The notes under the pieces: model-generated
Databases searched by the model: none
What the model saw: the letters and a program-made list of their open reading frames with translations, nothing else
Told to the model about the DNA's origin: nothing
Origin: Gemmatimonadota bacterium
GTDB lineage: Bacteria; Gemmatimonadota; Gemmatimonadetes; Longimicrobiales; Gaopeijiaceae
Length of the DNA stretch: 59,946 nt
Reading direction: 5' to 3'
Assembly (NCBI GenBank): GCA_003248075.1
Contig: QJYK01000218.1
Location: forward strand, 1 to 59,946
Program-made: the position numbers and the translations under genes
In this document: piece by piece, positions 1-59,946 of the stretch
Layout of the letters: every line of letters starts with the position of its first letter
Position numbering within the stretch: the stretch's first letter is position 1

Positions 1-123
1 GTGATGCCCGACGGGCGCGGCTTCGTGATCATCCGCAGTGACCCTCGAACCCAGCCGGAGCTCAGAATCGTCAAGGGCTGGGTCGACGAGCTGATGGGGA
101 GGCTACGACGGGGTTCGAGTTGA
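1..123 (+). CDS. C-terminal tail of a PD40/TolB-like protein (partial, probably of a Ser/Thr kinase family)
   Basis: The window opens inside a reading frame of 40 codons plus TGA; the rest lies to the left. The residues begin VMPDGRGFVIIRSDP and end GWVDELMGRLRRGSS. Many acidobacterial and gemmatimonadal Ser/Thr kinases or TolB-like proteins end in a last beta-propeller blade (a DG-x-F pattern) followed by a short helix of the type NWxxELxR, and this tail fits that pattern. The stretch is duplicated almost exactly at 2654-2776. The family assignment rests on a short tail only, so it is tentative; that this is coding sequence is well supported by the second, diverged copy keeping the frame. 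Confidence 0.55.
   Translation: MMPDGRGFVIIRSDPRTQPELRIVKGWVDELMGRLRRGSS
1..123. repeat. Direct repeat, copy 1 of 2
   Basis: This 123-bp stretch matches 2654-2776 in the same orientation with no indels and only a handful of substitutions (for example around positions 36, 62 and 113-121). Similarity stops at the stop codon in both copies. How far it extends leftwards cannot be seen because the window starts here. Confidence 0.9.
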
Positions 124-181
124 CCGTCGTCGGGATCCTCGTCGCCCTTCGGTGAGGCGCTGGGTGGGATCGGTTTCCGGT

Positions 182-2578
182 CTATCGGGTGACTCCGAGG
201 TAGCGATCGAGCCAGTCGAGTGACTCTCGCACCAGCGTCGCCCGTGGCACGAAGTGCCCGCCGTCGTCGAGCACGAGCTTCTTGTCGGCGGGGTCCGTTC
301 CCGCCAGGTCGTAGAACGGCCGGACCCGCTCCTCGATCGGACGCCCGGGATCGAGCGTGCCGTTCAGCATGAGCAACGGCACCGTGAGGCGGTGCACGTA
401 TGAGATGTCATCCACCTCCGCCAGGGTCCGATCCCTGGAAAAGCCACCCACCAGAGCGATGGCTACCTTGAACCGCGGCTCCATCACGACCATGGTCGCG
501 AGGTTGATGCCACCGAAGCTGTACCCGTAGTAGGCCAGCCGCTCCGAATCGATGTCGGACCGGGTCTCCAGGTAGTCGATCGAGCGCCGGAGGTCCTTCG
601 ACCATCGAACGGCCTGGTCCCGGTAGCCGGCAGAACGGCCCCTGGGCATCAGCTCGCGGCCCCGATCGAGGATACCCCAGTACACGGGGACCGCGACCGC
701 CCGTCCCGAAGCGATGAGGAAGTCGAAGTGGATCGTCCGCATCTGGTCGATGGACCGCAGCGAGCGGGAAGCGCCACCGGGGAAGTACACCACGGTTTGA
801 ACCGGTGACTCCGACGCCAGAGGACGATAGAGGTACAGGAGCAGCCGGTCGTCCGAGGCGTAGGCAGGCCTCATCGCGACGCGTTCCCGAATCCATCGGT
901 CCGTCGTGTCCGCAGCCTCGACCACGGCTTCGAGCGGCGTGTGGTCGTACGAGAACTGCGTCTGGTAGACGGCGAACACCTCGTCCGATATCGGCGGAAT
1001 CGTGTCGAAGCGCGCGTAGGTGAGCGCCGGAAGGGGCTGTCTCGCCCAGCCCAGCCCGGTCGTGTCGGGGTACACCGCGAGTCGGAGCCCGTTGAGCTCC
1101 GAGCGATCCAGCGGGTCCGACTGGAGGCCGTTGATTGCGCTGAAGAAGGGGTCGCTCCATCCGCCGCCCATCAGGAACCGATTCCCGGCGATCTCGTTGA
1201 GGGTCCATTCACGCACGTTTCCGGCCATGTCGTAGGCCCCGAACGGGCTGAGGCCGGCATACGCTCCCACGGCGGCCGGCGCGGTTCCCTCGAGGTTGCT
1301 CCGGGGCAGTATCCAGGCGGCGGCCTGAACCTGCATCGCCTGGCTCCAATGGTGCCGTGTGGGGAGGTCCTTCCCCGCAAACGCAGCGTAGGCCATCGCT
1401 TCGTACCAGCTGACGCCGGAGACCGGAAAGTCGCCGCGACCCTCCGGGTATGTTCCCGCTTCCCAGGTGGCCGGACCGGGACGGCCGGTCCGGTCGACGA
1501 AAGACCGCACGGCCTCCGACCAGCCGAGACGTGCACCTCGTATGGGTGTGGTGACGGGCCAGAAGTCGGCCGTCTCGTATCCTCCGGCCTCGACGAACTC
1601 GGCGAACTGCCGGTTCGTCACTTCGTACCGGTCGAGGAAGAAGTCCGCGAATTCCACCGCGCGACCCGCCATGACGGCCTGCGATCCCGGCACGCGGACC
1701 ATCCCCGGAGGTCGTGCGTCCGGTCGGTCCAGGACGTACGGACCGATGGTGTCCCCAGTCCCTACGATCGGGGCGCGCTCTGCCGGCACGCCTGCCACGA
1801 CCACGAGCGTGTCGTAGCCGGGCAGTGTGAAGCGGAGCCGGGACAGGCCAAAGGGGAACGGGACTCCGTCCATGGGGGTGGTGCCAAGCACGACCCATTC
1901 TGTCGACTCCGGGTCGTAGGGGGCGCGCCATACGGTCGCGCCGGCAGGTGAAGATTCGATCCTGACGGTCCGGGAGAACCGGTGCCAAAGGGGCGACAGG
2001 CCGGCGCTCGCACCGTCCCCGCCCGGTGCCCGAAGCGCGACCGCATAGGCTTCGTCCCACTGCCCGGCCTCGGCCAGCATCGCGACCTCGGCGACGACCG
2101 CCTCAACGCGTAGGGCGGCCCTCTCCCGCCCGACCAACGCCGACCAGGTCGTGGCAAGAATGGCCCAGGCCGCCAGCGCAGCGAGCAGCGTGACTCCGAC
2201 GCGCGGCCATCTGCCGAGCCAGGGCGGCGACCATCCCGCGGCGGATGGGCCAGCGGATCGGACCTCGTCTGAAGGCGGTGACCGACGCCAGAGAGCCACG
2301 GGCATTCCGAGGCCCAGGACGACCATGCCCGCCGTGAAGAACCACTCGGGAAGGCCAACGTGGTCGATGAGAAGGGCGATGGCCTCCAGGGCGGCGAACG
2401 CCCCGCCCGCGTATACGAGAAGCGCCTGCCAATGGAAGCCAACGGGGCGGCGCACGTCTCGATGGTCCATGACGACCCCCATCGCGTAGGCGGACCGGGC
2501 CAGCCACCACGCCCCTAACCTTGGACGGTTCACGTCGTCCGACAAGCGTTCGGTGATGAAGCGGCGAGCGAGGTTCAT
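182..2578 (-). CDS. Membrane protein with SUMF1-like domain and C-terminal alpha/beta hydrolase domain
   Basis: From the N-terminus there are two membrane helices (LLVYAGGAFAALEAIALLI and a segment near PEWFFTAGMVVLGLG), a third helix (GVTLLAALAAWAILATTW), a PEGA-like stretch (RIESSPAGATVW), a SUMF1/formylglycine-generating-enzyme-like domain (GMVRVPG, DRYEVTNRQFAEFV, YDMAGNVREW) and a dienelactone-hydrolase-like domain with the nucleophile elbow GYSFGG and a late GGHFVP histidine. The SUMF1 part lacks the C-terminal cysteines of true FGE (the matching stretch reads GGGWSDPFF), so sulfatase activation is unlikely. In relatives this block follows a Ser/Thr kinase; no kinase is encoded here. 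The start is uncertain: ATG at 2578 gives the longest plausible form, while ATG at 2470 (762 aa) sits just before the first hydrophobic segment and may be the true one. Confidence 0.8.
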   Translation of the reverse strand: MNLARRFITERLSDDVNRPRLGAWWLARSAYAMGVVMDHRDVRRPVGFHWQALLVYAGGAFAALEAIALLIDHVGLPEWFFTAGMVVLGLGMPVALWRRSPPSDEVRSAGPSAAGWSPPWLGRWPRVGVTLLAALAAWAILATTWSALVGRERAALRVEAVVAEVAMLAEAGQWDEAYAVALRAPGGDGASAGLSPLWHRFSRTVRIESSPAGATVWRAPYDPESTEWVVLGTTPMDGVPFPFGLSRLRFTLPGYDTLVVVAGVPAERAPIVGTGDTIGPYVLDRPDARPPGMVRVPGSQAVMAGRAVEFADFFLDRYEVTNRQFAEFVEAGGYETADFWPVTTPIRGARLGWSEAVRSFVDRTGRPGPATWEAGTYPEGRGDFPVSGVSWYEAMAYAAFAGKDLPTRHHWSQAMQVQAAAWILPRSNLEGTAPAAVGAYAGLSPFGAYDMAGNVREWTLNEIAGNRFLMGGGWSDPFFSAINGLQSDPLDRSELNGLRLAVYPDTTGLGWARQPLPALTYARFDTIPPISDEVFAVYQTQFSYDHTPLEAVVEAADTTDRWIRERVAMRPAYASDDRLLLYLYRPLASESPVQTVVYFPGGASRSLRSIDQMRTIHFDFLIASGRAVAVPVYWGILDRGRELMPRGRSAGYRDQAVRWSKDLRRSIDYLETRSDIDSERLAYYGYSFGGINLATMVVMEPRFKVAIALVGGFSRDRTLAEVDDISYVHRLTVPLLMLNGTLDPGRPIEERVRPFYDLAGTDPADKKLVLDDGGHFVPRATLVRESLDWLDRYLGVTR

Positions 2579-2605
2579 TGTGCACCCGCACTCACAACCA
2601 AGGGG

Positions 2606-2776
2606 GTGAGCACCTATCTGGAAGACGACCCCAACGGTGATCGCAGCTATGACGTGATGCCCGACGGGCGCGGCTTCGTGATCATCCGGAGTGACCCTCG
2701 AACCCAGCCGGAGCCCAGAATCGTCAAGGGCTGGGTCGACGAGCTGATGGGGAGGCTGCGCGGCGGTTCGGAGTGA
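2606..2776 (+). pseudogene. Duplicated 3' fragment of the gene entering the window at position 1
   Basis: An open stretch of 56 codons plus TGA, beginning at an in-frame GTG, carries the same C-terminal residues as positions 1-123 (VMPDGRGFVII and so on). It adds 16 upstream codons (VSTYLEDDPNGDRSYD) that presumably also occur in the parent gene outside the window. There is no sign of the propeller or catalytic domains that should precede such a tail, so I read it as a truncated duplicate rather than a functional gene. It lies on the opposite strand to both neighbours. Confidence 0.6.
2654..2776. repeat. Direct repeat, copy 2 of 2
   Basis: Second copy of the 123-bp repeat that opens the window. 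The spacing between copy starts is 2653 bp and the enclosed sequence holds exactly one complete gene, the hydrolase fusion on the minus strand. Confidence 0.9.
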
Positions 2777-2795
2777 CGGGGGGCACCGACCCCCG
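2777..2795. terminator. GC stem-loop between convergent reading frames
   Basis: CGGGGG at 2777-2782 pairs with CCCCCG at 2790-2795 around a 7-base loop. It sits directly after the fragment's TGA and five bases before the ADOP stop codon, so it could end transcripts from both sides. There is no T-run, so intrinsic termination is only plausible. Confidence 0.4.
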
Positions 2796-2799
2796 CTCG

Positions 2800-5427
2800 T
2801 CACTCCGCCCTCAACACCTCCACGACATCCACGCGGCTCGCGCGCAGGGCCGGCAGCAGCGTGGCAAGGGCGGCACACAAACCGAGCGTCGCCACCGTCG
2901 TGCCGATCGCGAAGGGTGACCACGGCTCCACCAGGAAAAGCCAGCGCTCGAAGCCGCGCACGATGAACATCCCGAGCCCGACTCCGGCGATCATGCCCAC
3001 GACGGTCGGGAGCGCAGCAATGAGCGCCGCGCGACGGACGAGGCCGGGGCGAGTAGCCCCGAGCGCGGACCGGATTCCGTACTCCCTCACGCGGAGCGAC
3101 GCCAGATAGGAAACGACCGCCCACAGCCCGACTAGGGCGAGGAAGAGGGCGGCGAGTCCGACCGCGATGAAGGGTGGGCTCTGGAATCGGTACAGTGACG
3201 TGCGTCCGTGGATCAGCTCCTCCATGGTCTGGACCTCCGTCACGGGGAGCTCGGGATCGAGGCGCGCAACGGCTTCGCGCAACGCCGGGGCGAACGCGCC
3301 CGGCTCTCCACGTACCCGCACCCCGATCTGTGCCCAGGAGCCCTGGGCCTGCGCCAGGGGCACGTACATGCCTTCGGGGATCGCGTTGACGTCGGTGTCC
3401 ATCCACATGTGGGGCGCCACGCCGACGATCGAGCGCCAGGGGCCTGGCTGGGCGCCGTTCCAGATGCGTACGCGCCGGCCCATCGGCGACCCGTCGGGAA
3501 AGTAGGTGCGGGCGAAGTGCTCGTTCACAAGGGCCACAGGCTCCGACATCACGTCGTCGCCCGAGTCGAACCCACGGCCGCGGACGACGGCCCGGTCGAA
3601 CGTCCGGAAGAAGGAGGGCGTCACGAAGTCGGCGTAGCGGCGCGGAAGCTGCGAAACGTCCTTGCCGTCCCACTCCCATCCCTCGACCTCGATCCAGCGG
3701 AGCCCTCCGAGCCGAATCATCGGGAGCTGTGTCGCCAACGTGACGGACTCCACCTCCGAAACGGTCTCGAGCTCGGCCTCGAGCGCCTGGTAGAGGGCCA
3801 GACGGCTCCGGTCGTCGGGGTATGCGGGTCCCGGCTCGATGATCCCCGTGAGGATCGACTCCGTTTCGAACCCGTAGTCGACGGTGCGAAGGTTCCAGGT
3901 GCCCGTGAGCAGCAGAGTCGAGAAAAGGAGCAGGGCTCCACCCGAAGCGACTTCGATCGTGAGAAGGACCTTTCCCAGGCCGAAGGTGGCCCGCGCCGGA
4001 TCGCTTCCTCGGAGGAGCTCCGCGTCGCTCCGGCGAAGCGCCCACGCCGCCGACACCACGGACACGAACACGGTGCTCGCCAACGCGCTGAACGCCAAGA
4101 CGGCGAGGTGCGGGAGCTCGAGCCCGTAGTGGACCCACACCGGGCCCGGGAGCCCCCGGCCGTAGATCGACGCGGCTCCCCGGTACCATTCGAGCGCCCA
4201 CGCCGACAGCAACGTGCCGCCCACGAAGCCGAGCGTGGCCGGGACCGAAGCCTCCAGCGCGAGCTGCCTCAGCACGCGCAGGCGTCCCGCGCCGATGGCA
4301 CGGCGCACGGCCAGCTCCCGGGCGCGTACGCGGGCGCGCACGAGGAAGAGGTTGGCCACGTTGGCCACGGCCATGAGGTAGAGCAGGACGCCCGTCCACG
4401 AGAGCATCGTCACCTTCGCGCTCGTGTTGGGTCCTCGCATTGCTGACCCGAAGGGGGCCGCGCGCAGCGTCATGTCCTCCCAGGCGCCGGGCTGGGTCTC
4501 GGCCAGCCCAGCCGCCACGGACGCGAGCTGGGCGTCGACCTCCTCGACGGTGACGTGCTCGCGCACCTTCATGAGCGCGACCCACTCCCGGACCCCGGGA
4601 TCGTCATACGGACCGGCGGGAAGCCAGAGCGGGTCGGAGCCGAGATAACGAGCACCTTCCGGAAGGACACCGACCACAACCGTGGGCTCCCCGTACACCC
4701 GGATCGAGCGGCCGATCACGGAAGGATCCGCATCGTAGCGGTCCGTCCAGAACCTGTGCCCGAGGACGGCGACGCGCGGCGCCCCCGGCACCGCGTCGGC
4801 GGCGTCGAAGAGCCGACCCAGCTCGGGCCGCATCTCCATCAACTCGAAGAACGACGGCGTCACGCGCAGGGCCGAGATCATCAATGGCGTGGACGCGTCG
4901 TCGTTGAACTGGATCGATGCCGTGCCGACCAGGGCGCCGATCTCGAACACCGGCGTGCCCGCGGTGGCTGCTTGAAAGTCGTGGAGCGAAACGTCGGGCC
5001 GCTGCAGGCCACTCTGCCTCTGGAGCAGCGCGAGCTCGACGACGCGGTCGCCGCCGTCGATCTGCAGGCCGCGGATATGCTCGGCGTAGTAGATGCCCCA
5101 TGCGAAGGTGGCGATCCCCAGGCCGACGGTGAGCACGATCGCCGCGCTCACATGGACCTGCCGCGCGCGCCGGAACTGCCGTAGGGCCAGCCGGACGTCC
5201 TGGGCCAGGCCGGCGAGGGCTTCGGAGCGCAGCTGTGCCCCCGCGGTGCTCAGGGCGGCGAGGACGAACCAGGCCGACGCGACCGCGCCTCCGGCGCGAG
5301 CAACACGGACGCCGTACATCTGCTCCAGGTCGCCGAGGATGAACTCGCGGTCGGGTCCCCCCACGAGCCGCTCGGCGAGCCAGCGTGCCCAGCCAGGCGG
5401 CCGCGGGCCCGCGCCGACGGCGCTCAC
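2800..5427 (-). CDS. ADOP-type duplicated ABC permease with N-terminal prefix domain
   Basis: This 875-residue membrane protein has the layout of the 'acidobacterial duplicated orphan permease' family. A soluble prefix of about 90 residues carries DREFILGDLEQMY. Then come a first helix (about 101-120), a MacB-like periplasmic domain, three helices ending near RVRARELAVRRAIGAGR, a second periplasmic domain, and a last three-helix FtsX block (LRVREYGIRSALGA). The repeated ALGA/AIGA motifs after the coupling helices are typical of FtsX permeases. No ATPase gene is adjacent, as usual for this family. Its start overlaps the padR stop by 4 bp, so the two genes are translationally coupled and the PadR protein probably controls it. 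The substrate is unknown; macrolide, lipoprotein or peptide export are guesses by family. Confidence 0.9.
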   Translation of the reverse strand: MSAVGAGPRPPGWARWLAERLVGGPDREFILGDLEQMYGVRVARAGGAVASAWFVLAALSTAGAQLRSEALAGLAQDVRLALRQFRRARQVHVSAAIVLTVGLGIATFAWGIYYAEHIRGLQIDGGDRVVELALLQRQSGLQRPDVSLHDFQAATAGTPVFEIGALVGTASIQFNDDASTPLMISALRVTPSFFELMEMRPELGRLFDAADAVPGAPRVAVLGHRFWTDRYDADPSVIGRSIRVYGEPTVVVGVLPEGARYLGSDPLWLPAGPYDDPGVREWVALMKVREHVTVEEVDAQLASVAAGLAETQPGAWEDMTLRAAPFGSAMRGPNTSAKVTMLSWTGVLLYLMAVANVANLFLVRARVRARELAVRRAIGAGRLRVLRQLALEASVPATLGFVGGTLLSAWALEWYRGAASIYGRGLPGPVWVHYGLELPHLAVLAFSALASTVFVSVVSAAWALRRSDAELLRGSDPARATFGLGKVLLTIEVASGGALLLFSTLLLTGTWNLRTVDYGFETESILTGIIEPGPAYPDDRSRLALYQALEAELETVSEVESVTLATQLPMIRLGGLRWIEVEGWEWDGKDVSQLPRRYADFVTPSFFRTFDRAVVRGRGFDSGDDVMSEPVALVNEHFARTYFPDGSPMGRRVRIWNGAQPGPWRSIVGVAPHMWMDTDVNAIPEGMYVPLAQAQGSWAQIGVRVRGEPGAFAPALREAVARLDPELPVTEVQTMEELIHGRTSLYRFQSPPFIAVGLAALFLALVGLWAVVSYLASLRVREYGIRSALGATRPGLVRRAALIAALPTVVGMIAGVGLGMFIVRGFERWLFLVEPWSPFAIGTTVATLGLCAALATLLPALRASRVDVVEVLRAE

Positions 5428-5762
5428 GACTCCTCCAGGAGGGCGCGCAGGCGGTCCTCGACCCCGTCGGCCATCGCCGCCACCTGCCCGTACGCGCGGG
5501 CCAGGGTCACCTCGCCGGCGGGCAGAAGTCGGTAGTGTTTGCGCCGTCGACCGCCGCGCTCCGGTGTGGCGTCACCCGTGTACGACGCCACGAGCCCGCG
5601 GTCCCGAAGCCGCTCCATGATGGTGTAGACGGCTCCCGGGAGGACATTGCGGCCCGTGCGCTCCTCCAGGTCGTCGCGGAGCTCCATCCCGGCAGCGTCG
5701 CCACCCGCCCGCAGAAGCCCGAGGAGGAGGAGCTGCTCCAGCTCGCCGAGTGATCGTCCCAT
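5424..5762 (-). CDS. PadR-family transcriptional regulator
   Basis: This 112-residue winged-helix protein begins MGRSLGELEQLLLLGLLR and continues with AGMELRDDLEERTGRNVLPGAVYTIMERL and a GGRRRKHYRLLPAG wing, the standard PadR signature (helix-turn-helix, then the R-K-Y-Y/H-x-LT/LP strand), followed by a C-terminal dimer helix. It is the first gene of a two-gene operon with the ADOP permease. Such PadR-permease pairs usually autoregulate and respond to small hydrophobic compounds; the ligand here is unknown. Confidence 0.92.
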   Translation of the reverse strand: MGRSLGELEQLLLLGLLRAGGDAAGMELRDDLEERTGRNVLPGAVYTIMERLRDRGLVASYTGDATPERGGRRRKHYRLLPAGEVTLARAYGQVAAMADGVEDRLRALLEES

Positions 5763-6015
5763 CGTCCGCCTCCCATCCGGAGCCCGACCCGGGCGCCGAG
5801 AGCGGCGCCGGCCATCAAAACCAACTTTGTCGATATTGTTAGCGTGTCAAGAGGAGCGGGGCTCCAGCTCGGCTTCGCGACCTGTTTCTGTGGCCCGCGC
5901 CGAGCTCCCCGCCGACGTCCGCGCTCGAGAGCACCGATTGACCCGCCGGTCCGACCGGGCGTACGCTGACTCGACCGCAGGCGAAGTCCGAAATCTGGAC
6001 ACGGGAAGGCCGGCG
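5763..6015. promoter_or_regulatory. Divergent promoter region between padR and the GH127 gene
   Basis: This 253-bp spacer carries an AT-richer patch at 5817-5850. On the minus strand a perfect TTGACA lies at 5850-5845, a credible -35 for padR, but the sequence 16-18 bases downstream (AAAGTT/AAGTTG) is a poor -10. The patch may also hold the PadR operator, although I see no clean dyad. On the plus strand GGGAAGG at 6003-6009 is a good ribosome binding site for the glycosidase gene. Confidence 0.35.
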
Positions 6016-8418
6016 ATGCGCGACGGGACGAACGAATCGAACATGAACCGGCGCGAGGCGATCAGCGCGATCGGCGGGACGTTTGCGGCCGTGGTCGTGA
6101 TGCCTTCGTTCGTCGAGTTGGCGTCCGGCGTCGGTGGGGGGGACCCGACCGTCCGTGCGGTGATGGAACTGGCCGCCGTCGCCGGGCCCGACCGCGTCGT
6201 GATCCGGCCGGGCAGGACGTACCTGAATGCCTGGGCAGGCCAAGGCGAGCCGCCCCGCCGCGTTCGCGGCCGCCGTGGCGAGCCCGAGCCACCGCCTCCC
6301 GTGCCCGGCCTGCCACCGGCCGTCCATTGGGCACGCGCGTCGGGGCCCGGCACGGTCGAATTCTCCGATCCCGGTGCCCTCATGACCACGGCGACCTTCT
6401 CCGCCCCGGGAACCTACGTGCTCGAGCTGATGGCTCGCTCGGGCGACGCCGAGACCTCCTCCACACTCAGCGTCATCGTCGAGCCGCCACCGCCGGAGAC
6501 CGGTCTCGAACCGGTCGACGTTGCGAGGTACCGCCTCGACAGTCGCCTCTGGGATGCGCGGACGAAGTCACTGATCGTCAACTGGATTCCACACTGCATC
6601 GAGCAGCTCGAGCGCACGGACCTCGAGCAAGGGGCGGGTGGGCTGGACAACTTCGACGAAGCAGCGCGTGCGCTGGCCGGGCTGCCGCACGGCGCCCACA
6701 AGGGCTACGTGTTTTCGAACGCGTACGTCTGCAACGCGGTCGAGGCCATGTGCATCGCGAACATGGTCGACGCGAAGGGTGATCCTGAGATCCTGGCGGC
6801 GCAGTCGGCGATGCGCGCGACGCTCGACGACTGGATCCCCCGGATCCTCGCCGCGCAGCATCCGGATGGCTACTTGCAGACCGCCTTCACGCTGCGCGAT
6901 CCGGGGCGTTGGGCGGAACGGTGGTCGGCCCAGGGCCGCAGCAACCATGAGGGGTACGTCGCCGGCTACTTCCTGGAGGCCGCGATCGCGCACTACAGGA
7001 TGACGGACGGCCGGGACCGGCGCCTCTTCAACGCAGCCCGCGAGCTCGCCGATCTGTGGTACGACAACATCGGTCCGCCGCCGAAGCAGGAGTGGTTCGA
7101 CGGCCATCAGGAGATGGAGCAGGCGTTGGTGCGGTGGGGCAGGTTCATCGACCGGGTCGAAGGTGCAGGCAGCGGCAGTAGGTACGTCGACCTGGCGAAG
7201 TTCCTACTCGACTGCCGTCGTGACGGCTACGAGTACGTCCAGAGTCATCTGCCCGTCGTGCAGCAGTACGAGGCGGTCGGTCACGCGGTGCGCGCCGTCT
7301 ACAACTACTCGGCCATGGTGGACATCGCGCTGGCGACCCGCGACGTCGACTACCTGGGCGCCGTGCGGTCGATCCAGGACAGCATCGTCAACCGCAAGTA
7401 CTACATCACGGGCGGCGTCGGCAGTGGTGAGTCGTCGGAAGGGTTCGGTCCCGACTACTCGCTGCGCAACAACTCCTACTGTGAATCCTGCTCGAGCTGC
7501 GGCGAGATCATGTTCCAGGCGAAGATGGGCCGCCTATACGGCGATGCCCGCTTCGCGGATCTGCTCGAGGAGACGCTCTACAACGGGCTGCTGGGCGCGA
7601 CCGACCTCGAGGGCCGCAACTTCCACTACACGAATCCGCTCGACGGCCGCGCCCGCCGCACTCCGTGGCACAACGTGCCCTGCTGTCCGAGCAACATCTC
7701 CAGAACCCTGCTCAGCCTTCCGCGTTGGATGTATTCGCGGTCGAGCGATGCGATCGCCGTCAACCTCTTCATCGGCAGCACGGTGACGGTACCGGACGTG
7801 GCCGGCACGGACGTCGAGGTCGTGCAGAGGACCGAGTACCCGTGGGACGGCCGCATCGCGATCACGCTGCGGCCGCTTGCGCGCCGTACCTTCAGTCTGC
7901 TGATCCGGGTGCCGGACCGGGGCGTGAGTCCCCTGTATTCCAGCCGACCGGACACGAACGGAATACGGGGAATTCGTCTCAACGGCAGCACGATCGAGCC
8001 CTCCATCGAGCGCGGATACGCGGTGATCACCCGCGTCTGGGCGCCAGGAGACAAGGTCGAGCTCGAGCTGCCGATGCTCGTTCAGCGGATCCGCGCCGAC
8101 GAGCGGATCGAGGCCGACCGCGGCCGTGTCGCCCTGCGCTACGGGCCGCTCGTCTACAACATCGAGCAGACGGATCAGGACATCACGCAGGCCCTGGGTC
8201 CTGACGCCGGACTCGCAGCCGAGTGGCGGGAGGACCTTCTCGAAGGCGTGATGACGATCACGGGCAGCTTCGCGAACGGTGCACCCCTGCTGGCGGTTCC
8301 CAACTACGCGCGTCAGAACCGGCTGCCACCTCCACCTCCACCGCGTGAGCCCGCGGCCGATGACGCGCGACCGCCCGCGCCGCCACCGAACTCGATCGTC
8401 TGGATCAGCGAGGCCTGA
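6016..8418 (+). CDS. Secreted GH127 (DUF1680) glycoside hydrolase, beta-L-arabinofuranosidase-like
   Basis: An 800-residue protein. A twin-arginine-like leader (MNRREAISAIGGTFAAVVV, starting at residue 10) is followed by a PKD/Ig-like domain (about 45-155) and an alpha/alpha-barrel GH127 domain. The family's catalytic and zinc residues can be placed: Glu475 in SSEGF as candidate acid/base, Glu490 and Cys492 in CESC, and the Cys556-Cys557 pair in VPCCPSN; in the characterised enzyme the equivalent pair supplies the nucleophile and zinc ligands. The tail is proline-rich (RLPPPPPPREP). The start at 6016 is chosen for its GGGAAGG site six bases upstream; ATG at 6043 is an alternative. It probably removes arabinofuranose or a related sugar from plant or glycoprotein glycans outside the cytoplasm. 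Exact specificity is unknown because the family is broad. Confidence 0.88.
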   Translation: MRDGTNESNMNRREAISAIGGTFAAVVVMPSFVELASGVGGGDPTVRAVMELAAVAGPDRVVIRPGRTYLNAWAGQGEPPRRVRGRRGEPEPPPPVPGLPPAVHWARASGPGTVEFSDPGALMTTATFSAPGTYVLELMARSGDAETSSTLSVIVEPPPPETGLEPVDVARYRLDSRLWDARTKSLIVNWIPHCIEQLERTDLEQGAGGLDNFDEAARALAGLPHGAHKGYVFSNAYVCNAVEAMCIANMVDAKGDPEILAAQSAMRATLDDWIPRILAAQHPDGYLQTAFTLRDPGRWAERWSAQGRSNHEGYVAGYFLEAAIAHYRMTDGRDRRLFNAARELADLWYDNIGPPPKQEWFDGHQEMEQALVRWGRFIDRVEGAGSGSRYVDLAKFLLDCRRDGYEYVQSHLPVVQQYEAVGHAVRAVYNYSAMVDIALATRDVDYLGAVRSIQDSIVNRKYYITGGVGSGESSEGFGPDYSLRNNSYCESCSSCGEIMFQAKMGRLYGDARFADLLEETLYNGLLGATDLEGRNFHYTNPLDGRARRTPWHNVPCCPSNISRTLLSLPRWMYSRSSDAIAVNLFIGSTVTVPDVAGTDVEVVQRTEYPWDGRIAITLRPLARRTFSLLIRVPDRGVSPLYSSRPDTNGIRGIRLNGSTIEPSIERGYAVITRVWAPGDKVELELPMLVQRIRADERIEADRGRVALRYGPLVYNIEQTDQDITQALGPDAGLAAEWREDLLEGVMTITGSFANGAPLLAVPNYARQNRLPPPPPPREPAADDARPPAPPPNSIVWISEA

Positions 8419-8467
8419 GCCGAGCGCTAGACATGACGACCGCCTACGATCCGAGGAGAGGGGTCTC

Positions 8468-9793
8468 GTGAGCTCTTCTTCGCTTTCGGCCCGCGGGGCG
8501 CGAGCTGCCGCGACGCCGATGCGCATCGACCACGCGCCGTTCCGCGACGCGATGGCGGATCGCTATCACCCCACGCACAACCCGAGCGGCGCCCTCCCCC
8601 TCAACATCGCGGAGAATCGCCTGTCGTGGCCGCTGCTCCGGTCGAGGCTCGAGGAGGTCATGGCTGCGGGCGAGGTGCCGGACTGGGTGCCCAAGTACGC
8701 GTCCCACAGGGGCGCGGCTCCATTCCGCGTCGCGGCCGCTTCGTTCCTCTCCGAGCACCTGACCCGGTGCCCCATCAGCCCGGACTCCCTCGGTGTCTCC
8801 GCCGGCGCGACGAGCGTGATCGAGATGACCGCCCACCTCCTCGCCGACGCCGGCGACGTAGCGGTGATCCCAGCGCCGTGCTACCCGGTCTACCGTCAGG
8901 ACATCGGCAACATGGCGGGCGTCGAGCGCTACGACCTCGTGACCTACCACGAGCTGAGCGAGATCGCGCGCGGGCCCACGCTCTCGATCGGACATCTGGA
9001 ACGAGCGCGACGCGACATCGAGGCGTCGGGCCGCCGTTTTCGCATGCTCGTCCTGACCACGCCCGACAACCCGACCGGGGCGATCTACCCGGCCCCGCTT
9101 CTCGAGGAGATCGCGGACTGGTGCATGGCTCGTGGAATCCACCTGGTGGTCAACGAGCTGTATGGGCTCTCGCTCATCGACACGTCCCATCCGGCGATCC
9201 GACAGGACTACCACGAGGACGTGTCATTCGTCTCGTTCGCGCGTCTGATGGCGGATCGGCGAAGCGACTATCTGCACCTCTGGTACGCCGTCTCGAAAGA
9301 TCTCGGGATCTCGGGCTTTCGCGTAGGGATGCTCCATTCCCACAACGAAGCCCTGCTGCAAGCGTACGAAAACGTCAACTTGTCGCACACGGCGTCGAAC
9401 CTCACCCAATGGCTACTCCGCGCTGTCCTCACCGACTCCGCGTTCATGACGGCGTACCTGCGGGAGAGCCAGATGAGGTTGACCGAGTCCTACGCCCTGG
9501 TGGTCGAGGGGCTGCGGACGCTGGGTGTGCCGTACGTGCCGAGCCGAGGAAGCCTCTTCGTGTGGATCGACCTCTCGGAGCTCCTCGACGAGGACTCGGA
9601 AGCGGCCGAGCTCTCGCTATGGATGGACCTGTACCGATCCGCGCGGGTGCTGCTCACCCCGGGCGTCGGCTTCGGCCACACCAAGCGCGGATGCTTCCGC
9701 GTCGTCTATCCGTCGGTCACCCGCGACGAGCTCGAGGTGGCTGTTGCCCGCCTCTCATCTTGGGTCCAGGACCGGCGGGATACGACCGCGTGA
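8468..9793 (+). CDS. PLP-dependent aminotransferase-fold enzyme, ACC-synthase-like
   Basis: 441 residues, starting at GTG after a strong GAGGAGAGGGG site. It carries a fold-type I core: NPTG (Asn201), the Schiff-base lysine in VSKDLGISGFRVG (Lys277) and the distal arginine region near residue 285. The SKDLG-x-x-GFRVG motif and the following helix are closest to 1-aminocyclopropane-1-carboxylate synthases and related plant/fungal-type aminotransferases. The residue that normally bonds the pyridine nitrogen (Asp in DEIY) is Asn here (NELY, Asn229), which would weaken or change the chemistry. The gene is transcribed with the GH127 gene, 49 bp downstream of it, and its end overlaps the convergent nitrilase gene by 39 bp. 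The substrate is not predictable. Confidence 0.85.
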   Translation: MSSSSLSARGARAAATPMRIDHAPFRDAMADRYHPTHNPSGALPLNIAENRLSWPLLRSRLEEVMAAGEVPDWVPKYASHRGAAPFRVAAASFLSEHLTRCPISPDSLGVSAGATSVIEMTAHLLADAGDVAVIPAPCYPVYRQDIGNMAGVERYDLVTYHELSEIARGPTLSIGHLERARRDIEASGRRFRMLVLTTPDNPTGAIYPAPLLEEIADWCMARGIHLVVNELYGLSLIDTSHPAIRQDYHEDVSFVSFARLMADRRSDYLHLWYAVSKDLGISGFRVGMLHSHNEALLQAYENVNLSHTASNLTQWLLRAVLTDSAFMTAYLRESQMRLTESYALVVEGLRTLGVPYVPSRGSLFVWIDLSELLDEDSEAAELSLWMDLYRSARVLLTPGVGFGHTKRGCFRVVYPSVTRDELEVAVARLSSWVQDRRDTTA

Positions 9794-11275
9794 GCGTTCT
9801 CTCCATTCGCGAGAACCTCTGCGCACCGCCACGCCAACCGCGAGCGCGCAAAAGAGCAGGGCGACGATCGGCAGCACCTCCCCCGTCCGGGCATACAGGG
9901 TCGGCACGCGTTGAGCCGGGACCGCCGCGATCAGGACACCGTCCCCCACATTATCGGCTCCGAGCGCGGCGAGCAGCCGTCCGTATTGATCGGTCGCGAT
10001 CGACGTCGCCGCGCGTACGGGCCGGACCATCGGCAGGCCCACCGCGACCGCGTTCATGAGGGCCATTCGTCCGTGCCCGGGATCGATTCCGCGCCAGTCG
10101 GACGACGGTATCAGGGCGATGTCCCCTCCGTCTCGCGCATTGTCCCGGGCGATCGCCGGGAAGCCGTAGTCGTAGCAGATGGCCCCGGTGTAACCCACGC
10201 CGTCGAGCACCACCACACGGGCGTGTCGTGTGCCGGGTGTCTCGGGATCGACCGGCACGGGGTGCCTCTTGATGTACTCGTCGGCCAGCGTCCCGTCGGG
10301 AAGGTAGAGGCGGTACTTGTTCATGTAATGGAAGGGCTGCATCGATTCGACCGCCGCGTAAGCCATGAGCAGCAGCACCCCGCGCTCCTCTGCGAACGCG
10401 CGCCCGCGCTCGGTGAGAGAACGCTCCCCTTCAACCGGAACGAGCGTGGCGATCTCCGGCCACACCACGACCTCGGCCCCGAGTTCGGCCGCGTGCTCGC
10501 TCCTGGCGAACAGCTCGTCGTCCAGCGGCCGCAGCGTATCGATGTTCTCGAAGGCGGTGAAGAACTCCCGGTGGGTGACGGGGGACACGACTTCACCGAC
10601 ACGTACCAGCGGTCCCGGGGCCGGTGTGGACAGCCGCAGTTCTCCGTACACGAGCGCGCCTGCGAGGGCGACGAGGAACACCGCGAGGTCGCCGCGCACG
10701 CTCCTGGCGCCATAGGTCCACATGGCGGCGGCCAGCCCAGAGCCCAGCGCCACGAGGAACGTGACGCCTCCGACGCCCGTCAGGGCCGCGAGCTGCACGA
10801 GCTGCAGGTTGTCGAGCTGCGTATGCGCGAGGACTCCCCAGCTGCTGCCCGGCGTGAAGGTGTACTGGATCCACCCCAGCGCCGTGGCGGCCGAGGCGAA
10901 CGTGTAGACCCCCCATCGAACGCCGACCCGGCGATGCACCAACCCGGCGACGGAGAGCGCGACGAAGTAGGAGACTGCCAACGGCGCTGCGAAGAAGGGC
11001 ACGGGCCCCCAGGGGATCTCCCACGAGTTCATCTTGCTCACTGTGGCGACGAACGCGACCACGAGCGTCGCGAAGAGCGCGAGGTGGCGCCTGAGCGTTC
11101 CGCGCGCGCAGATGAAGACGAGGAAGGGAGCGAACACCACCCACCCCAGTGGGGCGAGGGAGTCTCGCATGAAGGTCATGAAGACGAGGACGCTACCGAT
11201 TCCCAGGAGGGTGGCCGGCGAGGTCGAACGGCCCGAGTTGGCGTCCGCGTCCAGGTGTCGCGCTCTCGATGCCAT
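9755..11275 (-). CDS. Apolipoprotein N-acyltransferase-like membrane nitrilase
   Basis: 506 residues: about six N-terminal membrane helices, a carbon-nitrogen hydrolase (nitrilase) domain from about residue 225, and one C-terminal helix (EVLPIVALLFCALAVGVAV). This is the layout of Lnt, which acylates the N-terminal cysteine of lipoproteins at the periplasmic face. The triad is present: Glu274 (VWPE), Lys336 (EYIKRH) and Cys367 (AICYDYGFP). The active-site surroundings differ from proteobacterial Lnt, so this could be a paralogue with another acyl acceptor. The window encodes many lipoproteins that would need such an enzyme. The start at 11275 is the first ATG before the hydrophobic region; an upstream ATG would add an arginine- and proline-rich stretch that looks non-coding. 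Confidence 0.78.
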   Translation of the reverse strand: MASRARHLDADANSGRSTSPATLLGIGSVLVFMTFMRDSLAPLGWVVFAPFLVFICARGTLRRHLALFATLVVAFVATVSKMNSWEIPWGPVPFFAAPLAVSYFVALSVAGLVHRRVGVRWGVYTFASAATALGWIQYTFTPGSSWGVLAHTQLDNLQLVQLAALTGVGGVTFLVALGSGLAAAMWTYGARSVRGDLAVFLVALAGALVYGELRLSTPAPGPLVRVGEVVSPVTHREFFTAFENIDTLRPLDDELFARSEHAAELGAEVVVWPEIATLVPVEGERSLTERGRAFAEERGVLLLMAYAAVESMQPFHYMNKYRLYLPDGTLADEYIKRHPVPVDPETPGTRHARVVVLDGVGYTGAICYDYGFPAIARDNARDGGDIALIPSSDWRGIDPGHGRMALMNAVAVGLPMVRPVRAATSIATDQYGRLLAALGADNVGDGVLIAAVPAQRVPTLYARTGEVLPIVALLFCALAVGVAVRRGSREWRERSRGRIPPVLDPR

Positions 11276-11595
11276 TCGTCGCCCCCGGATGGAAGGGTCG
11301 GACTCGTGCTGGCACCACGATCTTCCCGACGTCGTGGGCCGGCTGCCATGGGGACTCACCCGCCTCGGGCTGTGGGGAAGGTCCCGCATTGTCACTGTGC
11401 GGCCCTCGGAACGGTTGTGCCGGGGCCGCCACGGGCCCGGTGACGTGCCCTTCCGGCCCGATCGGTGCAACCGCTCGTGGACGGCTCAACCACGAATGCG
11501 GGTATAACCCCCGCCGCGGCGGAACCCGTGCCTGGGCAGAGGGTTCTCTCCCACGCGACCCCCTCCCTCGGTCTCGCCCACCTACCCCCGCAACA
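11276..11595. promoter_or_regulatory. Divergent spacer between the Lnt-like gene and the exporter operon
   Basis: This 320-bp region holds no convincing gene. TATAAC at 11503-11508 is the best -10 candidate for the plus-strand exporter operon, with a weak TGGACG at 11478-11483 as -35 (19-bp spacer). The exporter adaptor start at 11596 lacks a clear ribosome binding site. I see no promoter of quality for the minus-strand gene. Confidence 0.3.
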
Positions 11596-12747
11596 ATGCT
11601 CGACCGCTTCCGGCGCCATCCCGTAGGCTGGACGACCGTCGCCGCCCTGGCCTTGCTCGCCGCGTCGGCGGGCCTGCGCGCGCTGCGTCCGATACCCGTG
11701 CATGCGGTCTCGCTCGAGCGTCGGGACATCGCGCGCAGCCTGGTCCTCCTGGGGCGGGTCCGACCGCCCTCGAGGGCCGTGCTGGGGTCCGCCATCGTCG
11801 GTACGGCGGACGCGGTGATGGTTCGCGAGGGCGACCATGTCTCCGCCGGTGACCTCTTGGTGCGGTTGGAGGACCGTGAGGCCCGCGCGGCGGTCGCCGA
11901 GGCGGAGGCCGTGTTGGCCGAGACTCGGGCGACCACGCAAGCGACGCTGGAACAGGCGGAGCGCGAGGCCGAGCAGGCGGATCGGGACCTGGCGCGCCTC
12001 CGCGCGGTCGCGGGGGAGGGGGGCCTGACCCGGCAGCGGGTCGAGCAGGCCGAGCAACGCGCCGCGGATGCCCGGAGTCGTCTGGAGGCCGCCCGCGCGG
12101 GCGTGGGCGGGTCCGTCGGCCGCAGCGCCGCCGAGGCGCGTGCGAGCGCCGCGCTCGAGTCGGCTCGGGCCCGACTGGCGCTCACGCGCATCGTAGCGCC
12201 GGCGGGGGGCGTGGTCCTGGCTCGTTCCGTCGAGGCCGGCGACGCGGTCCAGCCCGGGCGCGCGCTCCTCGAGGTGGCGTACGACGCACCGATGGAGCTC
12301 GTCGTCTTTCCATCGGAGGAGAACCTCGCCGGCCTCGTCGTGGGGTCGCCGGCCAGGGCTTCGGCCGACGCGTACCCAGAACAAGCGTTCGACGCGACGG
12401 TGTCTCTGATCGTTCCCGCTGTGGACCCCGCTCAGGGTACCGTCGAGGTGCGCCTCGCGCTTCCGAACGCTCCGTCGTATCTGCTCCCGTCCATGACGGT
12501 CTCGGTCAACATCGAAGTCGGCCGCCGCGAAGGGGCTTGGGTCCTTCCGGAGGAGGCCGTGCGTGGACTCGGAACCACGGCCCCCTGGGTCGCGGTCGCG
12601 CTCGATGGCCGCCTGGAACGGCGCTCCGTCGAGATCGGGCTGAGGGCGGGGCGCTGGGTCGAGGTCCTCTCGGGCGTGGAGGAGGGCGACGCCGTGGTCC
12701 CACCCCAAGGCTCCCCCGAGGTCGGAGCCCGGGTGCGCGTCCGGTAG
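11596..12747 (+). CDS. Membrane-fusion (HlyD/MacA-like) adaptor of an ABC exporter
   Basis: 383 residues. One N-terminal signal/anchor helix (TTVAALALLAASAGLRAL) is followed by a split biotinyl-lipoyl domain (VREGDHVSAGDLLVRLED and IVAPAGGVVLARSVEAGDAV), a long alanine/glutamate/arginine-rich coiled coil between them (about 100-200), and the beta-barrel and membrane-proximal domains. This is the standard periplasmic adaptor that links an inner-membrane permease to an outer-membrane factor. The permease gene begins 16 bp downstream and the ATPase overlaps the permease, so the three form one exporter operon. No TolC-like gene is visible nearby. Confidence 0.88.
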   Translation: MLDRFRRHPVGWTTVAALALLAASAGLRALRPIPVHAVSLERRDIARSLVLLGRVRPPSRAVLGSAIVGTADAVMVREGDHVSAGDLLVRLEDREARAAVAEAEAVLAETRATTQATLEQAEREAEQADRDLARLRAVAGEGGLTRQRVEQAEQRAADARSRLEAARAGVGGSVGRSAAEARASAALESARARLALTRIVAPAGGVVLARSVEAGDAVQPGRALLEVAYDAPMELVVFPSEENLAGLVVGSPARASADAYPEQAFDATVSLIVPAVDPAQGTVEVRLALPNAPSYLLPSMTVSVNIEVGRREGAWVLPEEAVRGLGTTAPWVAVALDGRLERRSVEIGLRAGRWVEVLSGVEEGDAVVPPQGSPEVGARVRVR

Positions 12748-12763
12748 ATCGAGGCGTCCGAAC

Positions 12764-13990
12764 GTGCCATTCGAGCTGTTCGTCGCGCTGCGGTACCTCC
12801 GGGACGGGCGCCTTCAGACCGGACTCATCCTCACCGGCATCGGCGTCGGGGTGGGGGTGATCATCTTCCTTTCGGCGCTGATCACGGGTCTACAGCAGAG
12901 CATCGTCGGGCGCACCCTGGGAAGTCAGGCGTACGTCGTGGTCCGCCCGCCCGAAGAGATGCCCCGCGTCGTCGAAGGTGGCGCCGCGCCGGGCGACGCC
13001 CTACGCGCGGTGGAGACCGAGAGGCCGCCACAGCGGGTGCGGTCGATCGTGCGCTGGCGCGAGGTCGAAGCACTCCTCGAGCGGACATCCGGTGTCGTCG
13101 GAGTCGCGCCTACGGTCACGGGTCCCGCGATCGCGACCCGTGGGCTCGGATCGATCTCGGCCACCATCAGGGGCATCGAGCTCGAGAGCTACTCCACCAT
13201 CGTCGACGTCCGCGGGAGGTTGGTGGACGGCACCTTCGACCTCACTGGCTTCCGCGTTGTCGTGGGAACCGAGCTGGCGCGGAAGTTCGGTGTCGGGACC
13301 GGCGGACGCATCCGGCTCCAGGCCGCGGGAGACCGCGGGGGCGTGTACTCCATCTCCGGAATCTTCGACTACCGGAGCCGCGACCTCAACGAGCGTCTGA
13401 TCTTCGTCTCGCTCCAAGGGGCTCAGACGCTCTTCGGACTCGACGGCGGTGTATCCACGCTGGAGGTGAAGGGCGACGACATCTTCGGCGCCGAAGATCT
13501 GGCCCTCGGGATCGCGGATCGCACGGGCCTCGTCGCCGATTCGTGGATGGCCCAGAATCGGGATCTCCTCGTCGGCCTCCGCTCGCAGAGCATGTCGAGC
13601 ATCATGATCCAGGTGTTCGTCATCCTGGCCGTCGCCCTCGGCATCGCGAGCGTCCTTGCGGTCTCCGTCGTGCAAAAGGCACGCGAAATCGGGATCCTGC
13701 GCGCCACGGGTACGCGACGCTCGTCGGTGACGCGGATCTTCCTCTACCAGGGGGCGATCTTGGGGACCGTGGGGTCCCTCGTCGGCGTCGGGCTTGGGAC
13801 GCTCCTGGCCGTCTTCTTCGCAGGGCTCGCGCGCAATCCGGATGGGTCGGCGACGTTCCCGGTGGCGCTCACGGCCTGGCTGTACGGCCGCTCCGTAGCG
13901 GTCGCCCTTGGCGTGGGGGTTCTCTCAGCGGTCCTCCCGTCCCGCGACGCGTCACGCCTGGATCCGGCCACGGTGATCCGCAATGGCTGA
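12764..13990 (+). CDS. FtsX-family ABC permease (LolC/E or MacB type)
   Basis: 408 residues, GTG start. An N-terminal helix (TGLILTGIGVGVGVIIFLSAL) is followed by a periplasmic MacB-type domain of about 220 residues and three C-terminal helices with the FtsX motif KAREIGILRATGTRRSSV. The four-helix layout and length match LolC/LolE and MacB permease halves. The adaptor upstream and ATPase downstream indicate an active tripartite exporter; the lack of a second permease suggests a homodimer. Whether it moves lipoproteins, peptides or drugs cannot be told from sequence. Confidence 0.9.
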   Translation: MPFELFVALRYLRDGRLQTGLILTGIGVGVGVIIFLSALITGLQQSIVGRTLGSQAYVVVRPPEEMPRVVEGGAAPGDALRAVETERPPQRVRSIVRWREVEALLERTSGVVGVAPTVTGPAIATRGLGSISATIRGIELESYSTIVDVRGRLVDGTFDLTGFRVVVGTELARKFGVGTGGRIRLQAAGDRGGVYSISGIFDYRSRDLNERLIFVSLQGAQTLFGLDGGVSTLEVKGDDIFGAEDLALGIADRTGLVADSWMAQNRDLLVGLRSQSMSSIMIQVFVILAVALGIASVLAVSVVQKAREIGILRATGTRRSSVTRIFLYQGAILGTVGSLVGVGLGTLLAVFFAGLARNPDGSATFPVALTAWLYGRSVAVALGVGVLSAVLPSRDASRLDPATVIRNG

Positions 13991-14681
13991 GGAGCCCGCT
14001 CTCGTCCGCCTAGAGGGGCTCACCAAGACCTACGGCGAACGGGTCGTGACCCCCGTGCTCCGTGGCATCGACCTCGAGATCCACTCGATGGACCTGTGCG
14101 CGCTCACCGGCCCTTCGGGGTCCGGCAAGACGACGCTCCTGAACCTCATCGGTCTCCTCGACCGACCGACCACTGGGCGAGTGGTGATCGAGGGCACCGA
14201 CACGGGCGCGCTCGACGACGAGGCGCGCACCGCGCTCCGCGGCCGGGCGCTCGGCTTCGTGTTCCAGTTCCATCACCTGCTACCTGCTTTCTCGGCTCTC
14301 GAGAACGTCATGATGCCGCTGATCGCGCGCCACGGCCGGAAGAAGGCCTGGATTCGCGAGAAAGCCGAGCATCTTCTCGAGGAAGTAGGACTCGCGGAAC
14401 GGATGACCTACCGGGCTACCGACCTGTCCGGGGGCCAGCAGCAGCGTGTCGCCATCGCGAGGGCACTGGTCGCAGACCCGGCGCTCGTGCTGGCCGACGA
14501 GCCGACCGGCAATCTGGACACCCAATCCGGGGAGCAGGTGCTCGAGATGGTCCGAGACTTCAACCGGCGACTCGGAACCGCGTTTCTGGTGGTCACGCAC
14601 GACGATCACGTCGCGTCCGCCTGCGACCGGATCGTGCACATGGTGGACGGCTTGGTGGACTCCGATCGACGGAGCGGCTAG
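13983..14681 (+). CDS. ABC transporter ATP-binding protein (LolD/MacB-type)
   Basis: 232 residues with every ATPase motif: Walker A GPSGSGKTT (about residues 40-48), Q-loop FVFQFHHLLPAFSALENVM, signature LSGGQQQRVAIARAL, Walker B LVLADEPTGNLD and the switch histidine in VVTHDD. The FQ(F/S)HHLLPxFxAxENV segment is typical of the LolD/MacB/FtsE group. It overlaps the permease gene by 8 bp, so synthesis of the two is coupled. It powers the exporter built from the two preceding genes. Confidence 0.93.
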   Translation: MAEEPALVRLEGLTKTYGERVVTPVLRGIDLEIHSMDLCALTGPSGSGKTTLLNLIGLLDRPTTGRVVIEGTDTGALDDEARTALRGRALGFVFQFHHLLPAFSALENVMMPLIARHGRKKAWIREKAEHLLEEVGLAERMTYRATDLSGGQQQRVAIARALVADPALVLADEPTGNLDTQSGEQVLEMVRDFNRRLGTAFLVVTHDDHVASACDRIVHMVDGLVDSDRRSG

Positions 14682-14716
14682 AGGAGCGCTGTGCGGACCC
14701 GTCGGCCGATTACCCC

Positions 14717-15049
14717 ATGAGCCTCCTCGCAGCCGACTGGTACGACGGTGCTCCATGGGACGCGGTGTCCGCATGGGGCGAGGTGTTCGCCGTCTTCGAC
14801 GAGCGGACCCAGGACTCCGGCAACGTGTCCTGGGGTGTGCGAGCCGGGACGAAGCGCTATTTCGTGAAGTCCGCCGGAGCGGAGGACAAACCGCAGATCC
14901 TGACGTTCGACGAGCGCGTACGTCTCCTACGAAACGCAGTCCGGGTATCCCGTTCGGTGACGTCTGAGGTTCTTGCACCACTGCGCGCGGTGGTGGAAGG
15001 ACGGCACGGACACCTCCTCGTCTACGATTGGGTCACGGGTTCGAGCTGA
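14717..15049 (+). pseudogene. Truncated kinase-like gene (N-terminal lobe only)
   Basis: A 110-residue frame with DGAPWDAVSAWGEVFAVFDE, an S-G-N-V-S-x-GV glycine-loop-like segment, the lysine strand KRYFVKSAG and a terminal LLVYDWV that looks like a kinase hinge. It then stops at TGA where the C-terminal lobe (HxDxxxxN, DxD) should follow. Similar small protein or aminoglycoside kinases run to roughly 220 residues or more. None of the three downstream frames up to 15387 resumes a kinase sequence, so a deletion or decay is more likely than one frameshift. There is no clear ribosome binding site. The family assignment is from pattern memory and is moderate. Confidence 0.45.
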
Positions 15050-15387
15050 TGGGCAACGGTCGGCGGACGCGAGACTCCTTCAGAGGGTCGGACGACGAGT
15101 ACGCAATCGCGGCGCGGGCCACCGACCCGGATTCCGCGCGACGTCATGCGCATCCGAGCGTGATGCACTCCATGTGGCGGGATGCCACGCGATGAGCGGC
15201 GTTCGGTCGGCGCTCGATGGGGCCGGCTTGCCCACGGGGCGCATGAACCGGGATCTCCGTCACGACGATCTGCCATACGGAGTCCGCGTCTCGGCTTGCA
15301 CGTCCGGGTGAAGGGGAGCAATGTGGTCGCTCTGCAGCGGCGCAAATCGTTTGGCAAGTGGCCCCGCACAGACCCCGGAGATCCGGT
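15050..15387. other. Non-coding spacer, probably decayed 3' part of the kinase-like gene
   Basis: In 338 bp I find no frame that reads as a protein on either strand, no strong stem-loop and no convincing promoter. The only clear element is CGGAG at 15376-15380, the ribosome binding site of the CHAP gene. It may be the remains of the missing C-terminal lobe. Confidence 0.4.
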
Positions 15388-16224
15388 ATGCCGACCACAC
15401 TGAGCTTCGGAGCCAAAGGCCCGGAGGTGGCAAGGCTGGTCGGCCTGCTCACCGCTCAGGGCTGCGCCCCGAGACCCCCCGTGACCAGCGACGCCCCCGC
15501 CTTCGGCGTGGCGATCGAGAACATGGTCCTCTACTTCCAGATGACCCACCAGGGGCCCGATGGCCGCTGGCTGGACGTGGACGGGGTCGTCGGGGGTGAC
15601 ACCTGGTGGGCCCTGGAGCACGCGTCGGGCGCCCCCCAGCGCTCCTTCCTGGAGGTGGGCATTCCTGCGGGGATCTCCGGCCCCCGTCGGGCGATCCTGG
15701 AGACCGCGGTCCGGGAGCATGGCGTGCGCGAAGACGCGTCACGCCCCAACCGGAGCGACCAGGTGGATCGGTTCTTTCCGGCCAGCGCGTGTACGTCGTC
15801 GGGAGAGGGGCCGCCCTGGTGTTGCTATTACGTCTCGTGGGTCACCAGGGAGGCCGTCGGGAGCTATCCCCTGGGCGAGCAGATCGGTAGCTGCCACGTG
15901 GCATGGAAGCGGGCCAACGCCTTGGGGCTATGGGAGCCCAACGACGGCCGGTCGCCCACGCCGGGAGATGCGTTCCTGATCCTCCACAAGGACCCGGCCC
16001 TGGGCTGGTGCACCGGTCACATCGGCTTCGTGCTGCAGGTGTCCGACGACGGGAGGTCCATCAACACCGTGGAAGGGAACTGCGGGAACCGGGTCAAGAT
16101 CGGTCGGCGGAGCCTGGGCGATCCCCAGCTCCGCGGCTTCATCAACTTCTTCGGCGATCACCCGGAGTTCACCCGGGGATCCCTTCGAGGGGCGAGGGAC
16201 CTGGGAACGGCCGGAACGCGCTAG
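15388..16224 (+). CDS. Peptidoglycan-binding/CHAP-domain cell-wall amidase-like protein
   Basis: 278 residues. The N-terminal 80 resemble a peptidoglycan-binding helical domain (LSFGAKGPEVARLVGLL, then VDGVVGGDTWWAL). The C-terminal part is a CHAP cysteine peptidase: GPPWCCYYVSW supplies the nucleophile (Cys145 or Cys146), GHIGFVLQVS the histidine (His211) and INTVEGN the third polar residue (Glu229/Asn231). CHAP enzymes cleave peptidoglycan stem peptides or cross-bridges. No signal peptide or membrane helix is visible, so it either stays in the cytoplasm, leaves by a non-Sec route, or is an endolysin-like remnant. No phage genes are near. The start is supported by CGGAG seven bases upstream. 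Confidence 0.82.
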   Translation: MPTTLSFGAKGPEVARLVGLLTAQGCAPRPPVTSDAPAFGVAIENMVLYFQMTHQGPDGRWLDVDGVVGGDTWWALEHASGAPQRSFLEVGIPAGISGPRRAILETAVREHGVREDASRPNRSDQVDRFFPASACTSSGEGPPWCCYYVSWVTREAVGSYPLGEQIGSCHVAWKRANALGLWEPNDGRSPTPGDAFLILHKDPALGWCTGHIGFVLQVSDDGRSINTVEGNCGNRVKIGRRSLGDPQLRGFINFFGDHPEFTRGSLRGARDLGTAGTR

Positions 16225-16242
16225 GCGATCCGCTCGCCGCCC

Positions 16243-17577
16243 TCAGCTCACGGGACGCGGCTTGACCGGCTGGTCCCACTTCTGGACGCTGGAGATGTCG
16301 GGCATACCCCAGTCCTCGCCGTTCCACCCTGAGAACCCCTGCATCTTGAACGTCCAGATGCCGGTGCTCATGTCGCTCACCACGATCAGTCCGTCGGAGT
16401 TGCGCACGTCGACGCCGAAGGTGCCGCTCATCACGGTCTGTGCGTCGGGGTTCGGCGTGCCGAGATACGTGTCGTAGTACCCCACCGTCCGGGGGTTCGC
16501 CGGGTCCGACATCTCGAAGATCTGGAGGCCATCGAGATAGCCGGAGACGAACACGTAGGGCCAGCGCACCTCGTGGTTGTGGACCAGGTGCTCCCAGTGT
16601 GCGGTCCAGCCCGAGACGGGCTGGTTGATGTTGGTGCGCTCGCCGTCGAGGGCCGGCTTGAGGTCGAAGATGCGGAGGGGCGCGTACTGGTACTCCGACT
16701 CCGCGATGACGTATCGCCCGTCGGGAGTCGGCGTGAACGTGTGCCCCCGCGTGATCCCGCTGATCCCGGTCAGCGTGACCAGCAGCTCCGGGTTCTCGAT
16801 GTCGCTGACGTCGAAGACGTAGTACCCCCCCGTGCCCCCGCCATAGAAGCGGTCCTGTCCCGAGTCGGGATGGTACGCCGCGTAGAAGTCGTGGTAGCCG
16901 CGCGCCGAATTGTCGGCGCCCGGAGTCGGGATCTGACCCGCCAGCGCGTTCTCGGGACCCTCGTCGATCAGCGTCCCGAGATCGTACACGTTCGCGAACG
17001 GGCCGGACACGGTCGTGAGCAGGTAGATGCGGTCGTTCGAGTGCTTGTAGACGAAGATGTTGTGAAACCCGCCAGGAAGCTCCGGCTCCCGGATCCGCGC
17101 CACCTCCCTGACCGACCCCGGGTCGGGCAGACCGGTCACGTCGAGGACGACGGCGCCGAGGTCCGCGTCCGGCCCACCCTGCTGGAACTGGAGGCTCTGG
17201 ACCACGTAGATTCGGTCCCGCCAGTGGAAGTACTTCACGTCCCGGGCCCCCCCGATATGGAGGTCCTGATTCTCGATCTGCCACTCGGTGATCTTCGTGG
17301 GGCGGGCCGGATCCGAGAGGTCGACGATCACCATCCCCACGGGACCGAGCCCGTCGTAGCGCGCTCGGGCCACGTACGCGTACGGTCGGCCCGGCTCCTG
17401 CTCGATGTCCAGGTCGGCCAGGTTGTTGCCGGGACCGAGAGGCAGGTGACCCATCACCTCGATGTTGTCGCTCCCCCGCTGGAGGGGCGTCCAGGGAGTC
17501 TTGGACTCCTGGCCGCGAAGCGGGGCACCGGCCGAGAGGAGGAAGAGCCCCAGGATGGGCAGAGCTGGGCGTGTCAT
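16243..17577 (-). CDS. Secreted LVIVD-repeat beta-propeller protein
   Basis: 444 residues beginning with a signal peptide (ALPILGLFLLSAGAPLRGQ). The body is a run of repeats containing MVIVDLSDPARPTKI, AVVLDVTGLPDPGSV, YYVFDVSDIENPELL and LQIFEMSDPANPRTV, the LVIVD pattern of predicted periplasmic or surface propellers. Histidine-containing strands recur (GGFHNIFVYK, GYHDFYAAYHPD, WEHLVHNHEVRWP), hinting at a metal site near the propeller centre, but that is inference. Members are common in Gemmatimonadota and unassigned in function. It converges on the CHAP gene with only 18 bp between stops. Confidence 0.82.
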   Translation of the reverse strand: MTRPALPILGLFLLSAGAPLRGQESKTPWTPLQRGSDNIEVMGHLPLGPGNNLADLDIEQEPGRPYAYVARARYDGLGPVGMVIVDLSDPARPTKITEWQIENQDLHIGGARDVKYFHWRDRIYVVQSLQFQQGGPDADLGAVVLDVTGLPDPGSVREVARIREPELPGGFHNIFVYKHSNDRIYLLTTVSGPFANVYDLGTLIDEGPENALAGQIPTPGADNSARGYHDFYAAYHPDSGQDRFYGGGTGGYYVFDVSDIENPELLVTLTGISGITRGHTFTPTPDGRYVIAESEYQYAPLRIFDLKPALDGERTNINQPVSGWTAHWEHLVHNHEVRWPYVFVSGYLDGLQIFEMSDPANPRTVGYYDTYLGTPNPDAQTVMSGTFGVDVRNSDGLIVVSDMSTGIWTFKMQGFSGWNGEDWGMPDISSVQKWDQPVKPRPVS

Positions 17578-17686
17578 GTCGGATCTCCGGGCGCCGGTTG
17601 CGTGGGCCGGAACCGTAGGGCGCGCGGGGACGCCTCACAAGGGCAGGAGGCTCCCGTCCCCCAGGGCGAAGGTCGCCCGCGAGGCA

Positions 17687-17747
17687 TGGACGCGGCGGGA
17701 CCGCATCCCCGCCGCGTCCGCGGACGGCAGGAGAACGCGGTCCCGCC
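17687..17747. terminator. Overlapping, mutually exclusive GC stem-loops
   Basis: Three inverted repeats share bases. (a) GGACGCGGCGGG at 17688-17699 pairs with 17708-17719, 12 perfect base pairs around 8 bases. (b) GGCGGGACCGC at 17694-17704 pairs with 17737-17747, 11 perfect base pairs. (c) CGTCCGCGGACG at 17715-17726 is self-complementary. Since (a) and (b) use the same left arm they cannot form together. The block begins 21 bases after the Ig-lipoprotein stop on the minus strand, so termination is the simplest role. No T-run follows on either strand. Confidence 0.5.
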
Positions 17748-17767
17748 CGAGCTCGTCCGGAGCCCTC

Positions 17768-19438
17768 TCAGAACACCCTGGGGAACTCGAGGCTTCCGGG
17801 AGAGACCGGCTTCCGCGCGGCATCGACGCCCGGGTGCCGGGCGTGCCAGTCGGTGACCAGGCTCACCCAGTAGTCGATGCCCTTCTGCCCCGTGAGCACC
17901 GTGAAGCAGCTCGGGAACTTCGAGGTGGGGAGCTCACCGGGGTAGCTTCCTCCTCCCAGCCAGATGATGGTGTTGTTCTGGCAGGCGTCGATCAGTGAGG
18001 GAGGCGGAAAGTCCAGCTTGCTGTCGGTGGTGTAGTGCGTGACCAGGAACACGCTGTTCCTGATGCTGAAGTGCGGGTTCCGCGCGACGTTGTCGTTGTC
18101 CAGCTTGAAGATGTTGCCATGCCCGTAGGGGACTCCCGAGCCGCTGTACGGCTGGCCATCGGCGCCGATCACTCCAGACTTGTCCTGCCACTTGTACGGG
18201 TACGGCATGGGCTGCATCCGCAGCAGGACCCGGTCCAGCTCCACGAGCTGCCCCGCGCCGTTCGACTCGGTGTCGTCACTGCTCGGCCGTGTGCTGATCC
18301 CGGTATAGCAGCCGTCGAAGAGCACGTCGAAGACACGCCCGGAATGAAGGTGGTCGTTCTCGATGCAATCGTCCCGCACGTACTCACCCCAGCTGTGCTG
18401 CACCAGCCAGGTGTACGCGTCGTTGCTCCGTGCGCCGTCGTGGACGTTGAAGAAGTGGAGGCCCGTCACCGTCATCTCGTAGGCGCTGTTGCTGATGGCT
18501 GCGCTGTTCCGTGTGGGACCGTCCAGATCCTTGTGGTCGTCCCAGCTGGCGTCCCACGGCTTGTCCGAGTACACGTAGCCTCCGGCCCAGCACATACCCG
18601 TCTGGGCGCTGCTCCCTCCCACGGCGATCGTGCCCCACTTCTCGCGCACGACGAAGTCCGCCGCCCGGGCGTCGAACGCCCTCCCACGGGCGGCGTCGGG
18701 CTCGTATTTCGCTTCATAGTGTCCGGTCACGGACTGCACGTCCGTGGCCGTCGATAGGCAGGAGAAGGCGCCCGAGAGAGCCGCGGTGGCGAGCACCGTG
18801 ATCGCCGCCGAGCCGGACCGGCCTCCCACGGTCGCCGTCACGACGGTGGAGCCCGAGGCGGTGCCCGTCACGCGGCCCTGCCCGTCGACCCCGGCGATCG
18901 AGGGCCTCTCGGAGCTCCACGCGACCTGAAGGTCGGTCAGGGTGTTCCCCTTGTCGTCGACAGGCGTGGCGACGAGCTGCACGCTCGACCCGACCGAGAC
19001 CGACGCTTCCGCGGGGGTGACGTCCACGCGGGCGACGACGGGGTCGCTGACGGTGACCACCGCCGTATCGGCCACGCCCGACGAGTCGGTCGCGATCACC
19101 TTGTTCTTTCCGGGCTTGTTGCTCTTGTAGACGCCTTTGCCCTTGCCCTGTCCCTTCGTATCGAGCGTGCCGTCGGTCGTGCTCCAGGTGAGCTCGACGG
19201 TCGTGGTGTCGCCGGAGGCGGTGACCCCGTAGGCCACGAACTGCACCGCGTCGGCGACGTGGATCGTCACCTCGTGGGGCTCCAGAATGAGCCTCTGGAT
19301 CGTGGTGCTTTTGGCGTCGTGCGGGTCCAGCTGGGTGATCGTGGCGTCACCGCACCCGACGACAGACCCGGCGAGAATGCTGATGATCAGGAAGATGGAT
19401 GGTCCCCGGCCCGTCTCCGGGGATCTGTGCCAAGACAT
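17768..19438 (-). CDS. Lipoprotein with bacterial Ig-like domains and a beta-helix-like C-terminal half
   Basis: 556 residues. The signal ends IISILAGSVVGCGDA, a lipobox with acylated Cys. Two Ig-like segments follow; the second (ARVDVTPAEASVSVGSSVQL to GRSGSAAITV, about residues 140-220) is a typical BIG_2 domain. The C-terminal 330 residues (YEAKYEPDAARG onward, with NDHLHSGRVFDVLFDGCYTG and FSIRNSVFLVTHYTTDSK) read like a right-handed beta-helix seen in polysaccharide-active or adhesion proteins, without motifs I recognise. A glycine/lysine-rich linker (KGQGKGKGVYKSNKPGK) interrupts the first Ig domain. The start is chosen for GGAGGGG five bases upstream of ATG 19438. Likely surface exposed; function unknown. 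Confidence 0.75.
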   Translation of the reverse strand: MSWHRSPETGRGPSIFLIISILAGSVVGCGDATITQLDPHDAKSTTIQRLILEPHEVTIHVADAVQFVAYGVTASGDTTTVELTWSTTDGTLDTKGQGKGKGVYKSNKPGKNKVIATDSSGVADTAVVTVSDPVVARVDVTPAEASVSVGSSVQLVATPVDDKGNTLTDLQVAWSSERPSIAGVDGQGRVTGTASGSTVVTATVGGRSGSAAITVLATAALSGAFSCLSTATDVQSVTGHYEAKYEPDAARGRAFDARAADFVVREKWGTIAVGGSSAQTGMCWAGGYVYSDKPWDASWDDHKDLDGPTRNSAAISNSAYEMTVTGLHFFNVHDGARSNDAYTWLVQHSWGEYVRDDCIENDHLHSGRVFDVLFDGCYTGISTRPSSDDTESNGAGQLVELDRVLLRMQPMPYPYKWQDKSGVIGADGQPYSGSGVPYGHGNIFKLDNDNVARNPHFSIRNSVFLVTHYTTDSKLDFPPPSLIDACQNNTIIWLGGGSYPGELPTSKFPSCFTVLTGQKGIDYWVSLVTDWHARHPGVDAARKPVSPGSLEFPRVF

Positions 19439-19587
19439 ACAGACCCCTCCGTCCAAGTTGGTTCCTTGGCCGGAGGCCTGACACGATCTGTGGGGGCCGA
19501 TCCGGTGGAGTCCGGCGAAGAATCACCGGGCACGATCCATGCCACCTCAAGAGTCTCAACAGTGCTCGCCGTCTGCGGGTCGGCTCT

Positions 19588-19696
19588 CCTGGGCGCCTCG
19601 CCCAGGGCGCGGCTCGCGACTCCGGGGCGTTCGTGCGCTGCTCGCCGCGGAAGCGGCCCGGGTGCCACGCGATTCCGCTTGTCCGAGATCTCGGAC
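19588..19696. repeat. Stem-loop and 16-bp perfect palindrome in the spacer between two surface-protein genes
   Basis: CCTGGGCG at 19588-19595 pairs with CGCCCAGG at 19599-19606 around CCT. Further on, GTCCGAGATCTCGGAC at 19681-19696 is its own reverse complement. A third hairpin (CGGTTC 19713-19718 with GAACCG 19732-19737) spans the stop codon of the upstream beta-helix gene. Read on the minus strand they lie just after that gene and before the Ig-lipoprotein gene, so terminator or operator roles are both possible. Otherwise this 288-bp spacer shows nothing. Confidence 0.4.
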
Positions 19697-19726
19697 GTCC
19701 GCGGGACGCGACCGGTTCTCCCTCCT

Positions 19727-22700
19727 TCAGGGAACCGTCGCGGAACCCGTGCTCACCACGTCCGCCGCCGCGTCGTAGCGGTATCCGTCGAGGACGATCC
19801 CGCGCACGGTGAACGTGAAGACGTCCCCCCCCACCGCCTTCACCTTCGGGGAATCGAGCGTCGCGATCCCGCCGCCGCCGGTGACCTGGCTGCCGGACCC
19901 GAGGTTCGCGGCATTCCAGCTCCAGTCGCCCTCGACCAACGCCCCGGGGATGGGCGTGCCATCCGCGTCCACGACCGACACGGCGGCCCTGGCGAGGTGA
20001 TTGCGTCCCTGTCGGACCACCGTGACCTGGATTCCACCCACGTGGATGGGGAGCGCGATCGGCTCGCCCGGCGTTGCCGAGGCCTCGTTCGAGCTCCCCG
20101 ATTCGTTGCCGCTCAGGTCCACGGCCGTGACGACGTAGTAGTACGTGCTCCCGGCCGTCACCCCGGAGTCCGTGTACTGGCTGATGTCCAACCCCTCGAC
20201 GACGAGACCGTAGGGACCCCCGGGCGTCCCGGCCCGATAGACCGCGAAGCTCGCCCAATCGGGGTCGGTGGCGTTGTCCTCCCAATCGAGGTCCACGCGG
20301 CCGGCGGCGCCTGTCGCGGTCAGCGAGCCAGGAGGGGACGGCGGGTCCGTGTCCGGGGGCCCGACATCGCAGAGGTTGCCGCCGGTATCGATGCAGCTCG
20401 CCGATGGCCCGCCGGCGGGATCGTACGAGAACCCGACCGCGTTGACCTCCGTCACGGTCACGACGAACTGACCCGAAGTCGACCGGGCTGCCTTGTCGGA
20501 GTCGAACTGCACCTCGCCGCCGCTGGTCGTGCCCGAATCCAGATCCGAGGCCAGGCCGCTCCACTGGGCCACCACCTCCGCGCCGCTCACCGGAGCTCCG
20601 CTTTCGTCCACGACGGAGATCGTCGCTCGGGCGGTGTTCCACCTTCCGGCCCCGCGCAGCCCCATGACGATGCCGCCCACGTGGAGGGTGGGCTGAGGCG
20701 CCGGGGCCGTCGTCGCGTTGAGGGTGCCGCTGGCCGGAGACTCGTTCCCGGCGCCGTCCACGGCGGTCACGTGGTAGTCGTATGGGGTCGCCGGCTCGAG
20801 TCCGGTGTCGCTGAGGGACGTCGCGGGCGCGGTGGCCGTGCCGGCGACCGAGCCGTCGCGGTAGAGCCGGTACTCGGTGACGGCGACGTTGTCCATCGAG
20901 GCGTCCCAGGCGAGGTCGACGCTGGTGCTCGCCAGCGCCGTCAGGCGCAGGTTCTGGGGCGCGGTGGGCGCTTCCGTATCGGGTGCCGCGGCCGTGGTGA
21001 ACGTGGCTGTGGCCGAGTAGGGTCCCTGACCGACGGAGTTGTTCCCCCGCACCCGCCAGAAGTACGCCGCACCGTAGTCCAACGCGCTCTGTAGCGGCAG
21101 CTCGGTCGAAGCCACATTGGCCACGAGCACTAGGTCCAGGAAGCTCGCGTCCGACGCAAGCTGCACGTCGAAATCCTCCGCGGTTCCGGTCCATGCCAGC
21201 GTGGGCATCGGTGAAACGTCGGCGGCTCCGTCGGCAGGAGACACCAGGACCGGCGGGTCGGGGACCGTCGTGGCCGCGGCCGTCGTGAAGGCCCACACCG
21301 TCGAGTAGTCGCTGGCTCCATTCGCGTTGGAGGCGTTGACCCGCCAGTAGTAGTCGGCCGAGTGACCGAGGGCGCCCGTCGCAACGGTGTAGGACGCCGT
21401 CGCCACGACGGCTTGATCGACGATGTCGCTGAAGCCGGGCTCCGCCGCCACCTGGATCGCGTAGCTGTCTCCGTCGCCGCCCCACGAAAGGGTGGGCGTG
21501 AGGACGAGCCCGGTGGCGCCATCGGCGGGCGACACCAGGACCGGGGGGTCCGGAGGAGGCTCCGAGCTGCCCGGGGACTCGTAGGCTCCCATGTCCGGGG
21601 CCGCGCCCGAGTACGCGCTCCCGGGCAGGTCGAGGACGGTCTGGCCCTGCCAGACGTAGAGTGCCGTTCCTGCGTCGACGGCGGGGCTTCCCTCCGGAAG
21701 CTCGAGCGCGGCGTCGAGCAGGGGATCTTCGAAGACGCTGCTCCCGGCGTCCACGTTCGAGCCACTGTCGTCCACACCGTTGCCGAAGAACAGGTTGAAC
21801 GCCAACTCCGAGCTGCCGTCCACGTTCTTGACCGCGGCCATCGAATGACCCACGAAGATGTTGTTCAGAACCACCGTGTTGTCGCCGCCGGTGATGCCGT
21901 AGCGGTTGTTGGCGAACGTGTTGTTGAAGACGTTGATCCGCTCCGGGATGCTGGCGGCCCGGAAGTCTTCCGTGGTCGTGGAGCCATCCATCATCCCGAT
22001 GCCGACATCCACGTTGTCATAGATCAGGTTGTGGCTGATCTCGAAGAAGCGGTCGGTCGGAGAGTCATACCAGATCAGCTGGATCCCGTCCTCTCCGTTG
22101 CCGTGGATGCGATTCCCCGAGATGACGATGTCCAGGGTCGGACCGCTGTGGCCCTGCATCCGGATCTCGATACCGTCGTCGCCGTTGTTGCGGATGATGT
22201 TGTCACGGACGACGACGTCGACGGAGTTGTCGAGATCGATGCCGTCGTCACTGTTCAGCTCGAAGGTGCAGAACTGGACGATGCCGCCGCTGCCGTCCTC
22301 GTAGTCCACTCCGTCGCTCGTGTCCGTGATGACGCAGTGGAAGAGGTTGAACTTGGCGCGGGGCGTGATGCCGTCGTCGCTGTTGCGGATGGTGAGGCCC
22401 TCGATCGTGGGCCGATCCTCGGCGCCGGAGGGGATCGAGATCGTGTAGGCCGAGTTGTCGCCGTCGAGGATCGTCTGGCCGATGTACGCGGGGTCGCCGG
22501 TGGTGACGTAGAGCGACGCGAGGGTGATCGCCTTGGTGATCGTGATCTGCCCGTGATAGGTGCCGGGTTGAAGCAGGATCGTGTCGCCGGAGGAGGCGGC
22601 ATCGTGCGCCGCCTGGATCGACGCGTACTCACCGGGAACGCCGATCCGCGTGAACTGCGGCCCATCGATGGTGATGGGCGTCTCGGGCGCGGTGACGTTG

Positions 22701-22759
22701 CAGGCGACGAAGGGGAGGCTCACCAAGGCGACCGCCCACAACGCGCTCGGCGATGCCAT
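19727..22759 (-). CDS. Large surface protein: parallel beta-helix plus fibronectin-III-like domains
   Basis: 1010 residues. The hydrophobic N-terminus ends LPFVACN, a weak lipobox or a simple signal peptide. Residues from about 45 to 370 form a right-handed parallel beta-helix with repeated RNNGDDGIEIR, GNGEDGIQLIWYD and DNVDVGIGMMDG turns (NosD/pectate-lyase-like fold). Next come two near-duplicate domains starting PPVLVSPADGA, each ending YYWRVNA/YFWRVRG with FTTAA. Two FN3 domains with VTAVDGAGNESPASG and VTAVDLSGNESGSS alternate with two further duplicated Ig-like modules (LHVGGIVMGLRGAGRWNTAR; IHVGGIQVTVVRQGRNHLAR). It looks like an extracellular adhesin or glycan-binding scaffold. No catalytic residues were recognised. 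ATG at 22810 is an alternative start. Confidence 0.78.
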   Translation of the reverse strand: MASPSALWAVALVSLPFVACNVTAPETPITIDGPQFTRIGVPGEYASIQAAHDAASSGDTILLQPGTYHGQITITKAITLASLYVTTGDPAYIGQTILDGDNSAYTISIPSGAEDRPTIEGLTIRNSDDGITPRAKFNLFHCVITDTSDGVDYEDGSGGIVQFCTFELNSDDGIDLDNSVDVVVRDNIIRNNGDDGIEIRMQGHSGPTLDIVISGNRIHGNGEDGIQLIWYDSPTDRFFEISHNLIYDNVDVGIGMMDGSTTTEDFRAASIPERINVFNNTFANNRYGITGGDNTVVLNNIFVGHSMAAVKNVDGSSELAFNLFFGNGVDDSGSNVDAGSSVFEDPLLDAALELPEGSPAVDAGTALYVWQGQTVLDLPGSAYSGAAPDMGAYESPGSSEPPPDPPVLVSPADGATGLVLTPTLSWGGDGDSYAIQVAAEPGFSDIVDQAVVATASYTVATGALGHSADYYWRVNASNANGASDYSTVWAFTTAAATTVPDPPVLVSPADGAADVSPMPTLAWTGTAEDFDVQLASDASFLDLVLVANVASTELPLQSALDYGAAYFWRVRGNNSVGQGPYSATATFTTAAAPDTEAPTAPQNLRLTALASTSVDLAWDASMDNVAVTEYRLYRDGSVAGTATAPATSLSDTGLEPATPYDYHVTAVDGAGNESPASGTLNATTAPAPQPTLHVGGIVMGLRGAGRWNTARATISVVDESGAPVSGAEVVAQWSGLASDLDSGTTSGGEVQFDSDKAARSTSGQFVVTVTEVNAVGFSYDPAGGPSASCIDTGGNLCDVGPPDTDPPSPPGSLTATGAAGRVDLDWEDNATDPDWASFAVYRAGTPGGPYGLVVEGLDISQYTDSGVTAGSTYYYVVTAVDLSGNESGSSNEASATPGEPIALPIHVGGIQVTVVRQGRNHLARAAVSVVDADGTPIPGALVEGDWSWNAANLGSGSQVTGGGGIATLDSPKVKAVGGDVFTFTVRGIVLDGYRYDAAADVVSTGSATVP

Positions 22760-22843
22760 GTGTGGCGCGACATCCGTACGCACTTGATGCGACAGGGTCA
22801 GCCCGAGCATGCACCCCCACGCTTGTGTGGTACGGACATGGCT

Positions 22844-22860
22844 CGGCAGGTATACTGCCG
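22844..22860. promoter_or_regulatory. Inverted repeat over a TATACT box upstream of the antiporter gene
   Basis: CGGCAG (22844-22849) and CTGCCG (22855-22860) form a perfect dyad around GTATA. TATACT (22851-22856) inside it is a good -10 on the plus strand, 118 bases before the antiporter ATG; the best -35 (TTGTGT at 22824) is 21 bases away, which is long. The arrangement suggests a repressor site over the promoter. It could also serve the divergent beta-helix gene. Confidence 0.4.
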
Positions 22861-22973
22861 GGCAGACCTCCGGCCAAGAAGATGTTGGCCATACAACGAC
22901 GGTGACCGCCGCCGCGCGCGCCGGGAATGTCCCAGGCACGGCGCCGGGGTACCGCACGACAACGACCCCCCAT

Positions 22974-24965
22974 ATGCCCGAGCACCTGCTTCATCTGCTC
23001 TTCGAGCTGACGGCCCTGGTCGGTGCCAGTGCCGCGATCGCCTACGTCGGTCAGCGATTCTTCGGCGTGGTTCCGCTGGTCGGCTTCCTGCTGACCGGGG
23101 TCGTCATCGGCCCCCACGCCCTCGGGCTGGTGGCGGACGAGTCGTTGGTGGAGAGCGCTGCGGAGATCGGCGTGATCCTCCTGCTGTTCACGATCGGCAT
23201 CGAGTTCAGCCTGGAGAAGCTGGCGCGGATCGGTCGCCTGATCGTGGGGGGCGGCGCGCTGCAGCTGATCCTGGCCGTGACGCCGGTGGCGGTGATCCTC
23301 GTGGGCCTGGGGGTGTCATGGGAGGCCGCCGTGTACACGGGCTGCCTGGCGGCGCTCAGCAGCACGGTGATCGCGCTCAAGCTCCTCGCCGATGCCGGCC
23401 AAACGGCGAGTGAACAGGGTCAGGCGGCCCTGGGCGTGCTCATCTTCCAGGACATGGCCGTGGTCGGGATCGTCCTGCTCCTGCCCGCACTGGCCGGTCG
23501 GGGGGGCGGCCCGGGGGGCGTGCTGCTGGCGGTCGGCAAGGCGATCGGAATCGTCGCGGCGGTGCTCCTGCTGGCGCGCAGAACGATGCCCGTGGCGCTC
23601 GAGAAGATCGCCCGGGCCTGCTCGCCGGACATCTTCCTCCTGAGCCTGGTGACGATCTGCTTCGGGACCGCGTGGATTGCCAGCGTCGCGGGACTCGGTG
23701 TGTCCCTGGGCGCGTTCCTCGCAGGCCTGATCGTGAGCGAGAGCTCGTTCAGCGAGCATGCTCTGAGCGAGATCCTCCCGCTCAGGCTCTTGTTCAGCGT
23801 CGCCTTCTTCGTCTCCATCGGCATGCTGCTGGACCCGCGCTTCCTCCTCCAGGAGCCGCTTCTCGTGGTGGCCCTGGTGCTCGCCGTGGTGGTGATCAAG
23901 ATCGCCGCGACGACCGCGAGCCTGGTCGCGCTCCGGCTGCCGCTCGCGTCCAGCCTGAGCGCCGGCTTTTTGCTGGCGCAGATCGGCGAGTTCTCGTTCG
24001 TGCTGGAGCGCCAGGGTCGTGCACTGGGCCTCCATCCGGCGGGCTCCGAGGCCCTCGGCGGTCAGGCCTTCATCGCGGCGACCGTGGTCCTGATGGTCGG
24101 CACGCCCGCGCTTTCCAAGCTGGGCAGCCGGGTTGCCTCCTATGCGAGCGCCCGACGTCGTCGGATCCGGGGGCAGGCTGGAGAAGCGGGTGAGGTCGAC
24201 CCAGGCCCCGGGACCCTTTCGAAGCACATCCTGATCGGTGGGTACGGCCCGAGGGCCAGGAGTCTGGGCCGAACGATCGCCAGCAGCCAGCTCGACTTCC
24301 TGATCATGACTTTGAGTCCCGAGGGAGCCGTAGAGGCGGAGGAGCTAGGATACCGCGTGCTCCGTGGTGACTATGCCCGTCGCATGATCCTTGAGCACGC
24401 AGGGATCCACACGGCCGGCGCGTTGGTCGTTGCGGACGACGACGGCGAGCGGACGGCACGCGTGGTGGGAGTGGCCAGGTCCCTGCGTCCGGACCTGCCG
24501 ATCGTCATTCACCTGGAGTCGTCGGGTGTGGAGGAATCGGGCCATGTCGGCGCGGATCGGGTCGTCGTGGCCCAGGGGGCCGCGGACCGGGAGCTCGCAC
24601 GTGAGGTTCTCGATGTCGCCGGAGTTGCCCCGCACGTGGTCTCGTTGCTCGTGAGGGGGATGGTGCCCGACGGACCCGGCGCCCGCCTCAGCGAGGCGAT
24701 GCGATCGTCCGATCGGTGCCAGCATGCCCGCGATACCGGCCTGGTGTTTCCCGGCACGCGCCGGGTGTGCCCGGCCTGCGTGGACGCGGGAATGGAATGG
24801 GTCCATCTGCGCGTGTGCATGACGTGTGGTCATGTCGCGTGCTGTGACAGCTCGCCCGGTCGCCATGCGCGCCGGCATTACCAGGAAACCGGCCACCCGG
24901 TCATCATGTCCTGGGAGCCCGGCGAGGACTGGGCCTGGTGCTTCCTCGACGAGGTGAGCCTCTAG
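22974..24965 (+). CDS. CPA2 (KefB-like) cation:proton antiporter with RCK domain and C-terminal UBP zinc finger
   Basis: 663 residues in three parts. Residues 1-400 are a 12-13-helix CPA2 transporter with GVVIGPHALGL, a helix ending TGCLAALSSTVIALKLL and the LIFQDMAVVGIVLLL motif of the KefB group. An RCK/TrkA-N-like domain follows (HILIGGYGPRARSLG nucleotide-binding loop, about 410-570). The last 82 residues are a UBP-type zinc finger with its ligands in order: Cys582, His584, Cys599, Cys602, Cys615, Cys618, His620, Cys624, His631, His635, His641. In eukaryotes this fold binds the free C-terminus of ubiquitin. Bacterial copies occur fused to antiporters and redox proteins, with unknown ligand. 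It probably exchanges K+ or Na+ for H+ under control of nucleotide and the finger. Confidence 0.88.
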   Translation: MPEHLLHLLFELTALVGASAAIAYVGQRFFGVVPLVGFLLTGVVIGPHALGLVADESLVESAAEIGVILLLFTIGIEFSLEKLARIGRLIVGGGALQLILAVTPVAVILVGLGVSWEAAVYTGCLAALSSTVIALKLLADAGQTASEQGQAALGVLIFQDMAVVGIVLLLPALAGRGGGPGGVLLAVGKAIGIVAAVLLLARRTMPVALEKIARACSPDIFLLSLVTICFGTAWIASVAGLGVSLGAFLAGLIVSESSFSEHALSEILPLRLLFSVAFFVSIGMLLDPRFLLQEPLLVVALVLAVVVIKIAATTASLVALRLPLASSLSAGFLLAQIGEFSFVLERQGRALGLHPAGSEALGGQAFIAATVVLMVGTPALSKLGSRVASYASARRRRIRGQAGEAGEVDPGPGTLSKHILIGGYGPRARSLGRTIASSQLDFLIMTLSPEGAVEAEELGYRVLRGDYARRMILEHAGIHTAGALVVADDDGERTARVVGVARSLRPDLPIVIHLESSGVEESGHVGADRVVVAQGAADRELAREVLDVAGVAPHVVSLLVRGMVPDGPGARLSEAMRSSDRCQHARDTGLVFPGTRRVCPACVDAGMEWVHLRVCMTCGHVACCDSSPGRHARRHYQETGHPVIMSWEPGEDWAWCFLDEVSL

Positions 24966-24978
24966 GGAAGCTCTGCCC

Positions 24979-25017
24979 GGTGGCGCCTTTCGGCCACTCC
25001 GCCGCAAATGCGCCACC
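24979..25017. terminator. Long-loop inverted repeat after the antiporter gene
   Basis: GGTGGCGC at 24979-24986 is complementary to GCGCCACC at 25010-25017, 8 perfect base pairs with 23 bases between. It starts 13 bases after the antiporter stop and could end its transcript. The rest of the 232-bp spacer to 25197 holds only the ribosome binding site of the next gene. Confidence 0.3.
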
Positions 25018-25197
25018 CCGGGGTTGTTCCGACCGGGTACCCGCGTGCCGCGATCGTCCTCCGGGCGCGTCGAACGGGATGCGGAGCCGAGGGGCCGCGA
25101 CTGGCACGGCGGTTGCCCCCACGGGCCCGTACGATGGCGGCGGCGCCCCGGCGTCCACCTCGGTAGCCCGGGACCGCCGAAGACAGGGGGGCGACAA

Positions 25198-25902
25198 GTG
25201 TCGAGAGAATGGGGGGCGGGTAGAGCCCTGGGTGTTGCGCTGGCGGCGCTGGTCGCCGTGGCGGGATGCCGGGATCGCGTCGACGTTGAACGGGTTTCGG
25301 AGAACGCGAGCGCGGAGCGTGCTTCCCAGGGGATCGACGAGGCCGTGTGGATGGCTCTGACGGGTGAGCCCCGGTTCCATCTCATGGCGGCGCGGAAGGC
25401 CCTCGAGGACCACAAGCCCGAGGAGGCGGCGTCCAATCTGAGCGCGGCCCAGGGCATGATGCGTCTCGAGGTCACGAGGGCACGGGGTGCGCACGTGAGG
25501 CAGCGTCTCGAGGGTGCCGCGCTGGAGATGGGGGAAGCCAGCCGTCAGGCGCGAGGAGACGAGCTGAGCGCCGGGGAGCTCGCCCGCGTGACGGCGCGCG
25601 CATTGCTGGCCATGGCCGAACACCATCGAGAGCTCGCCGTGGCGGACTTCAGATCGGGTGAGCCCTCGGCGGGCGGCGTCAACGCGGCAGAGGCCGCCCG
25701 AGGGTTGGGATACGCCTTCACCGCCGCGGGGCTCGAGGTCGACAGCGTGCTCGCCAAGGCCATCCAGACCGCGGAGGTCGCGGCAGAGCGCGTGGAGCGC
25801 GACCGCTCGCAGAGGGCGTCCGCGGAGGCGGACAGTGCGCTCGTGCTCCTGGGCCACCATGCCAAGAGGCTCGAAAACGCGTTGGGCGCCCTTCGGCGCT
25901 AG
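25198..25902 (+). CDS. Predicted helical lipoprotein of unknown function
   Basis: 234 residues, GTG start six bases after AGGGGGG. The signal GVALAALVAVAGCRDR carries a lipobox with Cys24. The mature part is almost entirely alpha-helical and rich in Ala, Glu and Arg, with helical hairpins such as FHLMAARKALEDHKPEEAASNL and a C-terminal DSALVLLGHHAKRLENALGAL; this resembles TPR-like or haem-free four-helix proteins. I recognise no family. It follows the antiporter on the same strand at 232 bp and may be separately transcribed. Confidence 0.7.
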   Translation: MSREWGAGRALGVALAALVAVAGCRDRVDVERVSENASAERASQGIDEAVWMALTGEPRFHLMAARKALEDHKPEEAASNLSAAQGMMRLEVTRARGAHVRQRLEGAALEMGEASRQARGDELSAGELARVTARALLAMAEHHRELAVADFRSGEPSAGGVNAAEAARGLGYAFTAAGLEVDSVLAKAIQTAEVAAERVERDRSQRASAEADSALVLLGHHAKRLENALGALRR

Positions 25903-26172
25903 TCGCCCCGGGTCTGCGCCGCGAGCACATCCAGTCAGTGCGCCACGACGCCCCTGAGCCCGCCAGCAGAACCTGCGAAAGCGTGAGAACGGCCGACGCC
26001 ACCAGGAAGGGGGCCAAACGGCGAATCGCGGTCCGGCCCATCGCACTTTCTCTACGGCCCAATGGAAACCCTGCCAATTCAGTCCGGGCCCGAGGACCCG
26101 CGAAGCCACGGTGTGCCCGCCGCCTGGCGCCCGCTGGCCGGAGGTGCTCGGCCCGCTGTGGCGGGCTCGCCG

Positions 26173-27483
26173 TCACGCGGCCGGCTGACGTGACCTCGCG
26201 TCCACTCCGGCGATCTCCGGGATGCCCTGCGCCGCGCAGGGCGCGCGCACAACTGCGCCATCAGCCCCGATGAGATCCGAGGCGGCGCCGCGTCGACGCA
26301 CCCCCAGGTAGAGTGGAACCGCCACCGCCGTGAAAGCGCCACCCACGACGTATCCGATTCCGATCGATTGAGCCCGTGCGAGCCAGCCCAGACCCACCTG
26401 GCCGACGATCCCACCTCCGTTTCCGAACATGGAATCGAACGAGATGACCGTGGCGCGCTGGGCCGAGGGCACGCTGGCGTGCAGATACGCCTGCTTGGTG
26501 GGGCCGGTCACGCCCATCGCGACGGCCACGATCGCCATCCCCGCGAGCGCCACCCAGAAGCTCGTCGCGAGGCCCACGGCGACGGCGGCGACGCATTGAG
26601 CCGCGCCGGACCAGACGAGTAGGGTGGTGCGTCTCCCACACAAGGCTGAGACCCGATCGACGATCGCATTGCCCACGATCATCGCGCCGGCGATGAGGGA
26701 CGCCGCGGCACCCGCGACCCAGACCGCGTCTCGGCCGAGCAGCTCGAGGAAGTAGGGTTGCCACGCGTAGAACCCCCACGTCATGAAGCCCGACTGGACC
26801 GCCGATGCGAGCATCACGAGTCGCACGGGTCGGCGCCGCCAGCCGTACTCGAGCGACGCTCGTCCGACTCCCAGCATCTCCTGCGGCACCTGAGACAGGG
26901 AGACGGCTCGGGAGGAAAAGCCGAGGTCCCGCATCGTCAGCCACGCCACGCCGAAGACCGCGACGAGCATGACGGAGCGCATCATGTACGGCAGGGAGAG
27001 GTCGAGATCACCGAGCACGCCTCCCCCGATCGTCCCCAGGAGCATTGCGGCACCCGAGATCATCGAGCCCCGGGCGAACACGCGGTCGAGCTGTCCTTCG
27101 AAGCCGATGTGTTGAAGCGCGTCGACCAGCCACGCTTCGACGGCCCCGGAGTAGAACGTGAACCCGAGGCCCATGAACACGGAGATCCCCGCGAAGACGA
27201 GAAGGCCTGCACCGGTGCGCGCCGCGAGGACGTAGAGCAGGGTCGTGACGGCCAGGAGCGCGACGCTCATGAGGAAGCTGGCCCGCCGGCCCGCGGTGTC
27301 CGCGAACACGCCGGTGGGCACCTCGAAGAGCACCATGCCAGCCGTGAACGCCGCGTTCGCGAGGAAGACCCCGAGGATGTCCAACCCCGCGTCCAACAGG
27401 AACAGCGTGTTCACCCCCCAGATGAGGGCCGAGGACAGGGTGAAGAGTCCCGCGATGAGGTAGTAGGTCAGCGCGGGGTGCAT
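26173..27483 (-). CDS. Major facilitator superfamily transporter
   Basis: 436 residues with about 12 membrane helices. The loop between helices 2 and 3 has the MFS motif A variant GVFADTAGRRASF, and the N-terminus (YYLIAGLFTLSSALIWGVNTLFLLDAGLD) matches small drug or sugar permeases of the group whose second helix ends FEVPTGVFAD. The two six-helix halves are split by RAVSLSQVPQEMLGVGRASLEYG. The substrate is unknown. A 270-bp spacer with no supported gene separates it from the convergent lipoprotein gene. Confidence 0.87.
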   Translation of the reverse strand: MHPALTYYLIAGLFTLSSALIWGVNTLFLLDAGLDILGVFLANAAFTAGMVLFEVPTGVFADTAGRRASFLMSVALLAVTTLLYVLAARTGAGLLVFAGISVFMGLGFTFYSGAVEAWLVDALQHIGFEGQLDRVFARGSMISGAAMLLGTIGGGVLGDLDLSLPYMMRSVMLVAVFGVAWLTMRDLGFSSRAVSLSQVPQEMLGVGRASLEYGWRRRPVRLVMLASAVQSGFMTWGFYAWQPYFLELLGRDAVWVAGAAASLIAGAMIVGNAIVDRVSALCGRRTTLLVWSGAAQCVAAVAVGLATSFWVALAGMAIVAVAMGVTGPTKQAYLHASVPSAQRATVISFDSMFGNGGGIVGQVGLGWLARAQSIGIGYVVGGAFTAVAVPLYLGVRRRGAASDLIGADGAVVRAPCAAQGIPEIAGVDARSRQPAA

Positions 27484-27561
27484 GCGTCAGCCGCGGGAGG
27501 CGGGGCAGATCATCGACCGACGCTCACGAAGCCGCGTCCGCCGATACCACGGCGGCCGCGA

Positions 27562-27885
27562 TCAGGTGACCCTGTCCCCTTCGAGCGCGAGCCCGGCCTC
27601 CTGCCAGCCATGCACACCCTCTTCATACCGTCGAATCCTCTCGTATCCGGCTTCCTCGAGGGCCCGATAAAGCATCTGGCTGGCCGTACAGTCCCGGCTC
27701 GTGCAATAGACGACGATCTCGTCGTCGAAGGCGAGTACCTCCAGGGCTGCAGCCGCAGATCCGATGCCGAGCGACCCCGGTATATGAGCGGAACGAAAGC
27801 GCCATCCGTCGAACGCCATGACGAGCCTGAAGTCGTCGCCCCGCTCGAGCTTGGCCCTCAGCTCCTCCGTCGTAATGGTCTTCAT
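27562..27885 (-). CDS. Single-domain rhodanese-like sulfurtransferase
   Basis: 107 residues from ATG 27885 (an upstream ATG at 27924 would add 13 residues). It contains the rhodanese fold markers EELRAKLERGDDF, RSAHIPGSLG and the active-site loop YCTSRDCTAS, where Cys61 should carry the persulfide; a second cysteine (Cys66) closes the loop. The C-terminus GYERIRRYEEGVHGWQEAG is canonical. It lies immediately after the sensor-kinase gene in the same direction (10 bp from the upstream ATG), so the two are probably one operon and the rhodanese may feed or report sulfane sulfur for that signalling pathway. Confidence 0.88.
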   Translation of the reverse strand: MKTITTEELRAKLERGDDFRLVMAFDGWRFRSAHIPGSLGIGSAAAALEVLAFDDEIVVYCTSRDCTASQMLYRALEEAGYERIRRYEEGVHGWQEAGLALEGDRVT

Positions 27886-27934
27886 GCTGTCTCGAACGTG
27901 CAGGGGGTTTGGGGCGGACACCATACAACGGGCC

Positions 27935-29347
27935 TCATCCGGGTGCCTCCTCGATCTCGAGGCTGACCCGGAATTCGGTGCGTCCCGGACGGGACTCGAC
28001 GCCGATGTCCCCGCCGTAACCGCGGACGAGGCGCCGTGTCAGGTCGAGTCCGAGACCGGTGCCCTGGCCCGGGGGCTTCGTGGTGAAGAACGGGTCCCAG
28101 ATCCGCGGGAGGACGTCCTCGGGGATTCCGCCGCCGTCGTCGGAGACCGACACCACCACCCGGTCGTGCTCGTGCCGGGCCTCGATCTGGACGTGGCCGG
28201 ACTGGGGAATCGCGTCGAGCGCGTTGTCGACCAGGTTCAGCCAGACCTGGTTGAGCTCGGCGCCCGACGCGCGCACCTTCGGCAAGCCCGGCTCGAAGGC
28301 GAGCGAGATCGAGGCGCCCTTGGCCTTGGCTGCGGCGGCGAGCACGCGAACCGTATCACGCAGGCCGGGCTCGACGTCCACCGCCTCGGGCCCGGACCGG
28401 CTGTCCATGTAGGTAAACCGCTTGATGGCGGCGACCAGCTCATGGATCCGGGACGCGGCGTTCTCGACGTCGGTGGCGAGGGAGAAGATGTTGCAGCCGG
28501 CGGCCACCCAACGGAGGGCGGCGTCGAGTGCCGGCTGCGGAAGGCCCTCGGCGAGCACGTCCAGGTCTTCGAGCGTGACCGCCGTGTCGGCCAACGGAGC
28601 CGCGTGTCGCTCGCTCTGACCGCGCCGTCGGAGCCACTCGGCGATGTCGTCTTCGCGCGACGCCTGCTCGAGGGCCGAGAGCACGTCACCCATGGGCTTG
28701 CGGTAGCAGGCGTTCCGGATGGCATCGATGCGGGTGTGCTGGGCTTCCGTGAGCCCAGCGGCGCCGAGGGCGCGGGCGGCCGAGTCGGCCTCCCCGAGTC
28801 CTTCGAGGAGCAGCCGGGCTCCGCGTGCGGCCGCCGACGCCGGGTTGTTGAGCTCGTGCGCGAGCCCCGCGGCCAGCCTCCCCAGCGACAGCATCTTCTC
28901 GTCCTGGAGGTCGCTGGCGTTGAAGTTTCGCGCGCGGTCCAGCATGAGGTGAACGGTATACGCCGTGAAGGTCGGACACCGATAGACCATCTCGGGAAAG
29001 TGGCCCACATCGATGGCCAGGAGCACCGAGGGCTCCTCGGCGACGTTGTCCCCCGGTGGAGCCCGCATGCGCGAGTACGGGAGCATCCCCGTCACCTCAC
29101 CCTTACCCCAACCCATGACACGCCGTGGGCCTGCGCCGCGGTCGACACGGACTCCGATATGGCCTTCGAGAATCACGAACAGGTTCTCGACCGGTCTGCC
29201 CTTGGGCGCCACCAGGTCTCCCGCGCCTCGGCTCTGGACCACACCGTGCTCGACGAGCCAGGCCAGCTCCTCGCGCGGGAGACCCGCGAGGTTGGGAAGC
29301 GTCTGAAGCTGCGCGAGGAGGTCGTCGCGGTCGATCGCGAGTGGCAT
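27935..29347 (-). CDS. Soluble sensor histidine kinase with N-terminal cyclic-nucleotide-binding-like domain
   Basis: 470 residues, no membrane helix. Residues 1-140 form a CRP-type cNMP-binding domain ([17 protein letters not shown]), though the phosphate-binding cassette is not well conserved, so a ligand other than cAMP is possible. The phosphoacceptor is His164 in [15 protein letters not shown]. The ATPase domain has an N-box (NLVDNALDA), [13 protein letters not shown] and GQGTGLGL. About 150 residues of unassigned helical sequence separate the H-box from the ATPase domain. There is no response regulator next door; the rhodanese follows directly. The start MPLAIDRDD is preferred over an upstream ATG at 29392. 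Confidence 0.87.
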
Positions 29348-29392
29348 GCGTTGGGGTCGGTGGGCTGGTCGGGGAGGGGAGGAACGATACAA

Positions 29393-29417
29393 GATGCCCG
29401 GGAAAGCCCCGGGCGTC
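29393..29417. terminator. Strong stem-loop between the usher and histidine-kinase genes
   Basis: GATGCCCGGG (29393-29402) pairs with CCCGGGCGTC (29408-29417) around AAAGC: nine Watson-Crick pairs and one G-U. On the minus strand it falls about 100 bases after the usher stop and 46 bases before the kinase start, so it may separate the fimbrial operon from the kinase operon or act in the kinase leader. A U-run is lacking. Confidence 0.45.
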
Positions 29418-29518
29418 GACTCAATCTGCCTCGGTCGCCCGCCGAACGCACCTCCTCGTGGCGGACCCCCGACGGTGCGGGTGCGACGCTCGACCGCCCG
29501 GCGACCTCCCGGTACGGC

Positions 29519-32137
29519 TCAGCGCCGACCCCGCGACGTCACGCGGAGGACGATGGGGTCGACCGCAGCGGTGGCCGCGCCCGACCCCACCTCCAGGGCC
29601 ACTTCGACCTTCTCCGGTATGAGCCCGGACTGGTCCAGGTAGCCCGCCGCGAAACGCAGGACGTAGCTCCCTGGCCGGACCCCTGCCTCGTAGAACGCAC
29701 CGTCGGAGAACGTCCGGATCGGTCTCACCTGGCCCGTGCGTGTGTCCACCAGCTCGAGGTGTGCATAGGCGAGCGGACTGGTGGCGCCTCCGTCGACGCG
29801 GAGAACCATGCCCGAGATCTCGCGCGACGGGGACACGGGGACGTTGACACGTCGAAACGAGGCTGGAGGAACCGTGACCCGGACCGCGTTGCGTGCCGGT
29901 ACCAGCGTGGGATCATCGATCGACGTCGAGTCGGCCCAGATCTCCACGGGCTCGAAGGGCACGAGGTCCCAGGATGTATGTCGGCCCCGGGCGTCGGTGG
30001 TGACGGCCCTATCGCCGACCACCAGACGCACGCCGCCGAGCCCCTTCTCACCGGGGTCGAGGTCGCCGTTGCCGTTCTCGTCGACGAAGACGTAGCCCGA
30101 GATGCCACCTCGCTCGAGCCCGGGGCCGGGCGCCAGGCTGAGCTGGGATGTCGCCTCGTTCCAGTGGACGGTGCCCTGGCTGAACTGGGTCAGCTGAGCT
30201 GGCGCGCCGTCGCGCGCCATGAGCTGGGTGACGTTGCGAAGCTGCGGCAGGTACGATGAAAGGCTCACGGTGAAGGCCGTACCCAGCGTCCGCTGCCAGG
30301 ACGCTCCCACCTCGAGGCGTACGCCCTGCGCGAGCTGATAGGCCAGATGCCCCCGTGCCCGCTCCACCGCAGCAGCGTCCAGCACCTCCAATTCGGCACG
30401 GACCAGGAGGCTCTTTCGACCCGGCAATCGGAGGAGCCCGCTCAACGCGGCGAATTGGTAGTCGTCCACGGCGCGCGCACCGGCGTCGGCGGTGAGGGTC
30501 TCGCGTCGTAGCCCCGACTCGATGCCGAGGTTGCCGAAGGGGATCGTCAGGGACGCTTGGGCCCGGGTGTCCGCGGTCTCCTGGAATACCTGTCGGAGGA
30601 GCGAGGCGCGCACGAATAGCCGGTTGTGGCCGGGCAGGGGCCGAACGAACAGGTCGGTCTCCGTGGTGGACCTCCGCCGGGCATCGTGAAGGACGGGATC
30701 CTCGAGCGACGTCGAAAACGCCGTGTGGGCACCCCTCAGCCGAATCCTGGGCGAGGGTGCAAAGGTGGCACCGGCCCGGAGGAATCCGGCTTGGAGCGCC
30801 TCCATGGACACTTCGAGGGACTGTCCGAGCATCCCGGTGACGCCCGCGTACGGCTGCGCCAGCGAGGACAGCGAGTCGCGGACGAAGGCCTCGGCCCCGG
30901 CACGGACGCTCCACCGGTTGCTCAGGCCGTAGCGCAGGTCCAGGTTGCCGCTTCCCGCGCAGTCCGCGCGTCGACACAGGCCCCCGCTCAGCCCCCATTC
31001 GAAGCGGCCGCCGGGGAGCCGATCGCCCCCGAGCAGGAGCAGGCGGTCCGTCGTGACGACCTCGCCGTGCGGGCCGAACGCGACGACTTGGACCGCGTTC
31101 TCGCCGTACCGGAGCGGGATGTCCAGGGCGAACGCGCCCTGCTCGTCCGCCCGGAGGAGGTCCAAGGTTCGTCCGGATTGCCGGAGCTCTACCTCCCAGC
31201 CGGGTCCGACCCGACCGCTGAAGGCGTCCGTGCCGAAGTAGCTTCCGCGGAGATAGGGGGCGTTGGTCAGGTAGAAGCCGCGCACGTCGCGGAGGCGCGG
31301 GCCGGTGGTGAAGCCGTCGCCTAGGCGCATCTGCGTGATCCAGCGAGTGTCATGGAACACCGCCTGGTACGTGGCGTCCACCCGGTGGGCGCCCTGGGAC
31401 ACCGGCCCCAGCGATCGGGACGTGACGCGCAGGCCTCCCTCGAGGACCCGGGCGGCGACTCCGAGAGAGTAGGCGACGGAGCCTCGCGGGTCGTCCGCGT
31501 CGGACGACAGTCCCCAATCGAGGACGGCGCCGCCCAGAGGGGAGGATGCCGGATCCAGCAACGGAGGGGCGGCCCCCAGCCCCGCCTCTCGTCTCAGCGC
31601 CTCCCATCGGGCCTCCCGCGCCAGCCTGCGACCGATGGGCAGGGCCTCCGGGTTCGTGACGATCGCGGTCAGGGACACCCAGTCGGTCTGGATGGTCAGG
31701 CTCAGGAGTCGTTCGAGAATCGGCGTTGCGACGTAGATGTCACCTCCGCCCTCCCCTGTGATCCATCCGTCGGGGACCGCGACCGCCTTCCCGTCGACGC
31801 TGGCGGTGCCCGGGACCGCGTCGATCCTCACGACGCGGTTCCCCGGGTACAGGGTCGCCACGAGGGCCCCGTTCGGCTCTCGGGCGTGCTCGACCTCGGC
31901 GATCTCGAAGAGCTCGATCGCGGGAAGAAGCGCGACCGCACCGTCCGAGAAGGCGCGGAGGGTGTGATTGCTGAAACGCCCGATCCGGAGCTCGAGAAGG
32001 ATCTCCTCGAACCCCGTCGCTGCGTCGACAGGTGCCTCCGCGGCAAGCGCGAACGGTCCAGTGGCCTCCTGAGCCGAGAAGGACGCAGGCGCGGCCAGCG
32101 ACACCAGTAGCAGGAGTCCGGGCCGGGCCGGGATCAC
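29519..32137 (-). CDS. Outer-membrane usher-like protein with C-terminal SdrD/carboxypeptidase-regulatory-like domains
   Basis: 872 residues. The signal peptide (GLLLLVSLAAPASFSAQ) is followed by an N-terminal domain (GFEEILLELRIGRFSNHTL) and a long beta-rich region with alternating aromatic strands. It includes RGFYLTNAPYLRGSYFGTDAF and GENAVQVVAFGPHGEVV, resembling the barrel and plug of alternative chaperone-usher ushers. The C-terminus has an SdrD-like segment with a calcium-binding DENGNGDLDPGEKG loop and a carboxypeptidase-regulatory-like Ig fold. It is encoded last in a four-gene operon with a PapD-like chaperone (4-bp overlap) and two pilin-like genes, which strongly supports an usher role: secreting and polymerising fimbrial subunits. 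Direct similarity to FimD is weak. Confidence 0.75.
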   Translation of the reverse strand: MIPARPGLLLLVSLAAPASFSAQEATGPFALAAEAPVDAATGFEEILLELRIGRFSNHTLRAFSDGAVALLPAIELFEIAEVEHAREPNGALVATLYPGNRVVRIDAVPGTASVDGKAVAVPDGWITGEGGGDIYVATPILERLLSLTIQTDWVSLTAIVTNPEALPIGRRLAREARWEALRREAGLGAAPPLLDPASSPLGGAVLDWGLSSDADDPRGSVAYSLGVAARVLEGGLRVTSRSLGPVSQGAHRVDATYQAVFHDTRWITQMRLGDGFTTGPRLRDVRGFYLTNAPYLRGSYFGTDAFSGRVGPGWEVELRQSGRTLDLLRADEQGAFALDIPLRYGENAVQVVAFGPHGEVVTTDRLLLLGGDRLPGGRFEWGLSGGLCRRADCAGSGNLDLRYGLSNRWSVRAGAEAFVRDSLSSLAQPYAGVTGMLGQSLEVSMEALQAGFLRAGATFAPSPRIRLRGAHTAFSTSLEDPVLHDARRRSTTETDLFVRPLPGHNRLFVRASLLRQVFQETADTRAQASLTIPFGNLGIESGLRRETLTADAGARAVDDYQFAALSGLLRLPGRKSLLVRAELEVLDAAAVERARGHLAYQLAQGVRLEVGASWQRTLGTAFTVSLSSYLPQLRNVTQLMARDGAPAQLTQFSQGTVHWNEATSQLSLAPGPGLERGGISGYVFVDENGNGDLDPGEKGLGGVRLVVGDRAVTTDARGRHTSWDLVPFEPVEIWADSTSIDDPTLVPARNAVRVTVPPASFRRVNVPVSPSREISGMVLRVDGGATSPLAYAHLELVDTRTGQVRPIRTFSDGAFYEAGVRPGSYVLRFAAGYLDQSGLIPEKVEVALEVGSGAATAAVDPIVLRVTSRGRR

Positions 32138-32976
32138 GGCCTCACGACCTCCTCGGACAGCTCCAGCGGGATGGAAGGAAGGCGGTCGGCCTGGGCGACG
32201 TCGTCGCGCTCGGTGCTCAGCCGCATGAAGAGGCGGTAGGTCCCCGTGGGCACATCGCTCACGGCGTACGCATAGCGGCGGTGGTACTCGCGGTACACGG
32301 CCACCTGCTCGGTCCAGGAACGGAGCTCACCGCCGTTCACGTCCCGAAGAGAAAACTCGAGCCGGCCGATGTAGGCCCCCTCGTCCTCGCGGACGAAGTC
32401 GGGGCGTACGACAAGGCTGTCGCCCTCTATCCTGGGCCGAAAGTCGTCGACACGGAGGCCGGTTCGGACCGCCCCCTTTCGGTACGAAAGCGCGATGATC
32501 GTGCGGACCTCGAGGTCGAGGCCCACCTGGACACCGCTCGAATCGGGAACCCCGGCCACGGGGAGCCGCTGCCCTCTGCTCGTGAACACGAGTCGCGCCC
32601 AGTACTCACCGTCCGAGGTGCCGGGCGGGGCTTTGGCGAGCAACCGGACGACCCGGCGCTGCTCCGGCGGCACGACGAGCCTGCGGGGGAGCACCTGGAT
32701 CCAGCCGGCGGCGGAACGGGGGTCCTGGCTCAGCGAGTCGACGTGCAGGAGGACCCGACCCTCTTCGTCGGTGGTCGGGTAGCCGAAGACGGCTTCGACG
32801 GTGACCTCCTCCGGCGTCGCGGACGGATTGTACAGGGTGATGGCCTCGGCCGGTCGATCGTCGCTCAAATAGATGGCCGTCGGAGCGACGGCGATGGCCA
32901 TCACTTCCGATGCGAGCGACGCCACCAGGAAGAGGAGCGTCAGAGGGAGGGTCCGTCGGGGTGGGGGAATCCTCAT
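32134..32976 (-). CDS. Periplasmic PapD-like fimbrial chaperone
   Basis: 280 residues with a signal peptide (LTLLFLVASLASEVMA). Two Ig-like domains are visible: AIAVAPTAIYLSDDRPAEAITLYNPS begins the first, and WIQVLPRRLVVPPEQRRVVRLLAK carries the basic strand that in PapD-type chaperones donates residues to unfolded subunits. The second domain ends near PLELSEEVVRP. In classical chaperones an Arg and a Lys in the cleft anchor the subunit's C-terminus; suitable basic residues are present but I cannot assign them with certainty. Operon position, between pilin-like genes and the usher, fixes the role. Confidence 0.82.
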   Translation of the reverse strand: MRIPPPRRTLPLTLLFLVASLASEVMAIAVAPTAIYLSDDRPAEAITLYNPSATPEEVTVEAVFGYPTTDEEGRVLLHVDSLSQDPRSAAGWIQVLPRRLVVPPEQRRVVRLLAKAPPGTSDGEYWARLVFTSRGQRLPVAGVPDSSGVQVGLDLEVRTIIALSYRKGAVRTGLRVDDFRPRIEGDSLVVRPDFVREDEGAYIGRLEFSLRDVNGGELRSWTEQVAVYREYHRRYAYAVSDVPTGTYRLFMRLSTERDDVAQADRLPSIPLELSEEVVRP

Positions 32977-32979
32977 GGG

Positions 32980-33543
32980 TCAATTGCCGAGGTAGGAGAT
33001 GGTGAGGGTGATCGTTGCCGCATAGGCGCCGACCGCTACATGACCCGGGGGCGTGGCCGTACCCCCGAGAAAGACGGCTCCCCGACCGTTGCCTGGGAGT
33101 CGGAGGGGCTGGGGCACCGCCGGGTCGAAGGCCACCTGGCTGCCGATGGAGCCGTCCGGGGAGTAGCCCGCGGTCCCGGGTCCGAAGGACAGGGGGACGG
33201 TGGAGCCGCCGGGACCCACGAGGTCCGACGGGAGCAGGAGCTCCACCAGGACCTCGGTGAGTCGTTCGCCCCGGATGTCGAATTGCCCGGAGTTGACCGG
33301 GTCGGTCCGGAGAATGGTGGTGGGAATCCCGCCGAGCAGATCGCCGAAGTTGAGCGACTGCACCGGGCGGGCTCGGAGAGGTCGCCCCTGTGCGGCCGCG
33401 GCGTTCGCGTCCACGAGCAACAGCAGAAGAAGCGCAGCGAGGAGGGTACATACCGTCCGAAACTCGATCGGCCGGCGGCCGGCGCCCACGAGCTCGAAGC
33501 CCGTGGGGACCAGCCCCCGGCCGATCACGCCGAGCGAGATCAC
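32980..33543 (-). CDS. DUF4402-like fimbrial subunit, second pilin of the operon
   Basis: 187 residues from GTG 33543, supported by AGGGGGG five bases upstream. The export signal is internal to a long N-terminus (CTLLAALLLLLLVDANAAAAQ, about residues 32-52). The mature part has the DUF4402 pattern: RPVQSLNFGDLLGG near the start, a central SGQFDIRGERLTEVLVEL strand pair, and a C-terminal GAVFLGGTATPP then YAATITLTISYLGN. The last strand, ending in an aromatic residue close to the C-terminus, fits a chaperone-usher subunit. Compared with the first pilin its signal region is unusually long, so it may be a tip or anchor subunit. Confidence 0.72.
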   Translation of the reverse strand: MISLGVIGRGLVPTGFELVGAGRRPIEFRTVCTLLAALLLLLLVDANAAAAQGRPLRARPVQSLNFGDLLGGIPTTILRTDPVNSGQFDIRGERLTEVLVELLLPSDLVGPGGSTVPLSFGPGTAGYSPDGSIGSQVAFDPAVPQPLRLPGNGRGAVFLGGTATPPGHVAVGAYAATITLTISYLGN

Positions 33544-33579
33544 CGCGGCCCCCCTTGACGGCCCGGGAGCCGGGCCGGT

Positions 33580-34071
33580 TCAGCTCCCCGTATAGGCCAC
33601 CGTCAGCGAGACTGTCCCGCTGTAAGCTCCGGCGGCCTGCGTGGGCGTGGGGGACACCGTCCCGCCGATGAAGACGAGGAGACCACCGGAAACGAGGTTG
33701 GTGGTCGCGACCGAGCCCGGGTCGAAGGTCGAGTCGACCCCGGCGGCTCCGTAGCCTGCGCTGCCGGCCCCGAACGAGATCGGCAGGTTGTTCGGGCCTG
33801 ACGCCAGGTTGGCGGGGAGCGTCCCGAAGTCCAACGTCACTTCGAGCGTGCTGTAGCCGGCGACCGTGAACGAGCCCGCGTTGGCGTCGTCCGGGAGGAG
33901 GGTCGAGGGCACGCCCGGAATCACGTCACCGAAGTCGAGCACCTGGGTACCGGTGACCGTGAGCGGCGCCAGCACGTTCGCGGTGGCCTGGATGTTCGCG
34001 CTGACTTGCGCGGACAGGACACCGGGAAGTGCCAGGGCGATCGCAGCGGCCACGAGCGAGCGATGGAGCAT
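33580..34071 (-). CDS. DUF4402-like major fimbrial subunit
   Basis: 163 residues with a clean signal peptide (MLHRSLVAAAIALALPGVLSAQ) after a strong AAGGAAGG ribosome binding site. The mature sequence follows the same plan as the next gene: LTVTGTQVLDFGDVIPG, a central SFTVAGYSTLEVTLDFG, then GGLLVFIGGTVSP and a final YSGTVSLTVAYTGS. It is poor in charged residues and lacks cysteines, as expected for an immunoglobulin-like pilin completed by strand donation. First place in the operon and the best translation signal suggest it is the main structural subunit. Confidence 0.78.
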   Translation of the reverse strand: MLHRSLVAAAIALALPGVLSAQVSANIQATANVLAPLTVTGTQVLDFGDVIPGVPSTLLPDDANAGSFTVAGYSTLEVTLDFGTLPANLASGPNNLPISFGAGSAGYGAAGVDSTFDPGSVATTNLVSGGLLVFIGGTVSPTPTQAAGAYSGTVSLTVAYTGS

Positions 34072-34592
34072 GGGTTCCTTCCTTTGGTTCCGTTCGAGTG
34101 GTCGTGGGCGACCCCACATCGAGCTCGTTCCGTTCGGGCCTCTGTGGCCTCCTCTCGCATCAGCGGCCAGGTAGGGGCAAGGCAGGTGCCAACCGGCCCG
34201 AATAAGCCGGATTTCGGGGCGGCCTCGCTCCGGTCAGGCGCCCGCATCCCGAGCCACTTCGGAGCGCCGCGGACGGGAACGCAGTCCGGATGACTTCGTA
34301 ATAAACGCTTTATTCACAATGCTTTATACATCGTCATGGGCGGCAGGATGGCTTGGACAGGACGAGGGGAGCCCGCGCCCAGCCGGCGGAGGCCCTCCGG
34401 CGGGAGTCTGGTCAATACATTTGTTTACCGCCTTCGGGCCCCGGCTCGCCGCGGGACCTTTCAAATTGCAAGACCTGTTGCGATTTCATGGCCGCGGGCA
34501 ACCCTCCTCCCGCGTCGGGCCGGCCCGGATCGGGGACGTCTCGAGCGTGCGCACTCGCGACCCCGGCTTGACCCGCCTCATATTGCCGGTCC
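34072..34592. promoter_or_regulatory. Divergent intergenic region with an AT-rich dyad upstream of the fimbrial operon
   Basis: This 521-bp spacer separates the fimbrial operon (leftward) from the sulfatase gene (rightward) and holds no gene I support. Its notable part is AT-rich, 34299-34330: AATAAA-CGC-TTTATT (34300-34314) is a perfect dyad, and GCTTTAT occurs twice 14 bp apart (34307 and 34321), with TATACA at 34325-34330 as a possible -10. A second AT-richer patch lies near 34411-34432. These stand out sharply from the GC-rich surroundings and probably carry the promoter and operator for one or both directions. Confidence 0.45.
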
Positions 34593-36116
34593 ATGCGGAG
34601 CCATTCTCGGATCGCCCCAGCCCTTTTCGGCGTCCTGGCCGCCTGCGCGGCCGACCAGGAGCCGAGCCGCCCGAACGTCCTGTTCGTGTTCTCGGACGAC
34701 CATGCCGCCCAGGCGATCTCGGCCTACGGGTCGGTGCTCAATCGTACGCCGAACATCGATCGACTCGCGCGCGAGGGAATGCTCTTCCGCAACGCCTTCG
34801 TCACGAACTCGATCTGTGCGCCCAGCCGGGCGACGGTTCTGACCGGCCAGTACGGACATCTCAACGGTGTCCCCACGAATCGTGACTCGCTGCACTCCAC
34901 GGCGATCACCTTCCCGGGCCTGCTGCGGGATGCAGGATATCAGACGGCGATTGTTGGAAAGTGGCACCTCAAGGCGCGGCCGCGGGGCTTCGACCATTAC
35001 GAGGTGTTGAGGGACCAGGGGACGTACTACAACCCCGTGTTCTTTACGCCCGATGACAGCGTGGCGTACGAGGGGTATACCACCGATCTGATCACCGACC
35101 GCGCGCTGGCGTGGCTCGAGCACGGGAGGGACCCGGAGCGTCCCTTCCTGCTCATGTATCAGCACAAGGCGCCCCACCGGGAGTGGGCGCCGGGGCCGGA
35201 GCAGCTGGACCTCTACGAGGCCGGGGATCTCCCTGAGCCCCCGACGCTGTTCGACGATTGGGTGGGGCGCTCGTCTGCCGCGCGTACGCAAGAGATGACG
35301 ATCGCACGGGACCTCACCGAGCGCGACCTGAAGCTGGTCCCGCCCTCCAACCTCACCGACGGCCAGCGAGCCCGATGGGACGCGGCGTATGCGCCGCGGA
35401 ACGAGGAGCTCGCTACGGCGGGGCTCGAGGGTGAGGCACTCGTGCGCTGGAAATACCAGCGATACATCAAGGACTATCTGCGCGTGATCGCATCGGTCGA
35501 CGACAACCTGGGCCGGGTGCTCGACTACCTCGACCGCGCGGGCCTCGCGGAGAACACGGTCGTCGTGTACACCTCCGACCAGGGCTTCTTCCTGGGGGAG
35601 CACGGTTGGTTCGACAAGCGCTGGATGTACGAGGAATCGCTACGGACCCCGCTTCTGGTCCGGTGGCCTGCCGCGATCACACCGGGATCGGTCAACGAAG
35701 ATCTGGTCCAGAACCTGGACCTCGCTGAGACCTTCCTCGAGCTCGCGGGAGTGCCGGTTCCGCCCGGGATGCAGGGCAGGAGCCTGGTCCCCCTGCTGCG
35801 CGGCCAGACGCTTCCGGACTGGCGGGACGCGATCTACTACCAGTACTTCGAGTATCCTGGCTGGCACATGGTCCGCCGGCATTACGGGATTCGCACGCGC
35901 TCACACAAGCTCATCCACTACTACGAGATCGGTGAGTGGGAGCTCTTCGACCTGGAGGCGGATCCGCAGGAGCTGCACAGCGTATGGGGGTACCCGGCGT
36001 ATGCGGGGATCCAGGCGCGGCTGAGCCAGCGGCTCGATTCTCTGCGGGCGCACTTCGCGGTCCCGGCCCAGGACGCCGTGCCGTACGTGCCGTGGCCGCC
36101 CGACCCCGCGGGGTGA
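34593..36116 (+). CDS. Sulfatase (formylglycine-type), lipoprotein
   Basis: 507 residues. The signal ends GVLAACA, placing a lipid-anchored Cys at residue 18. The type I sulfatase signature ICAPSRATVLTGQ has the modifiable Cys75 in CxPSR and Arg79. Metal ligands include Asp35-Asp36 in SDDH and a later pair in TSDQGFFLGEHG; GKWHL supplies the conserved Lys and His. The C-terminus contains the usual HKLIHYYEIGEWELFDLEADPQE module. It hydrolyses sulfate esters, probably on glycans, at the periplasmic or outer surface. It needs a formylglycine-generating enzyme; the SUMF1-like protein at the left end of this window lacks the catalytic cysteines and is not that enzyme. Confidence 0.92.
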   Translation: MRSHSRIAPALFGVLAACAADQEPSRPNVLFVFSDDHAAQAISAYGSVLNRTPNIDRLAREGMLFRNAFVTNSICAPSRATVLTGQYGHLNGVPTNRDSLHSTAITFPGLLRDAGYQTAIVGKWHLKARPRGFDHYEVLRDQGTYYNPVFFTPDDSVAYEGYTTDLITDRALAWLEHGRDPERPFLLMYQHKAPHREWAPGPEQLDLYEAGDLPEPPTLFDDWVGRSSAARTQEMTIARDLTERDLKLVPPSNLTDGQRARWDAAYAPRNEELATAGLEGEALVRWKYQRYIKDYLRVIASVDDNLGRVLDYLDRAGLAENTVVVYTSDQGFFLGEHGWFDKRWMYEESLRTPLLVRWPAAITPGSVNEDLVQNLDLAETFLELAGVPVPPGMQGRSLVPLLRGQTLPDWRDAIYYQYFEYPGWHMVRRHYGIRTRSHKLIHYYEIGEWELFDLEADPQELHSVWGYPAYAGIQARLSQRLDSLRAHFAVPAQDAVPYVPWPPDPAG

Positions 36117-36131
36117 GGTCGCTCGGTCCCG

Positions 36132-37088
36132 TCAGCGCTCGGGCACCGGACGGAGGTCGGATCCATCCGGCCTGATGGAGAACAGCCGACTTTCTCCGTC
36201 CACGTAGCGCCCGAAGAAGAGCCGTGTGCCGTCAGGGCTCCAACTGGCGTTTCCGCTGTCCACGTCATCCAGGAGCCGCCGCGGCTCCGCCTGGCCCTCG
36301 ACCTCGATCGCGAACAGGCTCCAACGGTCCGACTCGAAATCACCGGAGATGAACGAGAGCGTGGTGCCGTCGGGAGACCACCGGGGGTACCAGTCGGCGT
36401 CGGCGCGGGACGTGAGGCGTCGGGCGTGGGATCCGTCACGATCCATGACCCAGATGTCGTCGTTGCCGGCCCGGTCGGATACGAACGCGATGCGCCGGCC
36501 GTCCGGCGACCAGCGCGGGGAGGAATCGGAGGACGAAGTGGGGGCGACGCTCCGGACACCACTCCCGTCCGCGGCCATGACGAAGAGGTCGGGGCTTCCG
36601 TTGCGATCCGACGAGAAGGCGATGAGCGATCCGTCGGGGGACCAGTCCGGGGCCCATTCCGCCGAGGGAGTCCGGGTGAGATTCTCCTGGCCCGACCCGT
36701 CGTCCGCCATCAGGTAGATCTCGTCGTTGCCGTCCCGCGACGATTTGAAAGCGATGCGGCGCCCGTCGGGGGACCAGGCGATGTCGGCATCGAAGGCGTC
36801 GTTCTCCGTCAGACGCGCGGGAGCGCCTCCCGAGATGCTCGACACGAAGATCTCGAAGTTGATCGCCCGATCGTGGCTCACCCCCGGAGCGTTGGACAGG
36901 AAGGCCAGACGAACCCCGTCGGGGGAGACCGCCGGGTGCGTCGCGCTGCCCGGACCCAGTAGCACGTTCCGTGGCTCGTCGTTGGCCTCGTCGGGGAGAG
37001 ACGCACCCGGCGACGGGCGCTCACCACCGCACGACGCCAGAACTGTCACGGTGACCGCGATCCGTCCGTAGCCCATGTCCTCCCCCAT
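36132..37088 (-). CDS. PD40/TolB-like beta-propeller lipoprotein
   Basis: 318 residues (314 if the second ATG, four codons on, is used). The N-terminus IAVTVTVLASCGGE is a lipobox. The body is six or so WD40-like PD40 blades, each with an SPDG turn: AVSPDGVRLAFLSN, AWSPDGRRIAFKSSRDGNDEIY, DWSPDGSLIAFSSDRNGSPDLF, RWSPDGRRIAFVSDRAGNDDIW and so on. Such propellers bind proteins or small molecules in the periplasm. It converges on the sulfatase (15 bp between stops) and lies downstream of the TPR kinase on the same strand, with an inverted repeat directly before its start. Confidence 0.87.
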   Translation of the reverse strand: MGEDMGYGRIAVTVTVLASCGGERPSPGASLPDEANDEPRNVLLGPGSATHPAVSPDGVRLAFLSNAPGVSHDRAINFEIFVSSISGGAPARLTENDAFDADIAWSPDGRRIAFKSSRDGNDEIYLMADDGSGQENLTRTPSAEWAPDWSPDGSLIAFSSDRNGSPDLFVMAADGSGVRSVAPTSSSDSSPRWSPDGRRIAFVSDRAGNDDIWVMDRDGSHARRLTSRADADWYPRWSPDGTTLSFISGDFESDRWSLFAIEVEGQAEPRRLLDDVDSGNASWSPDGTRLFFGRYVDGESRLFSIRPDGSDLRPVPER

Positions 37089-37092
37089 CCCT

Positions 37093-37122
37093 GGCGATCA
37101 ACTAGATGTATAGTAGATCGCC
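37093..37122. promoter_or_regulatory. 30-bp inverted repeat directly upstream of the PD40 lipoprotein gene
   Basis: GGCGATCAACTA (37093-37104) and TAGTAGATCGCC (37111-37122) are complementary at 11 of 12 positions around GATGTA. On the minus strand TACTAT and TATACA within it resemble a -10, so it may be an operator on a short-leader promoter; alternatively it is the terminator of the kinase transcript, whose stop lies 37 bp upstream. Confidence 0.45.
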
Positions 37123-37159
37123 GCCGGGGTTCCCGCAAGGCAGCCACGCAACGCGTCGG

Positions 37160-39652
<2,493 letters not shown>

Positions 39653-39700
39653 GACTCGCTCGGGCTTGGTGTCTCCCGAGTGAGTCTTACCGGAATCCGC

Positions 39701-41242
39701 TCAGTTCGGGCTCACCGGCCGGGTGGAGGCCGCGATGCCCGACGTGCGGTCGATGAAGGCGTCGAGAGTCTCCTTCCAGAGGGGGAGCACCGGCTCGTGG
39801 ACATACATCATGTGTCCAGCCTCGAAGTCGGCCCGGGCGATGTTGTCGCGCAGGTCGGGCGGGAGCCCCAGGTGGTCCATCGTCCACACGGCGGCGAAGT
39901 AGGGTGTCGCCAGGTCGTAGAGGCCGTTGACGAGCAGGACCTCGAGCTTCGGATTCCGCTCGAGCGCCGACTTGAGGTCGGGGCCAACGTTGGTAAGTCC
40001 GGTTTGGCCGAAGCCCACGTTGGGGCCGTGCGACCAGTTCCACGGCTGCACGTTGCCGCTGGGCACGTATTCCCGTGTCCCGTCGTATCCGAGCTCGTCC
40101 CGCAGGTACGTGTTCCAGGCCGCGGCGAACGGAGCGCTGATGGCGGAGGATTGGGGGTCCTGGTCCGGCGTGCGCGCCAGCAGGTCTCCCGAGGGACCGG
40201 TGAATCGGGAATCGAGCCGCCCGATCACCTGTCTTCGCTCGCGCAACAACTCCTTCTCGAATTCCGGGGCCGTCACACGCATGTCCGCCCGTTCGATGAA
40301 GTCCGTGCTGAGACCCGTGTACCGGTGGAGCCGCTGGATCACGCGTCCCCGCTCCGCCTGGTCGAGTCGATTCCCCGCGAGCAGGGCCGAGGCATAGTCT
40401 CCGAGGGCGAACGCCTCTACCTCGGCCATGAACGAGTCGAGATCCGGGGCCGGTTCGGGGAGCGCGTCCAGGTATCTCGCCGTCAAGGCGTACGAGGGGA
40501 GGTTCACGACGTAGGCGATGTCGTCGTTCGGGGAGAAGATCAGTGTCTGGAGATCGAGGACGGCTGAGACGAGCACGACGCCGTTCAGGTCGATGTTGGC
40601 TCTCTGGAGCGTGCTCGACAGCAGTGCCGAGCGCATCGTTCCGTAGCTTTCGCCCAGGAGGTACTTGGGCGAGTTCCATCGCCCGTGCTCCGAGAGGAAG
40701 CGTTGAACGAACTGGGTGAGCGAGCGCGCATCCTCGTCCACGCCCCAGAACGTGGATCCCTCGGTGTCACCCAGCGGCCGGCTGAAGCCCGTGCCTATGG
40801 GGTCCACCATGACGACGTCGGTCTTGTCGAGAAGCGTGAACGGATTGTCCCGGACGACGTACGGCGCGGGGTCGGAGTGCTCCGTTCCCGGCGTCGATAC
40901 GCGCTTCGGGCCCATGATCCCCATGTGGAGCCAGAAGGACGACGAGCCGGGGCCGCCGTTATAGGAGAACATGATCGGCCGGCGTGAGCGGTCTGCCACC
41001 CCCGATCGGATGTAGGCCGTGTAGAAGATCTCCCCCGTCGCCTTGTCGTCGCCGTCCCGCAGGATGATGCTCCCCACGGTCGCGTCGTACTCCACCATCT
41101 CCCCCCCCACGCGGACGGAATGATGGCTCTGCCATCGTGACGGCTCCGGCGGTGTCGCGGCGGTGGCCGACCCCTGGGCGTGGGCGGGCGGAGCGAGGGG
41201 AGCCAGGAGCGCGACCGCGAGGAGGGCGGAGCGTGTCTTCAT
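39701..41242 (-). CDS. Secreted serine carboxypeptidase, peptidase family S10
   Basis: 513 residues with signal peptide (SALLAVALLAPLAPPAHAQ) and a GGGAAG-like ribosome site (GGGAAG, six bases from ATG). The alpha/beta-hydrolase carboxypeptidase motifs are complete: oxyanion and substrate loop FSYNGGPGSSS (93-102), DPIGTGFS, nucleophile Ser199 in LGESYGT, Asp443 in NGLYDLATPY and His477 in EAGHMMY. Bacterial S10 enzymes trim C-terminal residues from peptides at acidic pH. It is divergent from the asparaginase/MarR/D-aminoacylase operon with a 162-bp shared promoter region, suggesting joint use in extracytoplasmic peptide breakdown. Confidence 0.9.
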   Translation of the reverse strand: MKTRSALLAVALLAPLAPPAHAQGSATAATPPEPSRWQSHHSVRVGGEMVEYDATVGSIILRDGDDKATGEIFYTAYIRSGVADRSRRPIMFSYNGGPGSSSFWLHMGIMGPKRVSTPGTEHSDPAPYVVRDNPFTLLDKTDVVMVDPIGTGFSRPLGDTEGSTFWGVDEDARSLTQFVQRFLSEHGRWNSPKYLLGESYGTMRSALLSSTLQRANIDLNGVVLVSAVLDLQTLIFSPNDDIAYVVNLPSYALTARYLDALPEPAPDLDSFMAEVEAFALGDYASALLAGNRLDQAERGRVIQRLHRYTGLSTDFIERADMRVTAPEFEKELLRERRQVIGRLDSRFTGPSGDLLARTPDQDPQSSAISAPFAAAWNTYLRDELGYDGTREYVPSGNVQPWNWSHGPNVGFGQTGLTNVGPDLKSALERNPKLEVLLVNGLYDLATPYFAAVWTMDHLGLPPDLRDNIARADFEAGHMMYVHEPVLPLWKETLDAFIDRTSGIAASTRPVSPN

Positions 41243-41404
41243 CGTGGGCTTCCCGGGTTTCGGGGCGGCACGTCGTCGTGGACGGGCCCCAACATGGACG
41301 GGAGGAGCCCGTGCGGCAAACGGTCGACGACCGCCCCGGGGTCGACTTTCCAGTGGCGTCGGCGACGCATAGGATGGCCCCGGAACCACTGCCGGGAGCC
41401 TTCC

Positions 41405-42463
41405 GTGAGATCCTTGAACCGCCGTTCGTTCCTTCGTGGGTCGTTCGCCTTCGGGGCGGGCGCCGCGGCCGTCGGCCGGGTACCCCGTCTCGGCGCCATC
41501 CCTGCGTCCCGTCAGGTGACGCCCATGATCGTCACCAGCCACGAGAACGCGACGGGTCAGCGGGCTGTTGCCGAAGCGTGGCAGATCCTCGCTTCGGGCG
41601 GGAGCGCCCTGGACGCGGTCGAGCGAGGAGCAAACGTCATCGAGGCCGACCCCGAAGACACTTCGGTGGGGTACGGTGGACTGCCCAACCAGGACGGAGT
41701 GGTCCAGTTGGACGCGTCGATCATGGACGGGCGCACCTACAGCGCTGGATCGGTGGCGTCGTTGGAAAACATCATGCACCCGTCGTCCGTCGCTCGCCTC
41801 GTCATGGAGCGCACCGACCACGTGATGCTGGTGGGGCCGGGGGCCCTCGCGTTCGCGAAGTCCTTCGGATTTCCCGAAGAGAACCTCCTCACGGAGCGTG
41901 CTCGCGAGATCTGGGTGCGCTGGCGTGAGTCTCATTCCAGCTCGGACGACTGGGGCCCTCCCGAGCACCTCGCGGGTCGCGTGTCGGACGGAGGGGACGT
42001 GGAGTCCCAGCACGGGACGACCAACGTGTTGGCCGTGGACGCGAACGGCGACATCGCGGGAATCACGACCACCAGCGGGATGGCCTGGAAGATCCCGGGC
42101 CGTGTCGGCGATTCACCGATCGTCGGCGCAGGGCTCTATGTGGACAATGCGGTGGGGGCGGCGGGCGCCACCGGACGAGGCGAGGACGTCATCAAATCCT
42201 GCGCATCCTATTTCGTGGTGATGCGCATGCGGGACGGTCGGACACCCCAGGAAGCGTGCGAAGACGCCATCGAGATGATCGTGGAACGCTATCGCGCCGT
42301 GGGGCTGGACTTCGTGCCTGCCGAGAAATTCGTGGCCATCAACAAGGCCGGCGCGTACGGATGCGCATGGATGGGCATCGAAGGCTCGCCGCGTATGTCG
42401 GTGCGCAACGGTGAGGGCCTGTCGACGTACGAGGGCACCGCACACCATCCGCCGGCCCGGTGA
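41405..42463 (+). CDS. Tat-exported N4-(beta-N-acetylglucosaminyl)-L-asparaginase / isoaspartyl peptidase family
   Basis: 352 residues from GTG 41405, six bases after GGGAG. A twin-arginine signal (NRRSFLRGSFAFGAGAAA) precedes an Ntn-hydrolase of the asparaginase-2 family. Autocleavage should occur before Thr205 in SQHGTTNVLAVD, exposing it as nucleophile. Downstream the family block TTTSGMAWKIPGRVGDSP and GLYVDNAVGAAGATGRGE is nearly canonical. Members remove GlcNAc-Asn links or isoaspartyl residues. Export makes a scavenging role on glycopeptides likely. It opens an operon with marR and a D-aminoacylase-like gene and faces the S10 carboxypeptidase. Confidence 0.9.
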   Translation: MRSLNRRSFLRGSFAFGAGAAAVGRVPRLGAIPASRQVTPMIVTSHENATGQRAVAEAWQILASGGSALDAVERGANVIEADPEDTSVGYGGLPNQDGVVQLDASIMDGRTYSAGSVASLENIMHPSSVARLVMERTDHVMLVGPGALAFAKSFGFPEENLLTERAREIWVRWRESHSSSDDWGPPEHLAGRVSDGGDVESQHGTTNVLAVDANGDIAGITTTSGMAWKIPGRVGDSPIVGAGLYVDNAVGAAGATGRGEDVIKSCASYFVVMRMRDGRTPQEACEDAIEMIVERYRAVGLDFVPAEKFVAINKAGAYGCAWMGIEGSPRMSVRNGEGLSTYEGTAHHPPAR

Positions 42464-42492
42464 GAGCGATTCTGACATTGACACCTGATGCG

Positions 42493-43005
42493 ATGAACGA
42501 ACGAGGGACGGACGACGCTTCCGGGAGCCCTCCGCGGCTGCTGACGGAGCTCCGGCAGCGTCGTCCCTTCCGTTCGAAAGGGCAGGAAGCCTTCCTCGGG
42601 ATCCTGCGCACGGGCGACGTGACGAAGCACCGTTACGCCGAGCTCTTCGCGCCCGAAGGAGTGACCTTCCAGCAGTACAACGTGCTGCGGATCTTGCGCG
42701 GCGCGGGATCCGACGGACTCCCGACGCTGGACATCGGTGAACGCATGATCGAGCGGACTCCCGGCGTCACACGCATCGTGGATCGTCTGGAGGCCAAGGG
42801 ATTGGCCTACCGAGACCGTGGTGTCTCGGATCGACGCCAGGTCTGGTGCCGGATCACCGAGGCGGGCCTGGCCCTGTTGGCCAAGGTCGAGGAGCCGGTC
42901 CATCAGATCGACAATGCCCTCTTTGCCGGCCTCACCGCGGAGGAGCTCGACACGCTCATCCGCCTTCTGGACACCGTGCGCGAGGGTCTCGCGCGCGACG
43001 ACTGA
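42493..43005 (+). CDS. MarR-family transcriptional regulator
   Basis: 170 residues. The winged helix runs through FAPEGVTFQQYNVLRILR, LDIGERMIERTPGVTRIVDRLEAKGLAYR and the wing DRGVSDRRQVWCRITEAG, all typical of MarR. An alternative GTG at 42460 overlaps the asparaginase stop and would add 11 residues through translational coupling. Enclosed between two peptidase-type genes, it probably regulates this operon and possibly the divergent S10 gene. The 41243-41404 spacer is the natural place for its operator, but I see no clean dyad there. Confidence 0.88.
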   Translation: MNERGTDDASGSPPRLLTELRQRRPFRSKGQEAFLGILRTGDVTKHRYAELFAPEGVTFQQYNVLRILRGAGSDGLPTLDIGERMIERTPGVTRIVDRLEAKGLAYRDRGVSDRRQVWCRITEAGLALLAKVEEPVHQIDNALFAGLTAEELDTLIRLLDTVREGLARDD

Positions 43006-43026
43006 TCCCCGAACCCCGGACCTTCC

Positions 43027-44730
43027 GTGAGATTCTCCGCCCGCTCGTCACTGCTCCTCGCCCTCGCGTCGCTCGGCGCTTGTGCCTCCCCCGGCGGATC
43101 GCCCCGCCCCTCGGCCACGACACCGTCCGGAGAGGGCCCGCTGGATCTGGTGATCGAGGGGGGCCGGATCGTGGACGGAACCGGCAACCCATGGTACCCG
43201 GGCGATGTCGGCATACGCGGGGGCCGGATCGTGGCCATCACGCCTCCCGGCATGCTCGCATCGCATCGCGCCGGGCGCCGCGTGAGCGCGCGCAGCATGG
43301 TGGTTGCGCCGGGCTTCATCGACATCCAGAGCCACTCGCGCCCCAACTTCGTCGGCGACGGAGACGGCCGCGTCGTGAGCAAGATCACGATGGGTGTCAC
43401 CACCGAGATCATGGGCGAGGCAAGCACCAACGCGCCCGTCCCAGCGAGCCAGGCCCGCCCAGGCGTCGCGTTTTCGGGCCCAGGCGCCTTCGCCGACTGG
43501 ATCCACGCCATGGAGGAGCACGGCGCCGCCGTCAACTTCGGCTCATTCGTGGGCGCGACCACCATCCGGGTGCTCGGAAAGGGCGAGGCGATGGGCCCCG
43601 CCGGCCCGCGCGAGCTGGGGGTCATGCGCGAAGCCGTCAAGAACGCCATGGAAGACGGCGCGTTCGGCGTGGCTTCGGCGCTCATCTATCCGCCCGGCAA
43701 CTTCGCGTCGACCGACGAATTGGTGGAGATCAATCGCGCGGCCGCGCCGTTCGGTGGCGTCTACATCACGCACATGCGCTCGGAGGCGGATCGCTTCCTG
43801 GAGGCGATCGACGAGGCGATCGAGATCGGGACGCGGGCAGGTGTTCCCGTGGAGATCTATCACCTGAAGGCCGCTGGACGCCGCAACTGGGCCAAGGCCG
43901 GGCTCGCCGTCGCCAAGATCGACTCGGCGCGGGCGGCCGGGGTGGACATCCAGGCCAACATGTATCCATACACCGCCGGGGGAACGGGCCTGACCGCTTG
44001 CTTCCCCCCATGGGCGTCGGCGGACGGCAAGCTGTTCGACAACCTCGCGGATCGCTCGTTGCGCGCGCGCATCCGACAGGAGATCGAACATCAGACCGAG
44101 GACTGGGAGAACCTCTGCGAGCTCGCCACTCCCGAGGGCGTGCTTCTGCTCGGCCTGGACAAGCCCGCGAACCGGAAGTACAGGGGCCGCTACCTGTCCG
44201 ACATCGCGGCCGAGTCGGGCAAGGACTGGATCGACACGGCGTTCGATCTCGTCCTCGACGAGCGCCAGCGCATCGGCACGATCTACTTCCTCATGAGCGA
44301 GGAGAACGTGGCGATGCAGATCGGGCAGCCATGGATCAAGTTCGGCACCGATGCTGGCGGTGAAGATCCGGAGACGGCGGACGGCCTCGCGCACCCGAGG
44401 TCGTACGGTACCTTCACGCGCGTTCTCGGCAGGTATGTCCGGGAGCAGGGCGCGACGACCCTCGAGGAAGCGGTGAGAAAGATGTCGTCGGCCGTCGCGA
44501 CCCGGCTCGGCATCCGCGACCGGGGCCTGCTCGCTGAAGGCTTCTTCGCGGACGTGGTGGTCTTCGATCCGAGCACCGTGGGAGACCTCGCCACCTACGA
44601 GGAGCCCCACCAGCTGAGCGCCGGGATTCGACACGTCTTCGTGAACGGCGTGGCGGTGGTCGACGAAGGGGCGGTTACCGGCGCGCTCCCGGGTCGGCCG
44701 GTGCGCGGACCGGGGTGGACGGGTCGGTGA
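43027..44730 (+). CDS. D-aminoacylase-like amidohydrolase, lipoprotein
   Basis: 567 residues, GTG start, 21 bp after marR. The signal LLLALASLGACASP gives a lipid-anchored Cys19. The amidohydrolase fold (N-acyl-D-amino-acid deacylase group) is clear: LVIEGGRIVDGTGNPWY, APGFIDIQSHS, ITHMRSEADRF, VEIYHLKAAG and FGTDAG. In characterised D-aminoacylase the first motif is HxH; here the first His is Gln (QSH), and the Cys ligand after the third strand is also replaced (TEIMGEAS). The two later histidines and the Asp are kept. It would release D-amino acids or act on related N-acyl or cyclic peptides at the cell envelope. Confidence 0.87.
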   Translation: MRFSARSSLLLALASLGACASPGGSPRPSATTPSGEGPLDLVIEGGRIVDGTGNPWYPGDVGIRGGRIVAITPPGMLASHRAGRRVSARSMVVAPGFIDIQSHSRPNFVGDGDGRVVSKITMGVTTEIMGEASTNAPVPASQARPGVAFSGPGAFADWIHAMEEHGAAVNFGSFVGATTIRVLGKGEAMGPAGPRELGVMREAVKNAMEDGAFGVASALIYPPGNFASTDELVEINRAAAPFGGVYITHMRSEADRFLEAIDEAIEIGTRAGVPVEIYHLKAAGRRNWAKAGLAVAKIDSARAAGVDIQANMYPYTAGGTGLTACFPPWASADGKLFDNLADRSLRARIRQEIEHQTEDWENLCELATPEGVLLLGLDKPANRKYRGRYLSDIAAESGKDWIDTAFDLVLDERQRIGTIYFLMSEENVAMQIGQPWIKFGTDAGGEDPETADGLAHPRSYGTFTRVLGRYVREQGATTLEEAVRKMSSAVATRLGIRDRGLLAEGFFADVVVFDPSTVGDLATYEEPHQLSAGIRHVFVNGVAVVDEGAVTGALPGRPVRGPGWTGR

Positions 44731-44749
44731 TCCCGCTCGGACCCGTTTC

Positions 44750-44784
44750 CTGTGTCACACAGCGGAGACGAGAATCGTCTCTTT
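44750..44784 (+). terminator. Intrinsic terminator after the D-aminoacylase operon
   Basis: GAGACGA (44765-44771) pairs perfectly with TCGTCTC (44775-44781) around GAA and is followed by TTT, 35 bases after the stop codon. Just before it CTGTGT-C-ACACAG (44750-44762) is a second small dyad. This is one of the few hairpins in the window with a T-tract. Confidence 0.55.
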
Positions 44785-44941
44785 ACGGAGGGAGGACGCC
44801 GGAAGGGTCCGGCGCAACCCTTCGGGTGGGACGGGCGTCGAAGGGAGGGGAGGAAGGGTGAAACGGGAGAGGCCCGTGACACGTAGGTGGGGATGAAGCG
44901 GTGACGAAACTGGGCGTTCCGACCCGGTGTGGGAGGGGACG

Positions 44942-45115
44942 ATGAGCATGGACGAACGGATCAGGTTTCTGCTGCGGGCGGCGACCCGCGCAGAATGCGA
45001 GGGCGATGAGCGCATCGCGCGCATCTTCCGCCGCATGGCCGAGGAGGCACGTCCACTCGGGGTGACCGAGTACGAGCCGGCCGGGTTGTCACGGGGGTGG
45101 TGGACGAGGAATTAG
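44942..45115 (+). CDS. Small helical protein, 57 residues
   Basis: ATG 44942 follows GGAGGGG by three bases. The product starts MSMDERIRFLLRAATRAEC and continues EGDERIARIFRRMAEEARPLG, an amphipathic helix-turn-helix pair rich in Arg and Glu, then a short Tyr/Trp-containing tail ending GWWTRN. No signal or membrane segment. It is bounded by two stem-loop terminators (44765-44784 and 45151-45179), so it is a single-gene transcript with a leader of up to about 150 bases that contains further hairpins (for example GCCGGA 44798-44803 with TCCGGC 44808-44813). I recognise no family. The coding call rests on the ribosome site, the helical periodicity and the flanking terminators. Confidence 0.65.
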   Translation: MSMDERIRFLLRAATRAECEGDERIARIFRRMAEEARPLGVTEYEPAGLSRGWWTRN

Positions 45116-45150
45116 AAACGATCCGTCGGGCGGGGCCCATTTGAGTGACG

Positions 45151-45179
45151 GGGCTCGACCTCCCAGTGAGGTCGGGCCC
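45151..45179 (+). terminator. Terminator hairpin after the 57-residue protein gene
   Basis: GGGCTCGACCTC (45151-45162) pairs with GAGGTCGGGCCC (45168-45179), 11 Watson-Crick pairs and one G-U, loop CCAGT, followed by TGATTCGTTT. It starts 36 bases after the small gene's stop and ends 54 bases before the ADOP start. Confidence 0.6.
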
Positions 45180-45232
45180 TGATTCGTTTCTCCGAAACCG
45201 CGGTCCGGAAGCGGACGTAGGAGGGTGCACGG

Positions 45233-47677
45233 GTGGCAGGGGCCGCTCCCTCTCCGGTGGTGGTGATGACGGGCTATTTCCAGGACCTTCGCTTCGCAGT
45301 GCGGATCCTCTTCAAGAGCCCCTGGATCTCGGGGCTCGCCATCGGGGCTCTCGCGCTCGGGATCGGGGTCACGGCCACGATGTTCAGCATCGTGTACGGT
45401 GCCCTCCTGCGCGGCCTCCCGTTCGACCGAGGCGACCAGATCATGTCGGTGGTCGGTGTGCGCCGCGATGGTCGCGTGCCCCTGTCGATCCACGATTACG
45501 TCGAGCTGCGTGACCAGCAGCGCTCGTTCGAGACGTTGGCCGCGTTCTACCAGGGTACGGTGAACGTGACCTGGGGCGAGCGTCCGGAGCGGTTCGAGGG
45601 CGCGTTCGTGTCCGCCAATGCGCTCACGGCTCTCGGCGTGATGCCCTCGTTGGGCCGGCCCTTCCGCGAGGACGACGCGACGGCGGGCGCTCCCCTGGTC
45701 ATGCTCCTTTCGCATCACGTCTGGCGAGACCGCTTCGCGAGCAGCCCCGACGTCGTCGGGCGGCTTGTCCGCGCCAACGGGGAGCAGGCCGAGGTCGTCG
45801 GGGTGATGCCCGAGGGATTCATGTTCCCGGAGCGTCAGGATCTCTGGGTCCCGCTGAGACTGGACCCGCTGGCGATCCCGCGCGGCTCCGGTAGCGGTCT
45901 GCAGCTGTACGGCCGCCTCGGGAACGGGGTCTCGGAAAGCGCAGCCCGGACGGACCTGGGTACGATCGCCGACCGCCTCGCGCGCGAATACCCCGAGACG
46001 AACGAGGGGCTGGGCGTGGACGTGCGTCCGTTTCAGGAACAATTCATCGGTGACGAGGCGGCGGCTCTGCTCTTCAGCATGTTGGGCGCCGTGTCACTGG
46101 TTCTCTTCATCGCTTGCGCCAACGTCGCCAACCTCCTGCTGGTCCGGGCTGCCGCGCGCATGCGAGAGGTCGGCATCCGGACGGCTCTGGGCGCGCGTCG
46201 CTGGCGGGTGGTGTCGCAGTTGATCTCGGAAGCCCTGGTACTGGCGCTCGTGGGAGGCACCGTCGGTTCTGGACTCGCCTGGGTCGGCATCACGGCGTTC
46301 GACCGCGCCATCGCGGGGACCGAACCGCCGTTCTTCCTGGTCTTCAGGCTGGACGCCCCCATCCTGTCCTTCATCCTGGGCGCCTCGCTCCTCGCGGCGC
46401 TCGTGGCGGGGGGTATCCCAGCCTGGAAGGCGTCCGGCACGGACGTGTCGCGCATCTTGCGCGATGAGTCGCGTGGCTCCTCCGGCCTGCACGTCGGGCG
46501 GCTGACACGGGTGTTGGTGGTCGGCGAGGTCGCGATGTCGATGGGGTTGTTGGTCGCTGCGGGGCTCATGATCAAGAGCGTTGCGACACTTCGCGACTAC
46601 GACTTCGGCTTCAACGGCAAAGGGGTCTTCACGGCCCGCGTCGCGCTCTTCGAGTCGGATTTCCCGACGGTCGACAGTCGGCGGCAGTTCTTCGACCAGC
46701 TCAGGTTGCGGCTCGAGCAGGTGCCCGGGGTATCCCGCTCGAGCCTCGGGACCGTCCTGCCCGGACTGGGCTCCGCCTCGGTGACCTTCGAGGTGCAGGG
46801 CGTCGCCTATCCCGACGAACGGGATCGACCCCGCGCACGCTGGGGCCAGGTGGCGCCCGGGTATTTTGCCACGGTCGGGGTCGAGCCGACCCTGGGCCGC
46901 GACTTCGACCGCACCGACGGCGAGGGTGGGGCGCGTGTCGCGATCGTCAACGCGTCATTCGCCCAGAGACACCTCTCGGCCGGAACCCCGCTCGGGCAGC
47001 GCTTCCGGATCTCTGGAAGGGATCAGGAGCCATGGGTCACCGTCGTGGGGGTCGTCCCGGACCTTTGGATGCAGGGCGCCGGAGACCGGGAGTCGCCGCA
47101 GGACGGATTCTACGTCCCGCTGTCACAGAGCGACGCCCGCTTCGTGAGCATCCTCGCAGGCGGGCCCGCCGATCCCATGACGCTGACCGCGGGCGTGCGC
47201 GACGCCGTCGCGTCCATCCAGTCCGAGACGCCGATCTATTTCGTGGACGCGCTCGCGGATCGGGTCGCGGAGAGCACGTGGGTCTACAATGTCTTCGGGG
47301 TCCTCTTCATGGTCTTCGGCGGCGTCGCGCTGTTTCTCGCTTCGGTGGGACTGTACGGGGTCATGGCGTTCAGCGTGAGCCGCCGGCGCTCCGAGGTGGG
47401 GATCCGGATGGCGCTGGGGGCCGAGAGCAACCAGGTGCGGGGGCTCATCCTCAAGCAGGGCATGCTTCAGACCGCGATCGGTCTCGGGCTGGGCCTCGGG
47501 CTCGCGGCGCTGCTCGCACGTGCGCTCCGTCTGCTTCTCTTCGAGGTGAATGCCGCGGACCCCACGGTGTTCGCCGGCGTCACGGCGGTGTTGGTAGCGA
47601 CGGGTCTTCTCGCCTCATCGCTCCCGGCGCGCCGGGCGACGCGGGTGGACCCCGTGGTGGCCCTGCGCAACGACTGA
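45233..47677 (+). CDS. ADOP-type duplicated ABC permease
   Basis: 814 residues from GTG 45233, seven bases after AGGAGGG (an ATG at 45266 is an alternative). Unlike the first ADOP in the window it lacks the soluble prefix and begins with DLRFAVRILFKSPW and a helix. Two MacB/FtsX halves follow, each with a periplasmic domain: the first closes with RMREVGIRTALGARRWRV and the last helix block begins SRRRSEVGIRMALGAES. The central segment RILRDESRGSSG joins the halves. No ATPase is adjacent. These permeases are thought to export peptides, drugs or lipids with an unlinked ATPase; the substrate is unknown. Confidence 0.92.
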   Translation: MAGAAPSPVVVMTGYFQDLRFAVRILFKSPWISGLAIGALALGIGVTATMFSIVYGALLRGLPFDRGDQIMSVVGVRRDGRVPLSIHDYVELRDQQRSFETLAAFYQGTVNVTWGERPERFEGAFVSANALTALGVMPSLGRPFREDDATAGAPLVMLLSHHVWRDRFASSPDVVGRLVRANGEQAEVVGVMPEGFMFPERQDLWVPLRLDPLAIPRGSGSGLQLYGRLGNGVSESAARTDLGTIADRLAREYPETNEGLGVDVRPFQEQFIGDEAAALLFSMLGAVSLVLFIACANVANLLLVRAAARMREVGIRTALGARRWRVVSQLISEALVLALVGGTVGSGLAWVGITAFDRAIAGTEPPFFLVFRLDAPILSFILGASLLAALVAGGIPAWKASGTDVSRILRDESRGSSGLHVGRLTRVLVVGEVAMSMGLLVAAGLMIKSVATLRDYDFGFNGKGVFTARVALFESDFPTVDSRRQFFDQLRLRLEQVPGVSRSSLGTVLPGLGSASVTFEVQGVAYPDERDRPRARWGQVAPGYFATVGVEPTLGRDFDRTDGEGGARVAIVNASFAQRHLSAGTPLGQRFRISGRDQEPWVTVVGVVPDLWMQGAGDRESPQDGFYVPLSQSDARFVSILAGGPADPMTLTAGVRDAVASIQSETPIYFVDALADRVAESTWVYNVFGVLFMVFGGVALFLASVGLYGVMAFSVSRRRSEVGIRMALGAESNQVRGLILKQGMLQTAIGLGLGLGLAALLARALRLLLFEVNAADPTVFAGVTAVLVATGLLASSLPARRATRVDPVVALRND

Positions 47678-47755
47678 GTCGACAGGCGCGCGCTTCCTCG
47701 TGACGGTTCCGACCACGATCTTTCCGGCCGCGCTCCGTGACGACGAGGACCCGCC

Positions 47756-48922
47756 ATGCCGTTTCATGAACACCCCAGGTTCCCTCGGGGCTTCCGCTGT
47801 GCCTCGGTCCATTGTGGCATCAAGGCGCAGGGCCCCGATCTCAGCTTGTTCGCTTCCGAGGTGCCCGCCACGGCCGCCGCGGTCTTCACCAGAAACCTGG
47901 TTCCCGGCGCGCCGATCGTCGTTGGCCGGGAGTTGATGCGGGGAGGCCGCCTGCAGGCCATCGTGGTCAACAGTCGGGTATCCAACGTCGGCACCGGCGC
48001 CGAGGGAATCGCGCGCGCCCAACGTATGGGCTCGGCAGCGGCGAGCGCGCTCGGGATCGACCCCGCGCTCGTGCTCATGAGCTCCACGGGGGTGATCGGA
48101 GTGCAGCTTCCGGTCGACAAGATCGAGGCTGCGCTTCCGGGACTCGCCGCGTCGCTGCAGGGCGATCCCATGGTGGGAGCCGCGGGGATCATGACGACCG
48201 ATACGCACCCCAAGGCTCTGTCCCTCGACGTGGAGAGCTCGACGCTGACCATCGTGGGGAAGGGGTCGGGCATGATCGAGCCGAACATGGCGACCATGCT
48301 CGTCTACGCGTTCACGGACGCGGCTCTCGACGGGGCCACGCTCGACGGGGCCCTGCGCGGGGCGGTGGACGAGACGCTGAACATGCTGTCGGTCGACACG
48401 GATACGAGCACGTCCGACACGTGCGCGATCTTGGCCAACGGTTTGGCCGGACCTGTGGACCCGGGCAGGTTCGCCTCGGCTCTGACCACGGGGTTGACCA
48501 GGATGACCGAAATGCTGGCCCGGGACGGAGAGGGAGCGACCTCGATGATCCGGGTGACGGTCACGGGCGCGTCCGACCGCGGGGATGCCCGCGCGTTCGC
48601 AAAGTCGCTGGTCAACTCCCCGCTCGTGAAGACCATGGTGTTCGGCGGGGACCCCAACGTAGGCCGCATCCTCATGGCCATCGGCAAGTGCTTCGACTGT
48701 CGCGTCGACGCCGGCCGGATCGGGGCTTCGATCTGCGGTGTCACGGTGCTGGAACGGGGCACGCGACTCGATTTCGACGAGGGTCGGGTGCGTGAGCTCC
48801 TGCGGGGGGACACCGTGGAGATCGACGTGGATCTCGGGCTGGGCGAAGGGCGTGCCCGGGCCTGGGGCTGCGACCTGACGCACGGCTACGTCGACGAAAA
48901 CGCGGCCTACTACTCCAGCTGA
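47756..48922 (+). CDS. ArgJ-family ornithine acetyltransferase homologue, divergent
   Basis: 388 residues with the ArgJ/DmpA-like fold. The self-cleavage and nucleophile site is intact: KGSGMIEPNMATML, with Thr after Ala, and the GIMTTDTHPKA segment is canonical, as is the C-terminal DLTHGYVDENAAYYSS. The STGVIG loop is kept (MSSTGVIGVQLP). The first substrate loop, normally VNSGNANACTG, is strongly changed to VNSRVSNVGTGAEG. Normal ArgJ moves acetyl from N-acetylornithine to glutamate in arginine synthesis. No other arg gene is near, so this may be a paralogue with a different acyl donor or acceptor. It follows the ADOP permease by 78 bp. Confidence 0.85.
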   Translation: MPFHEHPRFPRGFRCASVHCGIKAQGPDLSLFASEVPATAAAVFTRNLVPGAPIVVGRELMRGGRLQAIVVNSRVSNVGTGAEGIARAQRMGSAAASALGIDPALVLMSSTGVIGVQLPVDKIEAALPGLAASLQGDPMVGAAGIMTTDTHPKALSLDVESSTLTIVGKGSGMIEPNMATMLVYAFTDAALDGATLDGALRGAVDETLNMLSVDTDTSTSDTCAILANGLAGPVDPGRFASALTTGLTRMTEMLARDGEGATSMIRVTVTGASDRGDARAFAKSLVNSPLVKTMVFGGDPNVGRILMAIGKCFDCRVDAGRIGASICGVTVLERGTRLDFDEGRVRELLRGDTVEIDVDLGLGEGRARAWGCDLTHGYVDENAAYYSS

Positions 48923-48931
48923 GCCACACCG

Positions 48932-48960
48932 CTGACCGTGCACCGCGAATTGTGTAGCTT
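48932..48960 (+). promoter_or_regulatory. Candidate promoter of the sulfocyanin-like gene
   Basis: CTGACC (48932-48937) and TAGCTT (48955-48960) are 17 bp apart, a partial match to a housekeeping -35/-10 pair. The transcript would have a leader of about 105 bases, partly palindromic near 49018-49053 (GGTGGC with GCCACC). Based only on spacing and weak consensus. Confidence 0.3.
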
Positions 48961-49073
48961 CTGAGGCTCCGACCTCCCGCCGAAAGGCACATGGAGGTTC
49001 ACTGGTCGGGCGTGCCCGGTGGCGCGCGGCCGACCGTCGGACCCGGCCACCGACTGAGACAGGATTTGTTGAA

Positions 49074-49649
49074 ATGAAGCGCTTTGCGACCCTATCGCTG
49101 GTCGTCACGCTCGGCGCCTGTGGTGGCGGCGAGCCTGCCGAGACGCCCCAACAGTCGGCGCCGGCGGCGGCACAGCCCGCCGCCCCGGCCGGCGAGATGA
49201 CCATGCCCGACTGGATGCACGTGGACGCGGCCGCCCGGACCGTCCACATGACGATCACGGCGGGCCTCACCGACGCCAAGAACTACTGGAACTTCAATGG
49301 CGGGCACGATGGCAACATGACGATCACCGTCCCCGAAGGATTCACGGTGACCATCGACCTGGTGAACAAGGACCCGAACATGGCGCACAGCCTCGGGATC
49401 GTCACGCAGACGAGCGGGTTCGGCGCCATGCCCGAGCCGACCCCCGCCTTCGACGGAGCCATAACCGCGAACCCCGGTTCGATGACGGACGCGACGATGC
49501 CGGGGGAGACCGAGACGATCCGGTTCGCGGCGGCGACTGCCGGAAACTACTCCATGGTCTGCTTCATTCCGGGCCACGCCGCGACCGGCATGTACGTGCA
49601 CTTTAACGTGTCCGCCGACGAGAAGGCGGGGGTACAGGGTCCAAGCTGA
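49074..49649 (+). CDS. Sulfocyanin-like blue copper lipoprotein
   Basis: 191 residues. The leader SLVVTLGACGGG places a lipidated Cys at 16, followed by a Pro/Ala-rich linker (about 20-40). The cupredoxin domain has a type 1 copper site: His105 in NMAHSLGIV, then Cys163, His168 and Met173 in MVCFIPGHAATGM (C-x4-H-x4-M). Sulfocyanins are known from archaeal aa3-type terminal oxidases (SoxE) and occur in several bacteria. Here it is probably a membrane-tethered electron carrier on the periplasmic side. No oxidase genes are next to it. Confidence 0.9.
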   Translation: MKRFATLSLVVTLGACGGGEPAETPQQSAPAAAQPAAPAGEMTMPDWMHVDAAARTVHMTITAGLTDAKNYWNFNGGHDGNMTITVPEGFTVTIDLVNKDPNMAHSLGIVTQTSGFGAMPEPTPAFDGAITANPGSMTDATMPGETETIRFAAATAGNYSMVCFIPGHAATGMYVHFNVSADEKAGVQGPS

Positions 49650-49679
49650 GCCCGAGCGAGGGAGACGGACCGACGGATC

Positions 49680-49714
49680 AGCGGCGCTACCCCCGACCCT
49701 GGGGTGGCGCCGCT
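49680..49714. terminator. Bidirectional terminator between convergent genes
   Basis: A 14-bp stem (AGCGGCGCTACCCC at 49680-49693 with 49701-49714, one G-U pair) closes a 7-base loop. It lies 30 bases after the sulfocyanin stop and 19 bases past the convergent TerC stop. There is no T-run. Confidence 0.55.
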
Positions 49715-49733
49715 CTCGTCCTCACGTGTGCCC

Positions 49734-50495
49734 TCACGGCTGGCCTTCCTTCGATTCGTCGAGCTTGGGCCCACGCAGCACGACCGGCGCGGCGGAAACG
49801 CGTCCAGCGCGTAAGTTGAGCATCTCCACGAAGATCGAGAACCCCATCGCGAAGTAGATGTATCCTCTGGGGATTTCCTGGTGCATGCCCTCCGCCACCA
49901 GGGCCATTCCGATCAGAAGCAGGAAAGAAAGGGCCAGCATCTTCACGGTCGGATGCGCGCTGACGAAATGACTGATGCGCCCGACCGCCATCATCATGAA
50001 GGCAACGGCGGCCACGACCGCGATCACCATCACCGACAGGTGCTTCGCCACGCCGACTGCAGTGATCACGGAATCGAGCGAGAAGACGATATCGAGGAGC
50101 GCGATCTGAACGATCACGCCCAGGAAGGACGCGCGTGGCTTGGCGCCATGCGCGTCCTCGTCGCCCTCGAGCTTGTCGTGGATCTCCCGTGTCGACTTGA
50201 AGAGCAGGAACACCCCGCCCGCTAGCAGGATCATGTCACGTCCGGAGACGTCGTGCCCCGCCAGCGAAAACAGGGGTGCCGTCAGCCTCATGATCCACAC
50301 GATCGAGAAGAGCAGGAGGATGCGCGTCACCATGGCGAGCGCCAAGCCGAGACGCCGGGCGCGTGCGCGCAGCTCCGGGTGGACTTTCTCCGCGAGGATC
50401 GAGATGAAGACGATGTTGTCGATCCCGAGGACGATCTCGAGCACCGTCAGCGTCGCGAGGGAGATCCAGGCTTCGGGGCTGCTGAGCCAGTCCAT
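49734..50495 (-). CDS. TerC-family integral membrane protein
   Basis: 253 residues with about seven membrane helices. The two signature acidic helices are present: LEIVLGIDNIVFISILAEK near the N-terminus and LLDIVFSLDSVITAVGVAK in the middle, which carry the conserved Asp/Glu thought to bind a metal ion. Bacterial relatives (YgdQ/Alx/MeeY types) export manganese or are linked to metalation of secreted proteins and to tellurite resistance. ATG 50495 has CAGGG six bases upstream; ATG 50510 would add five residues. Confidence 0.9.
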   Translation of the reverse strand: MDWLSSPEAWISLATLTVLEIVLGIDNIVFISILAEKVHPELRARARRLGLALAMVTRILLLFSIVWIMRLTAPLFSLAGHDVSGRDMILLAGGVFLLFKSTREIHDKLEGDEDAHGAKPRASFLGVIVQIALLDIVFSLDSVITAVGVAKHLSVMVIAVVAAVAFMMMAVGRISHFVSAHPTVKMLALSFLLLIGMALVAEGMHQEIPRGYIYFAMGFSIFVEMLNLRAGRVSAAPVVLRGPKLDESKEGQP

Positions 50496-50673
50496 GGTCG
50501 GCCCTGTCATGGGTCGCGTTGGGTCCGCCGAAGCGGAGGGGCCCGACAACCTAATCCCCGTTGGGGCGTGCGTGGAAGCAGAGCCTCGGCGGCCGAAACC
50601 GGCCTGAACGCCGTTCCGTAGGGCCCGACGACGATGTTGCACGAAGGGTGGACCAAGAGCGGAGGGGTCGGGG

Positions 50674-53088
50674 ATGGTGACGCTGCTTCAGGATCTTCGC
50701 TACGGCGTCAGGATGCTCCTGAAGACGCCGGTGGTGTCCACCGTGGCTGCGCTGTCTCTGGCTCTGGGCATCGCCGCCAACGCCAGCACGTTCTCGATCC
50801 TCAACTCCTTCTTCTTCCACCCGCTGCCCTATCGGGACCAGGATGGTCTCGTGGTCCTTCGGGAGGGACGTCAAGGTACGTCGATCGAGGCATACTCCGG
50901 TGTCGCCATGGCGAATTTCCGGGACTACGAGGCGGGGAGCCCGAGCATCGCTTCGGCGACCGCCTATACGGTGTCGGAGATGAACCTCACGGGCGAGGAC
51001 GTCCCCGAGCAGCTCGGCGTGGTCATGGCCACCCCGAACTTCTTCGACGTCCTGGGTGTGCCTGCCACCCTCGGTCGCACGTTCCGTCCCGAGGAGGGCG
51101 CGGAAGGCCTGGGGAACGTGGTGGTTCTCGGGCACGACCTGTGGGTACGGCGCTACCAGGAGGACCCGGGCACCCTGGGTCGCACGCTCACGTTGGACGG
51201 GACGGTCCACACGATCGTCGGAGTGGCCCCGGAGGGCTTCGACCCCATTCCCGCCAACGTCGACCTTTTCAAGCCGACGGACTTCGCCGCACAGCGCGAC
51301 GACCGCAGCGCGCACGCCTACGTTGCCCTCGGGCGCCTGGTCCCCGGGGCGTCGGCGCAGCAGGTCGGTCGGGAGCTGGACGGCCTCTTCGCCCGGATTG
51401 CGTCGGAGCATCCTGAGGGGAACCGAGGCTGGACCCTGCGCGTCCTGCCCCTGCGCAAATTCTTTCCGGGGCCCACGGACACCAAGCTGCTGCTCGTGCT
51501 TTCGGCGGTGACGCTCTTCGGACTGATGATCGCGTGTGCGAATGTCGCCAACCTTCTGCTGAGTCGGGCGGAGGAGCGACAGAAGGAGGTGGCTCTGCGC
51601 ACCGCGCTGGGTGCGGGTCGCGTGCGCATTCTGCGGCAGCTGCTCACGGAGAGTATCACGCTCGGGGTCGTGGCTGGGGCGGCGGGGATCGTACTTTCGA
51701 TGAGCGTGGTGGATTGGCTGCGGGGAGCCATGCCCGCGATGATCCCCAAGGCCATGATGCCTGAGCTGGATCCCACCGTGCTCGCCGCGACCGCGGCGGT
51801 TTCGGTCCTGGCCGGGATCGCGTTCGGGCTCGCCCCAGCGCTGCACGCCGCGCGCGCCGGGCTCGGGGAAGCGATGAGCGAGGGGAGCAGGGGTGGTACT
51901 GTCGGGCATGCGCGGAGGCGGCTCCGCAACGCGTTCGTTGTCGGCGAGTTCGCCGTGGCCCTCGCCCTTCTGTCGGGATCCAGCTACCTGATGACCGCGT
52001 TTCGCGCCGTGGTCGACGCCGACCCGGGGTACCGCCAGCAGGGCTTGCTGACCTTCTCGCTGTCGATCCCCGAGGGCCGGTATCCCACGGATGCCGACGT
52101 CTCCCGGTATCAGGACGAGCTCGTCGAAGCCCTCACCGGCATTCCAGGCGTCACCGACGTCGCGATGATGTCGACGTTGCCGCGGAGCATGATGAATCCT
52201 GGAACGCGCTATTCCGTCGAGGGACGCGACGCCGTGGACGGTACGGAGCTACCCCGGGCGGGCCTCCAGGCCATCAACCCGGGTTACCTCCGCACCCTGG
52301 AGATCCCGCTGATCGAGGGCAGAGCCTTCGACGGTACCGACCGGGCCGAGTCGCAGCGGGTGGCCCTCGTCAACGAAGCGTTCGTGCGGAGGGAGTTCGC
52401 CGACGAGGACCCGCTGGGTCGCTCGCTGGCCTTCCGGGGCACGACATGGACGATCGTCGGCGTCGTCGGAGACGCGCTCCAGGACCGGATCGCGCTGGCC
52501 GGGAACCGTGGGGAAGCCGTCTACGTGCCGTCCGAACAGCTCCCGCAGCGTGCGCCGTCCTTCGCGCTGCGGACGGCCGCGGAGGCGACCGAGCTGGCGG
52601 GGGATGTGCGCGGAGCCGTGTGGGACGTCGATCCGGACCAACCGGTCGCTTCGCTGCGCACGTTGGATGCCCACGTGGCGGAGTCCCTCGCGGGACCACG
52701 AACCATCTCGCTTTTCGTCGGGGTCATGGGCACCATCGCCCTGCTGCTGGCGGCGATGGGCATCTACGGCGTGATGGCGCACGCGGTCCTTCAACAGAAG
52801 CGCGAGATCGGCATCCGTATGGCCCTGGGCGCCGGCCGCGCCAAGGTCGTAGGCATGGTCACTCGGAGTGGGATGGCCCTGGCTGGAGTCGGGATGCTCT
52901 TGGGCGTTCCCGTCTCGTTCCTGATGTATCGCGCCGTCGCGAGCGCCCTCGACCTGTTCGAGGGCGTCGTGGGCCCGATGTCGGCAGCGGGTGTCGCGGT
53001 GGCGCTCGCCGGGGTCGCTGCGCTGGCCACGTACCTTCCTGCCCTGCGAGCGAGCGGGATCCAGCCCGTTGATGCGTTGAGGGATTGA
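50674..53088 (+). CDS. ADOP-type duplicated ABC permease
   Basis: 804 residues. It begins LLQDLRYGVRMLLKTPVVST, then a helix (AALSLALGIAANASTFSIL), a MacB-like periplasmic domain, three helices with RQKEVALRTALGAGRVRIL, a linker (LGEAMSEGSRGG), a second periplasmic domain and three last helices with QKREIGIRMALGAGRAKVV. Same family as the permeases at 2800 and 45233 but clearly diverged, so these are old paralogues, not recent copies. It is divergent from terC and converges on the metal-ATPase gene with 9 bp between stops. Confidence 0.92.
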   Translation: MVTLLQDLRYGVRMLLKTPVVSTVAALSLALGIAANASTFSILNSFFFHPLPYRDQDGLVVLREGRQGTSIEAYSGVAMANFRDYEAGSPSIASATAYTVSEMNLTGEDVPEQLGVVMATPNFFDVLGVPATLGRTFRPEEGAEGLGNVVVLGHDLWVRRYQEDPGTLGRTLTLDGTVHTIVGVAPEGFDPIPANVDLFKPTDFAAQRDDRSAHAYVALGRLVPGASAQQVGRELDGLFARIASEHPEGNRGWTLRVLPLRKFFPGPTDTKLLLVLSAVTLFGLMIACANVANLLLSRAEERQKEVALRTALGAGRVRILRQLLTESITLGVVAGAAGIVLSMSVVDWLRGAMPAMIPKAMMPELDPTVLAATAAVSVLAGIAFGLAPALHAARAGLGEAMSEGSRGGTVGHARRRLRNAFVVGEFAVALALLSGSSYLMTAFRAVVDADPGYRQQGLLTFSLSIPEGRYPTDADVSRYQDELVEALTGIPGVTDVAMMSTLPRSMMNPGTRYSVEGRDAVDGTELPRAGLQAINPGYLRTLEIPLIEGRAFDGTDRAESQRVALVNEAFVRREFADEDPLGRSLAFRGTTWTIVGVVGDALQDRIALAGNRGEAVYVPSEQLPQRAPSFALRTAAEATELAGDVRGAVWDVDPDQPVASLRTLDAHVAESLAGPRTISLFVGVMGTIALLLAAMGIYGVMAHAVLQQKREIGIRMALGAGRAKVVGMVTRSGMALAGVGMLLGVPVSFLMYRAVASALDLFEGVVGPMSAAGVAVALAGVAALATYLPALRASGIQPVDALRD

Positions 53089-53097
53089 GCGGCAGCG

Positions 53098-55239
53098 TCA
53101 GGCCCTCAGCGAGCCAAGCCGGAGGGCGTTGGCCGTGACCGCCAACGAAACGCCCATGTCGCCGATGACGACCGCGGCGATCAACGATACCAGGCCGAGG
53201 GGCACGCCAATGACGAGCGCGAGCTTCACGAAGATCGCGGCGGCGACGTTCTGCTTGATGACCCTGCGCGTTCGTCTGGACAGCACCAGGACATAAGCGA
53301 GACGCTCCAGATCGTCGCCCATCAACGCGACGTCAGCGGTCTCGAGGGCCACGTCGCTCCCGGCGGCGCCCATCGCGACGCCCACGCGCGCCGCGGCCAA
53401 CGCCGGGGCATCATTGACGCCATCCCCGACCATCGCCACGGCGCCGTGCTCGGCCTCCAGGGTCCGGATCGCTTCGGCCTTTCCGGCGGGTAACAGTCCG
53501 GCGCGCACCTCGTCCACGCCGATGGCCGCGCCCACATCGCGAGCCGCCGCTTCGGAGTCACCGGTGAGCATCACGATCTTCCCGATTCCCAGACGGCGAA
53601 GGTGGTCGACGGCGGACGCCGCGTGGTCTCGGGGCTCGTCGGCCAGGACGATCCACGCCGCCAGACGCCCGCCTGCGCCCAAGGTGATGGTCGTCCGACC
53701 CGGACCGGTCAGCTGGGCCGGAGGTGGCCCCGCAGGGGCTTCCAGAAGGTCGCCGCTCCCGATCGTGTGGGGAACGCCATTCACGCGCGCCTGCGCCCCT
53801 TTCCCGGGCATCGACATGAAGTCCGTCACCTGGTAATGCCCGCTCAGCAGGCCCCGCTCGGCCGCCGCCTCGACGATGGCCCGGGCCAGAGGGTGCTCTG
53901 AGCGCGATTCTATGGCCGCTGCACGGGCCAGCACCTCCTCCGAGGTGATCCCGTCCACGGGATGCACGGAAACGACCCGCGGGTGCCCGAAGGTGAGGGT
54001 CCCGGTCTTGTCGAGCGCGACCACCCCGACATCGGCAAGCGTCTCGAGGTGGACGCCCCCCTTCACGAGGACGCCGCGGCGCGCGGCTGCCGTCATGCCG
54101 CTGACGACCGCTACCGGGGTCGAGATGACCAGGGCGCACGGGCAGGCGATCACGAGCAGGGTGAGGCCTCGTAGGATCCAAGGCTGCCACTCGGCACCGA
54201 GCGCGACCGGCGGGATCGCGGCAACAAGAACGGCAGCGATCGCGACAGCGGGGGTGTACCATCGGGCGAACCGTTCGATGAAGCGTTCGCTGCGTGTTTT
54301 GCGCTGCTGCGCTTCTTCGACGAGCTGGACGATGCGAGCCAGGGTACTCTGTGCCGCAGGCCGCGAAACGCGTACCCGAATCCAGCCCTCACGGTTGATG
54401 GTTCCGGCGAAGACCTGATCCCCGGGGGACTTGTCGACCGGCATCGGCTCCCCGGTGATCGCCGCCTGATCCACAGCCGAGGCGCCATCGATGACCTCGG
54501 CGTCGGCCGGGATACGATCACCGGGTCGCAGGACGACCAGGTCTCCCTGACGAAGCTCGGAGGCAGCAACCTTCCATTCCTCCCCATCACGAACGACGAC
54601 GGCAGTCGCGGGCGCGAGGTCCATGAGTGACTCCACGGACGCCCGCGCACGATCCACCGCGAAGCCCTCCAGGAGCTCGGCGAACGCGAACAGGAACGCG
54701 ATGGCTGCCGCCTCGGGCGTCTCACCGATCGCGATCGCTCCGAGGATGGCGACGGTCATGAGGAAGTTCATGTCCAGCGCCAGTGCCCGTGCCGCGCGGA
54801 TTCCCTTGGGGAAGAAATTCCAGCCGCCCACTACTGCGGACGCGACCCACGCGAGGTCGTAAAGCCGAAGCTCGGCGAAGGGAAGGCGCAGGGCGATCAC
54901 CGAGGTGCCGGACAGGCGGATCAGCCCACCGACCACGAAGAGAAGCATCGAGGCGTAGGCGATGCGCGCTGTGCGCCCGGACCACGTTCGGGCTGCGCTG
55001 GGCGACTCGTTCCCGTCCAACGTCTGCGCCAGATAGCCCAGGCGACGAACCTCCTCACGAAGGCGCTCGGCCGGGGCGCGCGCCGGATCGTGCTCGACGG
55101 TGAGCGTTCGCGCCACCGGGCTTCCATGGACGGAGGCGACGCCGTCCAGGCGGGAAAGCTGGCCCTGTATCTTGGCCACGCAGGTCGGGCAGTCCATGTC
55201 GGGGACGCGAAAACGCACGGAGGCGACCGGGTTACTCAC
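53098..55239 (-). CDS. P1B-type heavy-metal-translocating ATPase, Zn/Cd/Pb group
   Basis: 713 residues from GTG 55239, overlapping the repressor gene by 8 bp. An N-terminal HMA domain has MDCPTC (Cys17, Cys20). Core motifs: membrane CPC (366-368) in IACPCALVIST, phosphorylated Asp410 in DKTGTLTFGH, SEHPLA, and GDGVNDAPALAAA. The last helices contain NVAAAIFVKLALV and VIGDMGVSLAVTANALRL; the Lys and Asp there mark the zinc/cadmium/lead (ZntA) subgroup rather than copper pumps. It exports divalent soft metals from the cytoplasm. Co-transcription with an ArsR/SmtB repressor supports metal-induced expression. Confidence 0.93.
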   Translation of the reverse strand: MSNPVASVRFRVPDMDCPTCVAKIQGQLSRLDGVASVHGSPVARTLTVEHDPARAPAERLREEVRRLGYLAQTLDGNESPSAARTWSGRTARIAYASMLLFVVGGLIRLSGTSVIALRLPFAELRLYDLAWVASAVVGGWNFFPKGIRAARALALDMNFLMTVAILGAIAIGETPEAAAIAFLFAFAELLEGFAVDRARASVESLMDLAPATAVVVRDGEEWKVAASELRQGDLVVLRPGDRIPADAEVIDGASAVDQAAITGEPMPVDKSPGDQVFAGTINREGWIRVRVSRPAAQSTLARIVQLVEEAQQRKTRSERFIERFARWYTPAVAIAAVLVAAIPPVALGAEWQPWILRGLTLLVIACPCALVISTPVAVVSGMTAAARRGVLVKGGVHLETLADVGVVALDKTGTLTFGHPRVVSVHPVDGITSEEVLARAAAIESRSEHPLARAIVEAAAERGLLSGHYQVTDFMSMPGKGAQARVNGVPHTIGSGDLLEAPAGPPPAQLTGPGRTTITLGAGGRLAAWIVLADEPRDHAASAVDHLRRLGIGKIVMLTGDSEAAARDVGAAIGVDEVRAGLLPAGKAEAIRTLEAEHGAVAMVGDGVNDAPALAAARVGVAMGAAGSDVALETADVALMGDDLERLAYVLVLSRRTRRVIKQNVAAAIFVKLALVIGVPLGLVSLIAAVVIGDMGVSLAVTANALRLGSLRA

Positions 55240-55615
55240 GGACGTGCTCCAGGCCCGTGCCGAAGAGCTGCGCCACGTGCTCGTCGTCCAGACGGTAGTA
55301 GGCCATTCGGCCATCCTTCCGCCATCGGACGATCCTCATCTGCCGCATCTGGCGAAGGTGATGCGAGACGGCCGACTGGCTCACCCCGACCACGGCCGAC
55401 AGGTCGCAGACGCAGAGCTCCTGCCTCCGGAGTGCTTCGACGATCCGGAGCCGCGTGGGGCTCGCGAGCATCTGGAAGGTGTCGGCGAGATGGGCCAGGT
55501 GAGCATCCGAAGCCCGACCCATGAGGGCAGCATGGACGGCGTCCTCGTGGACGGGGTGGACGTCGCACCAAGCCTCGCCGTGGAGCTTCTCGAGAGAATC
55601 GGGCAGGGTACTCAT
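55232..55615 (-). CDS. ArsR/SmtB-family metal-responsive repressor
   Basis: 127 residues. The winged helix holds SPTRLRIVEALRRQELCVCDLSAVVGVSQSAVSHHLRQM; the ELCVCDL box (Cys68, Cys70) on helix 3 is the metal site of CadC/ArsR-type sensors. Cys17 and nearby histidines in EAWCDVHPVHED provide the extra N-terminal ligands of the alpha3N site used for Cd(II), Pb(II) or Zn(II). It is the first gene of the operon and its stop overlaps the ATPase start. Metal binding should release it from the operator at 55649-55670. Confidence 0.93.
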   Translation of the reverse strand: MSTLPDSLEKLHGEAWCDVHPVHEDAVHAALMGRASDAHLAHLADTFQMLASPTRLRIVEALRRQELCVCDLSAVVGVSQSAVSHHLRQMRQMRIVRWRKDGRMAYYRLDDEHVAQLFGTGLEHVRE

Positions 55616-55648
55616 TCTTGTTCCGTTAGCCGGCTGGGGTATTCCTCT

Positions 55649-55678
55649 TGAACATATGAGCAGATGTTCAGATATCAA
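55649..55678 (-). promoter_or_regulatory. Promoter and ArsR/SmtB-type operator of the metal-efflux operon
   Basis: TGAACA (55649-55654) and TGTTCA (55665-55670) are exact inverted half-sites ten bases apart; flanking bases extend the match to 8 of 10 per side. This is the half-site typical of SmtB/CzrA/CadC operators. On the minus strand TTGATA (55678-55673) and TATGTT (55656-55651) form a good -35/-10 pair with 16-bp spacing, so the operator fills the promoter, ideal for repression. Confidence 0.72.
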
Positions 55679-55756
55679 CCCCCACGGACCCCACAGACGA
55701 TGGGGCTCTCTCCGGCAGGGTCCGGGGCCTTGCGCTCGTGGGACGGACGATAATAA

Positions 55757-55775
55757 TTTGATGTGACATATCAAA
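55757..55775. promoter_or_regulatory. MarR-type palindromic operator candidate
   Basis: A 19-bp dyad with outer arms TTTGAT and ATCAAA and inner TG/CA; 16 of 18 non-central positions are symmetric. It lies in an AT-rich patch (55749-55785) 82 bases before the marR start. TTGATG inside it could be a -35 with TATTCC 16 bp on. Size and position suit autoregulation by the MarR protein. Confidence 0.5.
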
Positions 55776-55857
55776 ATAATATTCCGTTCGGATCGCGTGA
55801 CCCCTGGGGGCTCGCAGGAACAGGCCCCACGCGATTCCAAGAGTGGAGGGGGCCTCG

Positions 55858-56340
55858 ATGACGCAGGTGGAGTCGCTCCTCGACGCCTGGACCCGGTTCC
55901 ACCACGCCTGCCGCGCCCGTAGCTCGCGAGATCCGGTGACGGGGGCGCGGGTCAATGCCCACCAGGCGAGCATCCTCTCGCTCCTGGACCCCGTCGACCC
56001 TACCATGGTCGGTGAGCTCGCCGACCACGTGGGGGTGACCGCTTCCACCATGTCCCTCACGTTGAAGCGGCTGGAGCGCGCAGGTCTCATTCGGCGAGAT
56101 CGGGACCCGGCCGACCGTCGCGTGATGAACGTCCGCTTGACGGACGTGGGGGCCCGGGTGCGAAACGCCCGCACCCTGCTCGACGAAGAGCGGGTCGATC
56201 GTGTTCTGATGTCGATGGAGATGGATGCCAGGGGCGCGGCGATACGGGGCCTCCGGCTGCTGGCGGACGCCGCGGACAGCTGGCACAGCGCGTCGGCGCG
56301 TTCCGTGGAGGCTCTCGTCCGGGGAGGGGAGGAGCGATGA
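55858..56340 (+). CDS. MarR-family transcriptional regulator
   Basis: 160 residues, ATG five bases after GGAGGGGG. The DNA-binding part reads VNAHQASILSLLD, MVGELADHVGVTASTMSLTLKRLERAGLIRR and the wing DRDPADRRVMNVRLTDVG, textbook MarR. The N-terminal helix and the long C-terminal helices make the dimer. It is first in a three-gene operon whose members overlap by 4 bp each, with an SRPBCC protein and a DUF3052 protein, so it probably senses a ligand related to them. Confidence 0.9.
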   Translation: MTQVESLLDAWTRFHHACRARSSRDPVTGARVNAHQASILSLLDPVDPTMVGELADHVGVTASTMSLTLKRLERAGLIRRDRDPADRRVMNVRLTDVGARVRNARTLLDEERVDRVLMSMEMDARGAAIRGLRLLADAADSWHSASARSVEALVRGGEER

Positions 56341-56846
56341 TTCGCTGGATCGTGTTTGTGGGCGTTGCCGTCGTCGGCCTGATTGTCACGGCGCTGGCGT
56401 GGGGGACACGGCTCCCGGTTGCGCACGTGGCGCAGGTGGGTCGCGTCGTGCCCGGCAGCCCGAACGAGGTGTGGCGTGCGATCACCGACGTCCGGGCCTT
56501 CCCCGAGTGGAGGCCCGACGTGGACCGGGTCGAGGTGATCGGAGAGGACGACGGCAGCGTGTCCTGGACAGAGCGGGGAAGCGGCGGAGCGTTGAGCTTC
56601 GAGACGGTGGAGCGCCTCCCTCCGCAGCGCCTGGTGACGCGCATCCTCCCGGAGGGGCAGGCGTTCGGCGGCACCTGGACGTACGCTCTTCGAGCCCAGG
56701 AGGGAGGAACCTGGGTCGAGATCCGTGAGGATGGGGAGATCTACAACCCGATCTTCAGAGTCGTGGCCCGCTATCTGATCGGCTACGAAGGGACGGCGGA
56801 GCGGTACCTCGACGCCCTGGCCCGTCGCATGGAGGCCGGCCGGTGA
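56337..56846 (+). CDS. SRPBCC (START-like) domain protein with N-terminal membrane anchor
   Basis: 169 residues. One N-terminal helix (IVFVGVAVVGLIVTALAWG) is followed by an SRPBCC/polyketide-cyclase-like domain: VVPGSPNEVWRAITDVRAFPEWRPDVDRVEVI, then SWTERGSGGALSFETVERLPPQRLVTRI and a C-terminal helix FRVVARYLIGYEGTAERYLDAL. This fold binds hydrophobic ligands in a deep pocket. The gene overlaps marR by 4 bp. It is a candidate ligand carrier or sensor at the membrane. Confidence 0.85.
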   Translation: MIRWIVFVGVAVVGLIVTALAWGTRLPVAHVAQVGRVVPGSPNEVWRAITDVRAFPEWRPDVDRVEVIGEDDGSVSWTERGSGGALSFETVERLPPQRLVTRILPEGQAFGGTWTYALRAQEGGTWVEIREDGEIYNPIFRVVARYLIGYEGTAERYLDALARRMEAGR

Positions 56847-57274
56847 CGGCCGGCTACTCGGGGACGGCACTGACCCGGAAGCTCGGCATGAAAGCGGGAC
56901 ACCGCGTGGGCGTCATGGGCGCTCCGGATCACTTCCTCTCGATCCTGATGCCCCGTCCCGAGGGAGCCCGGGTCTCCGAGCGGCCCCGAAAGCCCGGGGC
57001 GTTCGACGTCGTCGTCGCCTTCGTGCGGACACCCGGTGAGCTTCGGCGCCGCTTCGATCGAGGTCGCACGCTGATGCGGGAGGATGGTGGACTTTGGGTG
57101 TGCTGGCCGAAGGGGAGCTCTCCCCTGGCCACGGGGCTCCGCGAGCAGCACATCCGTGCGCATGGCTTGGCCCGGGGGTTGGTGGACAACAAGGTGTGTG
57201 CCGTGGACGAGGACTGGTCGGGCCTCCGCTTCGTGGTGAGGCTCGAGAATCGGTCCCCTTCGCGCGGCCGCTGA
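56843..57274 (+). CDS. DUF3052 family protein
   Basis: 143 residues that begin AGYSGTALTRKLGMKAGHRVGV, the hallmark opening of DUF3052, and continue with FDVVVAFVRTPGELRRRF, GGLWVCWPKGSS and VDNKVCAVDEDWSGLRFVVR. The family is widespread, soluble and of unknown function. It overlaps the SRPBCC gene by 4 bp and ends the operon. Confidence 0.87.
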   Translation: MTAGYSGTALTRKLGMKAGHRVGVMGAPDHFLSILMPRPEGARVSERPRKPGAFDVVVAFVRTPGELRRRFDRGRTLMREDGGLWVCWPKGSSPLATGLREQHIRAHGLARGLVDNKVCAVDEDWSGLRFVVRLENRSPSRGR

Positions 57275-57313
57275 GACGCCCAAACCAAACGTCCGACGAC
57301 GGCATCCAAGGTC

Positions 57314-57916
57314 ATGAAAGGTTCCGACGCCGACGATTCGGAGGAGATGGGAGCGGCAGCCGCACGCATGGACGAGGCCCACCCGGGCGGAGTGGAGTCG
57401 ATCGAAGCCCTGGTGCAGCGGGCCCGCGACGGCGACGCACGCGCGTTCGAGGGCGTTTACCGGAAGACGTCGCCCCGGATCTATGCCCTCTGCCTGCGGA
57501 TGACGGCCGACCCGGACGAGGCCGCAGAGCGGGTCCAGGACGTTTTCGTGCGCGCCTGGGAACGCCTGGATTCGTTCCGTGGCGAGAGCCGGTTCACGAC
57601 CTGGCTGCACAGGTTGGCCGTGAATCTCGTGCTCCAGGAGCGACGCTCGAAGGGGCGCAGGCGAGCACGTGAGCTCGCGGAGCCGGACCTGGAGCGGTAT
57701 GGCCGAAGCGCGATCCAGGCGATGCCGGGCACCCGGATCGACCTCGAACGTGCCATCGCCGGGCTCCCGCCCCGTGCCCGGGAGGCGCTCGTCCTCCGGG
57801 ACGTGCAAGGGTACCGCTACGAGGAGATCGCGACCCTCACGGGTGTGAGCCTCGGGACCGTGAAGGCCCAGATCCACCGCGCGCGGGGAATGGTGAAGGA
57901 GGCGATGAACCGATGA
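57314..57916 (+). CDS. ECF-type RNA polymerase sigma factor
   Basis: 200 residues. Sigma region 2 is in AFEGVYRKTSPRIYALCLRM, EAAERVQDVFVRAWERLDSFRG and FTTWLHRLAVNLVLQERR. Region 4 is in GLPPRAREALVLRDVQGYRYEEI and GVSLGTVKAQIHRARGMVKEAM. An acidic extension of about 30 residues (KGSDADDSEEMGAAAARMDE) precedes region 2. Its stop overlaps the anti-sigma start by 4 bp. With the anti-sigma and DUF4097 genes it forms a cell-envelope signalling unit. Confidence 0.93.
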   Translation: MKGSDADDSEEMGAAAARMDEAHPGGVESIEALVQRARDGDARAFEGVYRKTSPRIYALCLRMTADPDEAAERVQDVFVRAWERLDSFRGESRFTTWLHRLAVNLVLQERRSKGRRRARELAEPDLERYGRSAIQAMPGTRIDLERAIAGLPPRAREALVLRDVQGYRYEEIATLTGVSLGTVKAQIHRARGMVKEAMNR

Positions 57917-58626
57917 AGCACCACCTCACCGACGAGCGTTTGAACGACTTCCTCGACGGGCTACTCCCCGACCGGGAGGCCGTCAGCGTGCGCACGCACC
58001 TCGAGGAATGCCAGGACTGTCGGCGGGCGCGCGACGAGCTCGCCTCGCTCCTGGCGGACCTCCGCGTCCTTCCCGACCTGGCGACCACGCCCCAGGATCT
58101 GTGGCCCGCGATCGAGGATCGGCTGGCCCGCGGGGCCGGCGACGAGCCGGGCGGGGAGGCTACGGTGCTGCAGTTCCCGAGCGGGATGCCGGCACGCCGC
58201 CGTCCGACGGTTTCGCTTCCGCGCGCCGCGGCAGCGGCCATAGCCCTCTCGGCACTGTCCGGCGGGACGGTGTGGTGGGCGATGTCCCGTGCGCCGGTAG
58301 GCCCTCCGCAGCAGGCGTCCAAGGTGGTCGACACCCCGTTCGCGGGCACGACCGCGCTCCTGGCGGCCTCCGGTGCCGCCGGGTATGAACAGGCCGTGGC
58401 ACGCCTCGCCGACGTCATCGACCGCGGACGCGGCCTATTGGCACCCGAAACCCTGGAGACACTCGACGCATCGCTGGAGACCATCGAGCGGGCGCTCGAC
58501 GACGTGCGCGTGGCCCTGGCCGCCGACCCCTCCAGCGAGATCCTGGCTCGAATGCTGGTCAGCCATCAGGGCGCGAAGCTTCGTCTGCTCAGTCGTGCCG
58601 CCCTTTCGATCCAGGCCGCGAGTTGA
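57913..58626 (+). CDS. Anti-sigma factor with zinc-binding (zf-HC2) domain and one membrane helix
   Basis: 237 residues. The N-terminal ZAS motif HLEECQDC (His29, Cys33, Cys36) lies between LTDERLNDFLDGLLPD and the helix RRARDELASLLADLRVLPD. One membrane helix lies at about 98-115 (AAAAIALSALSGGTVWW). The C-terminal periplasmic part is helical. It should hold the preceding sigma factor at the membrane until an envelope signal arrives. Confidence 0.9.
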   Translation: MKHHLTDERLNDFLDGLLPDREAVSVRTHLEECQDCRRARDELASLLADLRVLPDLATTPQDLWPAIEDRLARGAGDEPGGEATVLQFPSGMPARRRPTVSLPRAAAAAIALSALSGGTVWWAMSRAPVGPPQQASKVVDTPFAGTTALLAASGAAGYEQAVARLADVIDRGRGLLAPETLETLDASLETIERALDDVRVALAADPSSEILARMLVSHQGAKLRLLSRAALSIQAAS

Positions 58627-58677
58627 GCCGGGCGATCATGACATACGTCCAAGAAACGACTGGAGAACGGTAGATCG

Positions 58678-59715
58678 ATGAACGGAGTTCTGGTGGCCGC
58701 GCTGGCCACGTTATCGATGGCTCAGCAGACGGACACCACGTTTGCCGCTGCGGGCGCCCGGAAGCTCGAGCTGAGCACTCCGGCTGGGCGGATCGCCGTG
58801 AGCGGGTGGGACCGCCAGGACGTCCGCGTACGGGCCGAGCACTCGAGCCGCACCTATGTGACGATCCAGCGGAGTCGTGACGGATCGCTGATCAGGGCCG
58901 AGGCGGAGGCGCGACGTGGTCCCGCGACCATCGTCGACTACGAGGTGTGGATCCCCCGCGCGTTCGCCCTGGAGATCGACGCGAGCATGTCCGACGTGAC
59001 GATCGAGGGCGTGGACGGAGACATCGAGGTGGACGTCACCCGCGGCGACGTGTCACTACGCGGCGGCCGCGGCGCTGTGAAGGTCTCCTCGGTGACCGGG
59101 AAGATCCTCGTCTCCGGGACCGAGGGGCGGATCGAGGCCGAGACGGCGGCCAACGAGATCCGCTTCGTCGACGTGGCCGGCGAGGTGGTGGCCGAGTCGG
59201 CGGGCGGCGACGTCGTCTTCGAGGCGTCGCGGCCCAGCGCAGTCGACGTGGGCAGCGTGGGCGGCCGGATCTTCTTCGACGGGACGTTCCAGCCGGGGGG
59301 AACCTACTTCTTCGGCTCTCACGGTGGGTCGGTCACGATCGTGGTTCCCGAGGGCACCGCGGCCACCCTGAACGTATCGACGGTGCACGGGTCGATCGTG
59401 AGCCGGCTGGGGGCCCAGCCCGAGGAGTTCCCTCCCGGTCGACGACACCGCTTCGAGGTCGGGGGGGGTGGTCCTCTCGTGGAGGCCGAGACCTTCGGGG
59501 GTCGCATCGCCCTGGTCAGGCCGGGCGCGGCGGGTAGTCAGGCCCCGGAGCAGCGGTCCCGGAGGGGCGGCCCCGATGCGTTCGCCGGGGCCTTCATGGA
59601 CCTGTCGGGGTTCCTGGAAGGCGTCCCGAATCTGGTCGCGGACGCGGTGAGCCGTGCGCTGGCCGGGTTGGAGATCGAGGTCGAAGCCGGAGAGACTGCA
59701 ACTATTCGGCGGTGA
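58678..59715 (+). CDS. Secreted DUF4097 (beta-solenoid, adhesin-like) protein
   Basis: 345 residues with a short signal peptide (VLVAALATLSMAQQ). The body consists of repeating short strands with alternating valines, such as KLELSTPAGRIAVSGWD, SMSDVTIEGVDGDIEVDV, VKVSSVTGKILVSGTEGRIE and GSVGGRIFFDGTF, the DUF4097 beta-solenoid. A C-terminal region of about 70 residues is separate. Genes of this type regularly follow ECF sigma/anti-sigma pairs; the product may be a signal input or a target. Function is unproven. Confidence 0.87.
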   Translation: MNGVLVAALATLSMAQQTDTTFAAAGARKLELSTPAGRIAVSGWDRQDVRVRAEHSSRTYVTIQRSRDGSLIRAEAEARRGPATIVDYEVWIPRAFALEIDASMSDVTIEGVDGDIEVDVTRGDVSLRGGRGAVKVSSVTGKILVSGTEGRIEAETAANEIRFVDVAGEVVAESAGGDVVFEASRPSAVDVGSVGGRIFFDGTFQPGGTYFFGSHGGSVTIVVPEGTAATLNVSTVHGSIVSRLGAQPEEFPPGRRHRFEVGGGGPLVEAETFGGRIALVRPGAAGSQAPEQRSRRGGPDAFAGAFMDLSGFLEGVPNLVADAVSRALAGLEIEVEAGETATIRR

Positions 59716-59809
59716 CTTTCGTCTATATCATCGTTGGGCTGTTTCCGGGGGGGAGGTGCGCCCGCGGGCCAGGACCCCAAACTGCCGAGGGTACTCGAGG
59801 GAGGACGAC

Positions 59810-59946
59810 ATGGCGGGAGACCACGCGCTGATCAAGCTGGACGGGCTGAGCAAGGTGTTCTACACGGAGGAAGTGGAGACGCACGCGCTGTCGAACATCA
59901 CGCTGGAGATCCAGACGGGAGAGTTCGTGTCGATCGCGGGTCCGTC
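59810..59946 (+). CDS. ABC transporter ATP-binding protein (5' part only, cut by window end)
   Basis: 45 codons are visible: ATG after GAGGGAGGACGAC, then MAGDHALIKLDGLSKVFYTEE, ETHALSNITLEIQTGEFVSI and the first residues of the Walker A loop (AGPS), where the window stops. The LSxVF-Y-x-VETHAL opening is typical of LolD/MacB-type ATPases. It is 94 bp downstream of the DUF4097 gene and is probably followed by permease genes to the right. Confidence 0.85.
   Translation, partial: MAGDHALIKLDGLSKVFYTEEVETHALSNITLEIQTGEFVSIAGP

Follow-up and report, generated by a model that had tools for sequence, protein, structure and literature searches.

The operon at positions 29519-34071 of the window (the window being the whole stretch of 59,946 nucleotides analysed here) raises the question of whether four tightly packed genes of a Gemmatimonadota bacterium make up a machine for building a surface fibre and, if they do, whether that machine belongs to one of the classes already described. 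Chaperone-usher pili are among the best-studied bacterial adhesion fibres. The known range of the chaperone-usher pathway is essentially the Proteobacteria, and its archaic class extends to Cyanobacteria and Deinococcus-Thermus (PMC4654587). In the present operon the genes run head to tail on the minus strand, in the order subunit 1, subunit 2, chaperone and large protein (usher) from position 34071 downward, with a 36 bp gap, a 3 bp gap and then a 4-bp overlap between them. A sequence-only reading of the window had described four minus-strand genes with this spacing, and all of the open reading frames lie where it placed them. The genes, and the terminator-like site that follows them, are as follows.

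33580 to 34071, minus strand: subunit 1, of DUF4402 type (Pfam DUF4402 E 3.8e-5; homologues in phylum operons), with the donor-strand extension SANIQATANVLAP
32980 to 33543, minus strand: subunit 2, DUF4402-like (E 0.0044), with the mature N-terminus QGRPLRARPVQSLNFG, which has no donor strand
32134 to 32976, minus strand: periplasmic chaperone, PapD-like and of non-classical type (hhalign to archaic and classical chaperones)
29519 to 32137, minus strand: outer-membrane usher of 872 amino acids (hhalign to archaic and K-12 ushers)
29396 to 29414, minus strand: terminator-like stem-loop GCCCGGG-GCTTT-CCCGGGC, 3' of the usher gene and before the next gene

Subunit 1 is assigned the ATG at 34071, which has GGAAGGA upstream, with an in-frame ATG at 34119 as a possible alternative; the true start of subunit 2 is uncertain, the candidates being the GTG codons at 33543, 33528 and 33489. 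The stem-loop was called by pattern matching only, three such sites being present where shuffled sequence gave a mean of 1.4. A linked histidine kinase was considered as a further operon member and rejected, because a terminator-like site lies between it and the usher gene and because the closest relatives have no match to the kinase nearby. The genome (5.6 Mb in 344 contigs), that of a soil-type bacterium, encodes the chaperone once and the full-length usher once.

The identification of the large protein is complicated by the domains that standard searches find in it. Its sole Pfam matches are CarboxypepD_reg, above the cut-off at residues 774-837 (E 1.4e-8), and SdrD_B, below the cut-off, both of them C-terminal; no usher model in Pfam or NCBIfam matches it, and plain HMM search detects the usher family PF00577 in 3 of 23 relatives, at weak scores, but misses the window protein itself. 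Nothing in Pfam matches the window chaperone, nor does any chaperone model in Pfam or NCBIfam, and PapD_N is recovered in 5 of 20 relatives. Profile searches against the sequences of solved structures name neither the usher nor the chaperone, and for the large protein they return mainly SdrD-like and NOMO-like matches to the CarboxypepD_reg and SdrD_B domains. On these results the large protein might be read, as the name “carboxypeptidase regulatory-like” implies, as some other outer-membrane or surface protein, of TonB-dependent type or resembling an MSCRAMM adhesin. Since plain HMM searches do not name the usher or the chaperone, profile-profile comparison is needed in order to evaluate them.

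When the usher family is compared in this way with eight archaic ushers, the two align from the N-terminal domain through CTD2 at 99.4% (E 1.4e-21; hhalign), and the corresponding comparison with eight E. coli K-12 ushers gives 97.3% (E 1.7e-11). Reversed and column-shuffled decoys of the usher reach at most 0.4%, and the decoys of all component comparisons remain below 2%. Single sequences scored against the usher profile give 0.3% for FhuA and 0.1% for BamA, and a TonB-dependent or Bam-type barrel was rejected on these values; a lone FimD reaches only 2.8%, so that single-sequence scores are weak controls and it is the decoys that bear the weight. The full-length alignment, together with a neighbourhood in which chaperone and subunits are constant, makes it extremely improbable that the large protein is anything other than an usher. 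The chaperone family matches archaic chaperones at 98.0% and ten K-12 chaperones at 95.6% (hhalign; decoys below 1%).

The subunits can be placed by the same procedure. The only Pfam family matched by the two window subunits is DUF4402, both matches falling just below the cut-off; neither has an HMM match to the spore coat U family (PF05229), which was not found in the genome. In profile-profile alignment, the DUF4402 set matches archaic spore coat U subunits at 91.2% (E 1e-6) over a span that includes the N-terminal extension and the last strand, a value obtained with the fuller spore coat U set, the match to only three spore coat U domains being 14.9%. No relation to FimA-type subunits is detectable by this comparison (1.1%), and the decoys of the subunit comparisons lie below 1%. 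The earlier proposal that DUF4402 proteins are the subunits of the system is upheld, and the profile-profile matches of usher, chaperone and subunits, all with clean decoys, agree with the divergent chaperone-usher system that had been proposed from the sequence. It is very probable that the operon builds a surface fibre via the chaperone-usher pathway.

The alignments also divide the usher into domains, as follows.

31658 to 32068, minus strand: N-terminal periplasmic domain, approximately residues 24-160 (archaic-usher alignment from profile column 29; boundary approximate)
31007 to 31258, minus strand: plug-aligned region, approximately residues 294-377, including GWEVELRQSGRTLDLLRADEQGAFALDIPLRYGENAVQVVAFGPHGE (against approximately FimD precursor 285-370)
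29825 to 30109, minus strand: CTD1, approximately residues 677-771 (aligned to the FimD CTD1 stretch)
30044 to 30082, minus strand: calcium-type loop DENGNGDLDPGEK, residues 686-698, at the start of CTD1 (pattern count; SdrD_B)
29522 to 29824, minus strand: CTD2, transthyretin-like / CarboxypepD_reg, approximately residues 772-872 (Pfam CarboxypepD_reg)

The best-conserved stretch of the usher is the region at approximately residues 294-377, which aligns with the FimD plug as delimited in the literature. The last 200 residues of the protein are the counterparts of CTD1 and CTD2 in the E. coli and archaic ushers, CTD2 being partly aligned to that of FimD and lying inside the range aligned to archaic ushers. 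The carboxypeptidase-regulatory-like C-terminus is therefore no addition to the usher plan, contrary to the sequence-only reading, which had taken it as extra relative to FimD and PapC. Judged from these alignments, the sole special feature of the C-terminal region is the calcium-type loop DENGNGDLDPGE, a short insert with the pattern DxNxNGxxDxGE where CTD1 begins. SdrD_B is matched in 22 of 23 relatives. The strict loop pattern occurs in 19 of 23 phylum relatives and in 9 of 11 ushers across phyla, and in none of eight archaic and none of eight classical ushers, so the earlier suggestion that the usher carries an extra SdrD-like calcium loop holds. That this loop has a calcium role is conjectured from its sequence. 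The AlphaFold2 models (pLDDT 29 for the usher, from an alignment of 2 sequences, and pLDDT 46 for subunit 1, from an alignment of 6) rest on alignments too shallow for folds, and it is from homology that the usher is predicted to be an outer-membrane barrel with a plug.

The gene set is conserved well beyond the source genome. A search of 200 phylum genomes with the large protein yields full-length relatives at approximately 25-44% identity; the usher family profile matches 51 of the 200 at E <1e-10, and 39 (about one fifth) remain after those matching only in the C-terminal domains are dropped. A chaperone and DUF4402-like subunits adjoin the large gene in all 20 of the phylum neighbourhoods fetched, and the gene set is thus not a product of chance. 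In one family, many operons have a third subunit gene placed between those of the chaperone and the usher. A scan of genome contigs found a single usable relative, a Zixibacteria genome with the same operon (four subunits, chaperone and large protein), and no relatives were found on the viral contigs scanned. The same operon is also present on plasmids of Polaromonas, Sphingopyxis and Pseudoalteromonas, where its products are annotated as DUF4402, as chaperone (or hypothetical) and, in the case of the usher, as “carboxypeptidase regulatory-like”. The system had been described from the sequence as having a non-proteobacterial setting, but these are alpha-, beta- and gammaproteobacterial plasmids.

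The two subunits differ in a manner that bears on how a fibre could be assembled. The length of the N-terminus was taken as the distance between the end of the hydrophobic core of the signal and the LxFG motif. By this measure the median is 15 residues for the subunit whose gene immediately precedes that of the chaperone and 27 for the other subunits. Among the 20 operons in which two or more subunits could be measured, the subunit in that position has the shortest N-terminus in 19; the exception is Zixibacteria, in which the short N-terminus belongs to another single gene. Along the additional residues of the long type, hydrophobicity alternates strictly from one position to the next (NSASITATATV; p = 0.007), which is the pattern expected of a donor strand, and the C-termini of all subunits end at, or close behind, a conserved strand. 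In the window the extension is present in subunit 1 and absent from subunit 2, and subunit 2 is without it in nearly every operon. Subunit 1 is accordingly a candidate for, and is predicted to be, the polymerising shaft subunit, while the lack of a donor strand of about 12 residues in subunit 2 suggests a dedicated tip or chain-starting role. The shaft and tip roles assigned in the sequence-only reading are retained here on the basis of the presence and absence of the donor strand, but the reason given for them is not: the subunits had been said to differ mainly in signal length, a difference which is unreliable because it depends on the uncertain GTG start of subunit 2, whereas the consistent difference is the missing extension.

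Assembly would proceed along the following lines. The subunits would reach the periplasm via their signal peptides, as Ig-like domains missing the last strand, and the chaperone would bind each of these unfinished subunits by lending its G1 strand. The C-terminus of the subunit would be held, as in archaic chaperones, by R128 in strand F1 and Y228 in domain 2, which are the predicted carboxylate anchors of the window chaperone. R128 (in GEYWAR), which is invariant in the phylum set, falls in the alignments at the position of the F1 arginine in archaic chaperones and of Arg89 in EcpB; the aligned counterpart of Y228 is Tyr196 of CsuC. The carboxylate anchor of CsuC consists of Arg89, Tyr196 and Arg174, in which the F1 arginine plays its part and the tyrosine binds the subunit C-terminus (PMC4654587). 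No residue of the chaperone family corresponds to the third archaic anchor, CsuC Arg174, and in the proteobacterial members the F1 arginine stands two residues earlier. Nor does the family conserve R8 and K112, the anchors of classical chaperones; the window chaperone has alanine at the aligned positions.

The usher is envisaged as a plugged barrel that has a receiving domain at its N-terminus and two further domains at its C-terminus, and there donor-strand exchange would join the subunits. The alternating N-terminal strand of subunit 1 (xSAxIxATAxV) would complete the preceding subunit, and subunit 1 could in consequence polymerise into a shaft; subunit 2, which could accept a strand and could not donate one, would be expected to start the chain and to form its tip. 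For the loop in CTD1, possible effects are stabilisation of the usher or a dependence of assembly on calcium. We infer that the purpose of the fibre is adhesion or biofilm formation.

The same chemistry could also produce, in place of an adhesive pilus, a surface coat or a layer resembling a capsule, without fibres, as the spore coat of Myxococcus, which is made by a chaperone-usher system, illustrates. This outcome would fit the fact that the subunits across the operons inspected are all single domains of similar size, with no lectin-like or two-domain adhesin in any of those operons. That one subunit regularly lacks a donor strand points instead to a defined tip, as in linear fibres, and a coat is accordingly regarded as rather unlikely.

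The remaining question is where this fibre-building system stands among the known ones. All three components are closest to archaic homologues among the families tested, the carboxylate anchor is non-classical, and the phylum contains the archaic kind as well: PF00577 has a match in 3 of 200 phylum genomes and exceeds the cut-off in one, PF05229 exceeds the cut-off in two, and the one genome above the PF00577 cut-off, from the same family as the source, contains a true archaic system, so that both kinds live in the phylum. These observations would be expected if the operon were simply an archaic (sigma) Csu-type system and no separate branch. In a tree of 28 ushers, however, the 11 DUF4402-linked ushers form one group with support of 100/99, apart from the archaic ushers (97/95) and the classical ushers (99/99), each a group of its own, with EcpC as a long lone branch; with no root and with some long branches in this tree, the grouping is surer than the depth of the split. 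The profile comparisons agree, because archaic and classical ushers match one another at E 8e-56, far better than either matches the DUF4402-linked ushers (1e-21 and 2e-11, respectively). Taken with the failure of the window subunits to match the spore coat U HMM and with the lack of a two-domain tip adhesin, this makes a plain archaic assignment improbable.

The separate standing of the DUF4402-linked ushers makes it somewhat probable that the systems containing them constitute a fourth major chaperone-usher class beside the classical, alternative and archaic classes, characterized by DUF4402 fibres, a single-domain tip without a donor strand and an usher with a calcium-binding loop in CTD1, and found in Gemmatimonadota-like bacteria, Zixibacteria and Proteobacteria; such a class would have been missed so far because its usher is annotated as carboxypeptidase-regulatory-like. 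If the branch is real, approximately 39 of the 200 sampled phylum genomes make fibres of this kind, compared to 3 of 200 matched by the standard usher model. DUF4402 would also gain a likely function as the pilin of a chaperone-usher fibre, a sequence rule would become available for separating shaft from tip subunits, and studies of usher evolution would acquire a deep outside group. The machine itself is known; the branch is without a description in the open literature, where neither DUF4402 nor PF14352 is mentioned and nothing was found on chaperone-usher systems together with Gemmatimonadota, and earlier notice is possible elsewhere, subscription papers and preprints being outside the scope of these searches.

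Of the known systems compared here, the archaic (sigma) Csu-type system (CsuA/B, CsuC, CsuD) is the nearest, resembling the present one in the whole length of the usher (99.4%), in the chaperone (98.0%), in the subunits (91.2%) and in two carboxylate-anchor residues, the arginine of F1 and the tyrosine of domain 2. It differs in that the window subunits are DUF4402 and not spore coat U by HMM, and in that a single-domain subunit without a donor strand is found here where there is no two-domain tip adhesin, whereas in most of the archaic operons retrieved the usher gene is followed by one for a long spore coat U protein; the calcium-type loop in CTD1 and the separate, fully supported usher group are further differences. 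The classical FimC/FimD system of E. coli K-12 shares the usher (97.3%), the chaperone (95.6%) and the domain order including plug, CTD1 and CTD2, but its R8 and K112 anchors are absent here and the subunits reach only 1.1% against FimA. The alternative E. coli common pilus (EcpB/EcpC) is similar in having a non-classical chaperone with an F1 arginine (EcpB Arg89), but EcpC aligns weakly and in the C-terminal domains only, and the values of 24% for EcpB and 0.9% for EcpC are weak matches of single sequences. Surface proteins with SdrD B-like and CarboxypepD_reg domains show a local match to the loop and to the transthyretin-like C-terminal domain, but in the present protein these stretches sit at CTD1 and CTD2 of an usher, with no adhesin stalk. 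Set beside these systems, the operon is a new and distinct branch of a known machine.

Two cysteines lie beside the plug region of the usher encoded by the DUF4402 operon:
about 30959-30976, minus strand, usher residues 388 and 393, directly C-terminal of the plug region.
Each of the 23 ushers in the alignment for the phylum has both, and equivalent cysteines are missing in the Zixibacteria and proteobacterial ushers of this branch; the two residues possibly form a disulphide. The N-terminal domain of ushers in the DUF4402-linked branch may be mis-annotated as a copper amine oxidase N-terminal domain, and one of the 23 family members matches the model for that domain, Cu_amine_oxidN1 (E 1.5e-4).

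Downstream of the usher gene lies a kinase gene, with a terminator-like hairpin between the two:
27935-29392, minus strand (that of the usher), histidine kinase gene, separated from the end of the usher gene by 126 bp.
Kinases related to its product, and likewise a Ser/Thr kinase resembling the product of 37160-39652, also flank the operon in four of the loci fetched for comparison (L033-L036), but L031 and L032, the closest relatives, have neither kinase beside it.

The operon of locus L045 (4648-6814) has four subunit genes, of which three are near-copies that carry the donor strand and one, immediately 5' of the chaperone gene, lacks it.

On a Pseudoalteromonas plasmid (L059, 1676-7616), a SPOR-domain protein gene stands immediately on either side of the DUF4402 operon, the second, after the operon, sharing a 4-bp overlap with the usher gene. 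On a conjugative Polaromonas plasmid (L057, 90-7693), the operon has IS6 family transposases on both sides, which suggests that it moves as one unit.

A typical archaic operon is present in a genome from the same family as that of the window (L070, 5607-10280); it comprises a spore coat U subunit, a chaperone, an usher that exceeds the cut-off of the usher model PF00577 and, 3' of the usher, a long spore coat U protein.
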